A DNA stretch of 64,000 bases, taken from contig SWDS01000006.1 of NCBI GenBank assembly GCA_005116745.1, forward strand, positions 731,222 through 795,221, written 5' to 3'. Under the pieces are notes generated by a model. It was not told the origin of the DNA. It saw only the letters and a list, made by a program, of their open reading frames with translations, and made no database searches. Shown in pieces: positions 1 through 64,000 of the stretch; position 1 is the first letter of the stretch, and each line of letters opens with the position of its first letter. This DNA comes from Nitrospira sp. (GTDB lineage Bacteria > Nitrospirota > Nitrospiria > Nitrospirales > Nitrospiraceae). Made by a program: the position numbers and the translations under genes.

Positions 1-1463
1 TGGATGAAGGGTCGATCGTGGTGAATTTGGTGCGGCTGCCGAGCATCGGTCTCAGTGAATCACTCAAGATTTCTGGACAGGTCGAGCGGCTGTTATTGGA
101 ACTTCCGGATGTACGTTCGGTGGTGACCCGCACGGGCGCAAATGAGTTAGGGACGGATCCGATGGGAATGGAGCTCAGCGACATGTATGTCTTGCTCAAG
201 CCTGAATCAGATTGGAAGGCACGCAGCAAACATGAGATTGAAGACCTGGTTCGTCAGCGATTGGGGCAAGTGCCTGGCATTGCGTTCGGGTTGTCTCAGC
301 CGATCGCTATGCGTGTGGATGAGCTGGTGTCTGGTGTTCGCTCTCAAGTGGCGGTCAAGCTCTTCGGAGACGACCTCGATGTCTTACGGGTGAAGGCAGA
401 AGAGATCGCTCGTGTGCTGCGACAAGTGAAGGGCATCTCCGATCTCCGTGTCGAACAAGTCTCAGGACTGTATTACTTGAAGCTTGACGTCAATCGATCC
501 AAGGTGGCGCGGCATGGAATCAATGTGGCCAACATCACGGAAGTGATCGAAGCCGTCGGTGCCGGTATCCGTGCCGGAGACGTCTTTGAAGGGCAACGGC
601 GATTTCCGATCATCGTGCGGTTTCCGGATGACCGACGGGGCGATATTGAATCGATCAAGTCCCTCTGGGTGACGGCACAGGGTGGTGCTCGAATTCCCTT
701 GCGGGAGTTGGCCGACATCCAAGTAGTAGAAGGTCCGGCGCAGATCAGCCGTGAACAGGCCAGCCGACGAGTAGTCATCGAGGCGAACGTGGTTGGGAGA
801 GACCTGGTCGGGGCCGTGGAGGAGGCTCAGGGAGCCGTGGCCGGTCTCGTGCAATTCCCGACTGGCTACTATGTCACCTGGGGAGGACAATTCGAGAATC
901 AGCAACGGGCGATGGCTCGCCTGGCCATCGTGGTGCCCGTCGTCATCGCACTCATTTTTCTGCTCTTGTTTTTGACGTTCGGGAATCTTCGGCAGGCCGC
1001 GCTGATTGTTCTCGCCATTCCGTTTGCGATGGTCGGCGGCCTGGCGGCGCTGTTGATTGGTGGGCTCTATCTCTCGGTCCCGGCCTCCGTCGGCTTCATC
1101 GCTCTATTCGGAGTGGCCGTGCTAAACGGGGTTGTGAAGATCGCCTACATCAACCAGCTGCGCGAACAGGGGATGCCGCTTGATGAGGCGGTATTGACCG
1201 GCATGGTCATGCGACTCCGGCCCATATTGATGACGGCACTCGTGGCTGCGCTCGGCCTGACGCCGTTACTCCTCGCGACGGGACCAGGCTCTGAGATCCA
1301 AAGACCGCTGGCAACGGTGGTCATCGGCGGATTAATCTCATCAACGGTCTTGACGTTGATCGTCTTACCGGTCCTGTATCGGTGGATCGAACAGCGTGCT
1401 GCCAAACGAAACAGGAGCAAGCAGCAGGACATCTCGCTTGCCACAATTCGTAGTCTATCGTGA
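1..1463 (+). CDS. CusA/CzcA-family heavy-metal RND efflux pump, C-terminal part
   Basis: The reading frame is open from base 3 and continues off the left edge, so the true start lies upstream. The visible 487 residues match the second half of a CusA/CzcA inner-membrane pump: a periplasmic porter region, then five closely spaced membrane helices from about residue 305 to the end, corresponding to TM8-TM12 of an RND protein. Such pumps use the proton gradient to export metal ions through a periplasmic adaptor and an outer-membrane channel. The metal cannot be told from this part. The final helix is followed by a short basic tail. A YnfA gene follows 11 bases after the stop and is probably co-transcribed. 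Confidence 0.93.
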
Positions 1464-1474
1464 AGGAGGAATCG

Positions 1475-1804
1475 ATGTCTTTGGCTGGTTCGCTCCCGCT
1501 TTATGTGCTTGCTGGATTGTGTGAAATCGGTGGCGGATACCTCATGTGGTTAACGCTCCGGGAAAGTCGGCATTGGGGTTATGCCGCAGCAGGCGCCGCC
1601 ATCCTGATTCTCTACGGCATTATTCCGACTCTACAGCCAGCGCACTTCGGGCGTGTCTATGCTGCGTACGGTGGAATGTTCATTGTGCTGTCCTTACTAT
1701 GGGGCTGGGGTATCGACGGAGTTCGGCCGGATCGCTATGACGCGATGGGTGCCATGCTCTGTTTGGCCGGCATGATTGTCATCATGTATGCGCCCAGGAC
1801 ATGA
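1475..1804 (+). CDS. YnfA/UPF0060 family small membrane protein
   Basis: The 109-residue product has the length and four-helix layout of the YnfA (UPF0060) family, small inner-membrane proteins of the drug/metabolite transporter fold. The family signature is visible near the N-terminus ([13 protein letters not shown]) and in the C-terminal helices (WGWGIDG, RPDRYD). The ATG at 1475 was chosen because AAGGAGGA lies four bases upstream; a GTG at 1460 would overlap the preceding stop. Its place right after a metal RND pump suggests a shared resistance operon, but the substrate of YnfA proteins is not firmly known. Confidence 0.9.
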
Positions 1805-1899
1805 GGGGAAAGCCGTGGTTTGTCACAGCTGGGTGGGTCTGGGATCGGTGGTTGGACGTAGTCAGAGGTGTTATCAACGAGAACGTGTACGAACTCGCT

Positions 1900-2565
1900 T
1901 CAGCGAACAATCTGCAGTTTAAGGTCATCGAAATAGGTAACGGCATCAGATTTAGTCCAGAGTCCAACCTGGCCGGTTGAGAAGGTCTGATCACACAAGT
2001 CAAACACCTGCTTGTGGTCAAAGGAGACTTGGACCTGGCACCCTTTCGTGACGACGCGGAGGGTATGCCACTGCCGGACATCAATGATGTGGTCGAAGTT
2101 CTTGAGCATCTGCCGAACCCCATTCACGACCCGATAGATTCGAATATTCTGCTCCAGCGGATTGGCCCTTGTCAGGTAGTAGTTGCGGTCGTCTGTGGCC
2201 CGCCAGATCAGGCCGCCTCCCATATCGGCTTTGCCGTCGATCGGCAAGAATGAGACGTGGAGATCGAGGTCGGATGCCGTGATCCCGTTAATGAGCACCG
2301 TTTTATACGCGTGCTCCGCGCCCTTTCCCATGAGCTGCCCGAGCACGCGAGGTGAACTCTTGGCTCGATCGGTTTCAATCACTGTCCACTTCCCGGCGGG
2401 CCTCCCATCAAATAGGGTCCCTATCTGGAATTCAGGGGGAAGAGTCTCCGGTGGATCATTGTCAAAGGTCCACACGTGGGTCGTGCTCTCAAGTCCATAC
2501 CCAACTACCGGCGCAGCGAGCAACAGGATGGTAATCAGAAGAAGCTGTTGGAGAGAGGTGCTCAT
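1900..2565 (-). CDS. Secreted concanavalin-like (DUF1080/LamG-type) protein
   Basis: The 221-residue protein starts with a hydrophobic signal peptide (about residues 1-24). The rest resembles the jelly-roll fold of DUF1080/LamG-type proteins, with motifs such as GGGLIWRATDDRNYYLTR, WHTLRVV and GQVGLWTKSDA that recur in these beta-sandwich domains. No catalytic residues are obvious, so a sugar-binding or structural role in the periplasm is as likely as hydrolysis. The ATG at 2565 is only two bases after the stop of the upstream secreted-protein gene, so the two are translationally coupled and probably act together. Confidence 0.7.
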   Translation of the reverse strand: MSTSLQQLLLITILLLAAPVVGYGLESTTHVWTFDNDPPETLPPEFQIGTLFDGRPAGKWTVIETDRAKSSPRVLGQLMGKGAEHAYKTVLINGITASDLDLHVSFLPIDGKADMGGGLIWRATDDRNYYLTRANPLEQNIRIYRVVNGVRQMLKNFDHIIDVRQWHTLRVVTKGCQVQVSFDHKQVFDLCDQTFSTGQVGLWTKSDAVTYFDDLKLQIVR

Positions 2566-2567
2566 CC

Positions 2568-3305
2568 TTAGCGCCAGGTGACTTCTTCCCAACAGAGATG
2601 GACAAAGGTTTCAAACGGAGGAAAGTTGTTGGCGTTCTGTTCCTTCGAGCGCACCCAGAGATCGATTTCCATCCCTGCAGGATCGGTTTCGCCACCGGGC
2701 ATAGTGCGCTTGACCGGGTAGCGGATCTCATGCGTCTTCGGATCGCGCGAGCGCTCCATGACCATGAAGTGTGCGTCATAGTCTTTATAGAGCACCTGGT
2801 CATTCTTATACACCGTCGCCGTGCCCCAGCCACCCAGGTACAACCAGGTTTTCGGATAGAGCGGATCGCCGTTATTGGAATCTCCATGTTCATAGATTCT
2901 GGTGGCCACACCGCCGCTCTGAAGGGGAGTTTTTGCGGCAAATCGATCGAACATTACGCGATACTGGTCAGCTCCCTCGACGAATTCCGCGACCACTCGT
3001 CCCGTATTGGTGTGTTCGTTCACCTCGATCTCAATCGTTCCCTTCACCGCGTTCAGGTGTTTGCCCGCATAGTCGAGATGATCCCAGGGCGTTGTATCAC
3101 CCATGCTTCCAACGAGCGTTGCTCGATCACCCTTGAGGCGAAATTCAGCGCTATAAAATGGATGCTCAGTGGCTTTGAAAATCCTGGTGCCTTCATCCCC
3201 CTTGGGGGTTCCAAACTTGCTTTCCTCAGCATGCCCAGGGGAGACAAGCATCCCTGAAACGGTCCAGAGCATAATGAATGCAACGAAGCTCGCGCGGTGT
3301 GGCAT
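2568..3305 (-). CDS. Secreted protein of unknown function
   Basis: I do not recognise the family. The 245-residue product has a signal peptide ending near residue 26 (GHAEES) and a soluble remainder rich in beta-type alternation, with a GWGTATVYKNDQ segment and a conserved-looking C-terminal Trp/Cys tail (HLCWEEVTWR). It has no membrane helix after the signal. It forms a two-gene operon with the jelly-roll protein at 1900-2565 and lies divergent from the HtrA protease gene, so it is probably an envelope protein. A role with the neighbouring carbohydrate-type domain is only an inference. Confidence 0.6.
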   Translation of the reverse strand: MPHRASFVAFIMLWTVSGMLVSPGHAEESKFGTPKGDEGTRIFKATEHPFYSAEFRLKGDRATLVGSMGDTTPWDHLDYAGKHLNAVKGTIEIEVNEHTNTGRVVAEFVEGADQYRVMFDRFAAKTPLQSGGVATRIYEHGDSNNGDPLYPKTWLYLGGWGTATVYKNDQVLYKDYDAHFMVMERSRDPKTHEIRYPVKRTMPGGETDPAGMEIDLWVRSKEQNANNFPPFETFVHLCWEEVTWR

Positions 3306-3594
3306 GGTCTACCTCTTGGATAACAGCCAAATCGTACAGTGAAGATGAGTCGACGATGATCGTAACACACTGGTTCACTGGCCGACCAACTCACCATTGG
3401 CGGCTTCGAATCGGCTGGAGTTGGTGCGAAAGCCGGGTGAGTATTTACACCCTGCCTGATGGTGGGTACTATCGTGCCCGTACACTGTTGCCGATGTCAT
3501 ATTGAATTATGAATGCGTGTGCGAGTTGTGCATGATAGGCTGGCCACGGCAATTTGAAAGGTTGAGAACCCGCTCATGCACAAGAGGCGTATTT

Positions 3595-5004
3595 GTGAAC
3601 AGTAGCAGGCTCATGGTGCAGATGGTCGTGTGGGGAGTTCTGAGCAGCCTGTTAGTTCCCGGTTTGGGCTTGGCTGGCAGCCAACAGGTTCCTGCCACGA
3701 ACGGTCAGGATTTACAGAGCCAAGTTAAGGGGACGGCCACTAAAGTCATTCCGGCTGTGGTGAGCATCGCGTCAACCGTGATGGTGCGCGACCAGGCGTT
3801 CAGCGACGAAGCCTTGCCGTTCGGGCTGTTCAAAGAACCTCCGTCGCGTCGCCAATATGGGCAGGGGTCTGGGGTGATTGTCTCGCCGGACGGCTACATC
3901 ATCACGAATAACCACGTGGTCGCCGATGCCGTCGATGTGGAAGTGATCCTGGCGGATCGCCGCCAATACAAAGGCAAGGTCGTTGCCACTGATCCAAAGA
4001 CCGACGTGGCGGTGGTGAAGATCCAGGCATCGAATCTACCGATTGCTACCTGGGGAGATTCGAGCCATCTGGCCGTCGGCGACTTTGTGCTCGCCATTGG
4101 GAACCCGCTGGGCTTAAGCCGTACCGTCACGTTCGGCATCGTAAGCGCGGTCGGTCGCGCGGATGTCGGCGTGGCGGACTTCGAAGACTTCATCCAGACA
4201 GACGCGCCGATCAACCCTGGAAATTCAGGCGGAGCGCTCGTGAACATCCAGGGCGAGCTGATCGGGATCAACACAGCAATTGCGAGTCCCACCGGCGGAA
4301 GCGTGGGGGTCGGGTTTGCAATTCCCAGCAACATGGCTCGTGCGGCTATGCAGAGCCTCATTAAGACAGGTCGCGTGGTTCGAGGATTTCTGGGAGCTTC
4401 GACGCAAGATGTCAGCCCTCCGCTGGGGAAAATTTTGCGCCTACCGGATGTCAAAGGCGCGATCGTGACGGACGTGCAATCCAAGGGGTCGGCCGAACGA
4501 GCCGGCCTAAAGCGAGGCGACGTTGTGGTGCGCTTCGATGGGCGCGATGTTATGGACAGCGGCCAGCTGCGGAATTTAGTGGCGCAATCCTCGATCGGCA
4601 GCAAACATCGCCTGGACCTCATCCGGGAGGGGAAGCTGTATCAGGCCGATCTGGTCATTCAGGAAGCGCCGCGTGAGCGAACGAAGAAGACTCAGGCCGC
4701 CTCTACCGCGTCCACCGCCCATCCATTATCAGGCGTGGTCTTCGATGACGTGACAGCTCCCTTGGCCCGGCAGATGGATTTACCGGTGAATAATGGCGTC
4801 GTCGTGACGGATATTGAAGAAGGGAGCCTCGCTGAAGCCTCCGGCTTGCAACCAGGCGACGTCGTGCTGGAACTGAACCGACAACATGTGAACAGTTTTT
4901 CGATCCTGCAACGCCTCGCCGATCCGCTCAAACCCACCGACCTCGCCCTCTTGCTCGTGAACCGCCAGGGCAACATCATGTACATCCCTATTCAGGGGGA
5001 GTAG
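3595..5004 (+). CDS. HtrA/DegP-type periplasmic serine protease with two PDZ domains
   Basis: This 469-residue protein degrades or refolds damaged envelope proteins. After an N-terminal hydrophobic signal segment (about residues 5-30) comes a trypsin-like domain with a complete catalytic triad: His107 in TNNHVVADA, Asp137 in KTDVAVVK and Ser211 in GNSGGALV. Two PDZ domains follow (about residues 270-360 and 385-469), the Do/DegP layout. The GTG at 3595 is preferred because AAGAGG sits seven bases upstream and it puts the signal peptide at the N-terminus. An earlier in-frame ATG at 3502 would add a Cys-rich leader unlike the family. The gene is transcribed alone. Confidence 0.93.
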   Translation: MNSSRLMVQMVVWGVLSSLLVPGLGLAGSQQVPATNGQDLQSQVKGTATKVIPAVVSIASTVMVRDQAFSDEALPFGLFKEPPSRRQYGQGSGVIVSPDGYIITNNHVVADAVDVEVILADRRQYKGKVVATDPKTDVAVVKIQASNLPIATWGDSSHLAVGDFVLAIGNPLGLSRTVTFGIVSAVGRADVGVADFEDFIQTDAPINPGNSGGALVNIQGELIGINTAIASPTGGSVGVGFAIPSNMARAAMQSLIKTGRVVRGFLGASTQDVSPPLGKILRLPDVKGAIVTDVQSKGSAERAGLKRGDVVVRFDGRDVMDSGQLRNLVAQSSIGSKHRLDLIREGKLYQADLVIQEAPRERTKKTQAASTASTAHPLSGVVFDDVTAPLARQMDLPVNNGVVVTDIEEGSLAEASGLQPGDVVLELNRQHVNSFSILQRLADPLKPTDLALLLVNRQGNIMYIPIQGE

Positions 5005-5033
5005 AGAAAAGAGATGGCTGCGTGCCGGGGGGT

Positions 5034-5058
5034 AGAGGCTGCGAGATTTGAAGCCTCT
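5034..5058. terminator. Weak hairpin downstream of the htrA-type gene
   Basis: A seven-base inverted repeat (AGAGGCT at 5034-5040 and AGCCTCT at 5052-5058) with an 11-base loop lies 30 bases after the protease stop. It has no T-run, so it is at best a weak or Rho-assisted terminator. No gene is seen in the 200 bases between 5005 and 5204. Confidence 0.25.
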
Positions 5059-5204
5059 GCAGGGTCAGAGACTATAGATCCTGAAAGTACCTCATCGTTT
5101 CGTTCTCAATCACTTACAGAGGAGTTGGAGATAGACGAAGATTCGATGAAGCCAGATCGGACAAGATAGTTCTGACACAATTCAGCCACAGCATGGAGAC
5201 TAAG

Positions 5205-5849
5205 TTAGGTCCATACGTAAGACCTTAATTTGGTGAAGAGTTCTTTGGCGGAGCTGTGAAGCATATCACTAATTTTCGGATTGAACTCTCTAGAGAGGGT
5301 TATTCTCGAATCTTCAGTACTCAGTGGTGCCCAAGTGTTGATTCGTTCAACAACGTCCTTGATCTTATTTGTGCTGTCAATTCTTCCGTTAGCATGCACA
5401 ATCTGATTTCTCAGTTTATTGAGGTCATTTAGTTTCTGCCAAGAATTGTCGGAGAAGGGCGACTCAATTCCTGCAACCTTTGTAAGGTATACAGAGACTT
5501 TTTGGATACCTCGATGATCTAAGTCGGAGAGTTTTATCTTGTGCATGGGTTCAAGCTCTTTGCACGTTTCGTTGAGGTAGTATTCAAATTGGGAGTACAT
5601 GGCGATGAATATTCCGTATCTCGCAGCGTCGGGATATAGATCTTTTAGCGCCCAAGACTTCAGACTTTCTCTGGCGGTACTGACTCTTAATTTTGTCACC
5701 TTGCGATCAAAAGCTTGGCTCTCGTTTTTTAAGTGCCGATCAAGTGTCCTAGCAAGCTTCTTGTAGTGACGGGCTAGAAACCCAAATATCTCAAGATGCC
5801 GCATAGGGTCAGGAGTACTTGAATACGAAGTTCTCATGATTGATCTCAT
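5205..5849 (-). CDS. HEPN-like protein with Rx4H motif, possible RNase toxin
   Basis: The 214-residue, mostly helical protein has a basic N-terminal half and a C-terminal core around residues 80-200. It carries an R-x4-H motif (Arg147 to His152 in KLRNQIVHANG), the signature of HEPN-fold ribonucleases of defence and toxin systems. The match to HEPN rests on this motif and the helical pattern, not on a close family hit. The gene is visibly richer in A+T than the flanking genes and sits beside a RelE/RelB-type pair, which suggests a small acquired patch. No nucleotidyltransferase (MNT) partner is adjacent. The start could also be the ATG at 5837; neither has a strong ribosome-binding site. Confidence 0.5.
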   Translation of the reverse strand: MRSIMRTSYSSTPDPMRHLEIFGFLARHYKKLARTLDRHLKNESQAFDRKVTKLRVSTARESLKSWALKDLYPDAARYGIFIAMYSQFEYYLNETCKELEPMHKIKLSDLDHRGIQKVSVYLTKVAGIESPFSDNSWQKLNDLNKLRNQIVHANGRIDSTNKIKDVVERINTWAPLSTEDSRITLSREFNPKISDMLHSSAKELFTKLRSYVWT

Positions 5850-5962
5850 GTTATTTGGTTTTAGAACGGGAAGAATCCTATCAACCTTGATTCCACAGAG
5901 CGAGAGGTATGTCTGCGATGGCGAGAAGGGCGAATTGCATATTCGCAGACTTGCACTGCTCC

Positions 5963-6223
5963 TTAGTCGTAGGCTTCCCGTCTGTGGCGCACGGCGGTAA
6001 TGTCAATGCGTCGTTCTTTGTCGAGTATGGAGTAAATGACTCGATAATCGCCGATACGAATGCGCCATAGATATTTCTCACCGGTCAATTTCCGAGAACC
6101 GTGTGGCCGGGGGTGGAGTGAAAGAGATTCGATCTTGGAGAGGATGCGGGGGATGACAGATGAGTCGAGAACTTCCAATTCGCGGCGTGCCGAACGGGCA
6201 AAAGTAATGGAATACTCAGCCAC
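5963..6223 (-). CDS. RelE/ParE-family toxin
   Basis: The 86-residue product matches RelE/ParE toxins in length and in core motifs: an N-terminal strand and basic helix (ITFARSARRELEVLD), the RKLTGEKYLWRIRIGDYRVIY core and the C-terminal RHRREAYD, which carries the basic and aromatic residues of RelE-type ribosome-dependent mRNA interferases. Toxicity comes from cleaving mRNA in the ribosomal A site or, in ParE, poisoning gyrase; the RxGDYRVIY form favours RelE. The start overlaps the last eight bases of the antitoxin gene, so the pair is translationally coupled. Confidence 0.88.
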   Translation of the reverse strand: MAEYSITFARSARRELEVLDSSVIPRILSKIESLSLHPRPHGSRKLTGEKYLWRIRIGDYRVIYSILDKERRIDITAVRHRREAYD

Positions 6224-6407
6224 GGAGCTTGCCTAGGCGGCGAAGACGATCTTTCACGGCATCCAGAGATTCTCGTGGTTCACGGACTCGATTCCGGGCG
6301 ACGACACTATCGTAAAAGTCTTCCCAAAGTTGACCATGGCGCTTCAGATCAATGAGCACTGCAGTCTTCTGGCCTCGTTTATTTGTGACGAAATCGATTC
6401 CTCTCAT
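6216..6407 (-). CDS. RelB/Phd-type antitoxin
   Basis: This 63-residue protein precedes and overlaps the RelE-like toxin, the usual order for a type II pair. Its N-terminal part (FVTNKRGQKTAVLIDLKRHGQL) resembles the DNA-binding strand-helix of Phd/YefM-like antitoxins. The charged C-terminal helix (SLDAVKDRLRRLGKL) would wrap the toxin. By family habit it should neutralise the toxin and repress the operon, with the operator expected just upstream of 6407. Confidence 0.8.
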   Translation of the reverse strand: MRGIDFVTNKRGQKTAVLIDLKRHGQLWEDFYDSVVARNRVREPRESLDAVKDRLRRLGKLRG

Positions 6408-6547
6408 GTTTCCTCCAGATGGCGTCCTGCCTGTGGCTAAAAAGTAACCTCAATTTCAGGAAAACACAAGATAGTACAGTGGATAGAACCTGATGTAGCC
6501 ACGAGATGCATAGGTGTGACTGCCGCTGACGAGATTCCAAGGGTTCT

Positions 6548-6640
6548 GCTGTAGGGGAAAGAGTGGAAGATCGAAGGCTTGTTCCGTGAACCAGATGAGC
6601 GCGATGACAGTCACCTCCAGTGATCTGCCGGTGAGCATGA
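6548..6640 (-). pseudogene. Decayed 3' tail of a hupE/ureJ-2-like gene
   Basis: Translated on the minus strand, this stretch gives LTGRSLEVTVIALIWFTEQ followed by AFDLPLFPL, closely matching the last residues of the intact HupE/UreJ-2 protein at 7799-8929. The DNA similarity (roughly 70-75% by eye) covers about 6547-6660 against 7797-7910. The stop codon of the intact gene is CAG here, and nothing upstream encodes the rest of the protein. It is an old partial duplication. The remaining 6408-6794 interval holds no other gene that I can support. Confidence 0.7.
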
Positions 6641-6794
6641 ACTTTGACTATGACCTGGACTGAGGTCAGACCGGCTATGCGCTTAGTCCCGACCTGTTCG
6701 ATTCTCCATTGTTCCAGTGAATGAATAGTGTCGAATGTGCGGACATGTCTTTTATAGTAAGCCCTATTTCTAGATAATAAACATGGAGGTGGTG

Positions 6795-7787
6795 ATGAAA
6801 GTCATTGGTTATACGCATGCTCATTCGCTCGATCAATTCAATCTGCAACCGATGGAGTTGCCTGATCCAACGCCCAGCGGTCGGGATTTATTAGTTGAGG
6901 TGAAGGCTGTTGGGTTGAATCCTATAGACTACAAGATTCGAAGCCGGCGATCCGGTGCCATTGGTCAGCCGGTCATCCTGGGTTGGGATGCCGCAGGTAT
7001 TGTGCGGGCTCGTGGTTCGGAGGCGACACGGTTCAATGTCGGCGATGAAGTCTTCTACAGCGGAGATCTCAACCGGGCAGGGTCTTATGCCACGCGGCAA
7101 CTGGTGGATGAACGGCTGGTGGCCTTGAAACCGAACACCCTCTCCTTTACGGAAGCGGCCGCGCTTCCGCTGACCAGCTTGACGGCCTATGAGATGCTCT
7201 TTGAAAAAATGCGCCTCACCGGGTCGGAGCAGCGGACAATCCTGATTATCGGTGGCGCCGGCGGCGTTGGGTCGCAAGCGATCCAGTTGCTCAAGTTGAA
7301 AACCTCCATGACGGTGATTGCCACGGCTTCACGACCGGAGAGTCAGCAGTGGGTCAAAAGTCTTGGCGCTGATCACGTGGTCTCTCATCAGACGTTTGTG
7401 GCTGATATAAGGGCACTGGGGATAAAATTTGTGGACTTCATCTTTAGCACGACCCATTCAGGTGAGCATTGGTCGAAGATGGCCGACATCATCGCCCCAT
7501 TTGGCGAAGTGGGGATCATCGATGATGGAGATGGACTGGACCTCTCAGTGTTCAAGTCGAAATCGGTGAGCCTGCATTGGGAACTCATGTTCACGAAGTC
7601 GAGTTTCGACTATCGTGCGGCCTCTCAGGGGGAAATCCTCGAGGAGGTGAGGAGCTTGATTGAATCCGGCAAGATGCGCACGACCGTCAACCGCGTGTTG
7701 AACGGACTGACGGTCGAGAATCTCCGCGCCGGCCATACGATGCTGGAACAACATACCAACATAGGGAAAGTCGTCGTGCAGCTGTGA
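6795..7787 (+). CDS. Zinc-type alcohol dehydrogenase-like / NADPH:quinone reductase-like protein
   Basis: The 330-residue protein is a medium-chain dehydrogenase/reductase. It has a GroES-like N-terminal half (residues 1-120, with VGLNPIDYKIR) and a Rossmann half whose nucleotide motif is GGAGGVGSQAIQLLK. The zinc-binding cysteines of true alcohol dehydrogenases are absent, which places it with quinone reductase-like members of the zinc-type annotated subfamily. It probably reduces quinones or enals with NADPH in the cytoplasm. The ATG at 6795 was chosen because GGAGG lies five bases upstream; the ATG at 6783 would place that site inside the gene. It lies between two copies of hupE tail sequence. 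Confidence 0.88.
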   Translation: MKVIGYTHAHSLDQFNLQPMELPDPTPSGRDLLVEVKAVGLNPIDYKIRSRRSGAIGQPVILGWDAAGIVRARGSEATRFNVGDEVFYSGDLNRAGSYATRQLVDERLVALKPNTLSFTEAAALPLTSLTAYEMLFEKMRLTGSEQRTILIIGGAGGVGSQAIQLLKLKTSMTVIATASRPESQQWVKSLGADHVVSHQTFVADIRALGIKFVDFIFSTTHSGEHWSKMADIIAPFGEVGIIDDGDGLDLSVFKSKSVSLHWELMFTKSSFDYRAASQGEILEEVRSLIESGKMRTTVNRVLNGLTVENLRAGHTMLEQHTNIGKVVVQL

Positions 7788-7798
7788 GTGCCATTTTG

Positions 7799-8929
7799 CT
7801 ACAGCGGAAACAACTGAAGATCAAAGGCCCGTTCGGTGAACCAGACGAGCGCAATGACAATCACCGCCAGTGAGCCGCCAGTAAGGACCAACCTTGGGTA
7901 GGACCAGGAACGACGGATCAGGTAGGCCAATGGTAAGAACGCGGCAACGATGGCGAGTTGGCCGATTTCCACCCCGATGTTGAAGCTGACGAGACTCAGC
8001 AATAATGAGTCGTGAGGCAACCCAAGATCCGTCAGTACTGCGGCAAATCCGAACCCATGGATGAGGCCAAACCCAAAGGCAATCATCCAACGATGACTCA
8101 TCATTGTGGGATATAAATTGCCAAGCCCCGCGAGTACGACTGACGCAGCAATGGTCGATTCCACTAATCGAGATGGGAGCTGGATGATATCCAGGGTGGC
8201 CAGGCTCAATGTCAAAGAATGGGCCATGGTAAAAGCCGTGACGATGCTGACGACGTTCCAGCAGACCGATGCAAAATCACCCGCCGCCTGCCAGCGACCT
8301 TCCACTCGAATCAAGACTGAGGGAAGCAAGAGGGCAAGTAAGAACAGGACATGGTCGAACCCCATCCAGATGTGCCAAGTCCCCTCGTGAATAAATTGTA
8401 GGCTCTCGGTCCAGCGTGACCGCTCGGTGATCGAGAATTCCTGAGTCGGCAGTTCGCGACTGAAAATGGCGGTGCTGGTCTGCCCGCTTTGGGTCAGACG
8501 CAAGAGCCCCTTATGTTGTGCATCGATATCGAATAGAAGACGGTAGCCCACTGCGAGCCGTTCAATCGGTCCACCACAATCTGAACGGAAACGCAGGACT
8601 GAGTACGCCCCATCTGTGTGATGATCGACGAGTTGCTCCAGTACCTGAGTCGTACAGGCCTGCTGATCAGCCGATAAGGCAAGATGTGACAGTGCATAGA
8701 CCCTGATCTCGTCATGCTTGCTGCGAACCTCTCCCCAGGTGAGTTGACCGTTTCCATCACTGTCCAATCCGATTGCATCGGCAAGATCGCGTAAGGCGAT
8801 GTCCCATTGCCCTTCAATGTGATTGTTCTGAACAGACAGTGAGAGGTAGCTGTCGCTGGGTTTATGGGCCCAAGCAGGATAAGCTGGAAGACTCAGAAGC
8901 AGCCACGCTATGACAATAATGACGCGCAT
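7799..8929 (-). CDS. HupE/UreJ-2 family membrane protein, putative Ni/Co permease
   Basis: The 376-residue protein has a signal peptide, a soluble N-terminal domain (about 20-180) containing an EF-hand-like acidic loop (DSDGNGQLTWGEV), and a C-terminal block of six or seven helices from about residue 195. The helices carry His-bearing motifs (FDHVLFLLALL, MAHSLTL, LIHGFGFA) typical of HupE/UreJ-2. Relatives are linked to nickel or cobalt movement, mostly by context with urease or hydrogenase genes. Here NikR and a TonB-dependent receptor lie nearby, which supports a metal role. Its ATG overlaps the stop of the upstream TPR gene (ATGA), so translation is coupled. Confidence 0.85.
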   Translation of the reverse strand: MRVIIVIAWLLLSLPAYPAWAHKPSDSYLSLSVQNNHIEGQWDIALRDLADAIGLDSDGNGQLTWGEVRSKHDEIRVYALSHLALSADQQACTTQVLEQLVDHHTDGAYSVLRFRSDCGGPIERLAVGYRLLFDIDAQHKGLLRLTQSGQTSTAIFSRELPTQEFSITERSRWTESLQFIHEGTWHIWMGFDHVLFLLALLLPSVLIRVEGRWQAAGDFASVCWNVVSIVTAFTMAHSLTLSLATLDIIQLPSRLVESTIAASVVLAGLGNLYPTMMSHRWMIAFGFGLIHGFGFAAVLTDLGLPHDSLLLSLVSFNIGVEIGQLAIVAAFLPLAYLIRRSWSYPRLVLTGGSLAVIVIALVWFTERAFDLQLFPL

Positions 8930-10116
8930 CAGAATGATATTCCTTGAATCTGTTTCGCGAGTTGTTGCAGATGAAAGTCTTCCACGTGGTTACTCGTCAT
9001 CCAGTCAAGCACTGGTTGGGCCGCCGGTGAGTTCTTTGCGGCGAGCGCACTTTGGAGGAGGATTCTGGCGTCCGCCGGTTCTCGCTGCAGGTTCCAATTG
9101 GCCTGAGCTAGCGGCAGTGCTCGGTGAGCATCATGTTGCAAGGCCAATGTGAACCGTGCCTCTTCCCTGACATGGACGGTCGTTCCGCGATCACGGCCGG
9201 CGGCAAAACGGGCTGCCAGTTCGGCTGTATGGTTTTGGAATATGGGCAGCTTCAACGTCTGTTCCGCGAGAGCGAGACGCAGGAGCAATCCATCGGCCCT
9301 CGTCTCAGATTGGAGGAGGGACATAACGTCCTGATAACGGCGTTGGTCCAGCAGGAAATCGGCGTAGGCGCCGAGTAAGTATTGATCCTTGATGCCGACC
9401 TTGAAGGCCTCAGCGAACGATTCCTCAGCCTCACGGATTGCCCCGGTGCGGGCGGCTGTTTCAGCCAAGATCGTCGCAATCCAGATGCGCTCGCGCCCCG
9501 AGAGGGTCGTATCCGACAGTACCTGTCGGAGCAGCTCACGACTTTTCACCGATTGACCAGTCACTCCCGCGATATCGCCCAGGCATCCGAGCAGCACATG
9601 AGCGGCGGCCAAGCGTGCAAGTCGCTGACAGGCGCGGTGCGCCTCGTCGTACCGAGTTTGTACCTGGAGAATGGAGGCTTTGGTGAGCCATGCCTGCGCA
9701 TTGTTTGGTTCAACCATCAACACCTGGTCGAGGTCGGCTAGGGCCTGATCGAATTCATGGGCGTTCTGCCTGATTGTTGCCCGTAAGAGGAGTGCGGCGG
9801 GTGGAGGGGTCGGCTTGTTCCACCAGGGACTGAGGATCGCCTGTGCTTGTCCGAGGAAACGGGGATCGCCTTCCGATCGGCCTTGTTCAATGTAGTGAGT
9901 GGCCAGCTTCACGGCTGATTCAAGATTGTCCGGATTTCCGCGTAGCTTGGTACGCAAGGTGTCGATCTCACGCACAATGGGATCGGACGCCTTGAAACTG
10001 AGCCGCTGGAGAACCTGGGTATCATCGGTCGGCCGGTAGGGTTCAGCGTACGCGCCGCCGACGTGGCTCAACATGAACCATCCGACCACGCTGACAACTG
10101 TGAGCAATCGAGCCAT
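8929..10116 (-). CDS. Secreted TPR-repeat protein
   Basis: The 395-residue protein begins with a signal peptide (to about residue 24, GGAYAEPY). It continues as a chain of tetratricopeptide-like helical pairs; the clearest (DQALADLDQVLMVEPNNAQA) lies near residue 125, and others flank it. TPR proteins act as scaffolds. It sits between a TonB-like gene (three-base gap) and hupE/ureJ-2 (overlapping), so it is probably a periplasmic partner of that system. No enzymatic motif is visible. Confidence 0.75.
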   Translation of the reverse strand: MARLLTVVSVVGWFMLSHVGGAYAEPYRPTDDTQVLQRLSFKASDPIVREIDTLRTKLRGNPDNLESAVKLATHYIEQGRSEGDPRFLGQAQAILSPWWNKPTPPPAALLLRATIRQNAHEFDQALADLDQVLMVEPNNAQAWLTKASILQVQTRYDEAHRACQRLARLAAAHVLLGCLGDIAGVTGQSVKSRELLRQVLSDTTLSGRERIWIATILAETAARTGAIREAEESFAEAFKVGIKDQYLLGAYADFLLDQRRYQDVMSLLQSETRADGLLLRLALAEQTLKLPIFQNHTAELAARFAAGRDRGTTVHVREEARFTLALQHDAHRALPLAQANWNLQREPADARILLQSALAAKNSPAAQPVLDWMTSNHVEDFHLQQLAKQIQGISF

Positions 10117-10119
10117 GGG

Positions 10120-11001
10120 TTACTCGCGTGAATAAGTGATGGGGATGCGCATGGCGACCTGCTGTCGGTCCAATGGGCGGTCAAGGTGCATCGGGAAGGC
10201 TCGCTGCACGAGTGCCATCGCTTCCTGATCGATGCGATCCAGGCCGGAACTCTTCACCACTGCAGAGTCCAGCAAGATTCCCTCCCGTGAGACTACGGCC
10301 TTGACTGTGACCTTGAGGGGGCGTGAGTCATCGAGTGATGGGTGAGTAGATCGCTTGAGTTCCTCCAGCCGTTGGAAGATCGCCTGTTGAAGCCAACCGT
10401 AGTCGGGCCGTATTTCGGAAAGGGCGGGAGTGTTTGATGCGGTGGCTGACAGCGCCGATGGCTGGATAGCGTCAGTAGGTCGAGTATTCTCGTCGATGGG
10501 AGTGGCGGCAGCGGCTGTTCCCAGTTGCGGTGGTGTTTCTGCCATTGAGCTGACCGGTGTGTCAGTCGGTTGTCGTAGAGGTTCATGCGCCTGGACCAGA
10601 GGAGGGGGCAATGCATTCGGTGAGGTGTCCAATAAAGAACTGTCAGGCATTGGTGTCGGTGTGACCGGTGCTTCAGCCTTTGGCTCAAATGAGGTGATGC
10701 GTTGAGCAGATGGAGTTGCTTGACGGGTCGTGCGTTTAGCGTGAGAGGCGGTGGCTGTAAGATCTGGCTGTTTCAGTACAGCCGCCGTGGGGGCATCGGC
10801 GACTTGAACTGACTCGTGAGCGATCGGTGTCGATTGCACAAGCGCAACGTCCCAGTGAAACGGTTCGTTGTGAATCGTAATCAGTGACTGACGGAAGAGC
10901 GGGAAAAGGCTGAGAAGCATGAGTCCGTGAAGCGTGATCGACCCGAGCCATTCCTGCAGGAATGGCATTCTTGACTCTTGTATCGTCGTGTCTTGGTTCA
11001 C
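10120..11001 (-). CDS. TonB-like energy transducer
   Basis: The 293-residue protein has an N-terminal membrane anchor (about residues 18-40), a long Pro/Thr/Ala-rich periplasmic linker (40-190) and a C-terminal TonB domain with LKVTVKAVVSREGILLDS and a closing strand near IPITYS. TonB proteins pass proton-motive force from ExbBD to outer-membrane receptors; no exbBD genes are in the window. The TonB-dependent receptor at 15166-17232 is a plausible client. A strong hairpin at 11019-11052 lies just upstream, separating the gene from the DUF4331 gene. An alternative start is the ATG at 10968. Confidence 0.8.
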   Translation of the reverse strand: MNQDTTIQESRMPFLQEWLGSITLHGLMLLSLFPLFRQSLITIHNEPFHWDVALVQSTPIAHESVQVADAPTAAVLKQPDLTATASHAKRTTRQATPSAQRITSFEPKAEAPVTPTPMPDSSLLDTSPNALPPPLVQAHEPLRQPTDTPVSSMAETPPQLGTAAAATPIDENTRPTDAIQPSALSATASNTPALSEIRPDYGWLQQAIFQRLEELKRSTHPSLDDSRPLKVTVKAVVSREGILLDSAVVKSSGLDRIDQEAMALVQRAFPMHLDRPLDRQQVAMRIPITYSRE

Positions 11002-11018
11002 GGCCTGGTCCTGTCATG

Positions 11019-11052
11019 ATGCGGGTGCCGCATTATCGTGCGGCACCCGCAT
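11019..11052. terminator. Perfect 14-bp hairpin between the DUF4331 and tonB-like genes
   Basis: Bases 11019-11032 and 11039-11052 are exact inverted complements with a six-base loop (TTATCG). On the minus strand the hairpin lies nine bases after the DUF4331 stop and 18 bases before the tonB-like start. There is no T-run, so it may reduce rather than end transcription or protect the upstream message. Confidence 0.55.
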
Positions 11053-11060
11053 GGTCATGG

Positions 11061-12551
11061 CTACTGTGGCTCTCCTGGATCGATGTGTCGACGGTCGCGC
11101 CCATCAAACGGTGTCGGAAGGAAAGGAAACACCGTTGCAATGCCGTTGGCCGTCTTGTTGTTGCCAACTGATCCGACATTGAAATTCACGCCGTCTCCAA
11201 GGTTCGGCACGGCGGGGTTGGTCAGAATTCCGGCCACGACGCGCAGGGCCACATCCGTGACATCGTCGTTTGGACGACGTCCGTTCGGCCAGCCAGCTCT
11301 GTCGGGTGTGGCGTTGCCTGATGCATCATGTGCCAGGGGGCCAAGTCGCTTTTGACCTGCAGCCGGAGTTGCGGGGGTATCCAGATCGACACGCAGGAGA
11401 TCGGCCAGCGCTTCATTGGTTCTGCCGGAGCCGCAGACCGCCGGACCGGGTGCATAGCGAAGCAAGGCGTTCACGAGATCTTCCCGATTCGCGGTCGGGA
11501 AGCCGGTGCCGAATACGACATTGAGCGCCGTGGCCAGCGCGGAGTTACAGTAGAACGAGACGAACTCGTTCTCGTCTTCCGCATCCGTGGCATTCCACTT
11601 GTCCTTCATGTTCGTCGCAATGATCAACTCGTTGACGAGTGGATTACCCATGCGCGCAACTTGGACAAAGCGCGCACTGTTGTCACGACCGCCGTTTTTC
11701 TTGATGACGCTGACTTTGGGCCGGCTTGTGCTGGCATAGGCGCCAAGCAGCTTATTGCCGTTTGGGCCGAGAAGCTCGCTGATAGGAATTTCCAGCGCAA
11801 TCGTGTTCACATTGAAGCCGCTGAATGTATCGGCGGTGCCGGCACCCGGCGCTCCGACGATGATCGCGTCGTTGGCATCATCGGCATTAGACAGGATCGG
11901 CGAGATGTGGAGGTTCAATGTGTCGAACGTGCCTCCAAGATCGATGTAGAATGTCTCATCCCGTTGCCCGGCGAAGATCCTCCCTCCGTTTTTCAGGGGG
12001 TAGATACCCTTCTCTGCGAGGTCTTGGTAGTTTGGTATCGTGCGAGGGCCGACATTTGATGGGACGGCATACATGACACCGGTCCCAAGGTTCCTCGGTT
12101 GCTGCCCAGAGCGGACTTCTGTGACGGTATAGCTTTGGCGCAACAGCAGCCCTTCCGATCCGTTCCCGGTAAGAGCGGTAATCGGGGGCAGTGCAACATA
12201 GGACAAGGGAAAGACATTGCCGGGTTGGCGGATCTCCGTTTTAAATCTGATCTGGTAGACAATATTTGCGGCGATATTGTTCTTATTGTTGTCGATGTGG
12301 ATTTCATACAGCACATCATCAGCAAAGTTGAAGTAGTTGGGGCCTGACCCCGGCTCCTGACTGGGAATCACGTTCATGACCAGGATTGCCTTGTCAGGAT
12401 CCTGCCAGCTCCGGAAGAAATAAAAGTCTGTGATATCGGCCGCTGGGTCATTGGCGATCAACGGAGCCTCGCGATGGCTGGCAGCCAAAACCGGCGACGC
12501 GGTGAGCGCCGCCAGTAGCGTCAACATGAGTGGTCGAATGCGAGCGAACAT
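11061..12551 (-). CDS. DUF4331 family secreted protein
   Basis: The 496-residue protein has a signal peptide (to about residue 23, PVLAASHREAP). The mature start SHREAPLI and the following DITDFYFFRSW are hallmarks of DUF4331. The family is periplasmic or exported and of unknown biochemical role; its His- and Asp-rich N-terminus suggests metal binding, which is unproven. Neighbours are a small lipoprotein upstream and the tonB-TPR-hupE genes downstream. Divergent sigma/anti-sigma genes are likely regulators. The ATG at 12551 is preceded by AGAAGGAGGAG; an ATG at 12569 would place this site inside the gene. Confidence 0.9.
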   Translation of the reverse strand: MFARIRPLMLTLLAALTASPVLAASHREAPLIANDPAADITDFYFFRSWQDPDKAILVMNVIPSQEPGSGPNYFNFADDVLYEIHIDNNKNNIAANIVYQIRFKTEIRQPGNVFPLSYVALPPITALTGNGSEGLLLRQSYTVTEVRSGQQPRNLGTGVMYAVPSNVGPRTIPNYQDLAEKGIYPLKNGGRIFAGQRDETFYIDLGGTFDTLNLHISPILSNADDANDAIIVGAPGAGTADTFSGFNVNTIALEIPISELLGPNGNKLLGAYASTSRPKVSVIKKNGGRDNSARFVQVARMGNPLVNELIIATNMKDKWNATDAEDENEFVSFYCNSALATALNVVFGTGFPTANREDLVNALLRYAPGPAVCGSGRTNEALADLLRVDLDTPATPAAGQKRLGPLAHDASGNATPDRAGWPNGRRPNDDVTDVALRVVAGILTNPAVPNLGDGVNFNVGSVGNNKTANGIATVFPFLPTPFDGRDRRHIDPGEPQ

Positions 12552-12594
12552 GGTCTCCTCCTTCTGCATGAATCCGCCTTGGGAGCGGGTTGTG

Positions 12595-12819
12595 TTACAG
12601 ATCCGTCCTAGGCGTCGGATCGGGCTCCGAGTCAGCTTGGCTCACGAGTGTGGCTTCTTCCGACGTCAGCGCATCCGACTCCAGCGTGCGCTGATCGTCC
12701 GCTGATGCGGCGGGTGCGCCAGGGGGTGTGACGATGGGCACGTTATCGCTTCCGCCACAGCCGGACATGAGTCCGACGGCGCACACGACTCCCAGAGGCC
12801 AAACGGTGGATGATTTCAT
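12595..12819 (-). CDS. Small lipoprotein of unknown function
   Basis: The 74-residue product has a short signal peptide with a lipobox (GLMSGC), so it should be lipid-anchored at Cys21 and exported. The mature part is short, acidic and rich in Pro, Ser and Asp, with no recognisable fold. A strong GAGGAGG site lies upstream of the ATG. It is the first gene of the minus-strand DUF4331-tonB-TPR-hupE run. Confidence 0.7.
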   Translation of the reverse strand: MKSSTVWPLGVVCAVGLMSGCGGSDNVPIVTPPGAPAASADDQRTLESDALTSEEATLVSQADSEPDPTPRTDL

Positions 12820-13067
12820 GGTTCAGTGCTCCTCCTCATAGTGAAATGTTATAGGTGGAAATCTGTCTTTGGCATCAGCACCTGCCGGTGGTCTGTTTGT
12901 AATTACGAGACCGATGTTCATTTGGATCTATTCTTGCTAGGTGAATTCTTGTTGCTGTGATTTGCCTGGTGCTATAGTCACTTCTTCAAAAGGCAACGAA
13001 CAAAAAGTGTCACAACCATAAATCCAATCTCCTCCATCCTCTCGTAGAAGTAGTTGGGGGAGACTCT

Positions 13068-13670
13068 ATGTTGGGGATGTCTCTAGAAACGAGCAGGCTG
13101 ATTCAGGAACAGGAGTGGGGCCAACTGATTACCCAAACGGCCCAGGGCGATCAGGCCGCGCTTGCGACGTTGTACGACCGCACGAGCCCACAGGTCTTTG
13201 GGCTCATCCTTAAAATTCTCAACAATCGTGAAGCAGCCGAAGAAGTCACGTTGGACGTCTACACTCAGGTGTGGCGTCAGGCCAATACCTATGACCGAAC
13301 TAGGGGGACGCCTGGCGCCTGGTTGATGATGCTGGCTAGAACAAGAGCGATCGATCGGTTTCGTGCGGGAGCCGCTGAGTATGGACGGGTTGAATCGTTA
13401 GATGCCGCTCAGTTGTTTGCCAGTGACGCAGACACGCCAGAACAAGAGGTGGAAGGACAAGAGCGTCGGAAATTCGTGCGGCAGGCATTGGCAGTCCTGA
13501 CCACGGAGCAGCGGCAAGCTATTGCACTGGCCTATTTCTATGGGTTGAGTCAAAGCGAAATCGCCGAGCAACTGCAGCTGCCCTTGGGCACCGTCAAGAC
13601 GAGAATCCGGCTGGGCATGATCAAATTGCGCGAAGCGCTCGCGCCCTATGAGACAGGTCTCGTATCGTGA
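13068..13670 (+). CDS. ECF-type RNA polymerase sigma factor
   Basis: The 200-residue protein has sigma region 2 (about residues 25-100, with LYDRTSPQVFGLILKIL and the AEEVTLDVYTQVWRQA helix) and region 4 near 140-195 (LSQSEIAEQLQLPLGTVKTRIRLGM, the -35 recognising helix-turn-helix). It lacks region 3, as ECF sigma factors do. The next gene, a cupin anti-sigma factor, overlaps it by four bases. The divergent DUF4331 operon is a likely target. The 250 bases between 12820 and 13067 should hold both promoters, but I could not define the boxes with confidence. Confidence 0.92.
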   Translation: MLGMSLETSRLIQEQEWGQLITQTAQGDQAALATLYDRTSPQVFGLILKILNNREAAEEVTLDVYTQVWRQANTYDRTRGTPGAWLMMLARTRAIDRFRAGAAEYGRVESLDAAQLFASDADTPEQEVEGQERRKFVRQALAVLTTEQRQAIALAYFYGLSQSEIAEQLQLPLGTVKTRIRLGMIKLREALAPYETGLVS

Positions 13671-14587
13671 GTGAAAATAGGTTACCAGAAGAATTGGAAG
13701 AACAGGCGATACGCCATGCCCTTGAGGTTCTGGATCCTGAAGAGCGTGAGGCCTTGAGAATGAAACCGACAGAGGAATCCTCTCTGCGCCAAGCGGCCAT
13801 GGGGTATCAAGCGGTCACGGGTGTCTTGGCATCTGCAGTGGCTCCGGTTGTGCCTCCCGGGACCCTTCGCGAACGGCTTGTCAGCCACATTGCGTTGGAG
13901 GCCGCTCGCGAAACGGAACAGTTTGAACTGGCCGCGAATACCCTGGCATTAGGTGCCGCTCCTGTGAAGCCACGAGCGTTGGTGCGGGAGCAGCTTCTTT
14001 CAAGAATCGAAATGCATTCGGATGCCCCACGTGACGTTACAGACTTCACGTATGCCTCAAGTGAAGCGCCTGCTCTAGCGGGTGAGGGAGGGGAAAGTCG
14101 AGGTGAGAGGCCCCTCTCTCAAGAAAATGATTCCTTCGTCACATGGCTGGGATCTTGTCGGGCAGCCATTTCAAGCTTCCTGCGGATACTGATGATTCGA
14201 TCTACAACCTCCGAGCGGATCCGATATTGGAAGGCCAAGATCACTCTTCAACAGCCGACAAAGGGGCTCACCTTCATCAGGACGTCGGAAGGGGCTTGGA
14301 GGGGCATCGCTCCAGGGGTGACAGCGAAGCTGCTCTCTTTCGATCCAGTTTCCCGCAGAACTACCACGCTGCTTCGTTTTGCGGCTGGCACCAGCTATGC
14401 GCCTCATCGCCACACCGCCGTGGAAGAGCTGTTGGTGCTTGAAGGCGGCTGTAGTATCGCCGGTCATGAGATGGCGGTTGGGGATTATCACCGTGCCGAA
14501 GCCGGGACGGTCCATCATGATACGTCGACGGATGACGGATGTCTGCTGCTCGTGATCTCCTCTCCTCAGAACGAGATGCTGCGGTAA
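13667..14587 (+). CDS. ChrR-like cupin anti-sigma factor
   Basis: The 306-residue protein starts at a GTG overlapping the sigma factor stop (GTGA), so the two are made together. The N-terminal 120 residues contain two related helical segments around APVVPPGTLRERLVSHI and AAPVKPRALVREQLLSRI, probably the sigma-binding part. The C-terminal 90 residues form a cupin (YAPHRHTAVEELLVLEGGC, then GDYHRAEAGTVHHDTSTDDGC) with the His/Glu pattern that binds zinc in ChrR. Unlike ChrR, the N-terminus lacks an obvious HxxxCxxC zinc motif. The signal sensed is unknown; ChrR itself responds to singlet oxygen. Confidence 0.82.
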   Translation: MSENRLPEELEEQAIRHALEVLDPEEREALRMKPTEESSLRQAAMGYQAVTGVLASAVAPVVPPGTLRERLVSHIALEAARETEQFELAANTLALGAAPVKPRALVREQLLSRIEMHSDAPRDVTDFTYASSEAPALAGEGGESRGERPLSQENDSFVTWLGSCRAAISSFLRILMIRSTTSERIRYWKAKITLQQPTKGLTFIRTSEGAWRGIAPGVTAKLLSFDPVSRRTTTLLRFAAGTSYAPHRHTAVEELLVLEGGCSIAGHEMAVGDYHRAEAGTVHHDTSTDDGCLLLVISSPQNEMLR

Positions 14588-14694
14588 CTGTTCGCCTAGC
14601 GTCGTTTTCCTTTCGCTTATACATCCAAACAAGCCGGTCGAGTCGTAGAGCAAAGAGGAACAGTGCCATCTGGGTTGAGATCTCTGCCAAGGCG

Positions 14695-14723
14695 TGCTAC
14701 GAAAACCTATTTCATGCTACGAA
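14695..14723 (+). repeat. 9-bp direct repeat upstream of nikR
   Basis: TGCTACGAA occurs at 14695-14703 and again at 14715-14723, exactly 20 bases apart, and ends 15 bases before the nikR start. Two helical turns of spacing suits a regulator binding one face of the DNA. The GTGCTAC core recalls the GTGTTAC half-sites known for some NikR proteins, but those are inverted, so the assignment is tentative. Confidence 0.4.
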
Positions 14724-14738
14724 TGAAAGGGAGGCGGT

Positions 14739-15155
14739 ATGGACGAGTTGGTCCGGTTTGGCGTGTCATTGGATCAGCGTCTCTTGGCGGAGTTCGACCG
14801 TCATATCAGGCGGAAGCATTACACGAATCGTTCGGAGGCACTCCGTGATCTGATTCGTAATAATTTGGTCGGAGATGAGTGGGATGACGATAAGGAGACG
14901 GTCGGCACCATTACGTTTGTGTACGACCATCATGTGCGAGACCTCACGAGCAAGTTGACCGATATTCAGCATGATTATCACGGGCAGATTCTTTCAGGGA
15001 TGCATGTGCATCTCGATCACAATCATTGCCTTGAAGTGCTGGTGGTGAAAGGCAAGGGGACGGAGATCAAGAAAGTGGCGGACGCATTGGTGTCGGTCAA
15101 GGGTGTGAAGCACGGGAAGTTGACGATGACCACGACGGGAAAATCTCTTCGCTAA
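14739..15155 (+). CDS. nikR: Nickel-responsive regulator NikR
   Basis: The 138-residue protein is a ribbon-helix-helix repressor. The DNA-binding strand and helices occupy residues 1-45 ([16 protein letters not shown], then [12 protein letters not shown]), followed by the ACT-like nickel-binding domain. The four high-affinity nickel ligands of E. coli NikR have counterparts here: His78, His89, His91 and Cys97, a constant offset of two. With nickel bound, NikR represses uptake genes. The TonB-dependent receptor starts 10 bases downstream and is probably in the same transcript. Start supported by AAAGGGAGG upstream. Confidence 0.95.
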
Positions 15156-15165
15156 CAGTGTTCCA

Positions 15166-17232
15166 ATGAAACCTCTATTGAGCAAGCGATGGTTGTTCGT
15201 GACCTTGTGGGTGTGCCTGGTGTCAGCCCTCTATTGGGGAGACAGTGCATCTGCGCATGATCCCGACGAGCCTGAGCTGGAAGTGCCGGAAGTCGCTGTG
15301 CTTGGTGAAAAACCGGTGGCGGCGTCCTCTCAACAATTCATCCCCGACAAAGAGATTCTCTTGCAACCTCAAGGCCGCCCTGCGCAGATCCTTCGGCTGA
15401 TCCCCGGCTTTGTGGCCGTGGAACATTCCGGTGGCGCGGGGAAGGCCGATCAATATTTCCTTCGCGGCTTCGATGCAGATCATGGGACTGACGTGGGCTT
15501 CTTCCTCGATGGGATGCCGATCAATCTGCGAACCCATGCGCATGGACAAGGCTACACGGACCTCAATTTCATTATCCCAGAGACGATCGAGGGGGTCGAT
15601 GTGCACAAGGGCTCTTACTTACCGGAGTACGGAGATTTTGCGACAGCGGGAGCCGTGAATTTTCGGACACGCAACATGGTGAAAGAAGGAGTCATTCAGG
15701 GAACGGGTGGGGAATATAGCACGCAGCGGTACCTGCTCATGTTCTCTCCGACGAAGGACCGCGTGCGTACCTTATTTGCGGCGGAGGGATTCTATACGAA
15801 CGGTCCGTACCTCAACGATAATCAATATTATCGGACCAATCTATTGGGCAAAGTTACGACGAATCTGACCGGAAGAGACGAGGTGAGTTTCAAGGCCACC
15901 TTCCTCCATTCCAAGTGGGATGGTTCCGGTGAAATTCCATTTCGTGCCGTGAGTGCCGGTCTTCTGGACCGGTTCGGTTCCATCAATCCGTATGAGGGAG
16001 GCAACACACTCCGAACGACGGGGAACTTGAACTATCACTATGACACCACCACAGGTGGTCAGTTGTTTGCCAACGCGTACGGCCAATACTATCGACTCGA
16101 TCTGTTCACGGATTTTACATTCTTCCTCAATGATCCGGTCAATGGTGATGGTTTTGCCCAGTTCGATCGCCGGGCTATCTATGGTGGCGACCTTGGCTTC
16201 AAGCAGCGGATCGAACTACTGGGCCTGCCGATCGTTGGGACGGTGGGGTTTCAGACAAGAGTCGACGATGTTCATACAAAGTTGGGGACTCAGACTCTGC
16301 GGACTCCGACCGGGATCACGATAGACAGTGATGCCCGTAGCATATCCTATTCCCCTTTCGTCAAGGCCGAAGTCCAGCCGTTTTCCTGGCTGAGGCTTTC
16401 TGGAGGGGTGCGAGGGGAGTTTTTCACATTTGATGTGAGCAACCGTTGTACGACATGTGCTGAGCAACCAGACGGTCGAAAAGGGTCCGGCATTGTCCTT
16501 CCGAAGATGAGCATGATTTTGGGGCCTTGGGCCAGGACTGAGTTCTTCGTCAACTACGGCGAAGGGTTCCACAGCAATGACGCCCGATCAGCGGTGGCCA
16601 TCGGAGCCTCTCCGCTAGCGAGGGCGAGAAGCTACGAGGTCGGGGTTCGCTCAAGACCATGGGGCCCGGAGGGGCTTGAGTTGATCGCAACAGTATGGCG
16701 ACTGGATCTCAAGTCGGAACTTGTCCTGGTCGGTGACGAAGGGACGACGGAGATACGCGGAGCCACTAGGCGTCAGGGCGTAGAGGTGGCTGCCCGAGGC
16801 AAGGTGTGGGGCCCGCTCTATATCAACGGCAGTTTTACCTGGACTCATGCGGAATTCCGCAATGGAGACGCGATTCCATTGGCGCCTGAGTATACCGCCT
16901 ACGGAGCAGCCATCCTACAATGGCCGGAAGGGCTCACGTCTCAACTGCAAGCCACGTATCTTGGTGTTCGGCCGCTCATCGAGGATCGGAGCATCACGTC
17001 GCCCTCGTGGATCACATTCGATCTCTCGGAGCGGTACCGTGTGCCGGTCAAGTTGCCGCATGGACGGTTGGAAGCATTTCTGTTCGTCCAAAATCTGTTC
17101 AATACCAAGTGGGAGCAGGCGATCTTTGCGTTCGAATCGCGGCTCCGCAATGAGGCGACTGGAGTGAACGATATTCACTTCGTGCCGGGCAATCCGCGGA
17201 CGGTGATGGCAGGAGTCGCGTGGTACTTTTGA
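15166..17232 (+). CDS. TonB-dependent outer-membrane receptor, probably for nickel or cobalt
   Basis: The 688-residue protein has a signal peptide (to about residue 27). A plug domain follows from about 60 to 165 (QGRPAQILRLIPGFVAVEHSGG, YFLRGFDADHGT). The rest is a 22-strand-type beta-barrel ending in a terminal aromatic residue (VAWYF), as required for barrel assembly. A His-containing loop (NLRTHAHGQGY) lies in the plug. The ligand is inferred from context: the gene follows nikR by 10 bases, so nickel (or a nickel chelate) is the best guess; cobalt is possible. Confidence 0.88.
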   Translation: MKPLLSKRWLFVTLWVCLVSALYWGDSASAHDPDEPELEVPEVAVLGEKPVAASSQQFIPDKEILLQPQGRPAQILRLIPGFVAVEHSGGAGKADQYFLRGFDADHGTDVGFFLDGMPINLRTHAHGQGYTDLNFIIPETIEGVDVHKGSYLPEYGDFATAGAVNFRTRNMVKEGVIQGTGGEYSTQRYLLMFSPTKDRVRTLFAAEGFYTNGPYLNDNQYYRTNLLGKVTTNLTGRDEVSFKATFLHSKWDGSGEIPFRAVSAGLLDRFGSINPYEGGNTLRTTGNLNYHYDTTTGGQLFANAYGQYYRLDLFTDFTFFLNDPVNGDGFAQFDRRAIYGGDLGFKQRIELLGLPIVGTVGFQTRVDDVHTKLGTQTLRTPTGITIDSDARSISYSPFVKAEVQPFSWLRLSGGVRGEFFTFDVSNRCTTCAEQPDGRKGSGIVLPKMSMILGPWARTEFFVNYGEGFHSNDARSAVAIGASPLARARSYEVGVRSRPWGPEGLELIATVWRLDLKSELVLVGDEGTTEIRGATRRQGVEVAARGKVWGPLYINGSFTWTHAEFRNGDAIPLAPEYTAYGAAILQWPEGLTSQLQATYLGVRPLIEDRSITSPSWITFDLSERYRVPVKLPHGRLEAFLFVQNLFNTKWEQAIFAFESRLRNEATGVNDIHFVPGNPRTVMAGVAWYF

Positions 17233-17321
17233 ACTGCCGAATGGGTTATGTTGCATGGCGAATCGCTGAGGTGAACGCATCACTCTGAACATGCGCCAGC
17301 GACGCACAGGCATCACTGATC

Positions 17322-17867
17322 ATGACGATATCGAAGACTCTCCCGCGAACGTTTTTCAACCGTCCTACGCTGGCCGTGGCTCGGTCGCTGATCGGCAAGT
17401 ACGTGGTGCGTGAGAACGGAAAGGGGACCGTTACTGGGAGAATCATTGAAGTGGAGGCCTATGTCGGCTCGCAGGACAAGGCCTGTCATGCGTCAAAAGG
17501 GAGGACGGCAAGGACGGAGGTGCTGTTCGGCCCTCCAGGGATATCCTATGTGTACCTGATCTACGGCATGTACCACATGCTGAACGTGGTCACGGAGCGG
17601 GCTGAATTTCCAGCTGCTGTGTTGATCCGGGCGATTGAGGTCGACGGCGGATTGATCGATGGTCCTGGGAAGCTCTGCCGTGAGCTAGAGATTGATCGGT
17701 CGTTGCATCGACTCGACCTGACGCATGGCAGCCAACTTTGGTTCGAGGATCGAGGTGAACGGGTTTCGCGTACACAGGTCGGAACGTTCCCTAGAATCGG
17801 TGTCGACTATGCAGGGGCCTGGGCAAAAAAGCCGTGGCGGTTTAGATTGCTTGAGAGCGGGGCATAG
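17322..17867 (+). CDS. 3-methyladenine DNA glycosylase (AAG/Mpg family)
   Basis: The 181-residue product matches the AAG/Mpg family, which flips out and removes alkylated or deaminated purines. Motifs include IIEVEAYVGSQDKACHA, where the Glu of EVEAY corresponds to the catalytic base that activates water, and GPPGISYVYLIYGMYHMLNV in the DNA-binding groove. It is cytoplasmic and slightly shorter than typical 190-210-residue bacterial members. The gene stands alone and is followed by a strong bidirectional terminator. Confidence 0.93.
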   Translation: MTISKTLPRTFFNRPTLAVARSLIGKYVVRENGKGTVTGRIIEVEAYVGSQDKACHASKGRTARTEVLFGPPGISYVYLIYGMYHMLNVVTERAEFPAAVLIRAIEVDGGLIDGPGKLCRELEIDRSLHRLDLTHGSQLWFEDRGERVSRTQVGTFPRIGVDYAGAWAKKPWRFRLLESGA

Positions 17868-17902
17868 GGGGCAAGGAAGACTTGTGATCCAGTGAGACAA
17901 CA

Positions 17903-17939
17903 AAAAGGGGAAGTCCGGTTTTCTCGGACTTCCCCTTTT
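17903..17939. terminator. Strong bidirectional Rho-independent terminator
   Basis: A perfect 15-bp stem (17903-17917 with 17925-17939) and a seven-base loop, with four A's at one end and four T's at the other, so it works on both strands. It separates the convergent DNA glycosylase gene and the small secreted-protein gene. Confidence 0.93.
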
Positions 17940-17959
17940 CATATGTGGCGAATCTGTCG

Positions 17960-18325
17960 TTAGTCGATTTTACGATCACCGGTAATTTTGGTTGCAGAGG
18001 TCACCGGTGGAGCAATGGTGATCTGAGGTCCTTGGACATTTGGAAGTCTGCCGGCACCCTGCCCTTCCGTGATACGCTCATTATCGGTTTTCATCAGTTT
18101 TTGTTCCGCGTTCTTGACCGAATCTGCGGATTTCAGTAGTGAGGAGGTTCCGTACGCATCCGATTGGCCTGGATCGTTTGCTGTTGGTTGGCCGGTCACG
18201 GGGCTGCCGGAGTTCTTCATCGGATAACCGTCATGTTTGGGGAGCAGCGCCGGATTGGCTGCTGCCATGGAAATTCCCAATAGGACTGCGGAGGCTGTTG
18301 CAACTGCAGCGGTCACGAGTTTCAT
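17960..18325 (-). CDS. Small secreted protein of unknown function
   Basis: The 121-residue product has a signal peptide (to about residue 24, ISMAAANPA) and a hydrophilic mature part rich in Gly, Pro, Asn, Thr and Ser with no recognised domain. The ATG at 18325 is preferred because GGGAG lies seven bases upstream; the ATG at 18331 is too close to it. It is monocistronic and ends at a strong terminator. I do not recognise a family. Confidence 0.6.
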   Translation of the reverse strand: MKLVTAAVATASAVLLGISMAAANPALLPKHDGYPMKNSGSPVTGQPTANDPGQSDAYGTSSLLKSADSVKNAEQKLMKTDNERITEGQGAGRLPNVQGPQITIAPPVTSATKITGDRKID

Positions 18326-18522
18326 ACCCATTCTCCCTTTGAGCTATGACAATGGATAAACATCAATCAGCGTATTCAGTTTGGATGACTCTATCTGAGG
18401 CGTGAATCATAACGATGGAGGGTCATTCTGTCAAACGGGTGAGATATGACGGACGGTGTCTCTCGAATCCCATCGTGTTGTGATGAACCGTGGGTGGTGA
18501 AAGTGAGAAAAGGACGGATGTA

Positions 18523-20349
18523 TTAGCTCGGTCGACGAGTGGGACGGCGTCCACGCCCACGGTGTCGAAAGGCTGGTCCTCGGCTGACACCAGGCAGACG
18601 GATGGTGACGGTCGTGCCCTCGCCGGTCGCGCTTCCGATCGCAATGGACCCACCGTGTTCTTCGATGATTTTCTTCACGCTGGGGAGACCGAGGCCAATA
18701 CCTGAGCTCTTCGTGGTGAAAAAGGGTTCGAAGACTTTGTCGACGATTTCAGCGGGAATCGGAACCCCATCGTTCTTAATGAGAATCTGAACTTCAAACC
18801 CCCGTCCGGCACGATGCTGTGAAACCTGGATATGGAGGTGGCCGCCGGGAGACATGGCCTCACACGCATTCCTGAAAATGCTCAAGAACGTCTGTTGGAG
18901 CTTGGCTTCATCGCCGCGCACCGGCGCAATGATAGTAGCGTAGTCTTTGGTGACCTGAATACGAGTCGCTTCCAGGTCGGTTCCGACCACCACGAGGGCG
19001 CTTTCGAGTACTTCCGGAATGCGGCAGAGATGGCGATTTAGTTCGAGCGGCTTGGCGAAGTCGAGAATCTCATTGAGGATCGCCTCAATCCGGATCAAGT
19101 CGCGCATGGCATTCTCAACCCGTGTCTGAGGGTCGAAGTCGAGGATCCCTTCACCGGTCACTTCTTCGAGTTGCGAGCGAATGGATGCGAGCGGCTCGCG
19201 AATTTCCGTCGCCAAGAATGCGCTGAATTCCCCGATCGCAGCCTGACGTTCTTGCTTTCGAATGATCGGCTCAGACGGGACGGCTGTGGGTGACCATGGG
19301 CCCGTGGTCCCGTCGAGGTCCGTCGTCGGAGCAGGAGCGGCAGCCTGCGGCGCCGGTGCCTGTAAGAGCTCCGCGAGTTTAAGAATAATGGGCTCCAGTG
19401 TGCGGGCATCGGTCGTCTGATATCGTTGTGGATCCTTCGATCCCAGCGTAAACGTCCCACCGACCTGGCCTTTGACGAAGAAGGGGATGACAAGTGACGA
19501 CTGAAACCGGTCCTTGAAGAGATGTTTGTGATCGAGAAAGCGACCTTGCGTAGACGCCAGATCATGATCCACGCGTGGTTTACGATGGCGGACGGCCCAT
19601 CCCGCCGCCGAACTGTCGAGCGTCAAGCGTTGACCGGGTTTTAAATCTTTCTTGGCGTCTTTGGGGTCGAGTTTCACATCGCCGGCAGATCCCAAGACCT
19701 CGACATTGCCCGCCAGCGGATCGTAGCAGCACGCCCAGGCCCGATCATAGGCCACATATTCATGCGCGTCGGCCAACACCGACTCGATCTTTTCTTGGAG
19801 TTCGGGTGAAAAGTGCTTGGCCATCGGTGGAAACAAGTCCGCTCCGGTTTGTTGAGGAGGACTCGGCTCCTGGGTGACGTAAGAACGACTCAACATCACG
19901 CTGGTGTTGAAGAGTCCTTCGCGGTCCAGTGTCTTGGTCATGCCGTCGCACATCTGCTCCAGCTGAGATTTGTCCTTTTTGGAGAACGCGGCGTTCTCCT
20001 TCCGTCCGATGACCAGGCACCCGTACACGGTATTGACATGGCGAAGCGGAATGATCAGCAGAGATTTCGCCCCGGGGGTGATCACCCGCAGGCGGATGGC
20101 ACGCCCACCGTCAGGGTCTTGGGTTGTCGGAGTCAAGGCGGCGGCACGTTGCGTCGAGAGCGTGCGGAGAATAGCTTGGACATCTCTCGGTGTGAATCCG
20201 CGCGACGCATGCTCAACAAGCGGGCCATTTTCTTGGTGGAAGATGGCCGCCATTGCGGCATCCGTGCCGATGTCGTTCAACGCGGCATTCAACGTCCGTT
20301 GAAGAAGCGTTTCCGGGGCCGGTTTGGTTTGAGCAGGTACAGTAGTCAT
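18523..20349 (-). CDS. GAF-domain histidine kinase with the phospho-acceptor His replaced by Thr
   Basis: The 608-residue soluble protein has two GAF-type sensor domains (about 15-145 and 185-330) and an Ala/Pro-rich linker. A HisKA-like dimerisation helix (370-435) and an intact HATPase domain (about 480-590) follow, with the N-box FRNACEAMSP, the F-box FEPFFTTKSS and the G2 box GIGLGLPSV. The H-box reads FLATEIREPLASI, where family members have AHEIRNPL: codon 381 is ACG (Thr). It therefore should not autophosphorylate in the normal way and may signal by binding another kinase. No response regulator is adjacent. Confidence 0.88.
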   Translation of the reverse strand: MTTVPAQTKPAPETLLQRTLNAALNDIGTDAAMAAIFHQENGPLVEHASRGFTPRDVQAILRTLSTQRAAALTPTTQDPDGGRAIRLRVITPGAKSLLIIPLRHVNTVYGCLVIGRKENAAFSKKDKSQLEQMCDGMTKTLDREGLFNTSVMLSRSYVTQEPSPPQQTGADLFPPMAKHFSPELQEKIESVLADAHEYVAYDRAWACCYDPLAGNVEVLGSAGDVKLDPKDAKKDLKPGQRLTLDSSAAGWAVRHRKPRVDHDLASTQGRFLDHKHLFKDRFQSSLVIPFFVKGQVGGTFTLGSKDPQRYQTTDARTLEPIILKLAELLQAPAPQAAAPAPTTDLDGTTGPWSPTAVPSEPIIRKQERQAAIGEFSAFLATEIREPLASIRSQLEEVTGEGILDFDPQTRVENAMRDLIRIEAILNEILDFAKPLELNRHLCRIPEVLESALVVVGTDLEATRIQVTKDYATIIAPVRGDEAKLQQTFLSIFRNACEAMSPGGHLHIQVSQHRAGRGFEVQILIKNDGVPIPAEIVDKVFEPFFTTKSSGIGLGLPSVKKIIEEHGGSIAIGSATGEGTTVTIRLPGVSRGPAFRHRGRGRRPTRRPS

Positions 20350-20430
20350 ACGTTCAACTTTGAACCGAGGTATTGTAGCGGGAACGTTTATGAATAGCTA
20401 CTCTCTCCATGAACGTGGGCAGACTGACGA

Positions 20431-20949
20431 TCAATCCCTCGGCATTTTGTCGGGGTCGAGTTCAACCAATCGCAACCGCCCATTGGCGATGTGGTCGGTT
20501 TTATAGATCCGCTCGCCAATCTGGATGGTTCCGATCAGAAGATTGCCGGTGATGACGAAGGTGAAGTCGCCTTGGACAGGAGGCTTGAAGGTCCCGCGAA
20601 TGACGGCGGTGTTGTTGATACGGGAGACCGAGGAGCTGACGTCCAGTTCAGGGTTGGTATTGTCGAAGAGCTCGATGGTGATTCTAGGAAGCGGTCTGGC
20701 TCCTGCATCCTTTAGAATCTGGAGGAGTGGGTCGTCGAGTGTGATCTCTCGTTCGCGAAGCATCCACGGCTTTCGTGGCATCGGTGGTTGGCCAGCGGAG
20801 GGAGACGTCAGGACGGAGTGCCACAAGCCTTTTGGTATCGGGGGCTCATCAGCCCACGCAAGCTGGCCAATACTAATCCCCACGACTACAGCGAGGAGAA
20901 CATAACTGAATCGGTAAATCACAGAATCGTCATTCCGAGCTAGCCTCAC
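20431..20949 (-). CDS. Secreted propeptide-like paralogue of the neighbouring metalloprotease
   Basis: The 172-residue protein has a signal peptide (to about residue 33) and a C-terminal domain of about 85 residues that parallels the prodomain of the metalloprotease at 21034-22587. Both contain an LFD start, a G-T-F/G-R-V strand and then GTI...GERIYK (here) or GTI...GQRLYK (there), followed by RLRLVELDPDKMPRD versus HRLVEIDEDAMRPD. It has no protease domain. A free-standing prodomain could act as a chaperone or inhibitor; this is an inference. It lies just downstream of the protease gene, on the same strand. Confidence 0.65.
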   Translation of the reverse strand: MRLARNDDSVIYRFSYVLLAVVVGISIGQLAWADEPPIPKGLWHSVLTSPSAGQPPMPRKPWMLREREITLDDPLLQILKDAGARPLPRITIELFDNTNPELDVSSSVSRINNTAVIRGTFKPPVQGDFTFVITGNLLIGTIQIGERIYKTDHIANGRLRLVELDPDKMPRD

Positions 20950-20994
20950 AAGCCGCTCATTCTATCAAACGTGAGATCTCGATGCGATCATGAC

Positions 20995-21021
20995 AGGGAG
21001 GACCGGAAGCCGGCCCTCCCT
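20995..21021. terminator. Hairpin downstream of the metalloprotease gene
   Basis: A 12-bp stem with one mismatch (20995-21006 with 21010-21021) and a three-base loop lies 13 bases after the metalloprotease stop. No T-run follows on the minus strand, so termination may be partial. Confidence 0.45.
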
Positions 21022-21033
21022 CTGTCGTAATAG

Positions 21034-22587
21034 TTAAGGGAGAGCTCTACGAGACTTTCCACGAGAATCGTTACCTGATTTATCGTCTGAGTCATCATCC
21101 GAGTCGCTATCCGAATCCTCATCCGAATCATCGCGCGACTTTGCCCGGAAATCTTTCACGTCGTCGGGAGTTGCGGCGGCGGAAGTTGCGGTTCCTGTGC
21201 GCCAGGCCGCAATGACGTTCCGGACCTCGTTCATGGAGCGGGCATTGTCCGCGGAGTTTGTCGGGTTGATCCTGTGATCGATCCCGGCTGGACGGCCGTT
21301 GATCAAGATCTTTGGGTTTGAGAAATACTTCACGCGCGGACAGGAGACATTGGGACAGGCGTAGGCCATTATCGTTCGGAATTTTCCGATGGGGTCCCGA
21401 TATCCATATGAGTAGGCAAAGACACCGGTGCCGCCGCTCGCGCGATCATGGGCATCCCCCATATTATGTCCCAGTTCATGCGTGAGGGTGTTATTCGCTA
21501 CGCAATCGCGATCTGTCACGCTGAATGCATAACTGGCAAAGCTGGCTCGTGGTCCATTGGCCATGACATAGGCGATGCCGCAATAAGGCCCGCCGTTGTC
21601 CACGATCATCGCGACCATGTCGGCCTTATATTGATTGCGCAATTGATGAACTTGATCCAGGAAACCATCGTTCGTTCTTTGTAAACGGGTCAGATCGGTG
21701 CTCATGTTGCCTGTTTCGGCATAGGCCACCTCGGCAGCGCGGACTAGCCGAAGTTGCATCGCAATCTGGCTGTTCCGGTAGGCTTGATTGGCCAAATCGA
21801 CGCCTAGTGTAATCAGCGCATTCATGGCAGCCTGGCCACCCTGCTTGGTTCGTGCCGTGGAGGTGTAGACGACTAACAGGTCGACGACAGTGTTCGTCGG
21901 CGCTGCTGCGGTGGTCACGGCGTCGGTCGCGGCAGCCGAACGGGCATCGGGCTGCTGGAGGTTGGGTTCTGGGGCGGGAGGTTCTTCCGGAGTGCCATCA
22001 TCGGGCACCACGAGTGGGTGGTGATCCGGCCGCATGGCATCTTCGTCAATTTCGACAAGACGATGGCGGTTGTGCTCAGCTGGCTCGATTTTGTAGAGAC
22101 GCTGACCCGAGGTAATCGTTCCGACCATCTTGGTGCCGCGTACCGCTAAGGTGACGTCGCTGTCCTGTTCACCTCGCACCCGCCCGCGCCACACCTTCGC
22201 CTTATTGCGATGTATTTCTGGTTCATCGAGCTCTAGCGTCCGTGTGCCGGCATCGAAGAGGTCCAGTGAGATATCCTGTTTCGAATCTTTTCGGGCGAGT
22301 TTCATGGCTTCCAATGCAGCGGGATTGAGCCCCAGAGAGCGGTGGCGACGTATCCATTGTTTGGACATCTCAGGTGAGGAAAATGCCTGGTCAATCGCCG
22401 GGGGGATACCGTTCGGGGTTTCAACAAAGAGCGGGACCGGCGAAGGCGTCGATGCGCAGATCCCGGCAGTGGGGAGGCCGAGTGCTGCAATGCTCAGGCA
22501 TAGTGCCATCGTGCGTGAACGAGCGAACGAGAGACGATCTGTTGTACGACCTCTTGGTGACTGTCGAATGGCCAAAGATGGCTCCAT
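21034..22587 (-). CDS. Secreted zinc metalloprotease, reprolysin-like (M12B-type)
   Basis: The 517-residue precursor has a signal peptide (about 20-45), a prodomain (50-200) and a metzincin catalytic domain (about 230-440). Its zinc site is HELGHNMGDAHD: three His ligands and the catalytic Glu in HExxHxxGxxH. It resembles M12B/reprolysin-like bacterial proteases that are exported and activated by prodomain removal. The C-terminus is an unusual 35-residue Asp/Ser-rich tail (repeated DSD) ending in a basic KSRRALP. The ATG at 22587 has AGAGGGAGGG upstream; an ATG at 22632 lies before that site. Confidence 0.9.
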   Translation of the reverse strand: MEPSLAIRQSPRGRTTDRLSFARSRTMALCLSIAALGLPTAGICASTPSPVPLFVETPNGIPPAIDQAFSSPEMSKQWIRRHRSLGLNPAALEAMKLARKDSKQDISLDLFDAGTRTLELDEPEIHRNKAKVWRGRVRGEQDSDVTLAVRGTKMVGTITSGQRLYKIEPAEHNRHRLVEIDEDAMRPDHHPLVVPDDGTPEEPPAPEPNLQQPDARSAAATDAVTTAAAPTNTVVDLLVVYTSTARTKQGGQAAMNALITLGVDLANQAYRNSQIAMQLRLVRAAEVAYAETGNMSTDLTRLQRTNDGFLDQVHQLRNQYKADMVAMIVDNGGPYCGIAYVMANGPRASFASYAFSVTDRDCVANNTLTHELGHNMGDAHDRASGGTGVFAYSYGYRDPIGKFRTIMAYACPNVSCPRVKYFSNPKILINGRPAGIDHRINPTNSADNARSMNEVRNVIAAWRTGTATSAAATPDDVKDFRAKSRDDSDEDSDSDSDDDSDDKSGNDSRGKSRRALP

Positions 22588-22875
22588 GTAGCCCTCCCTC
22601 TGTATAAATGAGTGATAGTGTACGGACAGCAAGAGGCATACCTCTCAATCGGGATAACAGCTCCTCCTGGTCAAGAGATCAGATCATCCACAGTATCAAG
22701 CGCTTTCAACGTAGACACGCAGGGTTCACAGATGAGTAGGAATGAAAATTGTGTGGCAGGGTGTAAACATGAAGGGTGTGACCTACGCAGAAAATCATAT
22801 GGTCATTGAATGCTTTCACCAGAGCGATCGACGGGAATCCTGTCATTTGCGTGTTTCTGGAGAATCGCGGATGGC

Positions 22876-23334
22876 TCAATCCGGATTGATAATTTTGGGA
22901 GGGCGTCGCGGTTCGTCAGGAACCTCTGCGAGAGGACGACGATCGACGGTCCATCTGTTGAGGATGGTGGTGACCAAGCTGATGATAAGCGCCCCACCGG
23001 CAGCAGGCCAGAACCCTGAGACGGTAAACCCCTTGACTAGGAACGCGGTCAAACCCAGCAACAAGGCGTTCAAGACCACGAGAAAGAGGCCGAGTGTAAA
23101 CACGATTAATGGCAACGCGAGCAGCAAGAGAATAGGGCGCAGGATCACATTCAAGACCGTCAGGATCAGCACGGCGGCAATGCCGGCCGTCAGACTGTCT
23201 GCTTCCAGGCCGGGGACGATCGAGATCGCCAAGAAGACCGCGATTCCTGTGATGAGAATACGCATGAGCGCATGGCGTACTCCTCCGTGGAACGGTGATT
23301 CTTGGACAGTTCTCGAAAAACGAATCGTTGGCAT
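22876..23334 (-). CDS. Phage_holin_4_2 (mycobacterial-type) four-helix membrane protein
   Basis: The 152-residue protein has four closely packed membrane helices with the family pattern (AVLILTVLNVILRPILLLLALPL, then FTLGLFLVVLNALLL). Members are called holin-like only by similarity; in free-living bacteria they are chromosomal inner-membrane proteins of unknown role, and there is no prophage here. A second start at 23265 (MRILITG) would remove a 23-residue leader and fits the family length better. The C-terminal tail is basic. The next gene upstream ends three bases before the longer start. Confidence 0.82.
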   Translation of the reverse strand: MPTIRFSRTVQESPFHGGVRHALMRILITGIAVFLAISIVPGLEADSLTAGIAAVLILTVLNVILRPILLLLALPLIVFTLGLFLVVLNALLLGLTAFLVKGFTVSGFWPAAGGALIISLVTTILNRWTVDRRPLAEVPDEPRRPPKIINPD

Positions 23335-23337
23335 CGA

Positions 23338-23682
23338 TTACCGAGGGGCTGGAGTGTTCCTGATTGGTGAATAATGCACGACAGTCGCCATAACCTTCTT
23401 GTTCTTCTCATCTTTCGACGCTTCAATAATGACACGGTCGCCTACAGCGGGTGGGTCGAGTGATTTCGGGTTGCTTTTGTTCTTATATTTCACCTGCTTG
23501 GTGAGCAGAACCGACACAATCGGCCCTTTGGTAGTTTTCACTTCAAGATGTTTCGCATCGATCAAGGTCACAATGCCGAGCACGTGCAGGAGTTCTGGGC
23601 CTTTGCCCAAAACCACAGGGGAGAGCCACAAGGACGTGAGCAGGAGCACGATGACGGTGATGAAGTTGAAATGTTTCGCCAT
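23338..23682 (-). CDS. Small exported protein, possibly a DUF5666-like beta-barrel
   Basis: The 114-residue product has an N-terminal signal segment (about residues 5-26). The mature domain alternates short strands (GIVTLIDAKHLEVKTTKG, VGDRVIIEASKDEKNKK), a pattern seen in small OB- or DUF5666-type periplasmic domains. I would not name a function. The start at 23682 (MAKHFN) is preferred to 23697, since it places the positive residue directly before the hydrophobic stretch. It is probably co-transcribed with the holin-family gene three bases downstream. Confidence 0.55.
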   Translation of the reverse strand: MAKHFNFITVIVLLLTSLWLSPVVLGKGPELLHVLGIVTLIDAKHLEVKTTKGPIVSVLLTKQVKYKNKSNPKSLDPPAVGDRVIIEASKDEKNKKVMATVVHYSPIRNTPAPR

Positions 23683-23817
23683 AACGAAGTCTATCAAGCG
23701 TATGGGTCGCGAGATGAGGCTCTGCGGCAGTTTAGGATTGCACCACCGTCTCTTCTCTCCATAACCACAGGAGACGTTATCTCACTATACAAATTCTTCA
23801 GCGTGAATACCACCGTA

Positions 23818-24630
23818 CTATTTGGTGAGGTGGTATTGCCGAACGTGAGAAAGGCGGGCAACGAGTAGGACGAAGATAGGGAGATGCATGAGCAAGCCAC
23901 ACAGGCCCATGAACGTTTCGCCGATCCAAAATGTCATGCTGAGATTGAAGGCCAAGACTCCATAATATAGCCCGACTCCTAGCAATAGCCGCTGAGTGAG
24001 TAGCTGGGGTGGCGAGGGAGGGGTGAGGCGTCGGTCCAGCGGGAAATAGATAGCTAGTGAAATGAGTCCCACCACCGCCCAGCCGATGTAGTTGGCCACG
24101 GGAACACCGAAATGCCAGCCCGGGTCGGGGTAATAGTAGATTTTGCCCAAGAACCAACGATCGCCGCGTAGGGCGACCGGATCAATCACTATATCGACAA
24201 AGGCGAAGAGGAACGTGGTGAGGGCATAGACACCCCAACTCGTTCGCATACTGAGATCGAAGTTCAGCTGCCGTAGCGGAAAACTGGCATCTGTTGGCGA
24301 TAATGGAAGTGGCAGCAGCAGCCCGAGCGCGACGCAGTAGGAAGCAAACAGCAGGAAGCTGAACGAGATGGAATCCATGAACGGCACGTCGAAAAAATAG
24401 AGTTCCTGACCGACCGTTGAGCCATTGTAGAAGTACCAGCCGAAGGGGATGCCGGTTCGCGTGGACGAGAATTCACAGACGAACGCCGTTGCCCAGCTGA
24501 TGAGCCAGAAGCGCCAGGTGCGTGGCCAGCCAATCAGTTTGATCGCGGAGAAAAGAAATGCGGCCAGAAAAAGAAAGACATAGGGGCGAAGGACAATCGT
24601 CTTAATAAAGAGGTCAAAGACTTCCATCAA
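23818..24630 (-). CDS. CruF-type carotenoid biosynthesis protein
   Basis: The 270-residue integral membrane protein has seven or so helices and matches the carotenoid biosynthesis (CruF, DUF422) family, which hydrates carotenoid ends (1',2'-hydratase) in several phyla. Typical segments are GTRTGIPFGWY-like (TRTGIPFGWYFY) near residue 55 and YYPDPGWHFGVPVANYIGW near residue 160. It lies 92 bases downstream of the prenyl synthase on the same strand, which fits a short isoprenoid-to-carotenoid transcript. Other carotenoid genes are not in the window. Confidence 0.85.
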   Translation of the reverse strand: MMEVFDLFIKTIVLRPYVFLFLAAFLFSAIKLIGWPRTWRFWLISWATAFVCEFSSTRTGIPFGWYFYNGSTVGQELYFFDVPFMDSISFSFLLFASYCVALGLLLPLPLSPTDASFPLRQLNFDLSMRTSWGVYALTTFLFAFVDIVIDPVALRGDRWFLGKIYYYPDPGWHFGVPVANYIGWAVVGLISLAIYFPLDRRLTPPSPPQLLTQRLLLGVGLYYGVLAFNLSMTFWIGETFMGLCGLLMHLPIFVLLVARLSHVRQYHLTK

Positions 24631-24722
24631 GTTTTAGGCTGTGAGTTCTTAATGGGGCAGCAATAGCGGTGCCGACAAGCGAACAGGCGTCATGATTTTG
24701 CAAGACCTGTCAGCAGGGAGCC

Positions 24723-25613
24723 TCAGTTCTTGCGGCTTGTGATATACCGCGCGATTTCGCGCAAAGGATCGGCGGAAGGACCGAACGATGACAGGCGATT
24801 GATGGCGCGGGTCACACAGTCGTCGGCCAGTTTTTTCGCCCCATCCACGCCGTAGAACGTCGGGTAGGTTTTTTTCCCGCGCTCAGCATCGGTGTTGGGA
24901 TTCTTCCCCAGCTCTTCCCTGGTGCCGGTCACATTCAGCACGTCATCGGCGATTTGAAAGGCCAACCCGATGTCTTCAGCATAGCCGGTCATGTCATCAA
25001 GCTGCCGGTCGCTTGCTCCAGCGGCAATGGCGCCCATGCGGACCGCAGCGCGCATGAGCATGCCGGTCTTGTGCTTATGAATGTTCTGAAGGGTTGGGAG
25101 ATCGATGTCCTTATTTTCAGCTTGGATATCGAACACCTGGCCACCCACCATGCCAATGTTGCCGGAGCCAAAAGACAATTCTTGAATGATGCGGACTTGC
25201 CGCACCGGATCGCAGCCCTTCATGAGATCTGGCCGGCTAACCAGGTCGAAGGCCATTGTGAGCAGGGCATCCCCGGAAAGGATGGCCATCGCCTCGCCAT
25301 AGACTTTGTGATTCGTTGGTTTTCCCCGGCGAAAGTCATCGTTATCCATAGAAGGCAGATCGTCGTGGATCAGGGAATAGGTATGAATGAGTTCCAGCGA
25401 GCAGGCGACCGCCATAAGGCCAGGCGGTGTCTGGTCTAATGCTTCTGCCGCGGCGATTGTGAGTATGGGCCGTACCCGCTTCCCGCCTGCCATCAGGCTA
25501 TAACGCATGCTCTCATGCAGCGTCGTTGGTGGCACCGCGGTCGGCGGGGCCACAAAGTCGAGAAAACGGTCAACCTCAATGCGTTTCTGTTCCAGATAAT
25601 CTGCAATGTTCAT
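24723..25613 (-). CDS. Polyprenyl (farnesyl/geranylgeranyl) diphosphate synthase, IspA-like
   Basis: The 296-residue cytosolic enzyme condenses isopentenyl diphosphate with allylic diphosphates. The first Asp-rich motif, DDLPSMDNDDFRRG, is complete and followed by KPTNHKVYGEA. The second motif reads DDVLNVTG, where many members have DDILD, so its fifth residue is Asn rather than Asp. The GGKRVRP motif near residue 45 binds IPP. The start at 25613 (MNIADYLEQKR) matches the family N-terminus; a longer start at 25664 would add an atypical leader. Product length cannot be set from sequence alone, but C15 or C20 fits the carotenoid context. Confidence 0.92.
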   Translation of the reverse strand: MNIADYLEQKRIEVDRFLDFVAPPTAVPPTTLHESMRYSLMAGGKRVRPILTIAAAEALDQTPPGLMAVACSLELIHTYSLIHDDLPSMDNDDFRRGKPTNHKVYGEAMAILSGDALLTMAFDLVSRPDLMKGCDPVRQVRIIQELSFGSGNIGMVGGQVFDIQAENKDIDLPTLQNIHKHKTGMLMRAAVRMGAIAAGASDRQLDDMTGYAEDIGLAFQIADDVLNVTGTREELGKNPNTDAERGKKTYPTFYGVDGAKKLADDCVTRAINRLSSFGPSADPLREIARYITSRKN

Positions 25614-25927
25614 GAAATTGTGCTCTCGTTGCGAAACTGGCCTCACTCGCGCGGAGAGTAACAAACGATTAAAGATGAGTCAAACGGGGTGGGAGAGGGA
25701 ACTCGTGGTCTCCTGTGCTAGCACACCGCGCATGCGGGGGAGAGGTGTTTATCCCGTCGCCAAGATCATTGCAATAGGCTCCGGGTCGAATAAGTTCTGT
25801 TTGGTGGGCGGTGCATGCACGTAGTTATGAGACAATGCGGGTTATGTAAAAGGAATCAGGGGTGGGTGATCGTCATGTGCCCGAGGGTGAATCTTGACGG
25901 TATCACTGGATCAGAGGAAAATGCGTC
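25614..25927. other. Intergenic stretch with no supported gene
   Basis: The 314 bases between the prenyl synthase start and the small reading frame at 25928 hold no reading frame with coding character. It probably contains the promoter of the minus-strand prenyl synthase; I could not identify clear -35/-10 boxes. Confidence 0.5.
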
Positions 25928-26068
25928 GTGTTTCACCATGTGTTGGTCCAACAGGAATGGGTGCCGTTATCGCTGATCGCAGTAGGGATGATTGTGGCGC
26001 ATGATTCCGACGAATTATTGGCGAGTCACGGATTAGTCGAAGATCCGGCTCTTGTATGGATGGGCTAA
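25928..26068 (+). CDS. Putative 46-residue small protein
   Basis: A GTG at 25928 with AGAGGA nine bases upstream opens a 46-codon frame. The product has a hydrophobic middle (EWVPLSLIAVGMIVAHDSDE) and an acidic C-terminus (LLASHGLVEDPALVWMG). The composition is protein-like and differs from the other frames, which are broken or arginine-rich. No family is recognised. Its reality depends on finding it conserved in relatives. Confidence 0.45.
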   Translation: MFHHVLVQQEWVPLSLIAVGMIVAHDSDELLASHGLVEDPALVWMG

Positions 26069-26203
26069 ACATTATTTGGGCGACGCGTTGCGTCACTCAA
26101 ACAGTTTCGCGGTAAGCGCTCGTAGTACGAACCGCGACGCGTGTCTCGAACCAGCGGCTGTACAACCTTTGGTTGCTCCACGCCGCCGTGAATGCTTTAC
26201 AAT

Positions 26204-26662
26204 ATGCCCGCTTTCCGCAACATTATCCGCGTCGATCATGAGGCAAGCCGAACCCATGCGTGGCGGGTCACGGTGCAGCGACACAACGATATCGTCGTGA
26301 AGACGTTCTCCGATGCAATGCATGGAGGGAAAGGCAAGGCATTGAAGGCGGCTAAGGCCTATCGAGGTGAACTGCTTCGGCGATACTCAGCCTACGTCCA
26401 TGCCATATGGGTCCGTACTCGTCTTCGTCGGAACAATACATCGGGTATTCCAGGCGTCGGCAGATACGAACAAGTGGACAATGCAACGACCGGGTCCGTT
26501 CGTGTCTTTTGGTTGGCCTCCTGGGTCGACGAACAAGGCGACAGTCGTAAGCGCAAGTTCATGGTGTCTCACTACGGAGAACGCCAGGCTAAGCGTCTTG
26601 CCGTCGCAGAACGTGAGCGTCAACTGAACCTCGTCTGTGCCACGAAGAGTGGCCGTCTATGA
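26204..26662 (+). CDS. AP2/ERF-like DNA-binding protein with two AP2-type units
   Basis: The 152-residue protein contains what look like two AP2-type units, each three short strands followed by an Ala/Lys-rich helix: HAWRVTVQRHNDIVVKTFSD with helix GKALKAAKAYRGEL (about 15-60), and GIPGVGRYEQ...WLASWVDEQGDSRKRKFMV with helix GERQAKRLAVAERERQL (about 78-145). NTSGIPGVGRY is the commonly seen entry to bacterial AP2 domains, which often occur in phages and with HNH endonucleases. No nuclease motif is present, so it probably binds DNA only. An alternative start is 26192. No integrase or phage gene is nearby. Confidence 0.65.
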   Translation: MPAFRNIIRVDHEASRTHAWRVTVQRHNDIVVKTFSDAMHGGKGKALKAAKAYRGELLRRYSAYVHAIWVRTRLRRNNTSGIPGVGRYEQVDNATTGSVRVFWLASWVDEQGDSRKRKFMVSHYGERQAKRLAVAERERQLNLVCATKSGRL

Positions 26663-26928
26663 TGTCCGACCCTATCGCCCAACGCATGATGGGGAGTGTT
26701 CTATTCGCCGTACTCATGAGCGTTTCCGCTACAATCGCCCAGATTGTATTCACCTCATGAATCTCTTTCGATGCACGCGCCTGCGATCGGAAGATGTGCG
26801 TAACAGGTGTATTCATAGAGGGAATAGGGGCGCGTCTTGCAATCAAACAGGACCATGGCACACTCTTGCGCTCTGCGCCTCACGCTTGCTTGTTTTTCCC
26901 GCGATCGCCCCGCTATACTCCTGCTCTT

Positions 26929-27219
26929 ATGAGTATTCGAAAAGGCGGCGGGGAATGGGAGCCGATGTTGCTCGGGGTCGAGGCCAGGCTTTGCCGGGTG
27001 TGCCAGGACAATCTCTATCGGGACAAAACGATGCTCCGAGGAGGCTGGTCTCGCTGCACGCTCTGTGACGAATTCGTCCATTACAGTTGCCTCGCCAGTG
27101 GAAAAGTCTCCTTTCTGAAAGCCCGGCCACGGGTGTGCAAAACCTGTCGTTCGGTTCAGGAGGGGACAGTCGCTCCTTCTTTGAAGAAGGATGGGCCTCC
27201 TGTGGCAGTTCCGTCATGA
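26929..27219 (+). CDS. Small PHD-like C4HC3 zinc-finger protein
   Basis: The 96-residue protein holds one cross-brace-type zinc motif: C22-x2-C25-x17-C43-x2-C46-x4-H51-x2-C54-x15-C70-x2-C73. The order and spacing match PHD/RING-variant (C4HC3) fingers, which bind two zinc ions and are chiefly eukaryotic. The tryptophan usual before the last Cys pair of PHD fingers is absent. The tail (about 75-96) is disordered in character. A frame extending upstream to 26794 lacks this coherence. The family is not recognised; it could be an anti-toxin-like or RNA-binding regulator, but nothing in the sequence settles it. Confidence 0.6.
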   Translation: MSIRKGGGEWEPMLLGVEARLCRVCQDNLYRDKTMLRGGWSRCTLCDEFVHYSCLASGKVSFLKARPRVCKTCRSVQEGTVAPSLKKDGPPVAVPS

Positions 27220-27359
27220 ATTCCTGTTCGTCGTCTCGTCCTGCGCCCTTGCGCCTGGGACGGTTCAGTGTCTTCTCCAACGCCATTCAGCGTGTGAAGG
27301 TCCTGTTGGTCTTGCTGGCCGGCATCGGGCAAAAGCGGTTCTGCTCTCCTTCCGTGTGA
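27216..27359 (+). CDS. Possible 47-residue peptide coupled to the zinc-finger gene
   Basis: An ATG at 27216 overlaps the preceding stop (ATGA) and opens 47 codons encoding a basic peptide with a hydrophobic stretch (VKVLLVLLAGIG). The overlap is typical of coupled genes, but the product is short, arginine- and serine-rich at its start, and unsupported by any family. It may be chance. Confidence 0.25.
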   Translation: MNSCSSSRPAPLRLGRFSVFSNAIQRVKVLLVLLAGIGQKRFCSPSV

Positions 27360-27428
27360 TCACGATGCCCGGTCAGCTGAACATTGATGCGCAAACCGTA
27401 AGCCGCGTGACGGCTGATTGAAACCATT

Positions 27429-27800
27429 ATGGCGCAGGTTATCCGAAGTGGGGCCTTTCTTCAGCAGTGTTGGTCTGTGCACCCTCTGTGTGTGACCGCT
27501 AAGCGAATGACAGATGAGAACGCGTTGGTTCTCATCTGCAGTTCATGCAAGTCGGCTCACTATCTGACGGTCGCTACAGTCACGTCGCACGCTGCCTCGG
27601 CCCAACACATAGCGGGAGCAGGCACTTCACGAGACGAGCCGCCGGGTGAAGAGTTCCTCAAGGCTTGTGTTGCAACTCATCATGCCTCTTTAACGCTCCG
27701 TGAGATGGATGTCTTTCAGGATCTGGTGCGGCTGCGTTGTGCCGACTGCCGGCGACTATACGAACTGAGGGTTTCGGCGTTTGAAACACGCTATAAGTAA
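27429..27800 (+). CDS. Unrecognised protein with tandem C-x3-H / C-x2-C zinc-type modules
   Basis: The 123-residue protein contains the same arrangement twice. In the first, F10-L-x2-C14-x3-H18 is followed by C37-x2-C40 inside ALVLICSSCKSAHYLTV. In the second, F76-L-x2-C80-x3-H84 is followed by C104-x2-C107 inside LVRLRCADCRRLYELRV. The Cys-to-Cys distances are 23 and 24 residues. This looks like an internal duplication of a single zinc-binding unit, separated by a Gly/Ser/Thr/Pro linker. No known family is identified. It follows the PHD-like gene and may belong with it. Confidence 0.6.
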   Translation: MAQVIRSGAFLQQCWSVHPLCVTAKRMTDENALVLICSSCKSAHYLTVATVTSHAASAQHIAGAGTSRDEPPGEEFLKACVATHHASLTLREMDVFQDLVRLRCADCRRLYELRVSAFETRYK

Positions 27801-27845
27801 TCGGGAGCTGAGAGGAAGAGAGTATCTTCCCTTCACATCCCTGCC

Positions 27846-28469
27846 ATGATGTCCCACGCTACTGTGTTCACCGATGACGAGACTGTGCTGCTGGCCGACG
27901 CACAGTTCTTTCGGAAGAAAGCTGCGATCACGACAAAAATACGAGCCATGCTTGAGGCCACGCATGACGCATTGCAGAATGAGCTGGCAGGTCTGTCGCT
28001 TGTCGCCCCTCCTGATTTCAATCCACACCTCCATCAGCTGGTCAAAGGCGAGCATCTGGAAGATTTCCCGTATCAATATCTGGATTGTCCTAAACACTTC
28101 TCCGGCGGGAACACGTTCACGTTCCGGACGCTGGTTTGGTGGGGACATCATGTGGCCTATGCGCTCTTGCTGGAAGGCTCGGAGATCGGGCGATACAAGC
28201 GCCAGCTACTCGGTCGATTTCATCAGCTCGCCGGCAAAGACCTCGAAATTTCGCTGGCCCCATCGTTATGGGAGTGGAAATGCGGGGAGGGCTATACGCT
28301 GCCGATCACTCATGACCGGAAGGCCCAGATTGCTGCCGTGCTGGCTGAACGGTCGTTTCTGAAGGTCGTTCGCTGTGTGCCTTTGGGTGATCCTCGAGTA
28401 CAGGAGGGTCAGTTGGCTCAGCTGGCGTGCGAAACCTTTCGGGCACTGTTTCCCCTCGTCACCCCGTAA
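27846..28469 (+). CDS. Protein of unknown function
   Basis: I do not recognise this 207-residue soluble protein. It begins with an acidic, helical region (FTDDETVLLADAQFFRKK, about 8-50). A Trp/His-rich middle (FTFRTLVWWGHHVAYALLLEG, about 92-112) and a C-terminal SLWEWKCGEGYTLPI segment with a conserved-looking turn follow. There is no signal peptide or membrane helix. It is preceded by the tandem zinc-module gene, 45 bases away on the same strand, and followed by a lipoprotein gene. Confidence 0.55.
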   Translation: MMSHATVFTDDETVLLADAQFFRKKAAITTKIRAMLEATHDALQNELAGLSLVAPPDFNPHLHQLVKGEHLEDFPYQYLDCPKHFSGGNTFTFRTLVWWGHHVAYALLLEGSEIGRYKRQLLGRFHQLAGKDLEISLAPSLWEWKCGEGYTLPITHDRKAQIAAVLAERSFLKVVRCVPLGDPRVQEGQLAQLACETFRALFPLVTP

Positions 28470-28551
28470 CTTATTTATCCTAATTGTCTCCGGCACCAAA
28501 CTTGGGTAGACTGGGCCGCCACTCTTTTTGACCTTTGACCGGGAGGAGCCT

Positions 28552-29208
28552 GTGAAGCAATCGTCATTGCGTGTTGTGGGCTGTGCCATCATGATGGCGA
28601 CCATGCTGGCCGGCTGTAGGGGAACCGGAGAGGTGCGGTATCTGGATTTGCGTGAGAAGCCGCCGATGGTGCAGGTGACCGACATCGAGCCGGTCAAGAT
28701 CGTCATTGAACCGTTTGACGATCGACGGGCAGACAAGAGCCGTGTGGGCACGCGCACGCATCTCTGGGGCGGCACCACGCAGTTCGATGTGTTGGGTGAT
28801 CGGCCTGCAGGCGCGATCACGCAGCGACTCGCCGATCGCTTAAAAACTCGCGGGTGGCGAGATCGGGTGTGGAATGTGCGTGTGGCTCCGGTCGGGTCTG
28901 CCACGGATGCTGATATTATCATCAGCGGGCAGGTGCAGGATTTTTCCGTGACCGTGAAGAGCCGCGTCTTGTCCACCGTCATTGATACCAGCAGCCGGTT
29001 GACGGTTCAGGCTCGGAATCTCGTCGACCGAAGCACCACCATTCGTACCATTGAAGGGGGTCGGAGTCGAACGGTGTTCTGGTTCAATGAAGATGACGTG
29101 CGTGAACAACTGGCGGCGACTTTGAAAGACGGACTGGATCGGCTGATCGCCGACACGACGATCGACAACAAGGCGTTGCGCCCAGCGCGCCGCCTCCTGC
29201 AAGAGTGA
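28552..29208 (+). CDS. Lipoprotein with YajG-like domain
   Basis: The 218-residue protein has a lipobox (TMLAGC) so it is anchored in the envelope. The mature part has an alternating-strand pattern (PVKIVIEPFDDRRADKSRVG, ITQRLADRLKTRGWRDRVWNV, DADIIISGQVQDFSVTVKSR) similar to YajG-type lipoproteins of unknown role. The GTG at 28552 follows a strong GGGAGGAG site; an ATG at 28528 would lie before the site. A C-terminal helix-rich part (VREQLAATLKDGLDRLI) follows. Confidence 0.65.
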   Translation: MKQSSLRVVGCAIMMATMLAGCRGTGEVRYLDLREKPPMVQVTDIEPVKIVIEPFDDRRADKSRVGTRTHLWGGTTQFDVLGDRPAGAITQRLADRLKTRGWRDRVWNVRVAPVGSATDADIIISGQVQDFSVTVKSRVLSTVIDTSSRLTVQARNLVDRSTTIRTIEGGRSRTVFWFNEDDVREQLAATLKDGLDRLIADTTIDNKALRPARRLLQE

Positions 29209-29289
29209 ACTATTGTGACGCAGTCGTGAGAGGCGCTGTGCGCCTGAGCGGTGACGGCACCCGCAATCTATTGTCAAGGATCCTCCAGA

Positions 29290-30351
29290 GTGCGTGAGCG
29301 GCGATGGGAAACGACGGCACCACTAACCTTCGGTCAGGCGCTTGCCGTCGGGGACCGACTCGCCACGCTCGGGCTCAAGTCGGTCTCGCCTGCCAGCGAC
29401 GTGATCTGCTACGTGGAGGAATGGGCTGTCGAGTCCGCTGATGACTTCGATCAGCTAGATCCCTGGGCGACGGAAGATGTCACGCTGGTGCATATGCGTG
29501 AGCAGTGGCGCGGCGACTTTTTCCTTCTGTCTGGAGCCTATCATACGGTCTACGAGCGCTTTCAGGATATCGGCACCTACTGCTCTATCAGCCATCCGTG
29601 GCGCATCCGAGACGTGCTGCGGTTTCATGAGCAACGTGGCATGTTCTGGATCGGGTTCCGGCATGCGCACTCATTCATCCGGATCCGCCTTCAAACGCAG
29701 GAGGTCATCACGCCAGGTGAAACACGTGGTGATATCGAACGGGCTCGCTGGTTGGACGAGCGGCGCGCCGCATTTCTGGAAGCCATCGCTATCGTGAATG
29801 TGCCGGTTGAAACCTCTGTCGAAAAGAATGCGGTGGTGCTCAAGTCGGCTGATACGTCTGTTCCATTTTTCTGCTCCTGGCCCGATGCGTTTGGTCCCTG
29901 CCAGTTCGAGTACAACACGTCCGATGCATTTGAGTTCCTGGTGCCGGCCAGCAAGCTCGCGGAGACATTCGGCCCGGAACCGGCCGGTGTTCGAGCCTAT
30001 CTGACAGGGTTTTCCGAAGCGGCACTGACGGAATTCCAGCAGATCGAGCCTGGAGCACGGCTTGCCTATCGGTGCTCAGTGCATTGTCCATTGGATGATC
30101 TCCCCGAAGTGCTGCAGGCGATTCAACCGCACGGCCTTCTGTACGCCACGCTCTGTGAATTTCAGACACAGGAGCTCTTGCCCGAATCGGACGATGCCTC
30201 CGCGATCATTGGCATTGTCGGGGTCAACGGACAGTTCAAGATCGAAGTGCGTCTCAATCAGGCACCCCTTCCCGAAGAAGCGATGGCGCCCTGGTTGGAA
30301 CGGGTGATCGGTCATCCCGTTGCCTACGCTCCGTTGCCCGCATTTGTGTGA
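29290..30351 (+). CDS. Protein of unknown function
   Basis: The 353-residue soluble protein is not recognised. It shows a mixed alpha/beta character, and the first half contains a conserved-looking aromatic segment (RFQDIGTYCSISHPWRIRD, near 95-115). The second half has a strand-rich end (GIVGVNGQFKIEVRLN). No signal peptide, membrane helix or catalytic motif is clear. The GTG at 29290 has AAGGA nine bases upstream; a GTG at 29251 is an alternative. Confidence 0.5.
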   Translation: MRERRWETTAPLTFGQALAVGDRLATLGLKSVSPASDVICYVEEWAVESADDFDQLDPWATEDVTLVHMREQWRGDFFLLSGAYHTVYERFQDIGTYCSISHPWRIRDVLRFHEQRGMFWIGFRHAHSFIRIRLQTQEVITPGETRGDIERARWLDERRAAFLEAIAIVNVPVETSVEKNAVVLKSADTSVPFFCSWPDAFGPCQFEYNTSDAFEFLVPASKLAETFGPEPAGVRAYLTGFSEAALTEFQQIEPGARLAYRCSVHCPLDDLPEVLQAIQPHGLLYATLCEFQTQELLPESDDASAIIGIVGVNGQFKIEVRLNQAPLPEEAMAPWLERVIGHPVAYAPLPAFV

Positions 30352-30610
30352 CAGGATGCTGAACAAGGCCTCCAACGTTCTTCATCGCCTCGAAAAAATC
30401 TTCAATGGACCCCAGAGGGTATGCCTCCAATAATGTTCTTGTCCGCGGCCTCGCTTGGGATAAGGCGCGTCTTGGCGCGCCGGGGTAGGGCGGGTTGATG
30501 AACGACGACTGTTTTGAGCATCCCGAGAATCCGTCTTCGACATGGTGTGGGTTGCCGCACGATTCGGCATGTGCGTTGAATAATCAAACAAGATTTCGCA
30601 CAGGAGCGGC
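30352..30610. repeat. Possible degenerate intergenic repeat
   Basis: This 259-base gap includes a self-similar GGCGCG-containing stretch near 30471-30482. It looks like a dispersed non-coding repeat, but no second copy occurs in this window, so this is a guess. No supported gene lies here. Confidence 0.25.
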
Positions 30611-31717
30611 ATGAGGCCCCTGGTAAAGATTCAGTCCGTTCTCGCCAAACCGTTCATGCCGGCCGTGTTTTTTCTCTCGGGTGTGACCTATGACACGCTG
30701 ACGCTTACACGGATCGACCGGTTGCTCGATAATTTGATCTTGCTGCTCTATCTGGTCTTGCTCGGTGCGTTAATCGTTTTGACCGGACGAGTGGGTGTCG
30801 CTGCGGTAGAGGGTGACGAGCAGGCCAGTACTCCGGGCCTAGTCCAGAAGCTGGTCCAGGCCAGGCCCTACTATCCAATGGCCATGCAGTTTCTCTTGGG
30901 CGGCCTGTTCAGCGCCTATACCATTTTCTATTCGAAAAGCGCCACGTTCACCGGTACCGCGGTCTTCTTTGCCCTGCTGATTCTGCTCTTGGTGGCCAAT
31001 GAGTTTTTGCGTGACCGACTGTCAAATCTGCGATTGTTGATCAGTCTCTATGCGGTAGTCTGTTTTGCGTTCTTCACGTTCTTTTTGCCCGTCATCACTG
31101 GCGTCATGAATGCGGCGATTTTTGTGATTGGGGCCATCGTGAGTGTCGTGGTGACGTTGCGCGTGGCTCAGCTGATCTATCGGAATAATCTCGATCGATC
31201 GCGACGTGAAGCCATTGGGGTGGCGGTTCCTGCCGCGGCACTGATCGGCATGCTGGTCGGATTCTACTTTCTGAATTGGATTCCGCCCGTGCCGCTCGCG
31301 ATGAAGTTCGGCGGGATGTATCATGAGGTTAAGCGAACCGGTGACCAGTTTGAATTGTCGTTTGAGAAGCGGTGGTATCAAGTCTGGAAACGTTCAGATA
31401 CGACCTTCCCGGAAAATGAGCCGATCTATTGCTTCACCGCTGTGTTTGCGCCGGTTGATCTCCACACCACGATCTATCACCACTGGTACTACCGTCCGAA
31501 CGACAGCCGACCGTTTACACATGCGGACAAAATCCCGCTCAAGATCTCAGGTGGACGCGAGGGCGGGTATCGGGCATACAGCTTCAAGCAGGGCCTGGAT
31601 CCAGGCGATTGGCGAGTCGATATCGAAGCGGCCGACGGCCGTATCCTCGGACGGGTGTCAGTGACCGTTGAGGGCCAACGTGAAACAAATCCGAGGTTGG
31701 CAACCCTGTCCTATTGA
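30611..31717 (+). CDS. Membrane protein with C-terminal DUF2914 domain
   Basis: The 368-residue protein has six or seven helices in its first 235 residues. A C-terminal DUF2914 domain follows (about 265-350), recognisable by ISGGREGGYRAYSFKQG and PGDWRVDIEAADGRILGRV. DUF2914 is a small beta-sandwich of unknown binding partner, probably on the periplasmic side. The downstream FKBP gene starts nine bases after the stop, so the genes form an operon with DUF1499 and perhaps PilZ. Confidence 0.8.
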   Translation: MRPLVKIQSVLAKPFMPAVFFLSGVTYDTLTLTRIDRLLDNLILLLYLVLLGALIVLTGRVGVAAVEGDEQASTPGLVQKLVQARPYYPMAMQFLLGGLFSAYTIFYSKSATFTGTAVFFALLILLLVANEFLRDRLSNLRLLISLYAVVCFAFFTFFLPVITGVMNAAIFVIGAIVSVVVTLRVAQLIYRNNLDRSRREAIGVAVPAAALIGMLVGFYFLNWIPPVPLAMKFGGMYHEVKRTGDQFELSFEKRWYQVWKRSDTTFPENEPIYCFTAVFAPVDLHTTIYHHWYYRPNDSRPFTHADKIPLKISGGREGGYRAYSFKQGLDPGDWRVDIEAADGRILGRVSVTVEGQRETNPRLATLSY

Positions 31718-31726
31718 CCGTTGATC

Positions 31727-32134
31727 ATGAAACAGTTGAGTGGTCTCACGTTACTTGAAGAGCGGGAAGGGGATGGACGCGTAGTTCAGATAGCCGACCG
31801 TGTCGTCTATAACGTGCGGCTCTACCTGAACAAGGGAGATGAGGTACTACTCAATGAGAAACAGGTGGAGTATGTGCCGAAAGAGAAGATCCGGATCCAG
31901 GACGGCGTCACGCTGATCGATCGTACTGTCACACTCGGTCGTCGTGAAGTGATGGCCGGCATCGAGCATGGGTTGATTGGCATGAAAGTCGGCGGCTATC
32001 GGAAGGTGCGCATTAGCCCCCATTTGGCCTATCGGGACAAAGGTCTTCCGGAGCTCATTCCGCCGGATGCGGTGCTGGTGGTGGAGATTTGGTTGCGGGC
32101 GGTGCTGGAAGCGAGTACAGTGCGGGCCCAATGA
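31727..32134 (+). CDS. FKBP-type peptidyl-prolyl isomerase
   Basis: The 135-residue protein is a single FKBP domain: the flap and core strands (RVVYNVRLYLNKGDEV), the bulge GIEHGLIGMKVGGYRKV and the end RISPHLAYRDKGLP with a final VVEIWLRAV strand. These enzymes interconvert Xaa-Pro bonds during protein folding. It has no signal peptide, so it is cytoplasmic. The start at 31727 (MKQLSGL) is preferred over 31721, with its stop overlapping the DUF1499 start (ATGA). Confidence 0.88.
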   Translation: MKQLSGLTLLEEREGDGRVVQIADRVVYNVRLYLNKGDEVLLNEKQVEYVPKEKIRIQDGVTLIDRTVTLGRREVMAGIEHGLIGMKVGGYRKVRISPHLAYRDKGLPELIPPDAVLVVEIWLRAVLEASTVRAQ

Positions 32135-32493
32135 GCCAGCGGACTCTTCCTCCTTGCCCCTCCAGCCCCAACTGCGTGTCGACTCAGGCGACCGATACGC
32201 AGCATGCCATTGCGCCTCTCCAGTACAAGAAGGCTCGGGCAGAAGCAAAAGAGGCCTTGAAAGCGGCCATTGCGACCTTGCTGCGGATAACGCTGGTTGA
32301 AGAGGACGAGGCGTATCTCCATTACGAGTTCACCAGTCTGCTACTCCGCTTCGTCGATGATGTAGAGTTTCTCTTTGATGAAACCACGAAGACAGTTCAC
32401 TTTCGGTCGGCTTCCCGCACGGGCCACAGCGATCTTGGTGTCAACCGCAAACGGATGGAACAGGTACGAGCTCTGGTGGCCGGGAAGATCTAG
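32131..32493 (+). CDS. DUF1499 family protein
   Basis: The 120-residue protein matches DUF1499: LPPCPSSPNCVST near the start and the HYEFTSLLLRFVDDVEF and VHFRSASRTGHSDLGVNR segments of the family, with the conserved Cys pair. The function is unknown. Its ATG overlaps the FKBP stop, so the two are coupled. It lies between FKBP and PilZ genes. Confidence 0.88.
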   Translation: MSQRTLPPCPSSPNCVSTQATDTQHAIAPLQYKKARAEAKEALKAAIATLLRITLVEEDEAYLHYEFTSLLLRFVDDVEFLFDETTKTVHFRSASRTGHSDLGVNRKRMEQVRALVAGKI

Positions 32494-32561
32494 CTATTTC
32501 GCCAATTGTCTTTGGTACGCCCTATCCTCCTGTTATGATTTCGGCGACAGGAGGCTCATGT

Positions 32562-32885
32562 ATGGGATTTAAGCGCAAGCAATCACGGGTGCTGAGTGGG
32601 CGTATCGGCAGGTTGCAACGAGGAACTCTCGTGGTCTCTTGTACAGTGGTCGATGTCAGCGATTCGGGTGTGCAACTTGAAAGCCGTTTGGTAGTGAAGC
32701 CAGGGGAGATCGTACAACTTTTGATCGAGTGTGGAAAAGAGGAGACTCTCACGTGTGAGGTAGAGGTCGTACATGTGCGTGCGCCAAAGATAGGCGCAAA
32801 AATCACGTCGATCACCCCCGAGAATCAAGCACGGTTCGCCCGCATGCTTGACGATGATGTGCAGAACGCATTTACGCGACATTAA
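32562..32885 (+). CDS. PilZ-domain protein
   Basis: The 107-residue protein is one PilZ domain. It has the RxxxR motif (RKQSR, residues 4-8) and the DxSxxG motif (DVSDSG, near 32-37) that bind cyclic di-GMP in active family members. The start at 32562 has GGAGG seven bases upstream. It is one of five small PilZ proteins in the window and may be a stand-alone c-di-GMP effector for motility or surface behaviour. Confidence 0.85.
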   Translation: MGFKRKQSRVLSGRIGRLQRGTLVVSCTVVDVSDSGVQLESRLVVKPGEIVQLLIECGKEETLTCEVEVVHVRAPKIGAKITSITPENQARFARMLDDDVQNAFTRH

Positions 32886-33171
32886 GTGTGGCGGGCCGCT
32901 TATTTCCGCGACATCATTCGATCGAGTGCCTCATTTAAGCCAGCCACAGTAGAGTACTCGCCCTGACTCCATAGGTGAGTTCAGAAGACTTGTCCTTTTC
33001 CCCTCCTCTCGTTGCTCGCAAAACATCCGTAATCCATTGATGTTATGCCTTTCTCTCATTCTTGTCTGGGAGAGGACGCAACGCTGTGCCAGTTGGTTCA
33101 CCTGTCACTATAGTCTGGGTGGCTTGGAAGGGTTCCCAGGAGTGAGGTGGGGCTATTCGTGAAGAACCGGG

Positions 33172-33363
33172 TTAGTGGGCTGGTGTCTGAGGCTTCAGTC
33201 CCAGCCGGCGCGTATGTTGGAAAACGCACTTAGGGCAGGTGTAATGAATGAATTGGTTGCCGCCCACGAGCCGCTTCCGCATAAGCACCTTGCACCACGT
33301 GCAGAGGCGTTCGGGTAGCTCGATTCGAGGTGTGTCTCGGATGAGGTCTGGAGAGGATGACAT
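33172..33363 (-). CDS. Small zinc-ribbon-type protein
   Basis: The 63-residue product has a C-x2-C pair (LCTWCK) and a second CPKC after a basic loop (MRKRLVGGNQFIHYT), the spacing of a compact zinc ribbon. The family is unrecognised. An ATG at 33399 would extend the product by 12 residues. No strong ribosome-binding site is visible at either start, so the call rests on the motif. Confidence 0.5.
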   Translation of the reverse strand: MSSSPDLIRDTPRIELPERLCTWCKVLMRKRLVGGNQFIHYTCPKCVFQHTRRLGLKPQTPAH

Positions 33364-33534
33364 AGGAGGTATTGTCCCTGAGAGATGAAACCTTGTCAAC
33401 CGATTGATAGGGCTTTTTCACCAGAGCCGAAAATTTTTCCACCCCTTCACATGCGAGAGAAACAAATCATGGTATAGTTCACGCATGGTAGTCTTCATGT
33501 GCTCAACCTCCTTACAGAAAGGGCACCCCCCTCT

Positions 33535-33975
33535 ATGAGTACCTCGGCTAGTTCCGAGTCCACAATCTTACCATCCAACGCCCCTGCGGCTGCTGCCCGA
33601 CCAGTTCAAGACATGGTGGGAAGCGGTAAGGCATGGGGACTTTGCACCGCCGTTGACCTCCACGATTGCAATCCCAAACTTATCCGAGATGCGGACTATA
33701 TCAAGCGCTACGTTGTTGAGCTGTGTGAGCTCATCGACATGAAGCGTTTTGGTGAATGTCAGGTCGTCGATTTTGGCGATGGACCTGTGGCCGGCTACTC
33801 CATGGTGCAGTTGATCTCCACCTCGTTGATCAGCGGCCATTTCGCGAACGAAACCAATCACGCCTACCTCGACATTTTCAGTTGCAAGGGGTATGACCCC
33901 GCAGTGGTCGAGTCGTTCTCGAAGGAGTTTTTCGGTGCCAGTCGGAGTGTTGCGACCGCCACACTCCGGTACTAA
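33535..33975 (+). CDS. S-adenosylmethionine decarboxylase-like (SpeD-related) protein
   Basis: The 146-residue protein matches the class 1B AdoMet decarboxylase fold. The residues that make the enzyme self-process and work have the expected spacing: Ser97 (the pyruvoyl precursor), His102 five residues later and Cys117 twenty residues after Ser97, in the context STSLISGHF...LDIFSC. Normal members read (E)ESHxxIHT; here Glu before the cleavage Ser is Thr and His after it is Leu. It may therefore act on another substrate than AdoMet. No spermidine synthase is nearby. A strong hairpin follows. Confidence 0.72.
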   Translation: MSTSASSESTILPSNAPAAAARPVQDMVGSGKAWGLCTAVDLHDCNPKLIRDADYIKRYVVELCELIDMKRFGECQVVDFGDGPVAGYSMVQLISTSLISGHFANETNHAYLDIFSCKGYDPAVVESFSKEFFGASRSVATATLRY

Positions 33976-33998
33976 ACCCTTCTTTTGTGTTGACCGTG

Positions 33999-34029
33999 CT
34001 TCGGGGGCGTGAGCATAGCGCCCCCGAAG
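33999..34029. terminator. Hairpin terminator after the SpeD-like gene
   Basis: A perfect 11-bp G/C-rich stem (33999-34009 with 34019-34029) with a nine-base loop lies 23 bases after the stop, followed by a short T stretch. It separates this gene from the SCP2 gene. Confidence 0.65.
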
Positions 34030-34065
34030 GCTTTAACCATTTGTTGCCATAGGTATTGTCTTCAC

Positions 34066-34404
34066 ATGAAAGCCACGACTGTCAGAGAGGTGTTCGACTC
34101 CCTCCCATCAAAACTTGATCAGGATGCCGCTGAGGATCTTGAGGCTGTCTACCAGTTCGACCTCCGTGGCAACCAAGGCGGTCAGTACCATCTGCTGGTG
34201 CACAATGGGACCTGCATCGTGAAGGATGGAACGCATGCCGATCCGCATGTGACTCTCTCGATGACTGGAGAGGATTGCATTGGGATCCTGAACGGGCATC
34301 TCAGCGGAATGACGATGGCGATGTCGGGGCGTTTGCAGATTGCCGGGGATATCGGACTGGCTATGCAGCTGAAGTCCTTGTTCCCAAACATTGTCGAGCG
34401 TTAA
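34066..34404 (+). CDS. SCP2 sterol-binding-type domain protein
   Basis: The 112-residue single-domain protein matches the SCP2 (sterol carrier) fold: FDLRGNQGGQYHLLVHNGTC, PHVTLSMTGEDCIGILNGHLSGM and FGRLQIAGDIGLAMQL-type motif (MSGRLQIAGDIGLAMQLKSLF). These domains bind hydrophobic ligands, though the ligand in bacteria is often unknown. The start at 34066 (MKATTV) is preferred; an upstream ATG at 34009 overlaps the terminator. It ends six bases before the stop of the convergent RND pump gene. Confidence 0.85.
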   Translation: MKATTVREVFDSLPSKLDQDAAEDLEAVYQFDLRGNQGGQYHLLVHNGTCIVKDGTHADPHVTLSMTGEDCIGILNGHLSGMTMAMSGRLQIAGDIGLAMQLKSLFPNIVER

Positions 34405-34410
34405 CGCAGG

Positions 34411-37400
34411 CTATTCCGGAACCGAGGTGGCGCCAATGGAGGCCACTTCCTGATCGTTCGCTGATTCTTCGAGTCTCCTCGGGAAATATTCCTCTAAAAT
34501 CAAATACATCGTTGGAACGAGAAACAATGTGAGGAGGGTAGACACGCTCAACCCTCCGACGACCGCCCTTGCGAGAGGCGCGTTTGTTTCACCACCGGTC
34601 CCGAGTCCGATTGCCATGGGAAGTAGCCCAAAGACCGTGGCCAGCGAGGTCATGAGAATGGGGCGCAGCCTGGTGCGTGCGGCAGTCACAACGGCATGAT
34701 GAAGTCCTTTGCCTCTGCGGCGGAGGACGTTGGTGTAATCGACCAATAAGACACCGTTTGAGACGACGATGCCCAACATCATGATAATCCCCATCAACGA
34801 CGTAGTGGACAGTGTCGTGTTCGTCAGAAACAGGATCAAGATGACACCGGGAAAGCCCATCGGCACGGAAAACATGATGATAAAAGGGTCGATGAGGGAT
34901 TTAAATTGGGCGGCCATGACCATGTAGACCAACATGAGTGCCAGGATGGTCGCAAACTGCAATCCTTGGAAGGTTTCGCGCTGCTGCTGAATCTGCCCCG
35001 CCAGCTTGAGGCTGAACCCTGCCGGCAACTGGAGTGTGGCGAAGGCCGACTCTAGGTCTTCGGCGATATCACCGAGGGGCCGGGTGGTGGGATTGGCCGT
35101 GATATGGACCACGCGCTGAAAATGTTTTCGATCGACCTTCACCGGTCCTGCGTTCAACTTGAGGGACGCAACATTCTTCAGGAGGACAGGCTCGCCGGTT
35201 TTGGCGATGAGCAGAATATTCTCCAGATCACTGAGATTCTTTCGGTGTGCCTCGGCCAGCCAGGCGCTGATGAAATACTCATTGCCGCTTTGCGGATCCG
35301 TATAAATGATTGGGTCGGTCTGACCGTTTCCATTCAGGGAAAATAGGACGGTATTGGCCACGTCGGCTTCGCTGATGCCGAGCAGAGCCGCCTTCTCTCG
35401 ATCCACCGTCACGTTGACTTCCGGATAGTTTTCTTCCCGACTCGGTTCGATATCCGCCATGCCTGGAGTCTGCTCCATGATTTCCTTGACGCGGGCGATG
35501 ACGTCTCTCGCTTTTTCGAAGTAATAGCCATAGATTTCCACATCAATGGCCTTTTGGGAACCGAAGCTGGTGACGCGTTTGACGAGCCCTCCGGGATCGA
35601 AATACATCGACACTCCTGGGAACAGTTTGACGATCTTCGGGCGCACATCGTTCATGATCTCGACTTGCGTTCTGGCCCGTTTGTCCGGTGAGACGAGGTA
35701 CACTTGCATGGACGACGTATGAGGTCCTGTGTTGGGGTTGAAGAGCGACGCGCGACCTTGCGATAGGATACCCGTACTGGAGACGATCGTCTCCAATTCG
35801 GTTGCGGGAATATTGGCTCGGAGCACCCGTTCGACTTCTGAGACTTGCTGTTCGGTCTTTTCAACTCGTTGGCCGACTGGTGCCCGCAGGACGATGCGAA
35901 ACTGACTCTCATCGGAAACCGGAAGGAACTCCGTCCCGATCATCGGAACCAACGTAAGCGATCCGACGAAGATCAGTAGCACCATGGCGATAAAGGTCCG
36001 GCGATGTCCCAGGACCCACTGCAACGATTCTGCATAGCTTCTATCGAGAGCCTCATATCGGCGACGACTCCAATCCATCAGTGTGGTAAACCAGGACGGC
36101 ATGGTCCGCTGAGCGTCTTGTTCAGACTTGAGAAACTTGTAGCAGAGTGCTGGCGTCACTGTGCGGGAGACGAGGAAGGACGTGAAGAGCGCGATCGCGA
36201 TGGTCACGGTTAACGGTATTAGCAACAGACGAGCGACACCGACGACGAAAAACATCGGGAGGAAGACCACCACCGTGGTGACGGTCGACGCGAGGATCGG
36301 CATGGCGACTTCTCGAGCGGCATTGAGGATGCCGTTCCACCGGTTGGGGTTGGTATTGAGGTGGCGCTGAATATTTTCCAGTTCCACGATGGAATCATCA
36401 ACCAGCCGGCCGATCCCCAGCGCAAGCCCGCCGAGCGTAAAGACGTTCAGGGTTTGGCCGGTAAAATAGAGGACCACAAACGTCACGAGCATGGAGAGCG
36501 GAATGGCCACAGAAATGATGAGGGTACTTGTGAGGTTGCGCAAGAAGATCAGAATCACGGCTGAGGCCAGCAGCGACCCATGGAGGGCTTGTTCGGTAAG
36601 ATTGTGAATGGATTGTCGGATATAGAGTGATTGATCGAATGAAATGCCGAGTTTCACCCCCTCAGGGATGCCAAACATCTTGGGGAGGGCTTCGCGAAGG
36701 GCATCCACAACCTCGACCGTGTTGGCGATCGGTTGCTTGTTCACACGAAGAAACACCGATCTGGCACCGTCGGCATGAACGATGTTTGTTTGGATATCGG
36801 ATGAGTCCGTCACGGTCCCTACATCACGCACGCGGACCGGACTGCCCTGCGGATTGACCTTCACGATGACGTCCTGGATCGGCTCGACTGTTCGGAACTG
36901 ATTGTTCGTAAAGACGTTATAGTCAAGGTTCCCAGCTTTGATGTCACCGGACGGCAGAATTAAATTGGAGGCTTTGACGGATTTCACGACGTCAAGAATG
37001 GAGAGCCCGCGGGTGCTGAGCAGTGCGGGGTCGAGGTTGATATTGATCTGACGAATCTTGCCACCCTCGACTGTGGCCGCCGCGACATTGGCGATCTGCT
37101 CGATCTGTGGGGCGATGGTGTTGTACGCAAGATCATAGAGTGCGCGCTCGTCCAGCTCATCGCTCGACACCGATACAATGGAAACGGGGATATTGGAGAC
37201 GTCGAACTTCACGATAAAGGGCTGTAGGATCCCCGGTGGGAGGCTGTTCAGAATCTGCGTGATGCGTTGCATCACTTCCATCTGTCCAACATTGATGTCT
37301 GCTCCCCAGTTGAACCAGATCTGGACGGCCCCGAGACCCTGCTTGCTGAACGATTCGACATGTTCGACATTGGAAGCGGAGCTGACAGCTTTTTCGATTG

Positions 37401-37596
37401 GATAGACGACGCTCTGCTCAATGTCGAGCGGGGGCGCCCCCTTGTACACGACACCCACAAAAGCGACTGGGACCTGGATTTGCGGGAAGAGATCAACTGG
37501 TAGGCGTTGAAGGGACGTCAGCCCCAGTACCACCATCGCGAGGGATAACATCAGAATGCCGATGCGATTGCGTAGTGCGAGTAGAGTGAGCCACAT
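34411..37596 (-). CDS. RND efflux transporter, AcrB/HAE1-like inner-membrane pump
   Basis: The 1061-residue protein has the full RND layout: TM1 at 8-28, a large periplasmic loop, TM2-TM6 (about 340-545), a second loop and TM8-TM12 (about 870-1040). TM4 has two adjacent Asp residues in LVDDSIVELENIQ, the proton-relay pair of AcrB-like pumps, and it lacks the CusA metal features, so a multidrug or organic substrate is likely. The adaptor gene lies just upstream (70-base gap); no outer-membrane channel gene is present. By operon position it is co-transcribed with the adaptor. Confidence 0.93.
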   Translation of the reverse strand: MWLTLLALRNRIGILMLSLAMVVLGLTSLQRLPVDLFPQIQVPVAFVGVVYKGAPPLDIEQSVVYPIEKAVSSASNVEHVESFSKQGLGAVQIWFNWGADINVGQMEVMQRITQILNSLPPGILQPFIVKFDVSNIPVSIVSVSSDELDERALYDLAYNTIAPQIEQIANVAAATVEGGKIRQININLDPALLSTRGLSILDVVKSVKASNLILPSGDIKAGNLDYNVFTNNQFRTVEPIQDVIVKVNPQGSPVRVRDVGTVTDSSDIQTNIVHADGARSVFLRVNKQPIANTVEVVDALREALPKMFGIPEGVKLGISFDQSLYIRQSIHNLTEQALHGSLLASAVILIFLRNLTSTLIISVAIPLSMLVTFVVLYFTGQTLNVFTLGGLALGIGRLVDDSIVELENIQRHLNTNPNRWNGILNAAREVAMPILASTVTTVVVFLPMFFVVGVARLLLIPLTVTIAIALFTSFLVSRTVTPALCYKFLKSEQDAQRTMPSWFTTLMDWSRRRYEALDRSYAESLQWVLGHRRTFIAMVLLIFVGSLTLVPMIGTEFLPVSDESQFRIVLRAPVGQRVEKTEQQVSEVERVLRANIPATELETIVSSTGILSQGRASLFNPNTGPHTSSMQVYLVSPDKRARTQVEIMNDVRPKIVKLFPGVSMYFDPGGLVKRVTSFGSQKAIDVEIYGYYFEKARDVIARVKEIMEQTPGMADIEPSREENYPEVNVTVDREKAALLGISEADVANTVLFSLNGNGQTDPIIYTDPQSGNEYFISAWLAEAHRKNLSDLENILLIAKTGEPVLLKNVASLKLNAGPVKVDRKHFQRVVHITANPTTRPLGDIAEDLESAFATLQLPAGFSLKLAGQIQQQRETFQGLQFATILALMLVYMVMAAQFKSLIDPFIIMFSVPMGFPGVILILFLTNTTLSTTSLMGIIMMLGIVVSNGVLLVDYTNVLRRRGKGLHHAVVTAARTRLRPILMTSLATVFGLLPMAIGLGTGGETNAPLARAVVGGLSVSTLLTLFLVPTMYLILEEYFPRRLEESANDQEVASIGATSVPE

Positions 37597-37666
37597 TCTA
37601 GGTTGGTGGGGAAACCGAGGTAAATCGTGAGGCCAAGGAAGCCGAACTCTTCAGCCTTTTCACCTC

Positions 37667-38854
37667 TTACCCTTCACTCCTCACTTGGTTGAGCGGTTGG
37701 GTCTGGACAGGTGTGCCATCGTGCACCAAGTCTTTGCCTGCGACGATGATCTGTTCTTGACCCGTCAAGCCTTTGGTGATTTCTACATGGTTGCCGTTAC
37801 GGGCCCCGATCTCGATATCCACTCGCTGGGCTTTCCCCTCTTGGACGATATAGATATATTGCATGTTTTCGAGTCGACTGACAGCCTCAATGGGAATCTG
37901 CAATGCTTGGTGATGGGTTCCCACCATGACTTCGACTCGGGCAAACATCCCGCCTTTTAATCGACGATCCTTATTCGATAAGTCAATTTCCACCGTCATG
38001 GTACGTGTTGCGCGATTCAAAGCCTGGACGACACGCGTGACGGTTCCTTCGAATATGTAATCCGGGTACGCTTCGGCACGGAGCTCGGTCTTTTGACCTA
38101 CCTTCACGAGTGGAATGTCTCGCTCGACGACTTCGATCAGTACACGAACCGTATTGATGTCGTGTAGGCTCATGATGCCTCGTGACATCGTCGACGTGCT
38201 GGCAGTCGCGCTGCTGACATAGGCCCCCGTATCTAGATTTCGTTCTGCGATATAGCCAGGAAATGGGGCTCGAATATACGAATAGGCTAAGCGAGTTTCC
38301 GCCTGGGCTAGGGCCACCTCCATTTGGGTGACCTGCGCTTGAAGGGATTCTTGTGCGGCGCTGGCGGCGTCGAAATTGACCAGCGCCGTATCCAGGTCTT
38401 GCTGGGAGACAAATTGGTCCTTGATGAGGGTCTGCACGCGATCCAGCGTCAACTTAGTGTTGCGGACGACCGCATCTTGTTGTGAGACCTTCGCCTTGGC
38501 GGCTGCCAGATTGGCTTTTGCCTGATTGACGGCATGTTGATAGTCCGTATGATCGATTTCAACGAGCAACTGGTTCGCTCTGACGTAATCGCCCTTATCG
38601 ACATGGAGCTTGGTGATGTATCCGTCAACCCGTGAGAAGATATTGACGACTTGATTAGGCGAAATGTCCGCTGTATAGGCCAGACGAATGTCGAGATCTT
38701 GTCGGAGCGGAGACACAGTGCCGACCGTAATGAGCCGTGCCGGTTTCTTGTCGGTTTTGGAGTCTGTGCTCAGGCGAAAGGCTACAAGAATGGTGATCGC
38801 AATGAAGATAATGATTCCGAGAGCGACAAATGGATGTCGGACGAGTTGATTCAT
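37667..38854 (-). CDS. RND efflux periplasmic adaptor (HlyD/MFP family)
   Basis: The 395-residue protein has an N-terminal membrane anchor (about 10-28), a lipoyl-like half (VDGYITKLHVDKGDYVRANQ), a long coiled-coil hairpin (about 90-190), the second lipoyl half (YIRAPFPGYIAERNLDTGAYV) and beta-barrel and membrane-proximal domains (to 395). Such adaptors connect the inner-membrane pump to the outer-membrane channel. The pump gene follows in the same direction. A dyad at 39058-39091 lies about 205 bases upstream and is a candidate operator. Confidence 0.92.
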   Translation of the reverse strand: MNQLVRHPFVALGIIIFIAITILVAFRLSTDSKTDKKPARLITVGTVSPLRQDLDIRLAYTADISPNQVVNIFSRVDGYITKLHVDKGDYVRANQLLVEIDHTDYQHAVNQAKANLAAAKAKVSQQDAVVRNTKLTLDRVQTLIKDQFVSQQDLDTALVNFDAASAAQESLQAQVTQMEVALAQAETRLAYSYIRAPFPGYIAERNLDTGAYVSSATASTSTMSRGIMSLHDINTVRVLIEVVERDIPLVKVGQKTELRAEAYPDYIFEGTVTRVVQALNRATRTMTVEIDLSNKDRRLKGGMFARVEVMVGTHHQALQIPIEAVSRLENMQYIYIVQEGKAQRVDIEIGARNGNHVEITKGLTGQEQIIVAGKDLVHDGTPVQTQPLNQVRSEG

Positions 38855-39170
38855 AGTGGTACCTGTCGTCTACGCGCCCGTCGCCAGCTTCGCGCAAGTC
38901 GGAGCATACGCATTTTATGAGAAAATTGCGTTGTACAGGGCATGCTTGGTCGGAAAGTGTTTGCAGGGTGAGCACCTCACTGATGCCCGTAGCCCTGCTG
39001 TTTATGGCTGAAGGTTTGGGATAGTTGATGTCGTTGACGAGAAGATGTCCGTGTCCTATTCATGGTAAGTAAGTAGTCACTCACCATGAATTAGCATGGT
39101 GCGCGTCCAGAAGACAAGGTGACATGGATCGCTAGGGGTGAACATCCCCGACTAGGCTCTGATAGTAGGG
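38855..39170. other. Intergenic region with a dyad; no gene seen
   Basis: The 316 bases between the adaptor start and the PilZ stop hold no reading frame I can support. The only notable structure is the inverted repeat at 39058-39091. The promoter of the RND operon should be here. Confidence 0.6.
39058..39091. promoter_or_regulatory. Inverted repeat, candidate operator
   Basis: Two 13-base arms (39058-39070 and 39079-39091) are complementary with one mismatch around an eight-base loop; the outer nine bases (ATTCATGGT/ACCATGAAT) are exact. It could be a TetR/MarR-type operator for the RND operon; it has no T-run, which argues against a terminator for the PilZ gene. Confidence 0.4.
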
Positions 39171-39566
39171 TCATTGAACCGACTCCGCTTGGGCAGCGGA
39201 TTGGGCGTGGAGCAGTGTCTGCAACCGATCACCATCACGGAGGCTCACTTCATTTAGTTCAACTCCAAACAGAGATCCCTTTGTCCAGGAGACCACCACT
39301 TCCGAAACGAATAGCGGCTCCTCCTCGTCTGGAAGATATAAGAACAAGGTCAACTCCATGCCAATCTTGACGGGACAGTTTCCACGAATGCCCACCCCAC
39401 CTTCGGATAGGTCTACAGCGCTACCGTCTCCAATAAGAACGTCGTCCCCGTTGACTCCTGAGTACATAAGCCCCAAGGAGACGAAACTTCTTCTCATTCT
39501 GCGACGCTCAATCGAATGCGATGAGCAAGGCACTTCCGACTGTCCCAAGTCTTTCGTCTGTCTCAT
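39171..39566 (-). CDS. PilZ-domain protein
   Basis: The 131-residue protein contains one PilZ domain with an Arg-rich motif (IERRRMRRSF, about 19-29) and a DxSxxG motif (AVDLSEGGVGI, near 51), both needed to bind cyclic di-GMP. The middle strands carry TLFLYLPDEEEPLFVSEVVVSW. No output domain is present. It is transcribed alone on the minus strand. Confidence 0.85.
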   Translation of the reverse strand: MRQTKDLGQSEVPCSSHSIERRRMRRSFVSLGLMYSGVNGDDVLIGDGSAVDLSEGGVGIRGNCPVKIGMELTLFLYLPDEEEPLFVSEVVVSWTKGSLFGVELNEVSLRDGDRLQTLLHAQSAAQAESVQ

Positions 39567-39924
39567 CGTTATACCTCCTGGTTAGGTGCTCGTTTCAAAG
39601 GGATTAATCGACTCAGTCCTGACCTGCCAAACATTTGAGTCCCAAAGGCTCTTTCTGCCTTGCCGCTGTGTAGTCTGTATTCGAGATTCCGTATGGATGA
39701 AGGCTAGCGCTGAGTGTCAATCTTGCCATCCCACCAGAGGAGGGGGAGTGCCCAAGTCGGAAGGGGGGTGACGGAAAATGACAATAAGTTAATCTGTTAT
39801 GTGTCTACTTGAAGGGATGCCTCATTCTGAACGCCGTATGTGAGGTCTTATGAGTTGATGAGCGTTCTCCGCTCAGTCATGAAAAGGATCGTGGCACTAT
39901 AGACAGGAGGAGATAAGGGCCGGA
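39567..39924. other. Intergenic region between two PilZ genes
   Basis: A 358-base stretch without a supportable gene. A GGAGG-like sequence adjoins the PilZ start at 39566 on the minus strand. Short frames on both strands lack coding character. The promoter of the 39171-39566 gene should lie here. Confidence 0.55.
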
Positions 39925-40335
39925 CTATATCATCAGCCGGAATCGAGTTCGTTGATCGCTTACGGTTTGATGGGAGATGCTTTTCCAAATGAAAGATTGC
40001 AACCGCTTCCGATGGTCTTGGCTCAGATCCATAAATCGGACAGAAAATTGACAACCCGATACCCACACAACATGCGCTGATTTCAATGAAAGCTGAGGCA
40101 ATCCATCGGGAAGCGCAATGGTAAGTGTCAATAATGTGCCTCGTGTTACCGGGCGGTCGCTGATGATTTGGCAACCAGAAACGGATATATTTTTGGTGAG
40201 TCCCTCTCCTTGGTGAGGCTGTGTCGGAACTTCACCGACATAGCGCACTCGACACGTGACCGTTACACGTTCGGCGTAACGGCCATCCAACGGAACATAG
40301 GACTTTCGGTTATTCATTGTGAGTGTCATCATCAT
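39925..40335 (-). CDS. PilZ-domain protein
   Basis: The 136-residue protein has a single PilZ-type domain: RYAERVTVTCRVRY supplies the Arg residues, and NISVSGCQI is the N/DxSxxG site (about 48-56). Strands such as LTLTIALPDGLPQLSL follow, with AHVVWVSGCQFSVRFMDL. Several ATG codons at the start (40335, 40332, 40329, 40317) are equally possible. It is isolated and may be a c-di-GMP-binding effector. Confidence 0.78.
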   Translation of the reverse strand: MMMTLTMNNRKSYVPLDGRYAERVTVTCRVRYVGEVPTQPHQGEGLTKNISVSGCQIISDRPVTRGTLLTLTIALPDGLPQLSLKSAHVVWVSGCQFSVRFMDLSQDHRKRLQSFIWKSISHQTVSDQRTRFRLMI

Positions 40336-40368
40336 AGCTTCGTCCGGAATGTTTTCACAATCAATTCA

Positions 40369-40809
40369 CTAAATGTAACTTGGCCATGCGAAGTGAACGA
40401 TGCACCAACTCGTAGAGCAGTAACTGGTGACTGGATACCATATTGATGAAGGGAATAACTGCCGGAGCTTAGTCCAGGCCGTTTGAAGCTCTTCATAAGA
40501 AATCGACTTCCATCTCTTGAAAATCGGTACCGCCTGGATGCGATGATCCTGATTCCCTAATTCCTGCAGCATATCGGTCATCGCGCGGATAGCTGCCTGT
40601 GCTGGTTGATTGGTGTAGATGATGATCTTTGCTCCGGCGTCTTCTAGCTCAGCCGCAGTGGTTTGATCGAAAATCGTTGGGGCGATGACCTTCAATGTGC
40701 CGGGGGGGTATGCAGCCCGAAGTTTTTCAGCCTTTGTCATAATGGACCCCATATGATGCGAAGGAGCACAGCCTATGCCAACGAAATGTTTGGAATAGTA
40801 TCTATCCAC
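40369..40809 (-). pseudogene. C-terminal fragment resembling phosphoenolpyruvate mutase (PepM/ICL superfamily)
   Basis: Residues 24-95 (AEKLRAAYPPGTLKVIAPTI, then ELEDAGAKIIIYTNQPAQAA and IRAMTDMLQELG) resemble the C-terminal part of PEP mutases, where a P-T-x-Y motif and a G-x-x-x-V-I-x-A-N motif precede a helical end. The catalytic barrel core (with its metal-binding and Lys residues) is missing, and the last 25 residues look like read-through. It is therefore probably a remnant. PEP mutase makes phosphonopyruvate, the substrate of the decarboxylase encoded 1.2 kb away, on the other strand. Matching is by eye; a small functional protein cannot be ruled out. Confidence 0.55.
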
Positions 40810-40811
40810 CG

Positions 40812-41339
40812 TTAGAAGACTGTCGCGGAGGTCCCGTCCAATAGTTTTTCAGGTAGCGTCAGGCTTTCAATAAATATGATGCCACGCGCTGCCCCAGTCT
40901 CGAATCGCAGTGTCACTTCCGTATGAAAGCCATGCCACGCATAGACTTTTACCGGACCGACAGTGATTTGTCCCGGTGTGTGGTCGAGTGGACCATATGC
41001 GGATTGAAGGTAGGTCAGGACTCTCTCATGAGTCTCATTCCCACTGTACCGAACCGTCACACGGCCGAACTTTTTCTCAAACGTGGTCAATCGTATGGAA
41101 TCGACGGGTATCGTGCCGAGCGCAGGAGTCTGTTGGGTGTGTTCATAGGTCTGTAGGCGACCGGCATCTTCGACACGCGCAAACTGTTCCATTTCCGCAA
41201 GGGATGTTCCCCAGGGAATATCTTCGAAGCCATTGGGATCGTTGACGAGTGGAACGGCCAACGACGATGTCGCTGTAGACAGCAGGCAGAAGATACCTAT
41301 TGCGAGGAGCGGCTTTCCTTTACGAAAACCTGTGTTCAT
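40812..41339 (-). CDS. Secreted protein of unknown function, paralogue A
   Basis: The 175-residue protein has a signal peptide (to about residue 28). The mature part starts with VPLVNDPNGFEDIPWGTSL and continues with a beta-rich domain. It is clearly related to the next gene (41344-41874): both share the NDP-x-GF-x-DIPWGTSL motif and the FGRVTVRYSG-type strand, and lie four bases apart, so they arose by tandem duplication. The motif is unfamiliar; the function is unknown. Both are exported. Confidence 0.65.
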   Translation of the reverse strand: MNTGFRKGKPLLAIGIFCLLSTATSSLAVPLVNDPNGFEDIPWGTSLAEMEQFARVEDAGRLQTYEHTQQTPALGTIPVDSIRLTTFEKKFGRVTVRYSGNETHERVLTYLQSAYGPLDHTPGQITVGPVKVYAWHGFHTEVTLRFETGAARGIIFIESLTLPEKLLDGTSATVF

Positions 41340-41343
41340 CGAT

Positions 41344-41874
41344 CTACTCTGCGGAGTCGGTAATATAGTCGTTGAACCGTGGTGCGAGTGTGCGGCTATC
41401 GATGAAGATATAGCCGCGCTCGGTGCCGGCTTGGTAGGTCAACGTGATCTCGGTATCTGATCCGCGCCACGTGTATTGCTGATTGAGACCTCGTGCCATC
41501 TGCCCAGGAATACGCTCCAGCCCACCGAATTGATTTTCCAAGAAGCGCAGCACGTGTTTGTGGACTTGGTCTCCTTGGTATCGGATTATGACACGCGCAA
41601 ATTGATCATCCAGGGACAGGTAGAGAATGCTGGTCATTTCTGTTCCCGCGAATGACACCGGCTCCCTCTTGCGGAGATATTCGATGATATGTGGACCTGC
41701 ACGTATCGTCTCCAGCTCCTGGCGTGAGGACAAGGAAGTGCCCCAAGGAATATCGTGAAATCCCATCGGATCATTCGTCATGGGAACAGCCCATGCTGAG
41801 TGAGCACCGATCACGACGGCGATTATCAGGACCAACGGCAAGGTATTGGGTGTTGGTTGGGTGCGCGCGCGCAT
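41344..41874 (-). CDS. Secreted protein of unknown function, paralogue B
   Basis: The 176-residue protein has a signal segment (about 10-29) and shares the NDPMGFHDIPWGTSL motif with paralogue A, then QFARVIIRYQGDQ and an EITLTYQAGTERGYIFIDS end like A's EVTLRFETGAARGIIFIES. Its gene is transcribed first, with A four bases behind. The pair may interact; nothing in the sequence indicates a ligand or enzyme activity. Confidence 0.65.
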   Translation of the reverse strand: MRARTQPTPNTLPLVLIIAVVIGAHSAWAVPMTNDPMGFHDIPWGTSLSSRQELETIRAGPHIIEYLRKREPVSFAGTEMTSILYLSLDDQFARVIIRYQGDQVHKHVLRFLENQFGGLERIPGQMARGLNQQYTWRGSDTEITLTYQAGTERGYIFIDSRTLAPRFNDYITDSAE

Positions 41875-42034
41875 CTTCTGTCAACGGAGTCGGATGCAAC
41901 CCTCTTGCTACTCACGCTACCATGCGAGAGAGTTCAACTCAATCGCGGATCTTTCTTGAGAACCTCGCAGGGCGTATCTTATAATGCGCCGGCTTTCTGC
42001 AGGTGTGTCTCAAGATGTTAGGAGGAATCGTTCC

Positions 42035-42532
42035 GTGATTGAAAGCGACGTGTTTGTCCAAACGATGCAGGACATGGGAGTGAATTTCTTTACCGGTGTG
42101 CCAGATTCGATTCTGGGTGGGATCATTGCGGAACTCATGAACCGTCGGCTCTATACCCCCGCAGTTCGTGAGGATGAAGCGGTCGGCATGGCTGCGGGCG
42201 CCTATATGGCTGGGAAAACCCCCGCCGTGCTCATGCAGAATTCAGGACTGGGTACCTCTCTCAATGCGCTCATTTCGCTGAATATGATTTATCAACAACC
42301 CTGCATACTGATTGTTTCCTGGCGTGGGCAGGGGGGGAAGGACGCTCCGGAACATTTGGTGATGGGAGAGGTGATGCCGCAATTGCTTGATACCGTCAAG
42401 ATTCCGCACCGGACCCTGACTGAAAAAACAGTGATTGAAGATTTTAGGTGGGTCGCTGAGACATTCATGAAGCAGCGGATTCCGGTCGCCTTGTTTATCA
42501 CCAAAGGCGTGGTCAAGGGATTGCATCCATGA
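42035..42532 (+). CDS. Phosphonopyruvate decarboxylase, N-terminal (alpha) subunit
   Basis: The 165-residue protein is the pyrimidine-binding half of a thiamine-diphosphate decarboxylase: FFTGVPDSILGGII and REDEAVGMAAGAYMAGK, whose Glu activates the cofactor. The partner half follows with a four-base overlap, as in split phosphonopyruvate or sulfopyruvate decarboxylases. The next gene is a 2-aminoethylphosphonate transaminase, so phosphonopyruvate is the likely substrate, giving phosphonoacetaldehyde. Start GTG 42035 has AGGAGG nine bases upstream. Confidence 0.85.
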   Translation: MIESDVFVQTMQDMGVNFFTGVPDSILGGIIAELMNRRLYTPAVREDEAVGMAAGAYMAGKTPAVLMQNSGLGTSLNALISLNMIYQQPCILIVSWRGQGGKDAPEHLVMGEVMPQLLDTVKIPHRTLTEKTVIEDFRWVAETFMKQRIPVALFITKGVVKGLHP

Positions 42533-43107
42533 GGCCCGAACAAGGCACATTGATCAGTCGGGCGCAGGCCATGGAGGCCTTGCTGGAGTTGCTGACCGAT
42601 CAGCCCGTCATTATCTGCAACGGGTTTCCCTCGCGCGAGGCGCACAAGATCGCGGATCGGCCCACTCATTTCTACATGATCGGCTCCATGGGGAATGCTT
42701 CGGCTATTGCCCTCGGTGTTGCGCTCGCCAAGCCGAATAAACAGGTGATTACCTTCGATGGCGACGGGAATGTGCTCATGGGAATGGGTACACTCGCGAC
42801 GGTCGGTGCATTGAGACCAAAGAACTTTATCCATGTCGTCTTCGACAATGAAGTGTACGGAACGACCGGGAACCAGCCGACGATCTCCAACGTGGTGCCG
42901 CTGGAGAAAGTGGCGAAGTCGGCGGGCTACGTGAATGTGGAACGGGTCCTTGATCGCGAGGATCTCGTCTACGAGTTCAAGGACATGCTGAAGAAGGATG
43001 GGCCTAGCATGTTGCTCATTAAGGTGAACGAATTTGTGGAAGATGCCGGTCGCGTCCTGCACGACCCGCCGGATGTCACCCGTCGATTCATGAAGGCGAT
43101 TGAATAG
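42529..43107 (+). CDS. Phosphonopyruvate decarboxylase, C-terminal (beta) subunit
   Basis: The 192-residue protein supplies the diphosphate-binding half. The metal/TPP motif GDGNVLMGMGTLATVG (GDG...N type) is near residue 80, followed by FDNEVYGTTGNQP. It forms a heteromer with the alpha subunit. The start overlaps the alpha stop (ATGA). Phosphonopyruvate is preferred over sulfopyruvate because of the downstream AEP transaminase and cytidylyltransferase. Confidence 0.87.
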   Translation: MRPEQGTLISRAQAMEALLELLTDQPVIICNGFPSREAHKIADRPTHFYMIGSMGNASAIALGVALAKPNKQVITFDGDGNVLMGMGTLATVGALRPKNFIHVVFDNEVYGTTGNQPTISNVVPLEKVAKSAGYVNVERVLDREDLVYEFKDMLKKDGPSMLLIKVNEFVEDAGRVLHDPPDVTRRFMKAIE

Positions 43108-43168
43108 TCGCCTGCTGTCAGCTGTCAGCTTCTGAAAGCGCTGATCGCTGATTGCTGAAAGCGAGAAT
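43108..43168. repeat. Short self-similar intergenic stretch
   Basis: This gap contains repeated CTGTCAG/GCTGAT units and two CTGAAAGCG copies (43132-43140 and 43155-43163). It looks like a short dispersed non-coding repeat rather than a regulatory site. Confidence 0.3.
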
Positions 43169-44251
43169 ATGATTCTCCTCAATCCAGGTCCCGTGAATGT
43201 GTCCGAGCGGGTGCGGCAGACGCTGCTGAAACCCGATATCTGTCATCGCGAAGATGAATTTCTAGAACTGCTTCACCGCATCCAAACCAAGCTGCTCAAA
43301 GCCTTTGTTCCCGGAGCCGAATCGGACTACGTTGCCGTCGTGATGACCGGATCGGGGACGGCTGCTGTCGAAGCCGCCTTGATGTCGTCGCTTCCTCACG
43401 GTCGCCGGATGCTCATCCTCAACAACGGGGTCTATGGTGAACGGATGTCTCAGATCGTGGGCCTCCATCGTCTGGGGGTGAGCGAGTTGAAGTATGACTG
43501 GACGGTTAGGCCAGACCCTGAGAAGCTGCTGCTGGCCTTGCGACAGCATCAGGAAGTGCATGCCGTCGGCATGGTGTACCACGAGACCACCACCGGACTT
43601 CTCAACCCTGTTCATGAGATCGCCGAGATCGTTGACAATCAGAATCGTGTGTTTGTGCTGGATGCCGTCAGTGCGCTGGCAGGTGAAACGCTGAATATTG
43701 CCAAGTCGCACATCTATATGGTGACGGGGACGGCGGGAAAGTGCATTCAGGGATTTCCAGGCGTCTCGTTCGTGCTTGTGCGAAAGGGGTTCGTCGAGAA
43801 AATGCGCGCGTATCCGAAGCGCTCGTGGTATCTCCATCTGACTCATTACATCAACAATGAGGGGCGAGGCACGATTCCATTCACGCCCGCAGTGCAGGTC
43901 TACTATGCTTTTGACGAAGCACTGAATGAGTTGCTCGAGGAAGGCGTGGCCAATCGCATCCAGCGGTATAAGAAGATGGCGACGCTGATTCGTGAACGAA
44001 TGGCCAAGTTCGATGTGAAGGCGCTTCTCCCGGCGGACCGGCAATCGAATACCATCACGGCCTATCACCTGCCGGACGGGGTTTCTTACCAGACGTTGCA
44101 TGACCGCCTGAAGCAGCAGGGCTATGTCATTTATGCCGGGCAAGGCAACTTGGAAAACAAGATTTTTCGCGTGGCTAATATGGGGGCACTGTCCGAGGCG
44201 CAGTTTGGCGGATTTCTCGATGCCTTCGAACAGGTCTGCAAATCAGCATGA
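43169..44251 (+). CDS. 2-aminoethylphosphonate-pyruvate transaminase
   Basis: The 360-residue class V PLP transaminase converts phosphonoacetaldehyde to 2-aminoethylphosphonate (or the reverse). The active-site Lys is probably Lys191 in TGTAGKCIQGFPGV; MTGSGTAAVEAALMS near 55-69 binds the cofactor phosphate. The family (AlaX/PhnW) includes serine-glyoxylate and alanine-glyoxylate enzymes, but its position after phosphonopyruvate decarboxylase makes biosynthesis of AEP the best reading. The stop overlaps the cytidylyltransferase start (ATGA). Confidence 0.88.
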   Translation: MILLNPGPVNVSERVRQTLLKPDICHREDEFLELLHRIQTKLLKAFVPGAESDYVAVVMTGSGTAAVEAALMSSLPHGRRMLILNNGVYGERMSQIVGLHRLGVSELKYDWTVRPDPEKLLLALRQHQEVHAVGMVYHETTTGLLNPVHEIAEIVDNQNRVFVLDAVSALAGETLNIAKSHIYMVTGTAGKCIQGFPGVSFVLVRKGFVEKMRAYPKRSWYLHLTHYINNEGRGTIPFTPAVQVYYAFDEALNELLEEGVANRIQRYKKMATLIRERMAKFDVKALLPADRQSNTITAYHLPDGVSYQTLHDRLKQQGYVIYAGQGNLENKIFRVANMGALSEAQFGGFLDAFEQVCKSA

Positions 44252-44967
44252 AGGCGGTCATTCTGGCAGCGGGAGTCGGGAAACGTTTGTGGGAAGTGAC
44301 CCAACATCGCCCGAAATGCCTCATCGAGATTGGCGGCCGGTCGCTCCTGCATCGCTATCTGGAGTCGCTGGTTTCCGTTGGGATTCGCCGGGCTGAGATT
44401 GTTGTCGGATACAAGCAGGAGATGATTCGTGCGGCGGTCGAGCAGGATTGTTGCGGCGTCAACGTCACGTTTTTGGTCAATGAACAGTTTCATAGGGGCA
44501 GTATTTCTTCACTGTGGATCGCACGAACCGCGCTCGACGACGACACCATCGTGATGGATGCCGATGTGCTATTCCATCCAGAAATCCTACGACGTCTCGT
44601 GGCGTCACCCTGTGAGAATGCGCTGTTGATGGATGAGACGGTACAGCAAACTGGAGAGGAGTGCATGGTGGTCGTGGCCGGGGGCCGAGTGATTGCACTG
44701 ACCAAGAATATGCCGGAACGTTACGATTACGCCGGTGAAGGGGTTGGATTTCTTCGGATTCGGCACGCCGACACGACTCATGTTGTCTCGTCGCTCCGTG
44801 GCTACATCGACCGAGGCTCATGGGAGATGGAGTATGAGGACGCGCTGCGGCCGTATTTTCAGGACGTGCAGGTTGGCTATGAACGAATTGGAGGGCTGCC
44901 TTGGACGGAGATTGATTTCATCGAAGACGTAAGAAAGGCTGAATTGGAAGTTTTGCCAAAACTATGA
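44248..44967 (+). CDS. Nucleotidyltransferase, probable CTP:2-aminoethylphosphonate cytidylyltransferase (PntC-like)
   Basis: The 239-residue protein has the NTP-binding signature AVILAAGVGKRL at its start and PKCLIEIGGR, then a MDADVLFHPE acidic metal-binding site (about 107-116). It belongs to the LicC/phosphocholine cytidylyltransferase group, which includes PntC, a 2-AEP cytidylyltransferase that makes CMP-AEP. Its overlap with the AEP transaminase gene argues for AEP as substrate. An alternative is phosphoethanolamine or a sugar phosphate. Confidence 0.82.
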   Translation: MKAVILAAGVGKRLWEVTQHRPKCLIEIGGRSLLHRYLESLVSVGIRRAEIVVGYKQEMIRAAVEQDCCGVNVTFLVNEQFHRGSISSLWIARTALDDDTIVMDADVLFHPEILRRLVASPCENALLMDETVQQTGEECMVVVAGGRVIALTKNMPERYDYAGEGVGFLRIRHADTTHVVSSLRGYIDRGSWEMEYEDALRPYFQDVQVGYERIGGLPWTEIDFIEDVRKAELEVLPKL

Positions 44968-45054
44968 GAAAGTCTTCGTTATAGTACGCTGTTCGATGAA
45001 GAGGGACCCTGCGCCAGGGAACAGTGGTGAGCAGACACAGGTGTCTAGAGAACC

Positions 45055-46491
45055 ATGAGTAAGAGCATCCTCCAAAGAAGAGTCGAGATTCAAGGGTTGG
45101 CCACGGCGATTCTGCTACCGTCGGTCGGGGTATTCAGCGGTCCGATCGGGACGCAGGTCGACGACGTAGGGCCCCTGACTAGTGTCGTGGGGATCGGGCT
45201 CTTTCAACGAACCGTACTCACCTTGCAGCGGGCGGGTATTCGTCAATTAATCGTCCTGTCCGGTTCTGAGGAGGAACAGCTGAAACAGGCGCTCGGCAAA
45301 GGGCCACGCGTCACAATTCCCGTCCGATGGATGCCGATCCGTGAATTTCCTCTCGATGATCCTCGGACCTGGGAAGCCTTGGCGGCTGAAGTGCATGGCT
45401 TTGCATTAGTCGCGAGCGTCAATAGCGTGTTCTCTCGAGGGTTGATTGAACGGTTGCGGCGCGAGGTGCAGGATGGTCAGGCCATTGTGGTCTCGCAAGC
45501 CTCACAGGGGCAGGTCGATCAGTTCATGGTGCAGAGCCTGCGAGCGAAAGTCCGTTCTGATCGCCCGACGATTTTCGCCCCTCCTCGTTTCGACAGTCCA
45601 GCCTTACGAGTGGCTGAGCTTGTGGTCGTGCCGGCAAGCCTGATGAGCACCACGAATCAAGCCGTGAGTGAGAAGGGAAGCCCTCCGATCCGCCAGTGGC
45701 TTGAGCGGGCTGCGACGAATGGTCGAGTGCATGTTGTCTCGGCTGAGGCGAAGCAGGGGAATTGGTATCAACCTGTTCGGACGCTGTCTGACGTTCAAGC
45801 AGCCGAAAAGAAGTTGTTCAATTCCCTCAAGGGGGAGTTCGAAGGGTTCGTCGATCGCTATTTCAATCGCAAAGTCTCTCGCTGGTTTACCCGCCTGTTT
45901 CTCGCCATGGGGCTGTCGCCCAATTCCATCACGGTCCTTGCCGGGCTGGTTGGTCTGCTGGCGGCTGCGGGATTTGGGATGGGCACCTACAGCGCCGGTA
46001 TCGTGGCAGCCCTCTTGTTCCAATTGGCGGCCGTCATCGATTGCTGCGATGGCGAAGTCGCGCGGTTGACCTTTACCGAGTCGCCGCTTGGCGCCTGGCT
46101 GGATATCGTGTTGGACAACATCGTGCACATGGCGATTTTTGCGGGTATCGCCGTGGGACTCTATACGACTTACCTCGGACAAGCAGACGACTGGGTTCCA
46201 CTCGCACTCGGCACCGCTGCGGTGTTTGGCAACGGTCTCTCCCTCGTACTCGTCGAAAAGGCGCAAAAGATTAAAGCGGTGAGTGGCTGGAGCACCCCTG
46301 CCCATGCAGCTTGGGCGGATATGATGTTGAAAAATGTGGCCAGCCGAGATTTTTCAGTAGCGCTGTTGGGCTTTGCCCTGTTCGACCAGCTGTATTGGTT
46401 TCTCATCTTTGCGGGAGCCGGCGCATTGCTGTTTGCTGGTGCCATGGGCTGGGTCATCCGCCCATCCGCAGTCTCATCTCCTCGGCCATAA
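45055..46491 (+). CDS. CDP-alcohol phosphatidyltransferase with degenerate N-terminal NTase-like domain
   Basis: The 478-residue protein joins an N-terminal domain (about 10-245) resembling an NTP transferase to a CDP-alcohol phosphatidyltransferase (about 275-475). The latter has a complete motif D-G-x2-A-R-x8-G-x3-D-x3-D (DGEVARLTFTESPLGAWLDI...D) and six helices. The N-terminal part lacks the AAGxGxR loop, so it is probably inactive or regulatory; archaeal and bacterial inositol-phosphate enzymes are fused in this order. In this operon it probably moves CMP-AEP onto a lipid alcohol, forming a phosphonolipid (inference). Confidence 0.82.
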   Translation: MSKSILQRRVEIQGLATAILLPSVGVFSGPIGTQVDDVGPLTSVVGIGLFQRTVLTLQRAGIRQLIVLSGSEEEQLKQALGKGPRVTIPVRWMPIREFPLDDPRTWEALAAEVHGFALVASVNSVFSRGLIERLRREVQDGQAIVVSQASQGQVDQFMVQSLRAKVRSDRPTIFAPPRFDSPALRVAELVVVPASLMSTTNQAVSEKGSPPIRQWLERAATNGRVHVVSAEAKQGNWYQPVRTLSDVQAAEKKLFNSLKGEFEGFVDRYFNRKVSRWFTRLFLAMGLSPNSITVLAGLVGLLAAAGFGMGTYSAGIVAALLFQLAAVIDCCDGEVARLTFTESPLGAWLDIVLDNIVHMAIFAGIAVGLYTTYLGQADDWVPLALGTAAVFGNGLSLVLVEKAQKIKAVSGWSTPAHAAWADMMLKNVASRDFSVALLGFALFDQLYWFLIFAGAGALLFAGAMGWVIRPSAVSSPRP

Positions 46492-46516
46492 ATGGCTCGT
46501 TCGCCATCCGACTAAC

Positions 46517-47524
46517 GTGTTGCGCTATATCCTACTAGCCCTTGGCCTCATCGTTCTTGGCTTTCTTGTCTGGCAGATTGGACCCGGTAATATCTACGAT
46601 GCGGCGTTGCGGCTAGGTCCCCTCCCCCTGGTGATCATCCTGATTCCCTCTCTCCTTATGTATGTGATCGAGGCATATGGCTGGAAGCTGGTATTGGGGT
46701 CATTTGGGCAAGTGATCTCGTTTTGGCGGCTCCTCACGATCAGGACCGCCGGGGAGGTTGTGAATATGACGACACCCACAGCTTACATGGGCGGCGAACC
46801 CCTCAAGGCCTATCTGCTGAAACAATACAATGTTCCGATGGCGGAAGGGGCTGCGTCCGTGGTGATTGCTAAGACGACTCTGACGATTGCCGAAGTCTTC
46901 TATATCCTCGTCGGGATCGCCATTGGATTTTTGATCTTGGGCACCGGTAGCTCGGCGGGCCAGACCATCACGGCTGCGGTGGTGAGTGTGACAGTATTGA
47001 TCTGTTCGATCGTCGGGTTTGTCTTTGTCCAACAGCGTGGGCTCTTTGCCTCGATGCTGGCTATCATGAAGAAGCTGGGAATGCGGATCCAGGTTCTAGA
47101 AGCGCAAGGGGAACACCTACGCTCGATCGACCAGACCATTCTGAATTTCTACAGCCAGCATCGTGGGACATTTGCCCTCTCAACGGGGGTGTGCTTTTTC
47201 GGCTGGCTGGCCGAATCATTAGAAGTCTTTGTGATCATCTATTTCCTAGGCGATTCTGCCAGCCTGTGGTCGGTCATCTCGATGGGTGCCTTGGCCGCCC
47301 TCATTAAAGGCGGGACCTTTTTCATCCCTGGTAGTCTCGGGGCGCAGGATGCCGGTAATCTCCTCTTGCTGCAAGCCTTCGGCTACAGCGATGTCACGGG
47401 CATCACCTTTGCGTTGCTCCGACGATTCCGCGAAGTGGTCTGGATTGGCATCGGACTCTTGTGTCTGGCCCTAGTGGGAAAAGGCAGGAGACCTCGGGGT
47501 CAAGACGGTGACAGTCCTTCCTGA
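46517..47524 (+). CDS. Lysylphosphatidylglycerol synthase-type (UPF0104) membrane protein
   Basis: The 335-residue protein has eight or so membrane helices and the UPF0104/AglD-like segments VVNMTTPTAYMGGEPLKAYLL and GALAALIKGGTFFIPGSLGAQ, typical of the transmembrane half of lysyl-PG synthases and related putative lipid flippases. It lacks the aminoacyl-transfer domain. Its place after the CDP-alcohol enzyme suggests moving or modifying the product lipid. The start is not certain: GTG 46517 and TTG 46520 fit a short gap after the previous stop, while ATG 46373 would overlap that gene by 119 bases. Confidence 0.78.
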   Translation: MLRYILLALGLIVLGFLVWQIGPGNIYDAALRLGPLPLVIILIPSLLMYVIEAYGWKLVLGSFGQVISFWRLLTIRTAGEVVNMTTPTAYMGGEPLKAYLLKQYNVPMAEGAASVVIAKTTLTIAEVFYILVGIAIGFLILGTGSSAGQTITAAVVSVTVLICSIVGFVFVQQRGLFASMLAIMKKLGMRIQVLEAQGEHLRSIDQTILNFYSQHRGTFALSTGVCFFGWLAESLEVFVIIYFLGDSASLWSVISMGALAALIKGGTFFIPGSLGAQDAGNLLLLQAFGYSDVTGITFALLRRFREVVWIGIGLLCLALVGKGRRPRGQDGDSPS

Positions 47525-47964
47525 GTGATCGTGTGGAGCCGTTCGACCATCCGATCCCACACAAAGTTATGAAGGCGAAAATCGGCCGCCCGCTCCACCC
47601 TGTGAAACTGAAGCCCCATTCGATTCCCTTGGGCCCATCGGACCTCCGCTTCTTCGACCGGGAGTGACTGCGCCTGATCCGGGAGGATGAGCCGCATCCG
47701 CAGTGTCGTCCCTTCTGGGATGGTATCGGCGCATTTGATCGCGCAGCCAAACACCGTCAGGTTCATGACTATTCCTTCCGCGATCGTTTCCGCATCGGAA
47801 AACATCACGGGGTATTGTATGGCAAGCGGGACGCGATAGTGATGGCGCTGATGGGGGCGTATGGATTCCACAGTGACCCAGTGTAGTCGGCCTTGAGCGG
47901 CAGAATGAATCCCCCTTTCGCGGGGACGAAATGGATCCTCCAGAGTGGTCCGGGGCCTGTTCAC
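47500..47964 (-). CDS. PilZ-domain protein
   Basis: The 154-residue protein has a flexible N-terminus, then a PilZ domain from about residue 35: RHHYR supplies the RxxxR site and NLTVFGCAI the N-x-T-x-x-G site. Thr replaces the Ser usual at this site. The middle runs through TLRMRLILPDQAQSLPVEEAEVRWAQGNRMG. Its 3' end overlaps the 3' end of the UPF0104 gene by 25 bases on the opposite strand. It lies 18 bases from the next PilZ gene on the same strand. Confidence 0.78.
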   Translation of the reverse strand: MNRPRTTLEDPFRPRERGIHSAAQGRLHWVTVESIRPHQRHHYRVPLAIQYPVMFSDAETIAEGIVMNLTVFGCAIKCADTIPEGTTLRMRLILPDQAQSLPVEEAEVRWAQGNRMGLQFHRVERAADFRLHNFVWDRMVERLHTITQEGLSPS

Positions 47965-47982
47965 TATGAGGGTTGTACCTAT

Positions 47983-48381
47983 TCAGGCGGAATAGTGCTT
48001 ATTGAGGTGTTCGCGCTGAAACTGGATGATATGTCTGATCAGCAGTTCTCGATCCGGATTGGCCATCCTGAGGAAATGGCCATGGAGTCGATACGTATTG
48101 AGCGGGTAGAGAATGGGATCCACACGCAATACTTGAAGGTGAGACTTAAAGAGCACCTCGCCGGGAAGCAGCAGGGCGCAGGAGAGAATGGCGTTCACCT
48201 CGAAGGTCTGGTTCAGCGTGACGCCGATGCCGCCGGCACTCAGATTGACTGCTTTCTCGACGAACTCGTTCTCGGTAGTATCTGACTCAGGCTGAAGACA
48301 GATGGGGAGCGAGACAGTGATGCGATAATATTCACGGCGATCGCTCGGTGAAGGCGGTGAAGCCGGGGCATCGGGTGGCAT
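47983..48381 (-). CDS. PilZ-domain protein
   Basis: The 132-residue protein has a short Pro-rich N-terminus, then a PilZ domain: DRREYYRITVSLPI gives the Arg motif and NLSAGGIGV the NxSxxG motif (about 50-57). The start at 48381 is chosen because it begins just before the domain; a frame open to 48657 overlaps the promoter of the divergent TfoX-N gene. The two adjacent PilZ genes are 18 bases apart and probably one transcript. Confidence 0.82.
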   Translation of the reverse strand: MPPDAPASPPSPSDRREYYRITVSLPICLQPESDTTENEFVEKAVNLSAGGIGVTLNQTFEVNAILSCALLLPGEVLFKSHLQVLRVDPILYPLNTYRLHGHFLRMANPDRELLIRHIIQFQREHLNKHYSA

Positions 48382-48465
48382 GGTCCCGAAGAGTATACCA
48401 AAATGGGAGTACCAATCCACGATCGCTGTTGGTGAATACAAAGCGTTGAAGCGAGAGGGCGTGAG

Positions 48466-48843
48466 ATGGCTTGTAACGAGCGATTGGCAGAACGAATCAG
48501 GGACTACTTCAAGCGCCGAAAGGGGGTAGAAGAGAGGCGTATGTTCGGCGGGCTCTGCTTCATGCTCAACGGCCACATGTGCTGTGGGATCGAAAAGGAC
48601 CGCCTCATGGTTCGTGTCATGCCGGACCGCTACGAAGCGCTCCTCTCGAAACCGCACGCTCGGGAGATGGATTTTACCGGCAAACCACTCAAAGGTTTCC
48701 TGTTCATCAGCGAAGCTGGCTATCGCACGGCGTCCGGTCTAGCTTCGTGGCTTGATGAGGTGGTCGAGTGTGCCAAATCGAAGCCGTTGAAGAAAAAGAA
48801 GGTGACAATGTTGAGGAAACTCTCGAAGGAAAACCGCCGTTGA
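48466..48843 (+). CDS. TfoX N-terminal domain protein
   Basis: The 125-residue protein matches the TfoX N-terminal domain: VEERRMFGGLCFMLNGHMCCGI, then LMVRVMPDRYEALLSKPHA and AREMDFTGKPLKGFLFI. It lacks the C-terminal TfoX half that acts in competence regulation, so a competence role should not be assumed. The Lys-rich tail may bind nucleic acid. It is divergent from the PilZ pair. Confidence 0.88.
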   Translation: MACNERLAERIRDYFKRRKGVEERRMFGGLCFMLNGHMCCGIEKDRLMVRVMPDRYEALLSKPHAREMDFTGKPLKGFLFISEAGYRTASGLASWLDEVVECAKSKPLKKKKVTMLRKLSKENRR

Positions 48844-48958
48844 TCCACATCAGCTCCTGCATAGGATGAGCGAGCTTCTGTTAGCTTGGGGTGGCTTTAC
48901 CATTGGAATCAGGTGATATGATGGACACACATTGTAGTACCACTGTGGAGGTGAGGAG

Positions 48959-49186
48959 ATGATCAAAAAGCTGACCAAACATGGAAACAGTCTAGCTCTC
49001 GTGATCGACCGCGGAGTGCTGGATCTGCTGGAGATTGACGCCGAGACGCCGCTCAACATCAAGACGGACGGGAAGTGCCTCATCGTGACGCCTGTGCAAG
49101 ATGCGACTCGCCAAAAGAGGTTTCGTACAGTGCTAAGCGAGACCAATCGGCGGTATGGGAAAGCGTTAAAGAAGCTCGCCGAGTAA
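48959..49186 (+). CDS. Orphan AbrB/MazE-like swapped-hairpin protein
   Basis: The 75-residue product starts with the AbrB/MazE-type swapped-hairpin fold: KLTKHGNSLALVIDRGVLDLL and TPLNIKTDGKCLIVTPV. MazE-like proteins usually pair with a toxin gene, but none follows here; the frame after the stop is a short non-coding-like one. It may be an orphan antitoxin or a small regulator. A GAGGTGAG site lies upstream of the ATG. Confidence 0.8.
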   Translation: MIKKLTKHGNSLALVIDRGVLDLLEIDAETPLNIKTDGKCLIVTPVQDATRQKRFRTVLSETNRRYGKALKKLAE

Positions 49187-49312
49187 CCATGCTTCGTCAG
49201 CCTGGTGTCTCCATCCAAATGCTGCCCAACTTCTGCTTGTTGCTATCAGCTCTTTGTATGACTAGGCGCGATCCGAATCAGGAGGGTATTGATGGGAAAT
49301 GGGCAACGAAGG

Positions 49313-49612
49313 CTATTCCTTCGTGTCCCTGGCCTGATACCAGCGTTGCAGGTGCTTCAGTTTGGGCAATTTGGTTTTGTCGTTGAACAGGTAATTGCCG
49401 AGTAGACCATACAGAATGTAATCCACGAACAATGGGCGATTGGCCAGAAGAAACGGCGAAGCCGCCAGCATGCTGTCGATCGGCTTCAAGAGTTCCGCGA
49501 ACTGTTTGCACAGATACGGTCGGTGGGTGGTCCATTCTCGGACGCATCCTCGTCCGAACTTCCGCTCCTTATGCCGAACCATTATGACCCGCTCCCCGAG
49601 AGGGCGTGAAGG
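49313..49612 (-). pseudogene. Truncated glutathione S-transferase, C-terminal fragment
   Basis: The minus-strand translation continues upstream of the ATG at 49582 as PSRPLGERVI and then reads MVRHKERKFGRGCVREW, FAELLKPIDSMLAAS, SPFLLANRPLFVDYILYG and LPKLKHLQRWYQAR: the GST C-terminal helical domain. The thioredoxin-like N-terminal half with its glutathione site is absent, so the product should not bind glutathione. The homology stops within a few bases of the end of the histidine-kinase gene at 49615, which suggests a broken gene at an insertion boundary. Confidence 0.75.
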
Positions 49613-49614
49613 AA

Positions 49615-50373
49615 TTAAAGGGGGGCATCTACTTCAGGAAGGAACACGGAAAAAGTACTCCCATGTCTTAGGCGTGTTTTCATCTCTATCCAGCCACCGT
49701 TCCTCCTGACTATTTCTTTAGTTACATAAAGCCCAAGGCCAGTTCCCTTTTTCTCTTTTGCGGAAAAGAATGGCTCAAAAATACGTGGCAAGTCTTTCTG
49801 TGAGATCCCACATCCATTGTCGGAGACTGATATGCAAACAAACGAACCAACCAAAGCGTCAGGATGGCCAGCCAGGTATTCATTGGTTATGGATACAGAA
49901 TTAGTTGCTATGGTGATCAAGCCTTTGTGTGAGATAGCGTCTCGGGCGTTCACCAATAGATTCATCATGACTTGCTCAAACATTTGAGGGATAGCAGTAA
50001 TCCTAAGTGGTTTTGTGAAGAGTTCAAAGGTGATTCTCACATCATTCCCTAGAAAAGCTGAGAGCCCATCCGCCATTTTTGTCAGTAGATCATTTATTTC
50101 AAAGGTGCCATCACGTTCGATAGCAGCATCCTTACCCAGCGATTGGATTGTGCGGACGAGGCGCTTACCCAGATTTATGGCCGATAGGATCCCATTAGCC
50201 GATTCCCGCAAGGGGCCTTCAGGGGCCTGACTAGCCAACTTAGCTGACTGTTTTTGGATGGATGAAAGAATGTTTTCGAACTCATGAGCGAACGCAGTTC
50301 CAATTGTGCCAAGTAGCAACTCTGCCTTCTCGTCCGCTAATGCTTCCCAGTGTTGAATGCTGGCTTGAATCAA
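49615..50373 (-). CDS. Soluble histidine kinase lacking a sensor domain
   Basis: The 252 residues from a TTG at 50373 contain a DHp helix with the phospho-acceptor His30 in TAFAHEFENILSSI. A complete HATPase domain follows (N-box NLLVNARDAI, G1 DNGCGIS, F-box FEPFFSAKEKK, G2 GTGLGLYV). There is no membrane helix or response regulator nearby. The frame stays open upstream of the TTG through ESRYCEKLGTYIELERAKYL-type helical sequence into the 3' end of the SIR2 gene, in the -1 frame, with no ATG, GTG or TTG there. The true start is therefore uncertain, and a fusion with SIR2 by frameshift is possible. Confidence 0.8.
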   Translation of the reverse strand: MIQASIQHWEALADEKAELLLGTIGTAFAHEFENILSSIQKQSAKLASQAPEGPLRESANGILSAINLGKRLVRTIQSLGKDAAIERDGTFEINDLLTKMADGLSAFLGNDVRITFELFTKPLRITAIPQMFEQVMMNLLVNARDAISHKGLITIATNSVSITNEYLAGHPDALVGSFVCISVSDNGCGISQKDLPRIFEPFFSAKEKKGTGLGLYVTKEIVRRNGGWIEMKTRLRHGSTFSVFLPEVDAPL

Positions 50374-50483
50374 TTTCTGCTGCTCTGGTGTGAAGCGTGC
50401 TTCCTGCCTCCGTGAACGAAGATACTTAGCTCGCTCGAGCTCGATATAAGTTCCAAGTTTTTCGCAGTATCGACTCTCGATAT

Positions 50484-51380
50484 CTATAAGCTCTTTAGGC
50501 GTTGCAACTCTTCGTCTTCGGTTGAGGGAGGAAGGGCTTTTACTTGTCTGGAGAGCTCTCCCATCATCAGTTGAAGTTCCTTGTGGTCGTCCTTGCTGCT
50601 GTAAGGGATAATTCTGATATTGTAATTCTCTGAAAACGACTTCCTTAAAACATTCCCAGCATCAGGGAAGAGGGCGTAGTGTCGCCTGCCAAATTCCCTA
50701 TAGAGAGAAGCATGCGCCCCTAGAATAAGATCTAGATCGTGATCTCTCAGTCCATAACCAATGAATAATGCTGTGCGCGTCGCAAAAATGTGGGACATTG
50801 AGGCCTGGTATAACGGGCTAGAGTGAATTACCTTTTGGTAGTCTTTCTTTCTGAGTACAACCGTTTCAATGTCCTCAGCATCCCCGTGCATTTTGAAAAT
50901 AAAGAAGCGCTTTTGAGTGCATAGTTGTGACAGCTGAGCCAAGTTCTTCGATGTGAACGTGAATGGGTAACTGCTACTTCGAAGTTGCTTCGCGTAAGTT
51001 CGTTCAATCAAGGTGTCATAGTTTGTTGTCAGGATTGCGCTAAGAGGAAGGTCTAGCAACAGCTCATGCACCTTTGTTGGGCCGTTTCGGTTTCCACCAA
51101 AGGTGTTCTGAATGAAGTTTCTATAGAGATCGCCACGTAAGAGATCTGCACATTCCTCAGCGACTTCTGGATAATGTCCTTTCCGCAGTAGGGATTTCAG
51201 CTCTTTGCTCTGAGTGAAGCTGACCAGTTGCCTTTGGCACTCTGAAATCATCAACTCCAAGGTTTCTTTCCAATTGGGGAAGCCCGCCTGAAGGGAAAGG
51301 CCAGAGCCAATAATTCCGATAACTTCATTAGAGCGAAAAGAATCGATCAGATCTTGTGGGAATGTGATGGATCTAGTCAT
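50484..51380 (-). CDS. SIR2-like family protein, candidate NAD+ hydrolase
   Basis: The 298-residue protein has the SIR2 (SIR2_2-type) fold with catalytic residues in place: GIIGSGLSLQAGFP at 22-35 (NAD loop), TTNYD with Asn120, KMHGD with His165, and FIGYGLRDHDLD near residue 210. In bacterial defence systems this kind of SIR2 domain depletes NAD+ after infection is sensed. It lacks the zinc-binding Cys of histone deacetylases. The gene is visibly AT-rich and overlaps the frame of the adjacent kinase, suggesting one acquired unit. Target and trigger are unknown. Confidence 0.82.
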   Translation of the reverse strand: MTRSITFPQDLIDSFRSNEVIGIIGSGLSLQAGFPNWKETLELMISECQRQLVSFTQSKELKSLLRKGHYPEVAEECADLLRGDLYRNFIQNTFGGNRNGPTKVHELLLDLPLSAILTTNYDTLIERTYAKQLRSSSYPFTFTSKNLAQLSQLCTQKRFFIFKMHGDAEDIETVVLRKKDYQKVIHSSPLYQASMSHIFATRTALFIGYGLRDHDLDLILGAHASLYREFGRRHYALFPDAGNVLRKSFSENYNIRIIPYSSKDDHKELQLMMGELSRQVKALPPSTEDEELQRLKSL

Positions 51381-51558
51381 TGCGTGCTTCTGTTTGATCT
51401 AGAGTACAAAGACGGTGCAGGCTACTTCGCACCAGTGACCATGTCAACTCGAAGTCTCTGCGTCGTTAGGATGCGGATGGTTGCGTAGTCATAGTGCAGT
51501 ATTCAGCTAATGTGTAAGGCAGTTCGAGTCGCGCTCACTTCTTGGCTTTTATGTTAGG

Positions 51559-53577
51559 ATGCCGCGCATGAAAGTGGCGGTGAATCTGCTCTGGCTACTG
51601 CTCTCTCTTCTTGGTGCGCTCGCGCTGGCCCACGTGGTCGGCGTTGTGAACCCAAACGAAAAAGTAAACGGCCTCTGGTTGGTCGTCGCGGCAGCCTGTA
51701 TTTATGTACTGGCCTATCGGTTCTATGGCCGATGGCTGGCTAGGCAGGTCGTTGGTCTGAACAATCAGCATGTGACGCCGGCGGTGCGGTTGAATGACGG
51801 CGTCAATTTTCATCCCACCAACAAGGTTGTGCTTTTTGGCCATCACTTTGCCGCGATTGCTGGAGCAGGGCCCTTGCTTGGTCCGGTCTTAGCGGCGCAA
51901 TTCGGATTTGTGCCGGGGTTTCTCTGGCTGGTGATTGGGGCGGTGCTGGCTGGGGCGGTGCAAGATTTCATCATTCTCGTCGCCTCGATGCGGCGCAACG
52001 GACGTTCGTTGCCCGAGATTGCCCACGATGAACTGGGCTCTGTCACCGGCACGGCGACGGCGGTCGCGGTGCTCTTTATTGTCGTGGTGGCTCTGGCTGG
52101 TCTTGGATTCGCCGTGGTGAATGCGCTCTACCACAATGCCTGGGGCACGTTTACGATCGCGATGACGATTCCGATTGGTCTTCTTATGGGCTTCTATCTT
52201 CAAAAGTTCCGTCCCGGTGCGGTTGCGGAAGTGTCAATACTTGGCGTGGTTCTACTGATCGCCGCCGTGCTGTACGGCCGTGTCGTTGCGCAGTCGTCCT
52301 ACGCGTGGCTCTTCGAGTTTGACAAGCCCTCGCTGATCTGGCTCCTGGCCGGCTATGGGTTTCTCGCGTCGGTCTTGCCGGGTTGGATGTTGCTGGTGCC
52401 GCGCGGCTATCTCTCCACCTTCATGAAGCTCGGCGTGGTCTTTCTACTCGGGTTCGGGGTCATTCTTATGGCACCGACGATCGAGATGCCGCGTGTGACA
52501 CAGTTTGCGAATGGCGGCGGGCCAATTATTCCAGGCACGCTCTTTCCTTTTCTCTTTATCACGATCGCCTGCGGGGCAATCTCAGGATTCCACTCTCTGG
52601 TCTCGTCCGGGACAACGCCCAAGATGATCGAACAGGAATCGCAGGCGGTAGTGGGGTATGCGGCGATGCTGCTGGAAAGTTTTGTTGGCGTCATGGCGTT
52701 GATCGCGGCCTCGGTGCTGATTCCTGGCGACTACCTGGCGATCAATACGACATTAGGTGCGGATGCATTGGCGGCGATGGGTTTTCCCCCGTCGCGAATT
52801 GCTGAACTGTCACAGATGGTTGAAGTTGATGTGGCTGGGCGTCCTGGCGGGGCTGTGTCTTTGGCCGTCGGCATGGCGTCGATCTTTTCAGCGTTGCCCG
52901 GCATGGCGGGTCTGATGGCCTACTGGTATCAATTCGCACTCGTATTTGAAGCGCTCTTCATCCTGACGACGATTGATACGGGCACGCGTGTGGCGCGATA
53001 TCTGATCCAAGAAATGGCCGGACGGGTCTATGCGCCCTTTCGCCGAATGAACTGGATGCCGGGTGTGATGTTGAGCAGCGGTGTGGTCGTGGGTGCCTGG
53101 GCCTATCTGATTGGAACAGGGAGCATTTCGACCATTTGGCCGATGTTTGGTGCTGCGAATCAGTTGTTGGGCACGCTGGCTCTTTGCATCGGGACAACCG
53201 TCTTGATCAAGATGTGGAAGTCGCCCTATCTCTGGGTGACGGCGCTGCCGATGCTCTTCGTGGGCATCATCACCCTGACCGGATCGTATGAAATGTTTTG
53301 GATGTTCTTGAAGAAAGCCGGAACATTAGCGGCAGGGCAAGCCTTTGCGCTCTATCTGGATGCTGTGCTGGTGGCACTGGTTGCGGTGCTGGGTTTGATT
53401 GTCTTAAGCGATAGTGTATGGCAGTGGTATGGCTACGTGGTGCTGAAAAAGCCCTTTACGAGCAGTGAGGTGGTTGTGATGGCTGGTGGAGGGTCTGCAG
53501 GGCGGATGCAGACGGCGATCCATTGTGCTGATGACGAGAAGAGTTTTAAGCTGCCGCATGGAACGGGATGTTGTTGA
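51559..53577 (+). CDS. Carbon starvation protein CstA-like peptide/pyruvate transporter
   Basis: The 672-residue membrane protein has about sixteen helices. Family motifs include HFAAIAGAGPLLGPVLAAQFG near 95-115, MRRNGRSLPEIAHDELG and GAISGFHSLVSSGTTPK near 350. CstA relatives import peptides or pyruvate during starvation. The start could be the ATG at 51559 or 51568. The gene is not in an operon with the cassette upstream (178-base gap, different composition). Confidence 0.92.
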   Translation: MPRMKVAVNLLWLLLSLLGALALAHVVGVVNPNEKVNGLWLVVAAACIYVLAYRFYGRWLARQVVGLNNQHVTPAVRLNDGVNFHPTNKVVLFGHHFAAIAGAGPLLGPVLAAQFGFVPGFLWLVIGAVLAGAVQDFIILVASMRRNGRSLPEIAHDELGSVTGTATAVAVLFIVVVALAGLGFAVVNALYHNAWGTFTIAMTIPIGLLMGFYLQKFRPGAVAEVSILGVVLLIAAVLYGRVVAQSSYAWLFEFDKPSLIWLLAGYGFLASVLPGWMLLVPRGYLSTFMKLGVVFLLGFGVILMAPTIEMPRVTQFANGGGPIIPGTLFPFLFITIACGAISGFHSLVSSGTTPKMIEQESQAVVGYAAMLLESFVGVMALIAASVLIPGDYLAINTTLGADALAAMGFPPSRIAELSQMVEVDVAGRPGGAVSLAVGMASIFSALPGMAGLMAYWYQFALVFEALFILTTIDTGTRVARYLIQEMAGRVYAPFRRMNWMPGVMLSSGVVVGAWAYLIGTGSISTIWPMFGAANQLLGTLALCIGTTVLIKMWKSPYLWVTALPMLFVGIITLTGSYEMFWMFLKKAGTLAAGQAFALYLDAVLVALVAVLGLIVLSDSVWQWYGYVVLKKPFTSSEVVVMAGGGSAGRMQTAIHCADDEKSFKLPHGTGCC

Positions 53578-53721
53578 GGCGGCATGGTTAATCTTCTCGC
53601 TCGCGTCCCGCACACACTCGATCTATCGAATTGCAAAATTATGGGCGGTGCTCGGTGCATGTGCGCAGTGAAAGATGAACGATGCTGCCCTTCCTAGATT
53701 AAGGAAAAGAAGGAGGAGATT

Positions 53722-54219
53722 GTGGCTGATCAGTTTTCATTCGATGTGGTGTCGGAAGTGAATATGCAGGAGCTCAAGAACGCGCTGGATCAGGCAACGA
53801 AAGAGATCAAGCAGCGGTTCGACTTCAAGGACACGAAGACAGAGATCACGCTGAAGGAGAAGGAAAAAGAGTTGATCGTCATCTCCGACGACGAATACAA
53901 GCTGAACGCGGTGCAGGAGATCATCAAGGGGAAGTGCGTGAAGCGTGGGGTGTCGCTGAAGGCGTTCGACTTTGGCGCTGTGGAACCGGCCTTAAGCGGA
54001 ACTGTACGGCAGACGGCGAAGATTCAGAGTGGCCTCACCTCAGAAAAGGCGAAGGAAATTACGAAGGCGCTCAAAGATTCCAAGGTGAAAGTCCAAGCGC
54101 AGATTCAGGGCGAGCAACTGCGTGTGCAAGGCAAGAGCAAGGACGAATTGCAGTCGGCGATCGCGTTCTTGAAGGGGAAAGATTTCGAGGTCGATCTGCA
54201 GTTCACGAACTATCGATAA
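53722..54219 (+). CDS. YajQ-family cyclic-di-GMP/nucleotide-binding protein
   Basis: The 165-residue protein matches YajQ: FSFDVVSEVNMQELKNALDQ, IKQRFDFKDTKTEI, and the second half TVRQTAKIQSGLTSEKAKEI. It has two related ferredoxin-like halves. YajQ homologues bind cyclic di-GMP or RNA; the exact role here is unknown. The GTG at 53722 has AGAAGGAGGAG upstream. The abundance of PilZ proteins in the window suggests c-di-GMP signalling is important to this organism. Confidence 0.92.
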   Translation: MADQFSFDVVSEVNMQELKNALDQATKEIKQRFDFKDTKTEITLKEKEKELIVISDDEYKLNAVQEIIKGKCVKRGVSLKAFDFGAVEPALSGTVRQTAKIQSGLTSEKAKEITKALKDSKVKVQAQIQGEQLRVQGKSKDELQSAIAFLKGKDFEVDLQFTNYR

Positions 54220-54244
54220 ATAGTGTGGTAGCTGCATCACCTCC

Positions 54245-55261
54245 ATGAAGATGCTACGCCTGCTCCTCTTTCTCGCGATCTCTTTTGCCGGCTGCAATCG
54301 CAGCGATCCGATCGTTCTGATCCAGCTCCATCCAAAGAATCCCGATATCATCTACGTCGCGACGAACGACTATATCTATAAAACCCGTGATGCCGGCCAG
54401 ACATGGACAAACCTTTCTCAAGGAATGAGCTATTCCCGTGTGATCGCTATGGCAATTGATCCCGTTTATCCCGCGACTGTGTATGCGGGAACGAAGGGCG
54501 ACGCCGTCTACAAAAGTTATGATGGTGGACAGCGCTGGATCTCAATGCGATCGGGGCTTGATGATGCGACCATTACGTCCGTGGTGAATCAGTTCCTCTT
54601 CGATCCTGCCGACGCGCAGCACATTTTTCTCGCGACCACGATGGGTGTGTTTGAAACCAAGAACGGCGGCGAACAATGGACGAAGAAAATGGAGGGTATG
54701 AACGAAGTGTTGATGGTTGTGACGTTGGGCATGGATCCGACCAGGCCTTCCATTCTGTATGCTGGAACCAGCGGCGGCGTTTACAAGTCGATGGATCAGG
54801 CCGCACATTGGGTAAAAGTGAACAACGGGCTGGTGCCGCCGGACATGGTGAAAACGTCCCGGGCACTGAATGTCACCTCCATACTGGTTGATCCATACGA
54901 GCCCAATACGGTTTACGCCGCCACGCTCGCGGGGCTCTATAAAACAACCGATGCGGCCAAGGGTTGGAAACGAATCGGAGAATCGCTTGCCGATCAGATG
55001 ATCATTGCTATGGTGCTTGACCGAACGCGTCGAGGGGTGATCTACATCACGGGACGGGATGGCGTGCATCGGAGTGAAGATGGCGGGGGCACGTGGGTGG
55101 TGCTCAACAAGGGGTTGGCGACTACCAACATCAGAACGATCGCACAAAGCGAAGCGGATCCAGGGGTGTTCTATGCCGGCACAAATGGGAGTGGCCTCTA
55201 TCGCAGTCAGGATGCGGGGGAGATCTGGGAGCCGATGCCGGTGGTGGGAGGAAAACCGTGA
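54245..55261 (+). CDS. Lipoprotein with BNR/YCF48-like beta-propeller
   Basis: The 338-residue protein has a signal peptide with lipobox (SFAGC). About six blades of a beta-propeller follow, with recurrent DAGQTW, DGGQRW, NGGEQW and DGGGTW motifs (Asp-box-like) between strands. This resembles YCF48 and sialidase-type propellers. No sialidase active-site residues are evident, so it is probably a binding or assembly factor in the envelope. The gene follows yajQ by 25 bases. Confidence 0.8.
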   Translation: MKMLRLLLFLAISFAGCNRSDPIVLIQLHPKNPDIIYVATNDYIYKTRDAGQTWTNLSQGMSYSRVIAMAIDPVYPATVYAGTKGDAVYKSYDGGQRWISMRSGLDDATITSVVNQFLFDPADAQHIFLATTMGVFETKNGGEQWTKKMEGMNEVLMVVTLGMDPTRPSILYAGTSGGVYKSMDQAAHWVKVNNGLVPPDMVKTSRALNVTSILVDPYEPNTVYAATLAGLYKTTDAAKGWKRIGESLADQMIIAMVLDRTRRGVIYITGRDGVHRSEDGGGTWVVLNKGLATTNIRTIAQSEADPGVFYAGTNGSGLYRSQDAGEIWEPMPVVGGKP

Positions 55262-55269
55262 GGGGCGGG

Positions 55270-56271
55270 CTATCGCCTCTTGCTATTCAAGTCAGAGTCT
55301 CCAATAGAAGCACCAACCCCTCGTCGTGGAACGGTTGAGGTACCTTCACGATTTTGTGCGTTGTCGACTTCGAACCCAGTGCTGCTGGACATGGAGGTCT
55401 CTTGCATATCCGTTCCAGGCCGATGGGGGAGCTGACTGTCGTGAACATCCTCTCCTCTCCGCAGGCGAAGTGATTCGCCCGCATTGCTATAGGGAGACAC
55501 CGAGGCGCCGATGTCCGCACCGAAGTTGGAATTCGACTTCGTGTCTTCGATGCCCCCTCCGATTCGTGATCGCAAGGTCGTATCCTCGATCTCAATCCCG
55601 GTCGGTGCTGCTGATGGCGGCCTTTTGGCCATGAACTCCTTCTTGATCGCCTCTTCTTCCTCTTGGATCTGTGCTTTGGCCCTGCCGCTGGTTTCGTAGT
55701 CAACTTCTTTGAGACCCTGTTGTGCTTCGTTCAATTTATCCAGGCGGTCCTGAAGGCGCAATAGGTCTTCCCGAGCACGTGCAACCATTCCGATAATGCT
55801 GGTTCCTTGGCGCTTTCCCAGCTCCGTTGAATTATAAACGCCTTTCTGCCGAATGGCTTGGAGGATATGATTGGCTTCATCAATCATCTCGACGATGTCG
55901 CTCGGTGCATCGCTAGTCGTCAAGCAGCAGGACAGGAAGGCCCGGTAGCGATCTGAAAATTTGGAGGCTACATTCCGTAATTCTTCAATTTTTATCGGAT
56001 CACGGTCGGGGAGATCGAATCCTTGTTGGCGTGCTTTCTCCCGAAAAGACTCTGCCGCCTGCGGATCGAAGAGTGGCTCACAGCCAACATTCTTTTTGGC
56101 TGAAATCTGTTGGCCCGGCGCCTTGCTCGAACACCAATAGATCGGTGCCGGTTGATTGAGTGGGTTATCAGGATTGAAGTCCTTCGCACCGGCCTGCTCC
56201 AGGTAGAGGAGCGGAAGGATGAAGAGCAGAAACGGTCTTATGCATGAGGAAGACGAATAGTTTAGAGACAT
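55270..56271 (-). CDS. Secreted protein with helical core and repetitive C-terminal region
   Basis: The 333-residue protein has a signal peptide (about 8-28). A helical middle region (about 60-220, with coiled-coil-like LLRLQDRLDKLNEAQQGL) follows. A low-complexity C-terminal 110 residues have imperfect repeats of the type GIEIEDTTLRSRIGG, GIEDTKSNSNFGA, EDVHDSQLPHRPG and DMQETSMSSSTGF, about 14 residues each. The family is unknown. The ATG at 56271 starts right before the signal peptide; an ATG at 56310 is a longer option. It converges with the beta-propeller gene. Confidence 0.6.
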   Translation of the reverse strand: MSLNYSSSSCIRPFLLFILPLLYLEQAGAKDFNPDNPLNQPAPIYWCSSKAPGQQISAKKNVGCEPLFDPQAAESFREKARQQGFDLPDRDPIKIEELRNVASKFSDRYRAFLSCCLTTSDAPSDIVEMIDEANHILQAIRQKGVYNSTELGKRQGTSIIGMVARAREDLLRLQDRLDKLNEAQQGLKEVDYETSGRAKAQIQEEEEAIKKEFMAKRPPSAAPTGIEIEDTTLRSRIGGGIEDTKSNSNFGADIGASVSPYSNAGESLRLRRGEDVHDSQLPHRPGTDMQETSMSSSTGFEVDNAQNREGTSTVPRRGVGASIGDSDLNSKRR

Positions 56272-56481
56272 AATAGCATTCTCTAATCGAAATCCCTTGA
56301 AGTCAATCAAACTTCACCAGTTTGATGGGCTAGGGAAATGCGGACTCTTGCCAGAGGGCTAAGGCTGCGTAGCCTGTTGCAATTAAAGAATAAATCGATC
56401 GGATATCAGTTACTATATGGCGCGATGTGCCACACTTCTCCACCTACTGCCTTTAGGCCTCACTAAGTTACCGAAAGACTG

Positions 56482-56509
56482 TTGACAAGCAAAAATGCCA
56501 GAGTATACT
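56482..56509 (+). promoter_or_regulatory. Sigma-70-type promoter of the dcw cluster
   Basis: A perfect -35 TTGACA (56482-56487) and a -10 TATACT (56504-56509) with a 16-base spacer lie 28 bases before the rsmH start and drive the plus-strand cell-wall cluster. Confidence 0.75.
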
Positions 56510-56517
56510 TCGTGAAG

Positions 56518-56541
56518 TGGGGAGAAGTGGAGGCGTGTGGG
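56518..56541 (+). promoter_or_regulatory. MraZ-type TGGG repeats at the dcw promoter
   Basis: TGGG, TGGA and TGGG stand at 56518, 56528 and 56538, exactly ten bases apart, immediately downstream of the -10 box and into the rsmH start. MraZ binds direct TGGGN repeats with five-base spacing at dcw promoters. The middle repeat is TGGA. There is no mraZ gene next to it, so a distant MraZ would be needed. Confidence 0.6.
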
Positions 56542-57469
56542 TGAAAGTATTTTTAGTGAAAAATTGCACATCCCAGTACTCGGACAAGAAGTGCGATCTT
56601 GGCTTATTTTTCAACAACCTACCACAATTGTCGATTGTACGGTGGGATATGGTGGGCATGCTGAAATGCTCTTAATGGCTAGCCCTGTCGGGACAAGGGT
56701 TGTAGGGCTTGACCAGGACTCTCAGGCCATTGAGTTTAGTCAGCAGCGCTTGAGTCGATTCGGAGACCGGATTGTGTTGCGGCAAGGAAATTATCGAGAC
56801 TTAAAGTCACACCTTACTGAAGCGGGTATCGCGCAGGTCGATGGTGTGCTGTTCGATTTTGGGGTTTCATCCCCGCAGTTGGATGATCCCTTGCGAGGGT
56901 TCAGTTTTCAGCGAGAAGGTCCGCTTGATATGCGCATGGACCAAACGATCGGGACAACTGCCGCCGATTTGGTGAACAGTAGTCCCGAACATGAGCTTGC
57001 GGACATCATATTTCAGAATGGGGAAGAGAGGTATGCCAGGCGAATTGCTCGGGCCATCGTGCAGGAAAGGCAACGACAGCCAGTCATGACCACCGGAGTA
57101 CTTGCCTCTATCATCGCTCGGTCCGTGCCGGCGCCTTATCGCCACGGACGGATTCATTGTGCCACGCGGACCTTTCAGGCGCTTCGCATTACGGTGAATC
57201 ATGAACTAGATTTCTTGGAGCCCTCGCTTCGAGATGCAACCGACGTGTTGGCTGTGGGAGGAAGGGTTTGCGCGATTTCCTTTCATTCTCTCGAAGATCG
57301 TATTGTGAAGCATACGTTCCGGTCTCTTGCGCAAGAGCCGGACGCCACTGTGTCGATACTCACGAAGAAACCGGTCCTTCCTTCGGGGGCCGAGTGCGAA
57401 GCAAACCCCCGATCACGAAGCGCTAAATTACGAGTCGCTGAACGTCAACCGAGGATGGGACTTTTATGA
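56537..57469 (+). CDS. rsmH: 16S rRNA (cytosine-1402-N4)-methyltransferase RsmH
   Basis: The 310-residue enzyme methylates N4 of C1402 in 16S rRNA. It begins at a GTG at 56537; the GGAGG at 56529-56533 is the ribosome site. The AdoMet-binding motif DCTVGYGGHAEMLL is near residue 35, and the family segment PQLDDPLRGFSFQREGPLDMRMDQ near 115, with the end motif AISFHSLEDRIVKHTF. It is the first gene of the dcw cluster, with ftsL overlapping its stop (ATGA). Confidence 0.96.
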   Translation: MGESIFSEKLHIPVLGQEVRSWLIFQQPTTIVDCTVGYGGHAEMLLMASPVGTRVVGLDQDSQAIEFSQQRLSRFGDRIVLRQGNYRDLKSHLTEAGIAQVDGVLFDFGVSSPQLDDPLRGFSFQREGPLDMRMDQTIGTTAADLVNSSPEHELADIIFQNGEERYARRIARAIVQERQRQPVMTTGVLASIIARSVPAPYRHGRIHCATRTFQALRITVNHELDFLEPSLRDATDVLAVGGRVCAISFHSLEDRIVKHTFRSLAQEPDATVSILTKKPVLPSGAECEANPRSRSAKLRVAERQPRMGLL

Positions 57470-57804
57470 AGACCGTCTCCGTTTTTCTAGGACTCTGTCT
57501 CGTATTTGTGTTTGTGTGGGAACGCGTAGACATGGTTCGGATCGGCTATCAGATTGAACGGTTGAAGCGTGACAAGACGGTGCTGGAACGTCAACGAGAT
57601 GAGCTTCGCGTCACATTTTCCACATTAAGCGCCTCCAACCGGATCGCAAAATTGGCGACGGAAAAACTCGGCATGAGTCTGCCTCAGCAAGGGCAAATCA
57701 TCGTGGTTCAGTCCAGACCAAGACCAAGTGGTGTCCATCCCTCAGGTATTGCGCTGGTTGAGCTGAAAGTCGCCAGGAATGATCTTCCCAACGGGAGGTT
57801 CTAG
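57466..57804 (+). CDS. ftsL: Cell division protein FtsL
   Basis: The 112-residue protein has a membrane helix at residues 3-22 and a coiled coil after it (ERLKRDKTVLERQRDELR), the FtsL pattern. It assembles with FtsB and FtsQ at the septum. Position between rsmH and ftsI, with overlaps on both sides, is the standard order. The tail is basic and Pro-rich. Confidence 0.88.
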   Translation: MKTVSVFLGLCLVFVFVWERVDMVRIGYQIERLKRDKTVLERQRDELRVTFSTLSASNRIAKLATEKLGMSLPQQGQIIVVQSRPRPSGVHPSGIALVELKVARNDLPNGRF

Positions 57805-59522
57805 TGGCTGGTTCCCTTCTTTCTCGCGGTCGTCGGTATGTCTTATTGCTGCTGTTGCTGTGTGGGTTTGGAGTGGTTCTGTTCCGGCTGGTCACGCTGC
57901 AAGTGTTGCAAGCGGCTGAACTCTCAGCCCAAGCGAATCGACAGCACCAAAAGACGGTATCGCTTGAAGGGGCTCGCGGCACGATCGTCGACCGGCATGG
58001 CAAGATTTTAGCCATGAATGTGGAGGTGCAGTCCGTATTCGGAGTTCCAAACACAGTAGATAGCCCGCTTAAGACTGCTCGGCAGTTATCGCCGATTCTG
58101 CATGTGAAGACTGATGAGTTGGAACGAAAACTCCGACAGGACCGGAGATTTGTCTGGTTAGCTCGAAAGTTGGATCCTGAGCAGGGGCGTCGCCTGGATC
58201 GTTTGTCGCTTGATGGGATCGGGGTTGTGATGGAAGGGCGGCGGTTTTATCCCAAAGGGCCACTTCTGGCCCATGTGTTGGGTTTTTCAGGAATGGACGG
58301 TGAGGGCTTGGAAGGCGTCGAGCATCGCTACGAACCCTACTTGCATGGTGAGAAGCGGATGATGGTGCTGCAACGCGATGCTTTCGGGCATACGGTATTT
58401 CCTAAGGGAATGATGGAACGGAGTCCGACGCCGGGTCATAGCCTCACGCTTACGATTGATGAGGTGATTCAGTATATCGTTGAGAGAGAGCTTGAGGACG
58501 CGGTTGGCCGTGCGCGGGCCAAGTCAGGAACAATGATTGTGCTTGATCCAAAGACGGGCGCGGTGTTGGCTATGGCGGTGAGTCCGCGATTTGATCCCAA
58601 CGCCGTATCGGCGCTGAACCCTGATCGCTGGCGGAACAGGGCGCTGACAGATGCCTATGAACCAGGGTCAACTATGAAGGCGATGATGGCTGCGGCAGCC
58701 ATTGAGGAACGAGTGGTAAGGCCAAATACGATGGTATTTGGGGAGCATGGTCGTATGACGGTTGCGAACACCGTGATTCATGATCATGAGCGATTGGGAT
58801 GGATCTCCTTTGCGCAGGTGATTCAGAAGTCCAGCAACATTGGGGCGGCAAAGACCGGTATGGCGTTGGGGGAGCACCGGCTCTATCGATACCTCCAGGC
58901 ATTCGGTTTCGGGCAGCGAACGGAGATCGATCTTCCCGGAGAGGGAGTTGGGCTGGTGAGAGACCCTAAAGACTGGGGGCGCCGTTCGGTCGCGTCTATT
59001 TCCATAGGGCAAGAGATTGGTGTGACGCCACTTCAAATGGTATCTGCGGTTGCGGCCATCGCCAACGAGGGTATGTTGATGAAGCCCTACGTGGTGTCAG
59101 AAATACGAGATGCTGATAACCACATCCTCAGGCAGGTCCCTCCTCAAGCCAAGCGACGGGTCATTTCTCGAGAAACTGCTCGCAGCGTGACGAAGATTCT
59201 TGAAGGTGTTGTGACGGACGGCACCGGGACGAATGCGGCTATCCCGGGATTTCGGGTGGCTGGGAAAACTGGTACCGCCCAAAAAATCGACCCCCGAACC
59301 GGTGCCTATTCAGCCTCTCGATTTGTTGCGTCTTTTGCGGGGTATGCGCCAGCAGACAACCCGCAGCTCGCTATGATCGTGGTGATCGATGAACCTCTAG
59401 GCGATACGCAGGGTGGGGCTGTCGCTGCTCCGGTGTTTAGTCGCGTCGGGGAGCAGGTGTTAAGCTACTTAGGCGTGCCATCGGATGCGCCCATCACGTT
59501 GGCGATGGCTTCGCGACAATAG
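57804..59522 (+). CDS. ftsI: Peptidoglycan D,D-transpeptidase FtsI (PBP3)
   Basis: The 572-residue septal transpeptidase has an N-terminal helix (11-32), a PBP dimer-like domain and a transpeptidase domain with SxxK (STMK in YEPGSTMKAMM), SxN (SSN in QKSSNIGAAK) and KTGT (in VAGKTGTAQK). It crosslinks peptidoglycan at the division site. The GTG start at 57804 overlaps the ftsL stop by one base. No C-terminal PASTA domain is present. Confidence 0.95.
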   Translation: MAGSLLSRGRRYVLLLLLLCGFGVVLFRLVTLQVLQAAELSAQANRQHQKTVSLEGARGTIVDRHGKILAMNVEVQSVFGVPNTVDSPLKTARQLSPILHVKTDELERKLRQDRRFVWLARKLDPEQGRRLDRLSLDGIGVVMEGRRFYPKGPLLAHVLGFSGMDGEGLEGVEHRYEPYLHGEKRMMVLQRDAFGHTVFPKGMMERSPTPGHSLTLTIDEVIQYIVERELEDAVGRARAKSGTMIVLDPKTGAVLAMAVSPRFDPNAVSALNPDRWRNRALTDAYEPGSTMKAMMAAAAIEERVVRPNTMVFGEHGRMTVANTVIHDHERLGWISFAQVIQKSSNIGAAKTGMALGEHRLYRYLQAFGFGQRTEIDLPGEGVGLVRDPKDWGRRSVASISIGQEIGVTPLQMVSAVAAIANEGMLMKPYVVSEIRDADNHILRQVPPQAKRRVISRETARSVTKILEGVVTDGTGTNAAIPGFRVAGKTGTAQKIDPRTGAYSASRFVASFAGYAPADNPQLAMIVVIDEPLGDTQGGAVAAPVFSRVGEQVLSYLGVPSDAPITLAMASRQ

Positions 59523-59543
59523 TACTCGTACTGGGGAGTGTCG

Positions 59544-61046
59544 ATGACCTTGGCAACCTTGCTTCAGTCGCTAGAAGGACGGGTGAAGATTCTTGATCGC
59601 CGTGGAAATTTGGACGTCTCCATCAACGCGATTACTGACGATTCTCGAGCTGTCTCGCCCCACAGTCTCTTTGTCGCCGTGAAAGGCGAGCAGGTTGATG
59701 GGCATGACTTTATCCCAGCTGCAATGAGAGGGGGGATGGTCGCATTGTTGTCTCAGCAGCCGGTGAGTGAGGTGTCTCTTCCATTCGTCCGTGTTGACGA
59801 CTCCAGAAAGGCACTCGGTCTGCTGGGGGGGCATTTTTATGGAGACCCCTCATCGAAGATCCGGATGATCGGTGTGACTGGAACGAATGGGAAAACCACC
59901 ACGACCTCTATCTGTAAAGCGCTGCTGGAAGCCTTGGGGCACCCAATAGGGTTGATTGGAACCGTCGCCTATCAAATTGGTGAGCGCTCGATGCCGGCCA
60001 CACACACGACACCTGGTTCTCTTGAACTGCAACAGTTGCTTGCCAAGATGGTCGCCGGCGGGTGCACCACCGCCGTGATGGAAGTGTCTTCTCATGCCCT
60101 GGCACAGGACCGCACGAGTGGATGCGAATATGATGTGGCGGTCTTTTCGAATCTGACTCAGGACCATCTCGACTTTCATAAGACCATGGAAGAGTACTTT
60201 CAGACAAAACTGAGGCTCTTTTTGGGATTGGAAAAAGGACTCAAGTCGAATAAACGAGCGATCGTCAACATTGATGACCCCTATGGAAGTCGCATTATCG
60301 AGCGTTGTCCTGCTCCGGTTTGGACCTATGCATTAAAGGCCACGGCGGACCTGCGTGCGGAAAAGGTGCGGCTGTCTCTTCAGGGGACAACCTTTACTGC
60401 GTCGACTCCGGTCGGGAGCTTCCCCATCGAGAGTCATCTTGTAGGTGAGCACAATGTCTACAACCTACTTGCGGCCATAGGCGTCGCGCTCCACGAAGGG
60501 GCCACACCCTCGCAAATTCGTGAGGCCGTGGCGAGGGTCACGAACGTGCCGGGACGGTTCGAACGTGTGATTGCGGGCCAGCCATTTACGGTGGCCGTAG
60601 ATTACGCCCACACTGAAGACGCGCTAGTCCGATTACTGACGGCGGCACAAGTACTGAAAACCGGACGCATCATCACGGTTTTTGGGTGCGGTGGAGACCG
60701 TGACCGAGGAAAGAGGCCGAAGATGGGAGACGCGGCTGTGCGCTACAGCGACGTCGTGATACTGACGTCGGACAATCCCAGAACCGAGGACCCTCTCTCA
60801 ATCCTGGAAGAAGTAGAAGTCGGGGTGATCGAGGCACTGCGCCTACGGCCACACGTTCAGTACCGAAAAGTGTCTGATCGGCGAGACGCCATCGAAGAGG
60901 CGGTGCGGGAGGCCCAGAGTGGGGATATGGTGTTGATTGCCGGTAAAGGACACGAAGACTACCAAATCATCGGCACACAGAAGGTTCATTTCGACGATCG
61001 CGAGGTGGCACGCGACGCTATCGAACGACTCGGAGCCCGCATCTAG
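59544..61046 (+). CDS. murE: UDP-MurNAc-tripeptide synthetase MurE
   Basis: The 500-residue ligase adds the third amino acid to the peptidoglycan precursor. The ATP loop is VTGTNGKTTTTSI and the specificity motif DNPR (in TSDNPRTEDPL) indicates meso-diaminopimelate, so the wall is of the DAP type. The ATG at 59544 has GGGGAG upstream; an upstream GTG at 59538 is less likely. The gene follows ftsI by 21 bases. Confidence 0.95.
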   Translation: MTLATLLQSLEGRVKILDRRGNLDVSINAITDDSRAVSPHSLFVAVKGEQVDGHDFIPAAMRGGMVALLSQQPVSEVSLPFVRVDDSRKALGLLGGHFYGDPSSKIRMIGVTGTNGKTTTTSICKALLEALGHPIGLIGTVAYQIGERSMPATHTTPGSLELQQLLAKMVAGGCTTAVMEVSSHALAQDRTSGCEYDVAVFSNLTQDHLDFHKTMEEYFQTKLRLFLGLEKGLKSNKRAIVNIDDPYGSRIIERCPAPVWTYALKATADLRAEKVRLSLQGTTFTASTPVGSFPIESHLVGEHNVYNLLAAIGVALHEGATPSQIREAVARVTNVPGRFERVIAGQPFTVAVDYAHTEDALVRLLTAAQVLKTGRIITVFGCGGDRDRGKRPKMGDAAVRYSDVVILTSDNPRTEDPLSILEEVEVGVIEALRLRPHVQYRKVSDRRDAIEEAVREAQSGDMVLIAGKGHEDYQIIGTQKVHFDDREVARDAIERLGARI

Positions 61047-61087
61047 CCAACGGATGCAGGGGGCGGTCGGTGCGTGGAAGTATCCAG

Positions 61088-62536
61088 ATGACACTGTTTA
61101 CCGTCGAAGAATTGCGGGAAGTGATCAGCGCTAAAGTCTTGGCCAGCGATGGGGTGAGTTGGGCAAAACAACGTATCCGTGGAATCAGTCTCGACACTCG
61201 CTCTCTTCAGCCTGGTGATCTCTTTCTTGCATTCCAGGGAGATCGATTCGACGGCCATGACTTTGTGGCGACGGCACTCTCGCGCGGGGCGGCTGGAGCG
61301 ATCGTGCTTGATTCCTACGATGTGTCGGGGATTTCCTTGAGGCGTGGTTCGAAGCGGGCCCAGCCATTTATCCTCGGTGTCCGCGATCCACTCCATGTCT
61401 ATCAGCAGCTGGCTGCATACCACCGAAGCCGATTTCACATTCCTGTCGTGGCCGTCACAGGAAGCAACGGTAAGACGACGACGAAAGAAATGGTCGCCAG
61501 TGTCATGTCCCATCGCTGGAAGATTCTCAAGACGGAAGGGAATTTGAATAACCGTGTGGGCGTCCCGCAGACACTGCTTCGCCTGAACGAGCGACACAAG
61601 GGAGCGGTCATCGAGATGGGAGTCGACAATCTCGGTCAGACCACCAGGCTGTGTGAAATAGTTCGCCCCACGATCGGGATCATTACGAACATCGGCCCCG
61701 ACCATTTAGAGTTTTTTGGCACGATGGAGGTGTCAGCTCAGGCAAAGGCGGAGATACTGGATCTCCTTCCTCCTGATGGAGTTGCAATCCTGAACGCAGA
61801 TGATTCGTATTACGACTACCTTGCTGCACGAGCTCGTTGTCGTGTGGTGTCGTTTGGTTTTTCATCAAAAGCTGACGTCCGTGCCATGGATCTGGAATCC
61901 GACGGGCGCAATGGGACGATCTTTCGTCTTCTACTCCCAGGCATGGTCCGCCGCACCGCGGTTCATATTCGAGTGCAAGGGGACCATAACGTCACCAATG
62001 CGTTGGCTGCAGGGGCAGTCGGTTCGATTCTGGGCTTACCCGGAGGGGTGATCGCTCAAGGACTGTCCCGTTTCAGGCCTGCTGCCATGCGGTCGCAAGT
62101 GCGAGTGAGTCAGGGCGTGAAGTTGATCATCGACTGTTACAATGCCAACCCTGCCTCCATGAAAGCCGCAGTGCAGTTGCTCGCACAAACAGGGGCAAAA
62201 CGAAAGAGAATTGCCGTGCTTGGCGATATGCTGGAACTTGGCCCGAATGCCGCTCAGATGCATGAGGAAGTCGGCGGTTTCGTGGCACGCCACGGTATTG
62301 ATCAGCTCGTAGCTTGTGGACCATTGGGGCGGAGCCTCGCCAAAGGGGCGAAGCAGGCAGGACTGGATCAAGCCCATATTCTCGAAGTCCCGGATGCGCG
62401 CGCGGCGTCCGACGCCATAAAAACCTTTGTGAAACCTGGTGATACCGTGCTGATCAAAGCATCGCGCGGGATGAAATTAGAGCTTGTCGCTGATGCGCTT
62501 CGAGGAGCAACCCATACGACACGAAAGGCGTCCTAA
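61088..62536 (+). CDS. murF: UDP-MurNAc-tripeptide-D-Ala-D-Ala ligase MurF
   Basis: The 482-residue enzyme adds D-Ala-D-Ala to the UDP-MurNAc-tripeptide. The ATP loop VTGSNGKTTTKEM is near residue 122, and EMGVDNLGQTTRLCEIVRP and NIGPDHLEFFG follow. The ATG at 61088 begins the family-like MTLFTVEELRE; a TTG/ATG at 61070 adds an extra six residues. It lies 41 bases from murE. The sequence is complete. Confidence 0.94.
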   Translation: MTLFTVEELREVISAKVLASDGVSWAKQRIRGISLDTRSLQPGDLFLAFQGDRFDGHDFVATALSRGAAGAIVLDSYDVSGISLRRGSKRAQPFILGVRDPLHVYQQLAAYHRSRFHIPVVAVTGSNGKTTTKEMVASVMSHRWKILKTEGNLNNRVGVPQTLLRLNERHKGAVIEMGVDNLGQTTRLCEIVRPTIGIITNIGPDHLEFFGTMEVSAQAKAEILDLLPPDGVAILNADDSYYDYLAARARCRVVSFGFSSKADVRAMDLESDGRNGTIFRLLLPGMVRRTAVHIRVQGDHNVTNALAAGAVGSILGLPGGVIAQGLSRFRPAAMRSQVRVSQGVKLIIDCYNANPASMKAAVQLLAQTGAKRKRIAVLGDMLELGPNAAQMHEEVGGFVARHGIDQLVACGPLGRSLAKGAKQAGLDQAHILEVPDARAASDAIKTFVKPGDTVLIKASRGMKLELVADALRGATHTTRKAS

Positions 62537-62550
62537 CGGTCGTTCAGGCT

Positions 62551-63627
62551 ATGCTGTATATCTGGCTCTATCCATTCCATAAAGAATTTTCGTTTCTGAA
62601 TGTCTTTCGATATCAGAGCTTTCGAATCATTTATGCCGCGGTCACGGCGTTTCTGATCGCCTTTGTGCTCGCGCCGTGGGTGATTCGCAAGCTTCAAGAA
62701 ATCAAGTTAGGGCAACAGATACGGGATGACGGACCAAAGCGACATCTCGCTAAAAGTGGAACGCCTACGATGGGCGGCATCCTCATTATTTTCGCAGTCA
62801 CGTTGTCCACGCTGCTCTGGGCCGACATCTCGCGTCCCTATATCTGGCTAGTCCTTGTGGCGACACTGGGGTTTTGTGCCATTGGGTTTGCGGACGACTA
62901 TCTCAAATTCATCAAGGCTCAATCAAAGGGGCTTTCCGCATCGCAAAAATTCACGGCTCAAATCATCGTCGCGCTCATCGTCGCGCTAATTTTGTACTCG
63001 TTACCTGGCTATAGCACGAAGCTGAGTGTCCCATTTTTCAAGAGTTTCACGCCTGATTTGGGATGGTTTTATATTGTCTTTGCCGTGTTGGTGATCGTCG
63101 GTTGTTCCAACGCCGTGAACCTCACTGATGGTCTCGACGGGCTGGCGATTGGTCCTGTCATGATTGCCGCATTGGCGTACACCGTGGTCGCTTACGTCAC
63201 CGGTCATCGATTGATGTCGGAATACCTTCTGATCCCGCACATCGACGGAGCTGGAGAGTTGGCGGTCTTTACGGCGGCCATCCTGGGTTCGAGTCTTGGG
63301 TTCCTTTGGTTCAACACCTATCCGGCCTCGGTCTTTATGGGCGATGTCGGTTCGCTCCCACTCGGGGCGGCCCTTGGGACGGTCGCGGTCATCAGCAAGC
63401 ATGAGCTGTTGTTGCTTATGGTCGGCGGCGTCTTCGTGATCGAAGCCGTCTCGGTTATTTTCCAAGTTGCCTCATTCAAATCCCGAGGGAAGCGAATATT
63501 CCTCATGGCTCCAATCCACCACCACTTTGAGATGAAAGGCTGGGAGGAGCCGAAAGTCGTTGTGCGTCTCTGGATCATTGCCATTTTGTTGGCGCTATTG
63601 AGTTTGAGCACGCTCAAGTTGAGGTAA
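62551..63627 (+). CDS. mraY: Phospho-MurNAc-pentapeptide translocase MraY
   Basis: The 358-residue membrane enzyme transfers phospho-MurNAc-pentapeptide to undecaprenyl phosphate, forming lipid I. It has ten helices. The catalytic Asp motifs are visible: FADDYLKF, NLTDGLDGLA and FMGDVGSLPLG, and the family's C-terminal PIHHHFEMKGWEEPKVVVR. It starts 14 bases after murF and overlaps murD by one base. Confidence 0.96.
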   Translation: MLYIWLYPFHKEFSFLNVFRYQSFRIIYAAVTAFLIAFVLAPWVIRKLQEIKLGQQIRDDGPKRHLAKSGTPTMGGILIIFAVTLSTLLWADISRPYIWLVLVATLGFCAIGFADDYLKFIKAQSKGLSASQKFTAQIIVALIVALILYSLPGYSTKLSVPFFKSFTPDLGWFYIVFAVLVIVGCSNAVNLTDGLDGLAIGPVMIAALAYTVVAYVTGHRLMSEYLLIPHIDGAGELAVFTAAILGSSLGFLWFNTYPASVFMGDVGSLPLGAALGTVAVISKHELLLLMVGGVFVIEAVSVIFQVASFKSRGKRIFLMAPIHHHFEMKGWEEPKVVVRLWIIAILLALLSLSTLKLR

Positions 63628-64000
63628 TGGAGATGGTGGGAGTGGACACCACTCAGTTGGCAGGAGCTCGCGTCACAGTCGTCGGACTGGCACGGAGTGG
63701 CGTGGCTGCCGCCCGCCTACTCCAGGAAGTTGGCGCGGTGGTGACGCTGGCCGATCGAAAAGATCGAGGAGAGTTACTCGGTGTGCTTGAATCGCTGGAT
63801 CAGGCCACGACGCGTTTCGCTCTAGGCAGGGATTATGAATCGGCTCTCAACACAGCCGAACTCGTCGTCATTAGTCCAGGAGTCCCCTATCGGTTGGAGG
63901 CCCTTGAGCGCGTTCGCCACCGAGGTGTGAAGGTCATCAGTGAACTCGATCTCGCATCGCGGTTTCTTTCCGCTCCAATTCTGGCTCTGACCGGTACTAA
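63627..64000 (+). CDS. murD: UDP-MurNAc-L-Ala-D-Glu ligase MurD, N-terminal part
   Basis: The first 124 codons show the MurD N-terminal Rossmann-like domain: ARVTVVGLARSGVAAARLL, then LVVISPGVPYRLE and VISELDLASRF. The window ends just inside the ATP loop (ALTGT). The ATG at 63627 overlaps the mraY stop by one base; a second ATG at 63633 with GAGG eight bases upstream is equally possible. It continues past the right edge. Confidence 0.93.
   Translation, partial: MEMVGVDTTQLAGARVTVVGLARSGVAAARLLQEVGAVVTLADRKDRGELLGVLESLDQATTRFALGRDYESALNTAELVVISPGVPYRLEALERVRHRGVKVISELDLASRFLSAPILALTGT

Follow-up and report, generated by a model that had tools for sequence, protein, structure and literature searches.

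The SIR2 and histidine kinase ORFs and their genomic setting

We analysed a 64,000-nucleotide stretch of a Nitrospira sp. genome (hereafter, the window), in which a SIR2-like ORF and a histidine kinase ORF lie next to each other on the minus strand. The SIR2 ORF (50484..51380, 298 aa) contained one Pfam domain only, a SIR2_2 NADase-type domain (PF13289, E=1e-26; 94.1 bits vs a curated cut-off of 24.5), and was also matched by the PADLOC ThsA model (4e-33). Both N120 (TTNYD) and H165 (KMHG) were intact and were invariant across all aligned homologues. Together with the PF13289 match, this bore out the original prediction, made from the sequence alone, of a SIR2_2-type NADase candidate carrying these two residues. 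The AlphaFold2 model of the domain (pLDDT 89.6) had DSR2 and ThsA as its nearest folds.

The second ORF (49615..50373, 252 aa from a TTG at 50373, its earliest ATG/GTG/TTG) encodes a DHp and HATPase_c histidine kinase core. All kinase boxes were present, including H30 within the H-box FAHEFENIL, the N-box NLLVNARDA, the G1 box DNGCGI and the G2 box GTGLGL. These boxes and the HATPase_c match (6e-21) confirmed the predicted soluble kinase with an intact His and ATP site, and a domain search found no sensor or receiver (REC) domain within this ORF. The two ORFs were also AT-richer than their neighbours, as had been claimed, with a GC content of 0.46-0.47 compared to about 0.51-0.59 in the flanks.

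The ORFs are the only genes in a variable cargo region (49616..51530), the flanks conserved in same-genus genomes ending at about 49615 and 51531. On one side lies a truncated gst fragment (49313..49614, minus strand), the 3' part of what is a 200-225 aa gene in several relatives, and on the other a conserved gene that we take to be cstA-like (51559..53577, plus strand). Same-genus genomes kept the cstA and gst flanks and differed in cargo. This included an AriA/GajA-like ATPase (G036), another SIR2_2 gene (G310), DndB (G220), DUF3800 (G257), an HD-domain gene (G307) and an HSDR_N-like gene (G149); in one genome (G167) the spot was empty. The cstA-gst site hence has the character of a variable spot, frequently occupied by defence genes. 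A SIR2_2 gene different from that of the window (L102:3013-4056) lies at this spot in a same-genus genome other than the window's.

Two further observations were made by eye elsewhere in the window. A short plus-strand ORF (48960-49187) resembles an AbrB/MazE-type antitoxin, with no obvious toxin partner. The region 41984-46491 may represent a phosphonate (2-aminoethylphosphonate) cluster, its genes comprising decarboxylase subunits, an aminotransferase, a nucleotidyltransferase and a CDP-alcohol phosphatidyltransferase-like gene.

Single-protein relatives and the frame change between the two ORFs

The close relatives found among the matches listed were single proteins only, at least three in number. 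The phylum scan gave as its nearest homologue a 1113-aa protein from a Nitrospirae MAG (G229), with the order SIR2, nSTAND1, HisKA, HATPase_c and REC. Genome-contig matches listed included a 1096-aa ORF from an Acidobacteria MAG (L105; SIR2-nSTAND1-HK-REC) and a 759-aa ORF from Opitutaceae (L106; SIR2-linker-HK-REC, without STAND). The SIR2 domains of the window and these three proteins formed one clade (support 100/98) that excluded 18 other SIR2 relatives. A structure model of the whole Opitutaceae protein gave a pTM of 0.32 and was too uncertain between domains to be of use.

We refer to these proteins as the SIR2-(nSTAND1)-HK fusion family, which is defined in this analysis and may have further members beyond the matches listed. 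It was present in 2/236 genomes of the order. Across the phyla of the acidobacterial and Opitutaceae proteins (about 400 genomes each), it occurred in the seed genomes only, the exception being one more distant Verrucomicrobiota SIR2 ORF with no HK within its 1.5-kb flanks. No further members were found in phages or among viral-contig loci, and no plasmid record spanned most of the query. Rare as it is, the parent family is real.

Every intact homologue had defence genes beside it: type I restriction-modification genes and an HSDR_N-RAMA gene (L105), PDC-M65A/B (L106), and a Drt8-type reverse transcriptase together with a broken integrase (G229). The PDC-M65A/B match is a two-gene pair (L106:502-3889) corresponding to a PADLOC candidate system, neither protein of which has a Pfam domain. 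Separately, SIR2-like and nSTAND1 occur as adjoining separate genes in two same-genus genomes (L239 in G202 and L241 in G310).

The window shares with the family a SIR2 domain of the fused clade, a conserved helical linker and the DHp/HATPase core, but these do not lie in one continuous reading frame. When aligned with the three homologues, the SIR2 segment and the linker-kinase segment fell in different frames, with the switch at 50496, where the SIR2 ORF has its final codons. Across 50484..50496 on the minus strand (CTA AAG AGC TTA TAG), the match to the single-protein relatives leaves the SIR2 frame and continues in the -1 frame. Upstream of the TTG at 50373, the kinase frame remained open and homologous for about 120 nt, to 50496, inside the SIR2 ORF. 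This stretch is the linker (50374..50496, minus strand; ELIDIESRYCEKLGTYIELERAKYL...), which is in the kinase frame and has no start codon of its own. Its score against a model built from the linkers of the homologues was 34.5 bits, whereas the best of 2000 shuffles scored 10.5. Given that the homologues are single proteins, that the frame switches at 50496 and that the linker is homologous although it lacks a start, the simplest reading is a single gene that a one-base frame change has split, and the 'sensor-less' kinase is probably the rear half of the gene to which the SIR2 ORF belongs.

We also considered programmed -1 frameshifting at CTA-AAG, which would yield two products, SIR2 alone as a short protein and SIR2 fused to HK. 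The required direction is indeed -1 and the junction carries an A_AAG tetranucleotide, a sequence able to slip in bacteria. However, the junction has no heptameric slippery site and no stable downstream RNA structure (z = +0.2 and +0.6), and the intact homologues do without a frameshift, making this mechanism very improbable.

A perfect 17-nt inverted repeat (TATTCATTGGTTATGGA) has one copy in the kinase ORF (49877-49893) and one in the SIR2 ORF (50751-50767), the only two copies genome-wide; by our estimate, about 2e-4 would be expected by chance in the stretch. No inversion between them was seen, both halves being collinear with the homologues across the repeats.

A split and decaying gene or a two-gene system

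We conclude, with a probability of roughly 0.7, that both ORFs are halves of one horizontally acquired, defence-type SIR2-linker-HK gene that was split by a frameshift and most likely survives only as a broken relic at this variable defence site. The ancestral gene would have encoded the SIR2 NADase domain, the helical linker and the DHp/HATPase histidine kinase in one protein. A net shift of one base around 50484-50496 would then have caused translation to stop just past the SIR2 domain, depriving the linker and the kinase of a normal start. The window copy would probably yield at most a free SIR2 domain and would probably no longer work as designed.

That the gene is broken is favoured because two other Nitrospiraceae genomes hold nothing more than decayed fragments of this kinase and because the gst gene in the window is truncated. 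Both fragments correspond to the 3' part of the kinase, one (G307) being interrupted by stops and frame changes and 71% identical at the nucleotide level across about 300 bp, the other (G212) 60% identical over 167 aa and missing its front part. They stop at the residue where the window kinase also ends, without REC. The C-terminal receiver, present in 3/3 intact homologues and absent in the window, was on this basis probably missing natively from the window lineage instead of being deleted. REC loss through a gst-side deletion was dropped as an explanation, given the shared end residue of the two fragments. Counting against a broken gene, the window copy was found in one genome only, with no intact copy of the same lineage, and the homologues carry REC and, in two cases, STAND, neither of which the window has.

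Also counting against decay, every catalytic motif survives in both halves, an observation just as compatible with a very recent break as with an assembly error or a split that works. If the assembly were in error, the organism would have an intact single SIR2-linker-HK gene, like the Opitutaceae protein minus REC. The lone net one-base difference, with all else intact, and the existence of that STAND-less single-protein homologue both agree with such an error, but an unsystematic look at other long ORFs in the window found no obvious splits and the junction has no long homopolymer. We regard an error of this kind as unlikely.

The other alternative is a genuine split system of two proteins, the kinase being translated from the TTG at 50373, or from a rare start codon adjacent to where SIR2 stops, and regulating SIR2 in trans. 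Retention of all catalytic motifs in both ORFs would suit this arrangement, as would the complete DHp and HATPase domains downstream of the TTG. Against it, the conserved linker upstream of the TTG would stay untranslated, the related Nitrospiraceae copies are decayed and, among 123 scanned loci with SIR2 relatives, none had a separate HK directly adjoining the SIR2 gene. Only the fused clade had both SIR2 and HK at these loci; at three of the 123 loci an HK lay 1.4-2.1 kb away. Two working proteins at this locus are accordingly improbable. The original prediction of a SIR2 and HK defence cassette, which had proposed searching other genomes for the gene pair, was not supported in its two-gene form. 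Co-occurrence as separate genes, whose absence elsewhere the prediction had named as grounds for rejecting it, was indeed not seen at the scanned loci, but the domains did recur in fused form. What was supported was the coupling of a defence-type SIR2 to an HK, the recurrence of the fused domains beside defence genes, and the location in a variable spot with defence cargoes.

Relation to known systems and proposed role of the family

The window system is not ThsA, DSR2, SIR2-HerA or Avs5, as tested here. Thoeris ThsA was the best PADLOC and PDB sequence match of the SIR2 domain, but ThsA proteins contain a second, C-terminal domain and work with a ThsB partner, whereas the window ORF ends at 298 aa, is coupled to a kinase instead and has no partner ORF in the cargo. 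Likewise, DSR2 was nearest in fold, but the window scored 38.7 bits against the Dsr2 model (cut-off 1400) and lacks the long C-terminal region of DSR2. In contrast to SIR2-HerA, no HerA ATPase gene was found next to SIR2 in the cargo.

The kinase was closest to CckA and VirA-like models, and the homologues add the REC domain of CckA-like hybrid histidine kinases; the window has the His, N, G1 and G2 boxes but not the C-terminal receiver. The input of CckA-like kinases is formed by PAS or transmembrane sensors, whereas here SIR2, alone or together with STAND, occupies that position. Detocs, a phosphorelay defence system, is a three-gene set of HK, REC and REC-effector, and no REC gene was seen in the window cargo.

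Both DSR2 and ThsA are NADases, and Avs5 consists of SIR2 followed by nSTAND3 (PF20720) (PMC12931631). Two intact homologues (G229 and L105) resemble Avs5 in having SIR2 (PF13289) and then a STAND NTPase, but they carry nSTAND1 with HK and REC, and the window has no STAND. Conflict systems based on nSTAND1 have interchangeable effectors, SIR2 being among those listed for a related system, and the excerpted text of that source, the one paper found to name both nSTAND1 and SIR2, describes no fusion to a histidine kinase (PMC8195603). Our search of the open-access literature found no description of a SIR2-HK fusion and no text naming 'SIR2 domain' together with 'hybrid histidine kinase'.

We infer that intact members of the family are NAD+-depleting abortive-infection proteins gated by a STAND and/or phosphorelay module. 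SIR2 effectors that deplete NAD+ are known to be activated by second messengers, by phage proteins or through STAND sensing. The likeliest scheme for the intact family, a predicted one, has infection sensed, or the oligomeric state set, by a STAND ATPase and/or the dimer of linker and kinase, with the kinase and receiver gating the protein through phosphorylation. Once activated, the SIR2 domains would hydrolyse NAD+, aborting the infection; both this NADase activity and the phosphorelay gating are predicted. We tentatively suggest, as a possibility that is still doubtful, that the SIR2-(nSTAND1)-HK-REC proteins represent a novel type of immune NADase, their activity being controlled by an integral His-Asp phosphorelay, the STAND-less members (L106 and the window lineage) using the kinase dimer as sensor or gate.

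The window copy is chiefly an example of such a gene, probably in decay, at a defence site. A SIR2 domain and a complete hybrid histidine kinase in one polypeptide would tie NAD+-depleting effectors to two-component signalling, a link that the intact homologues make directly testable.
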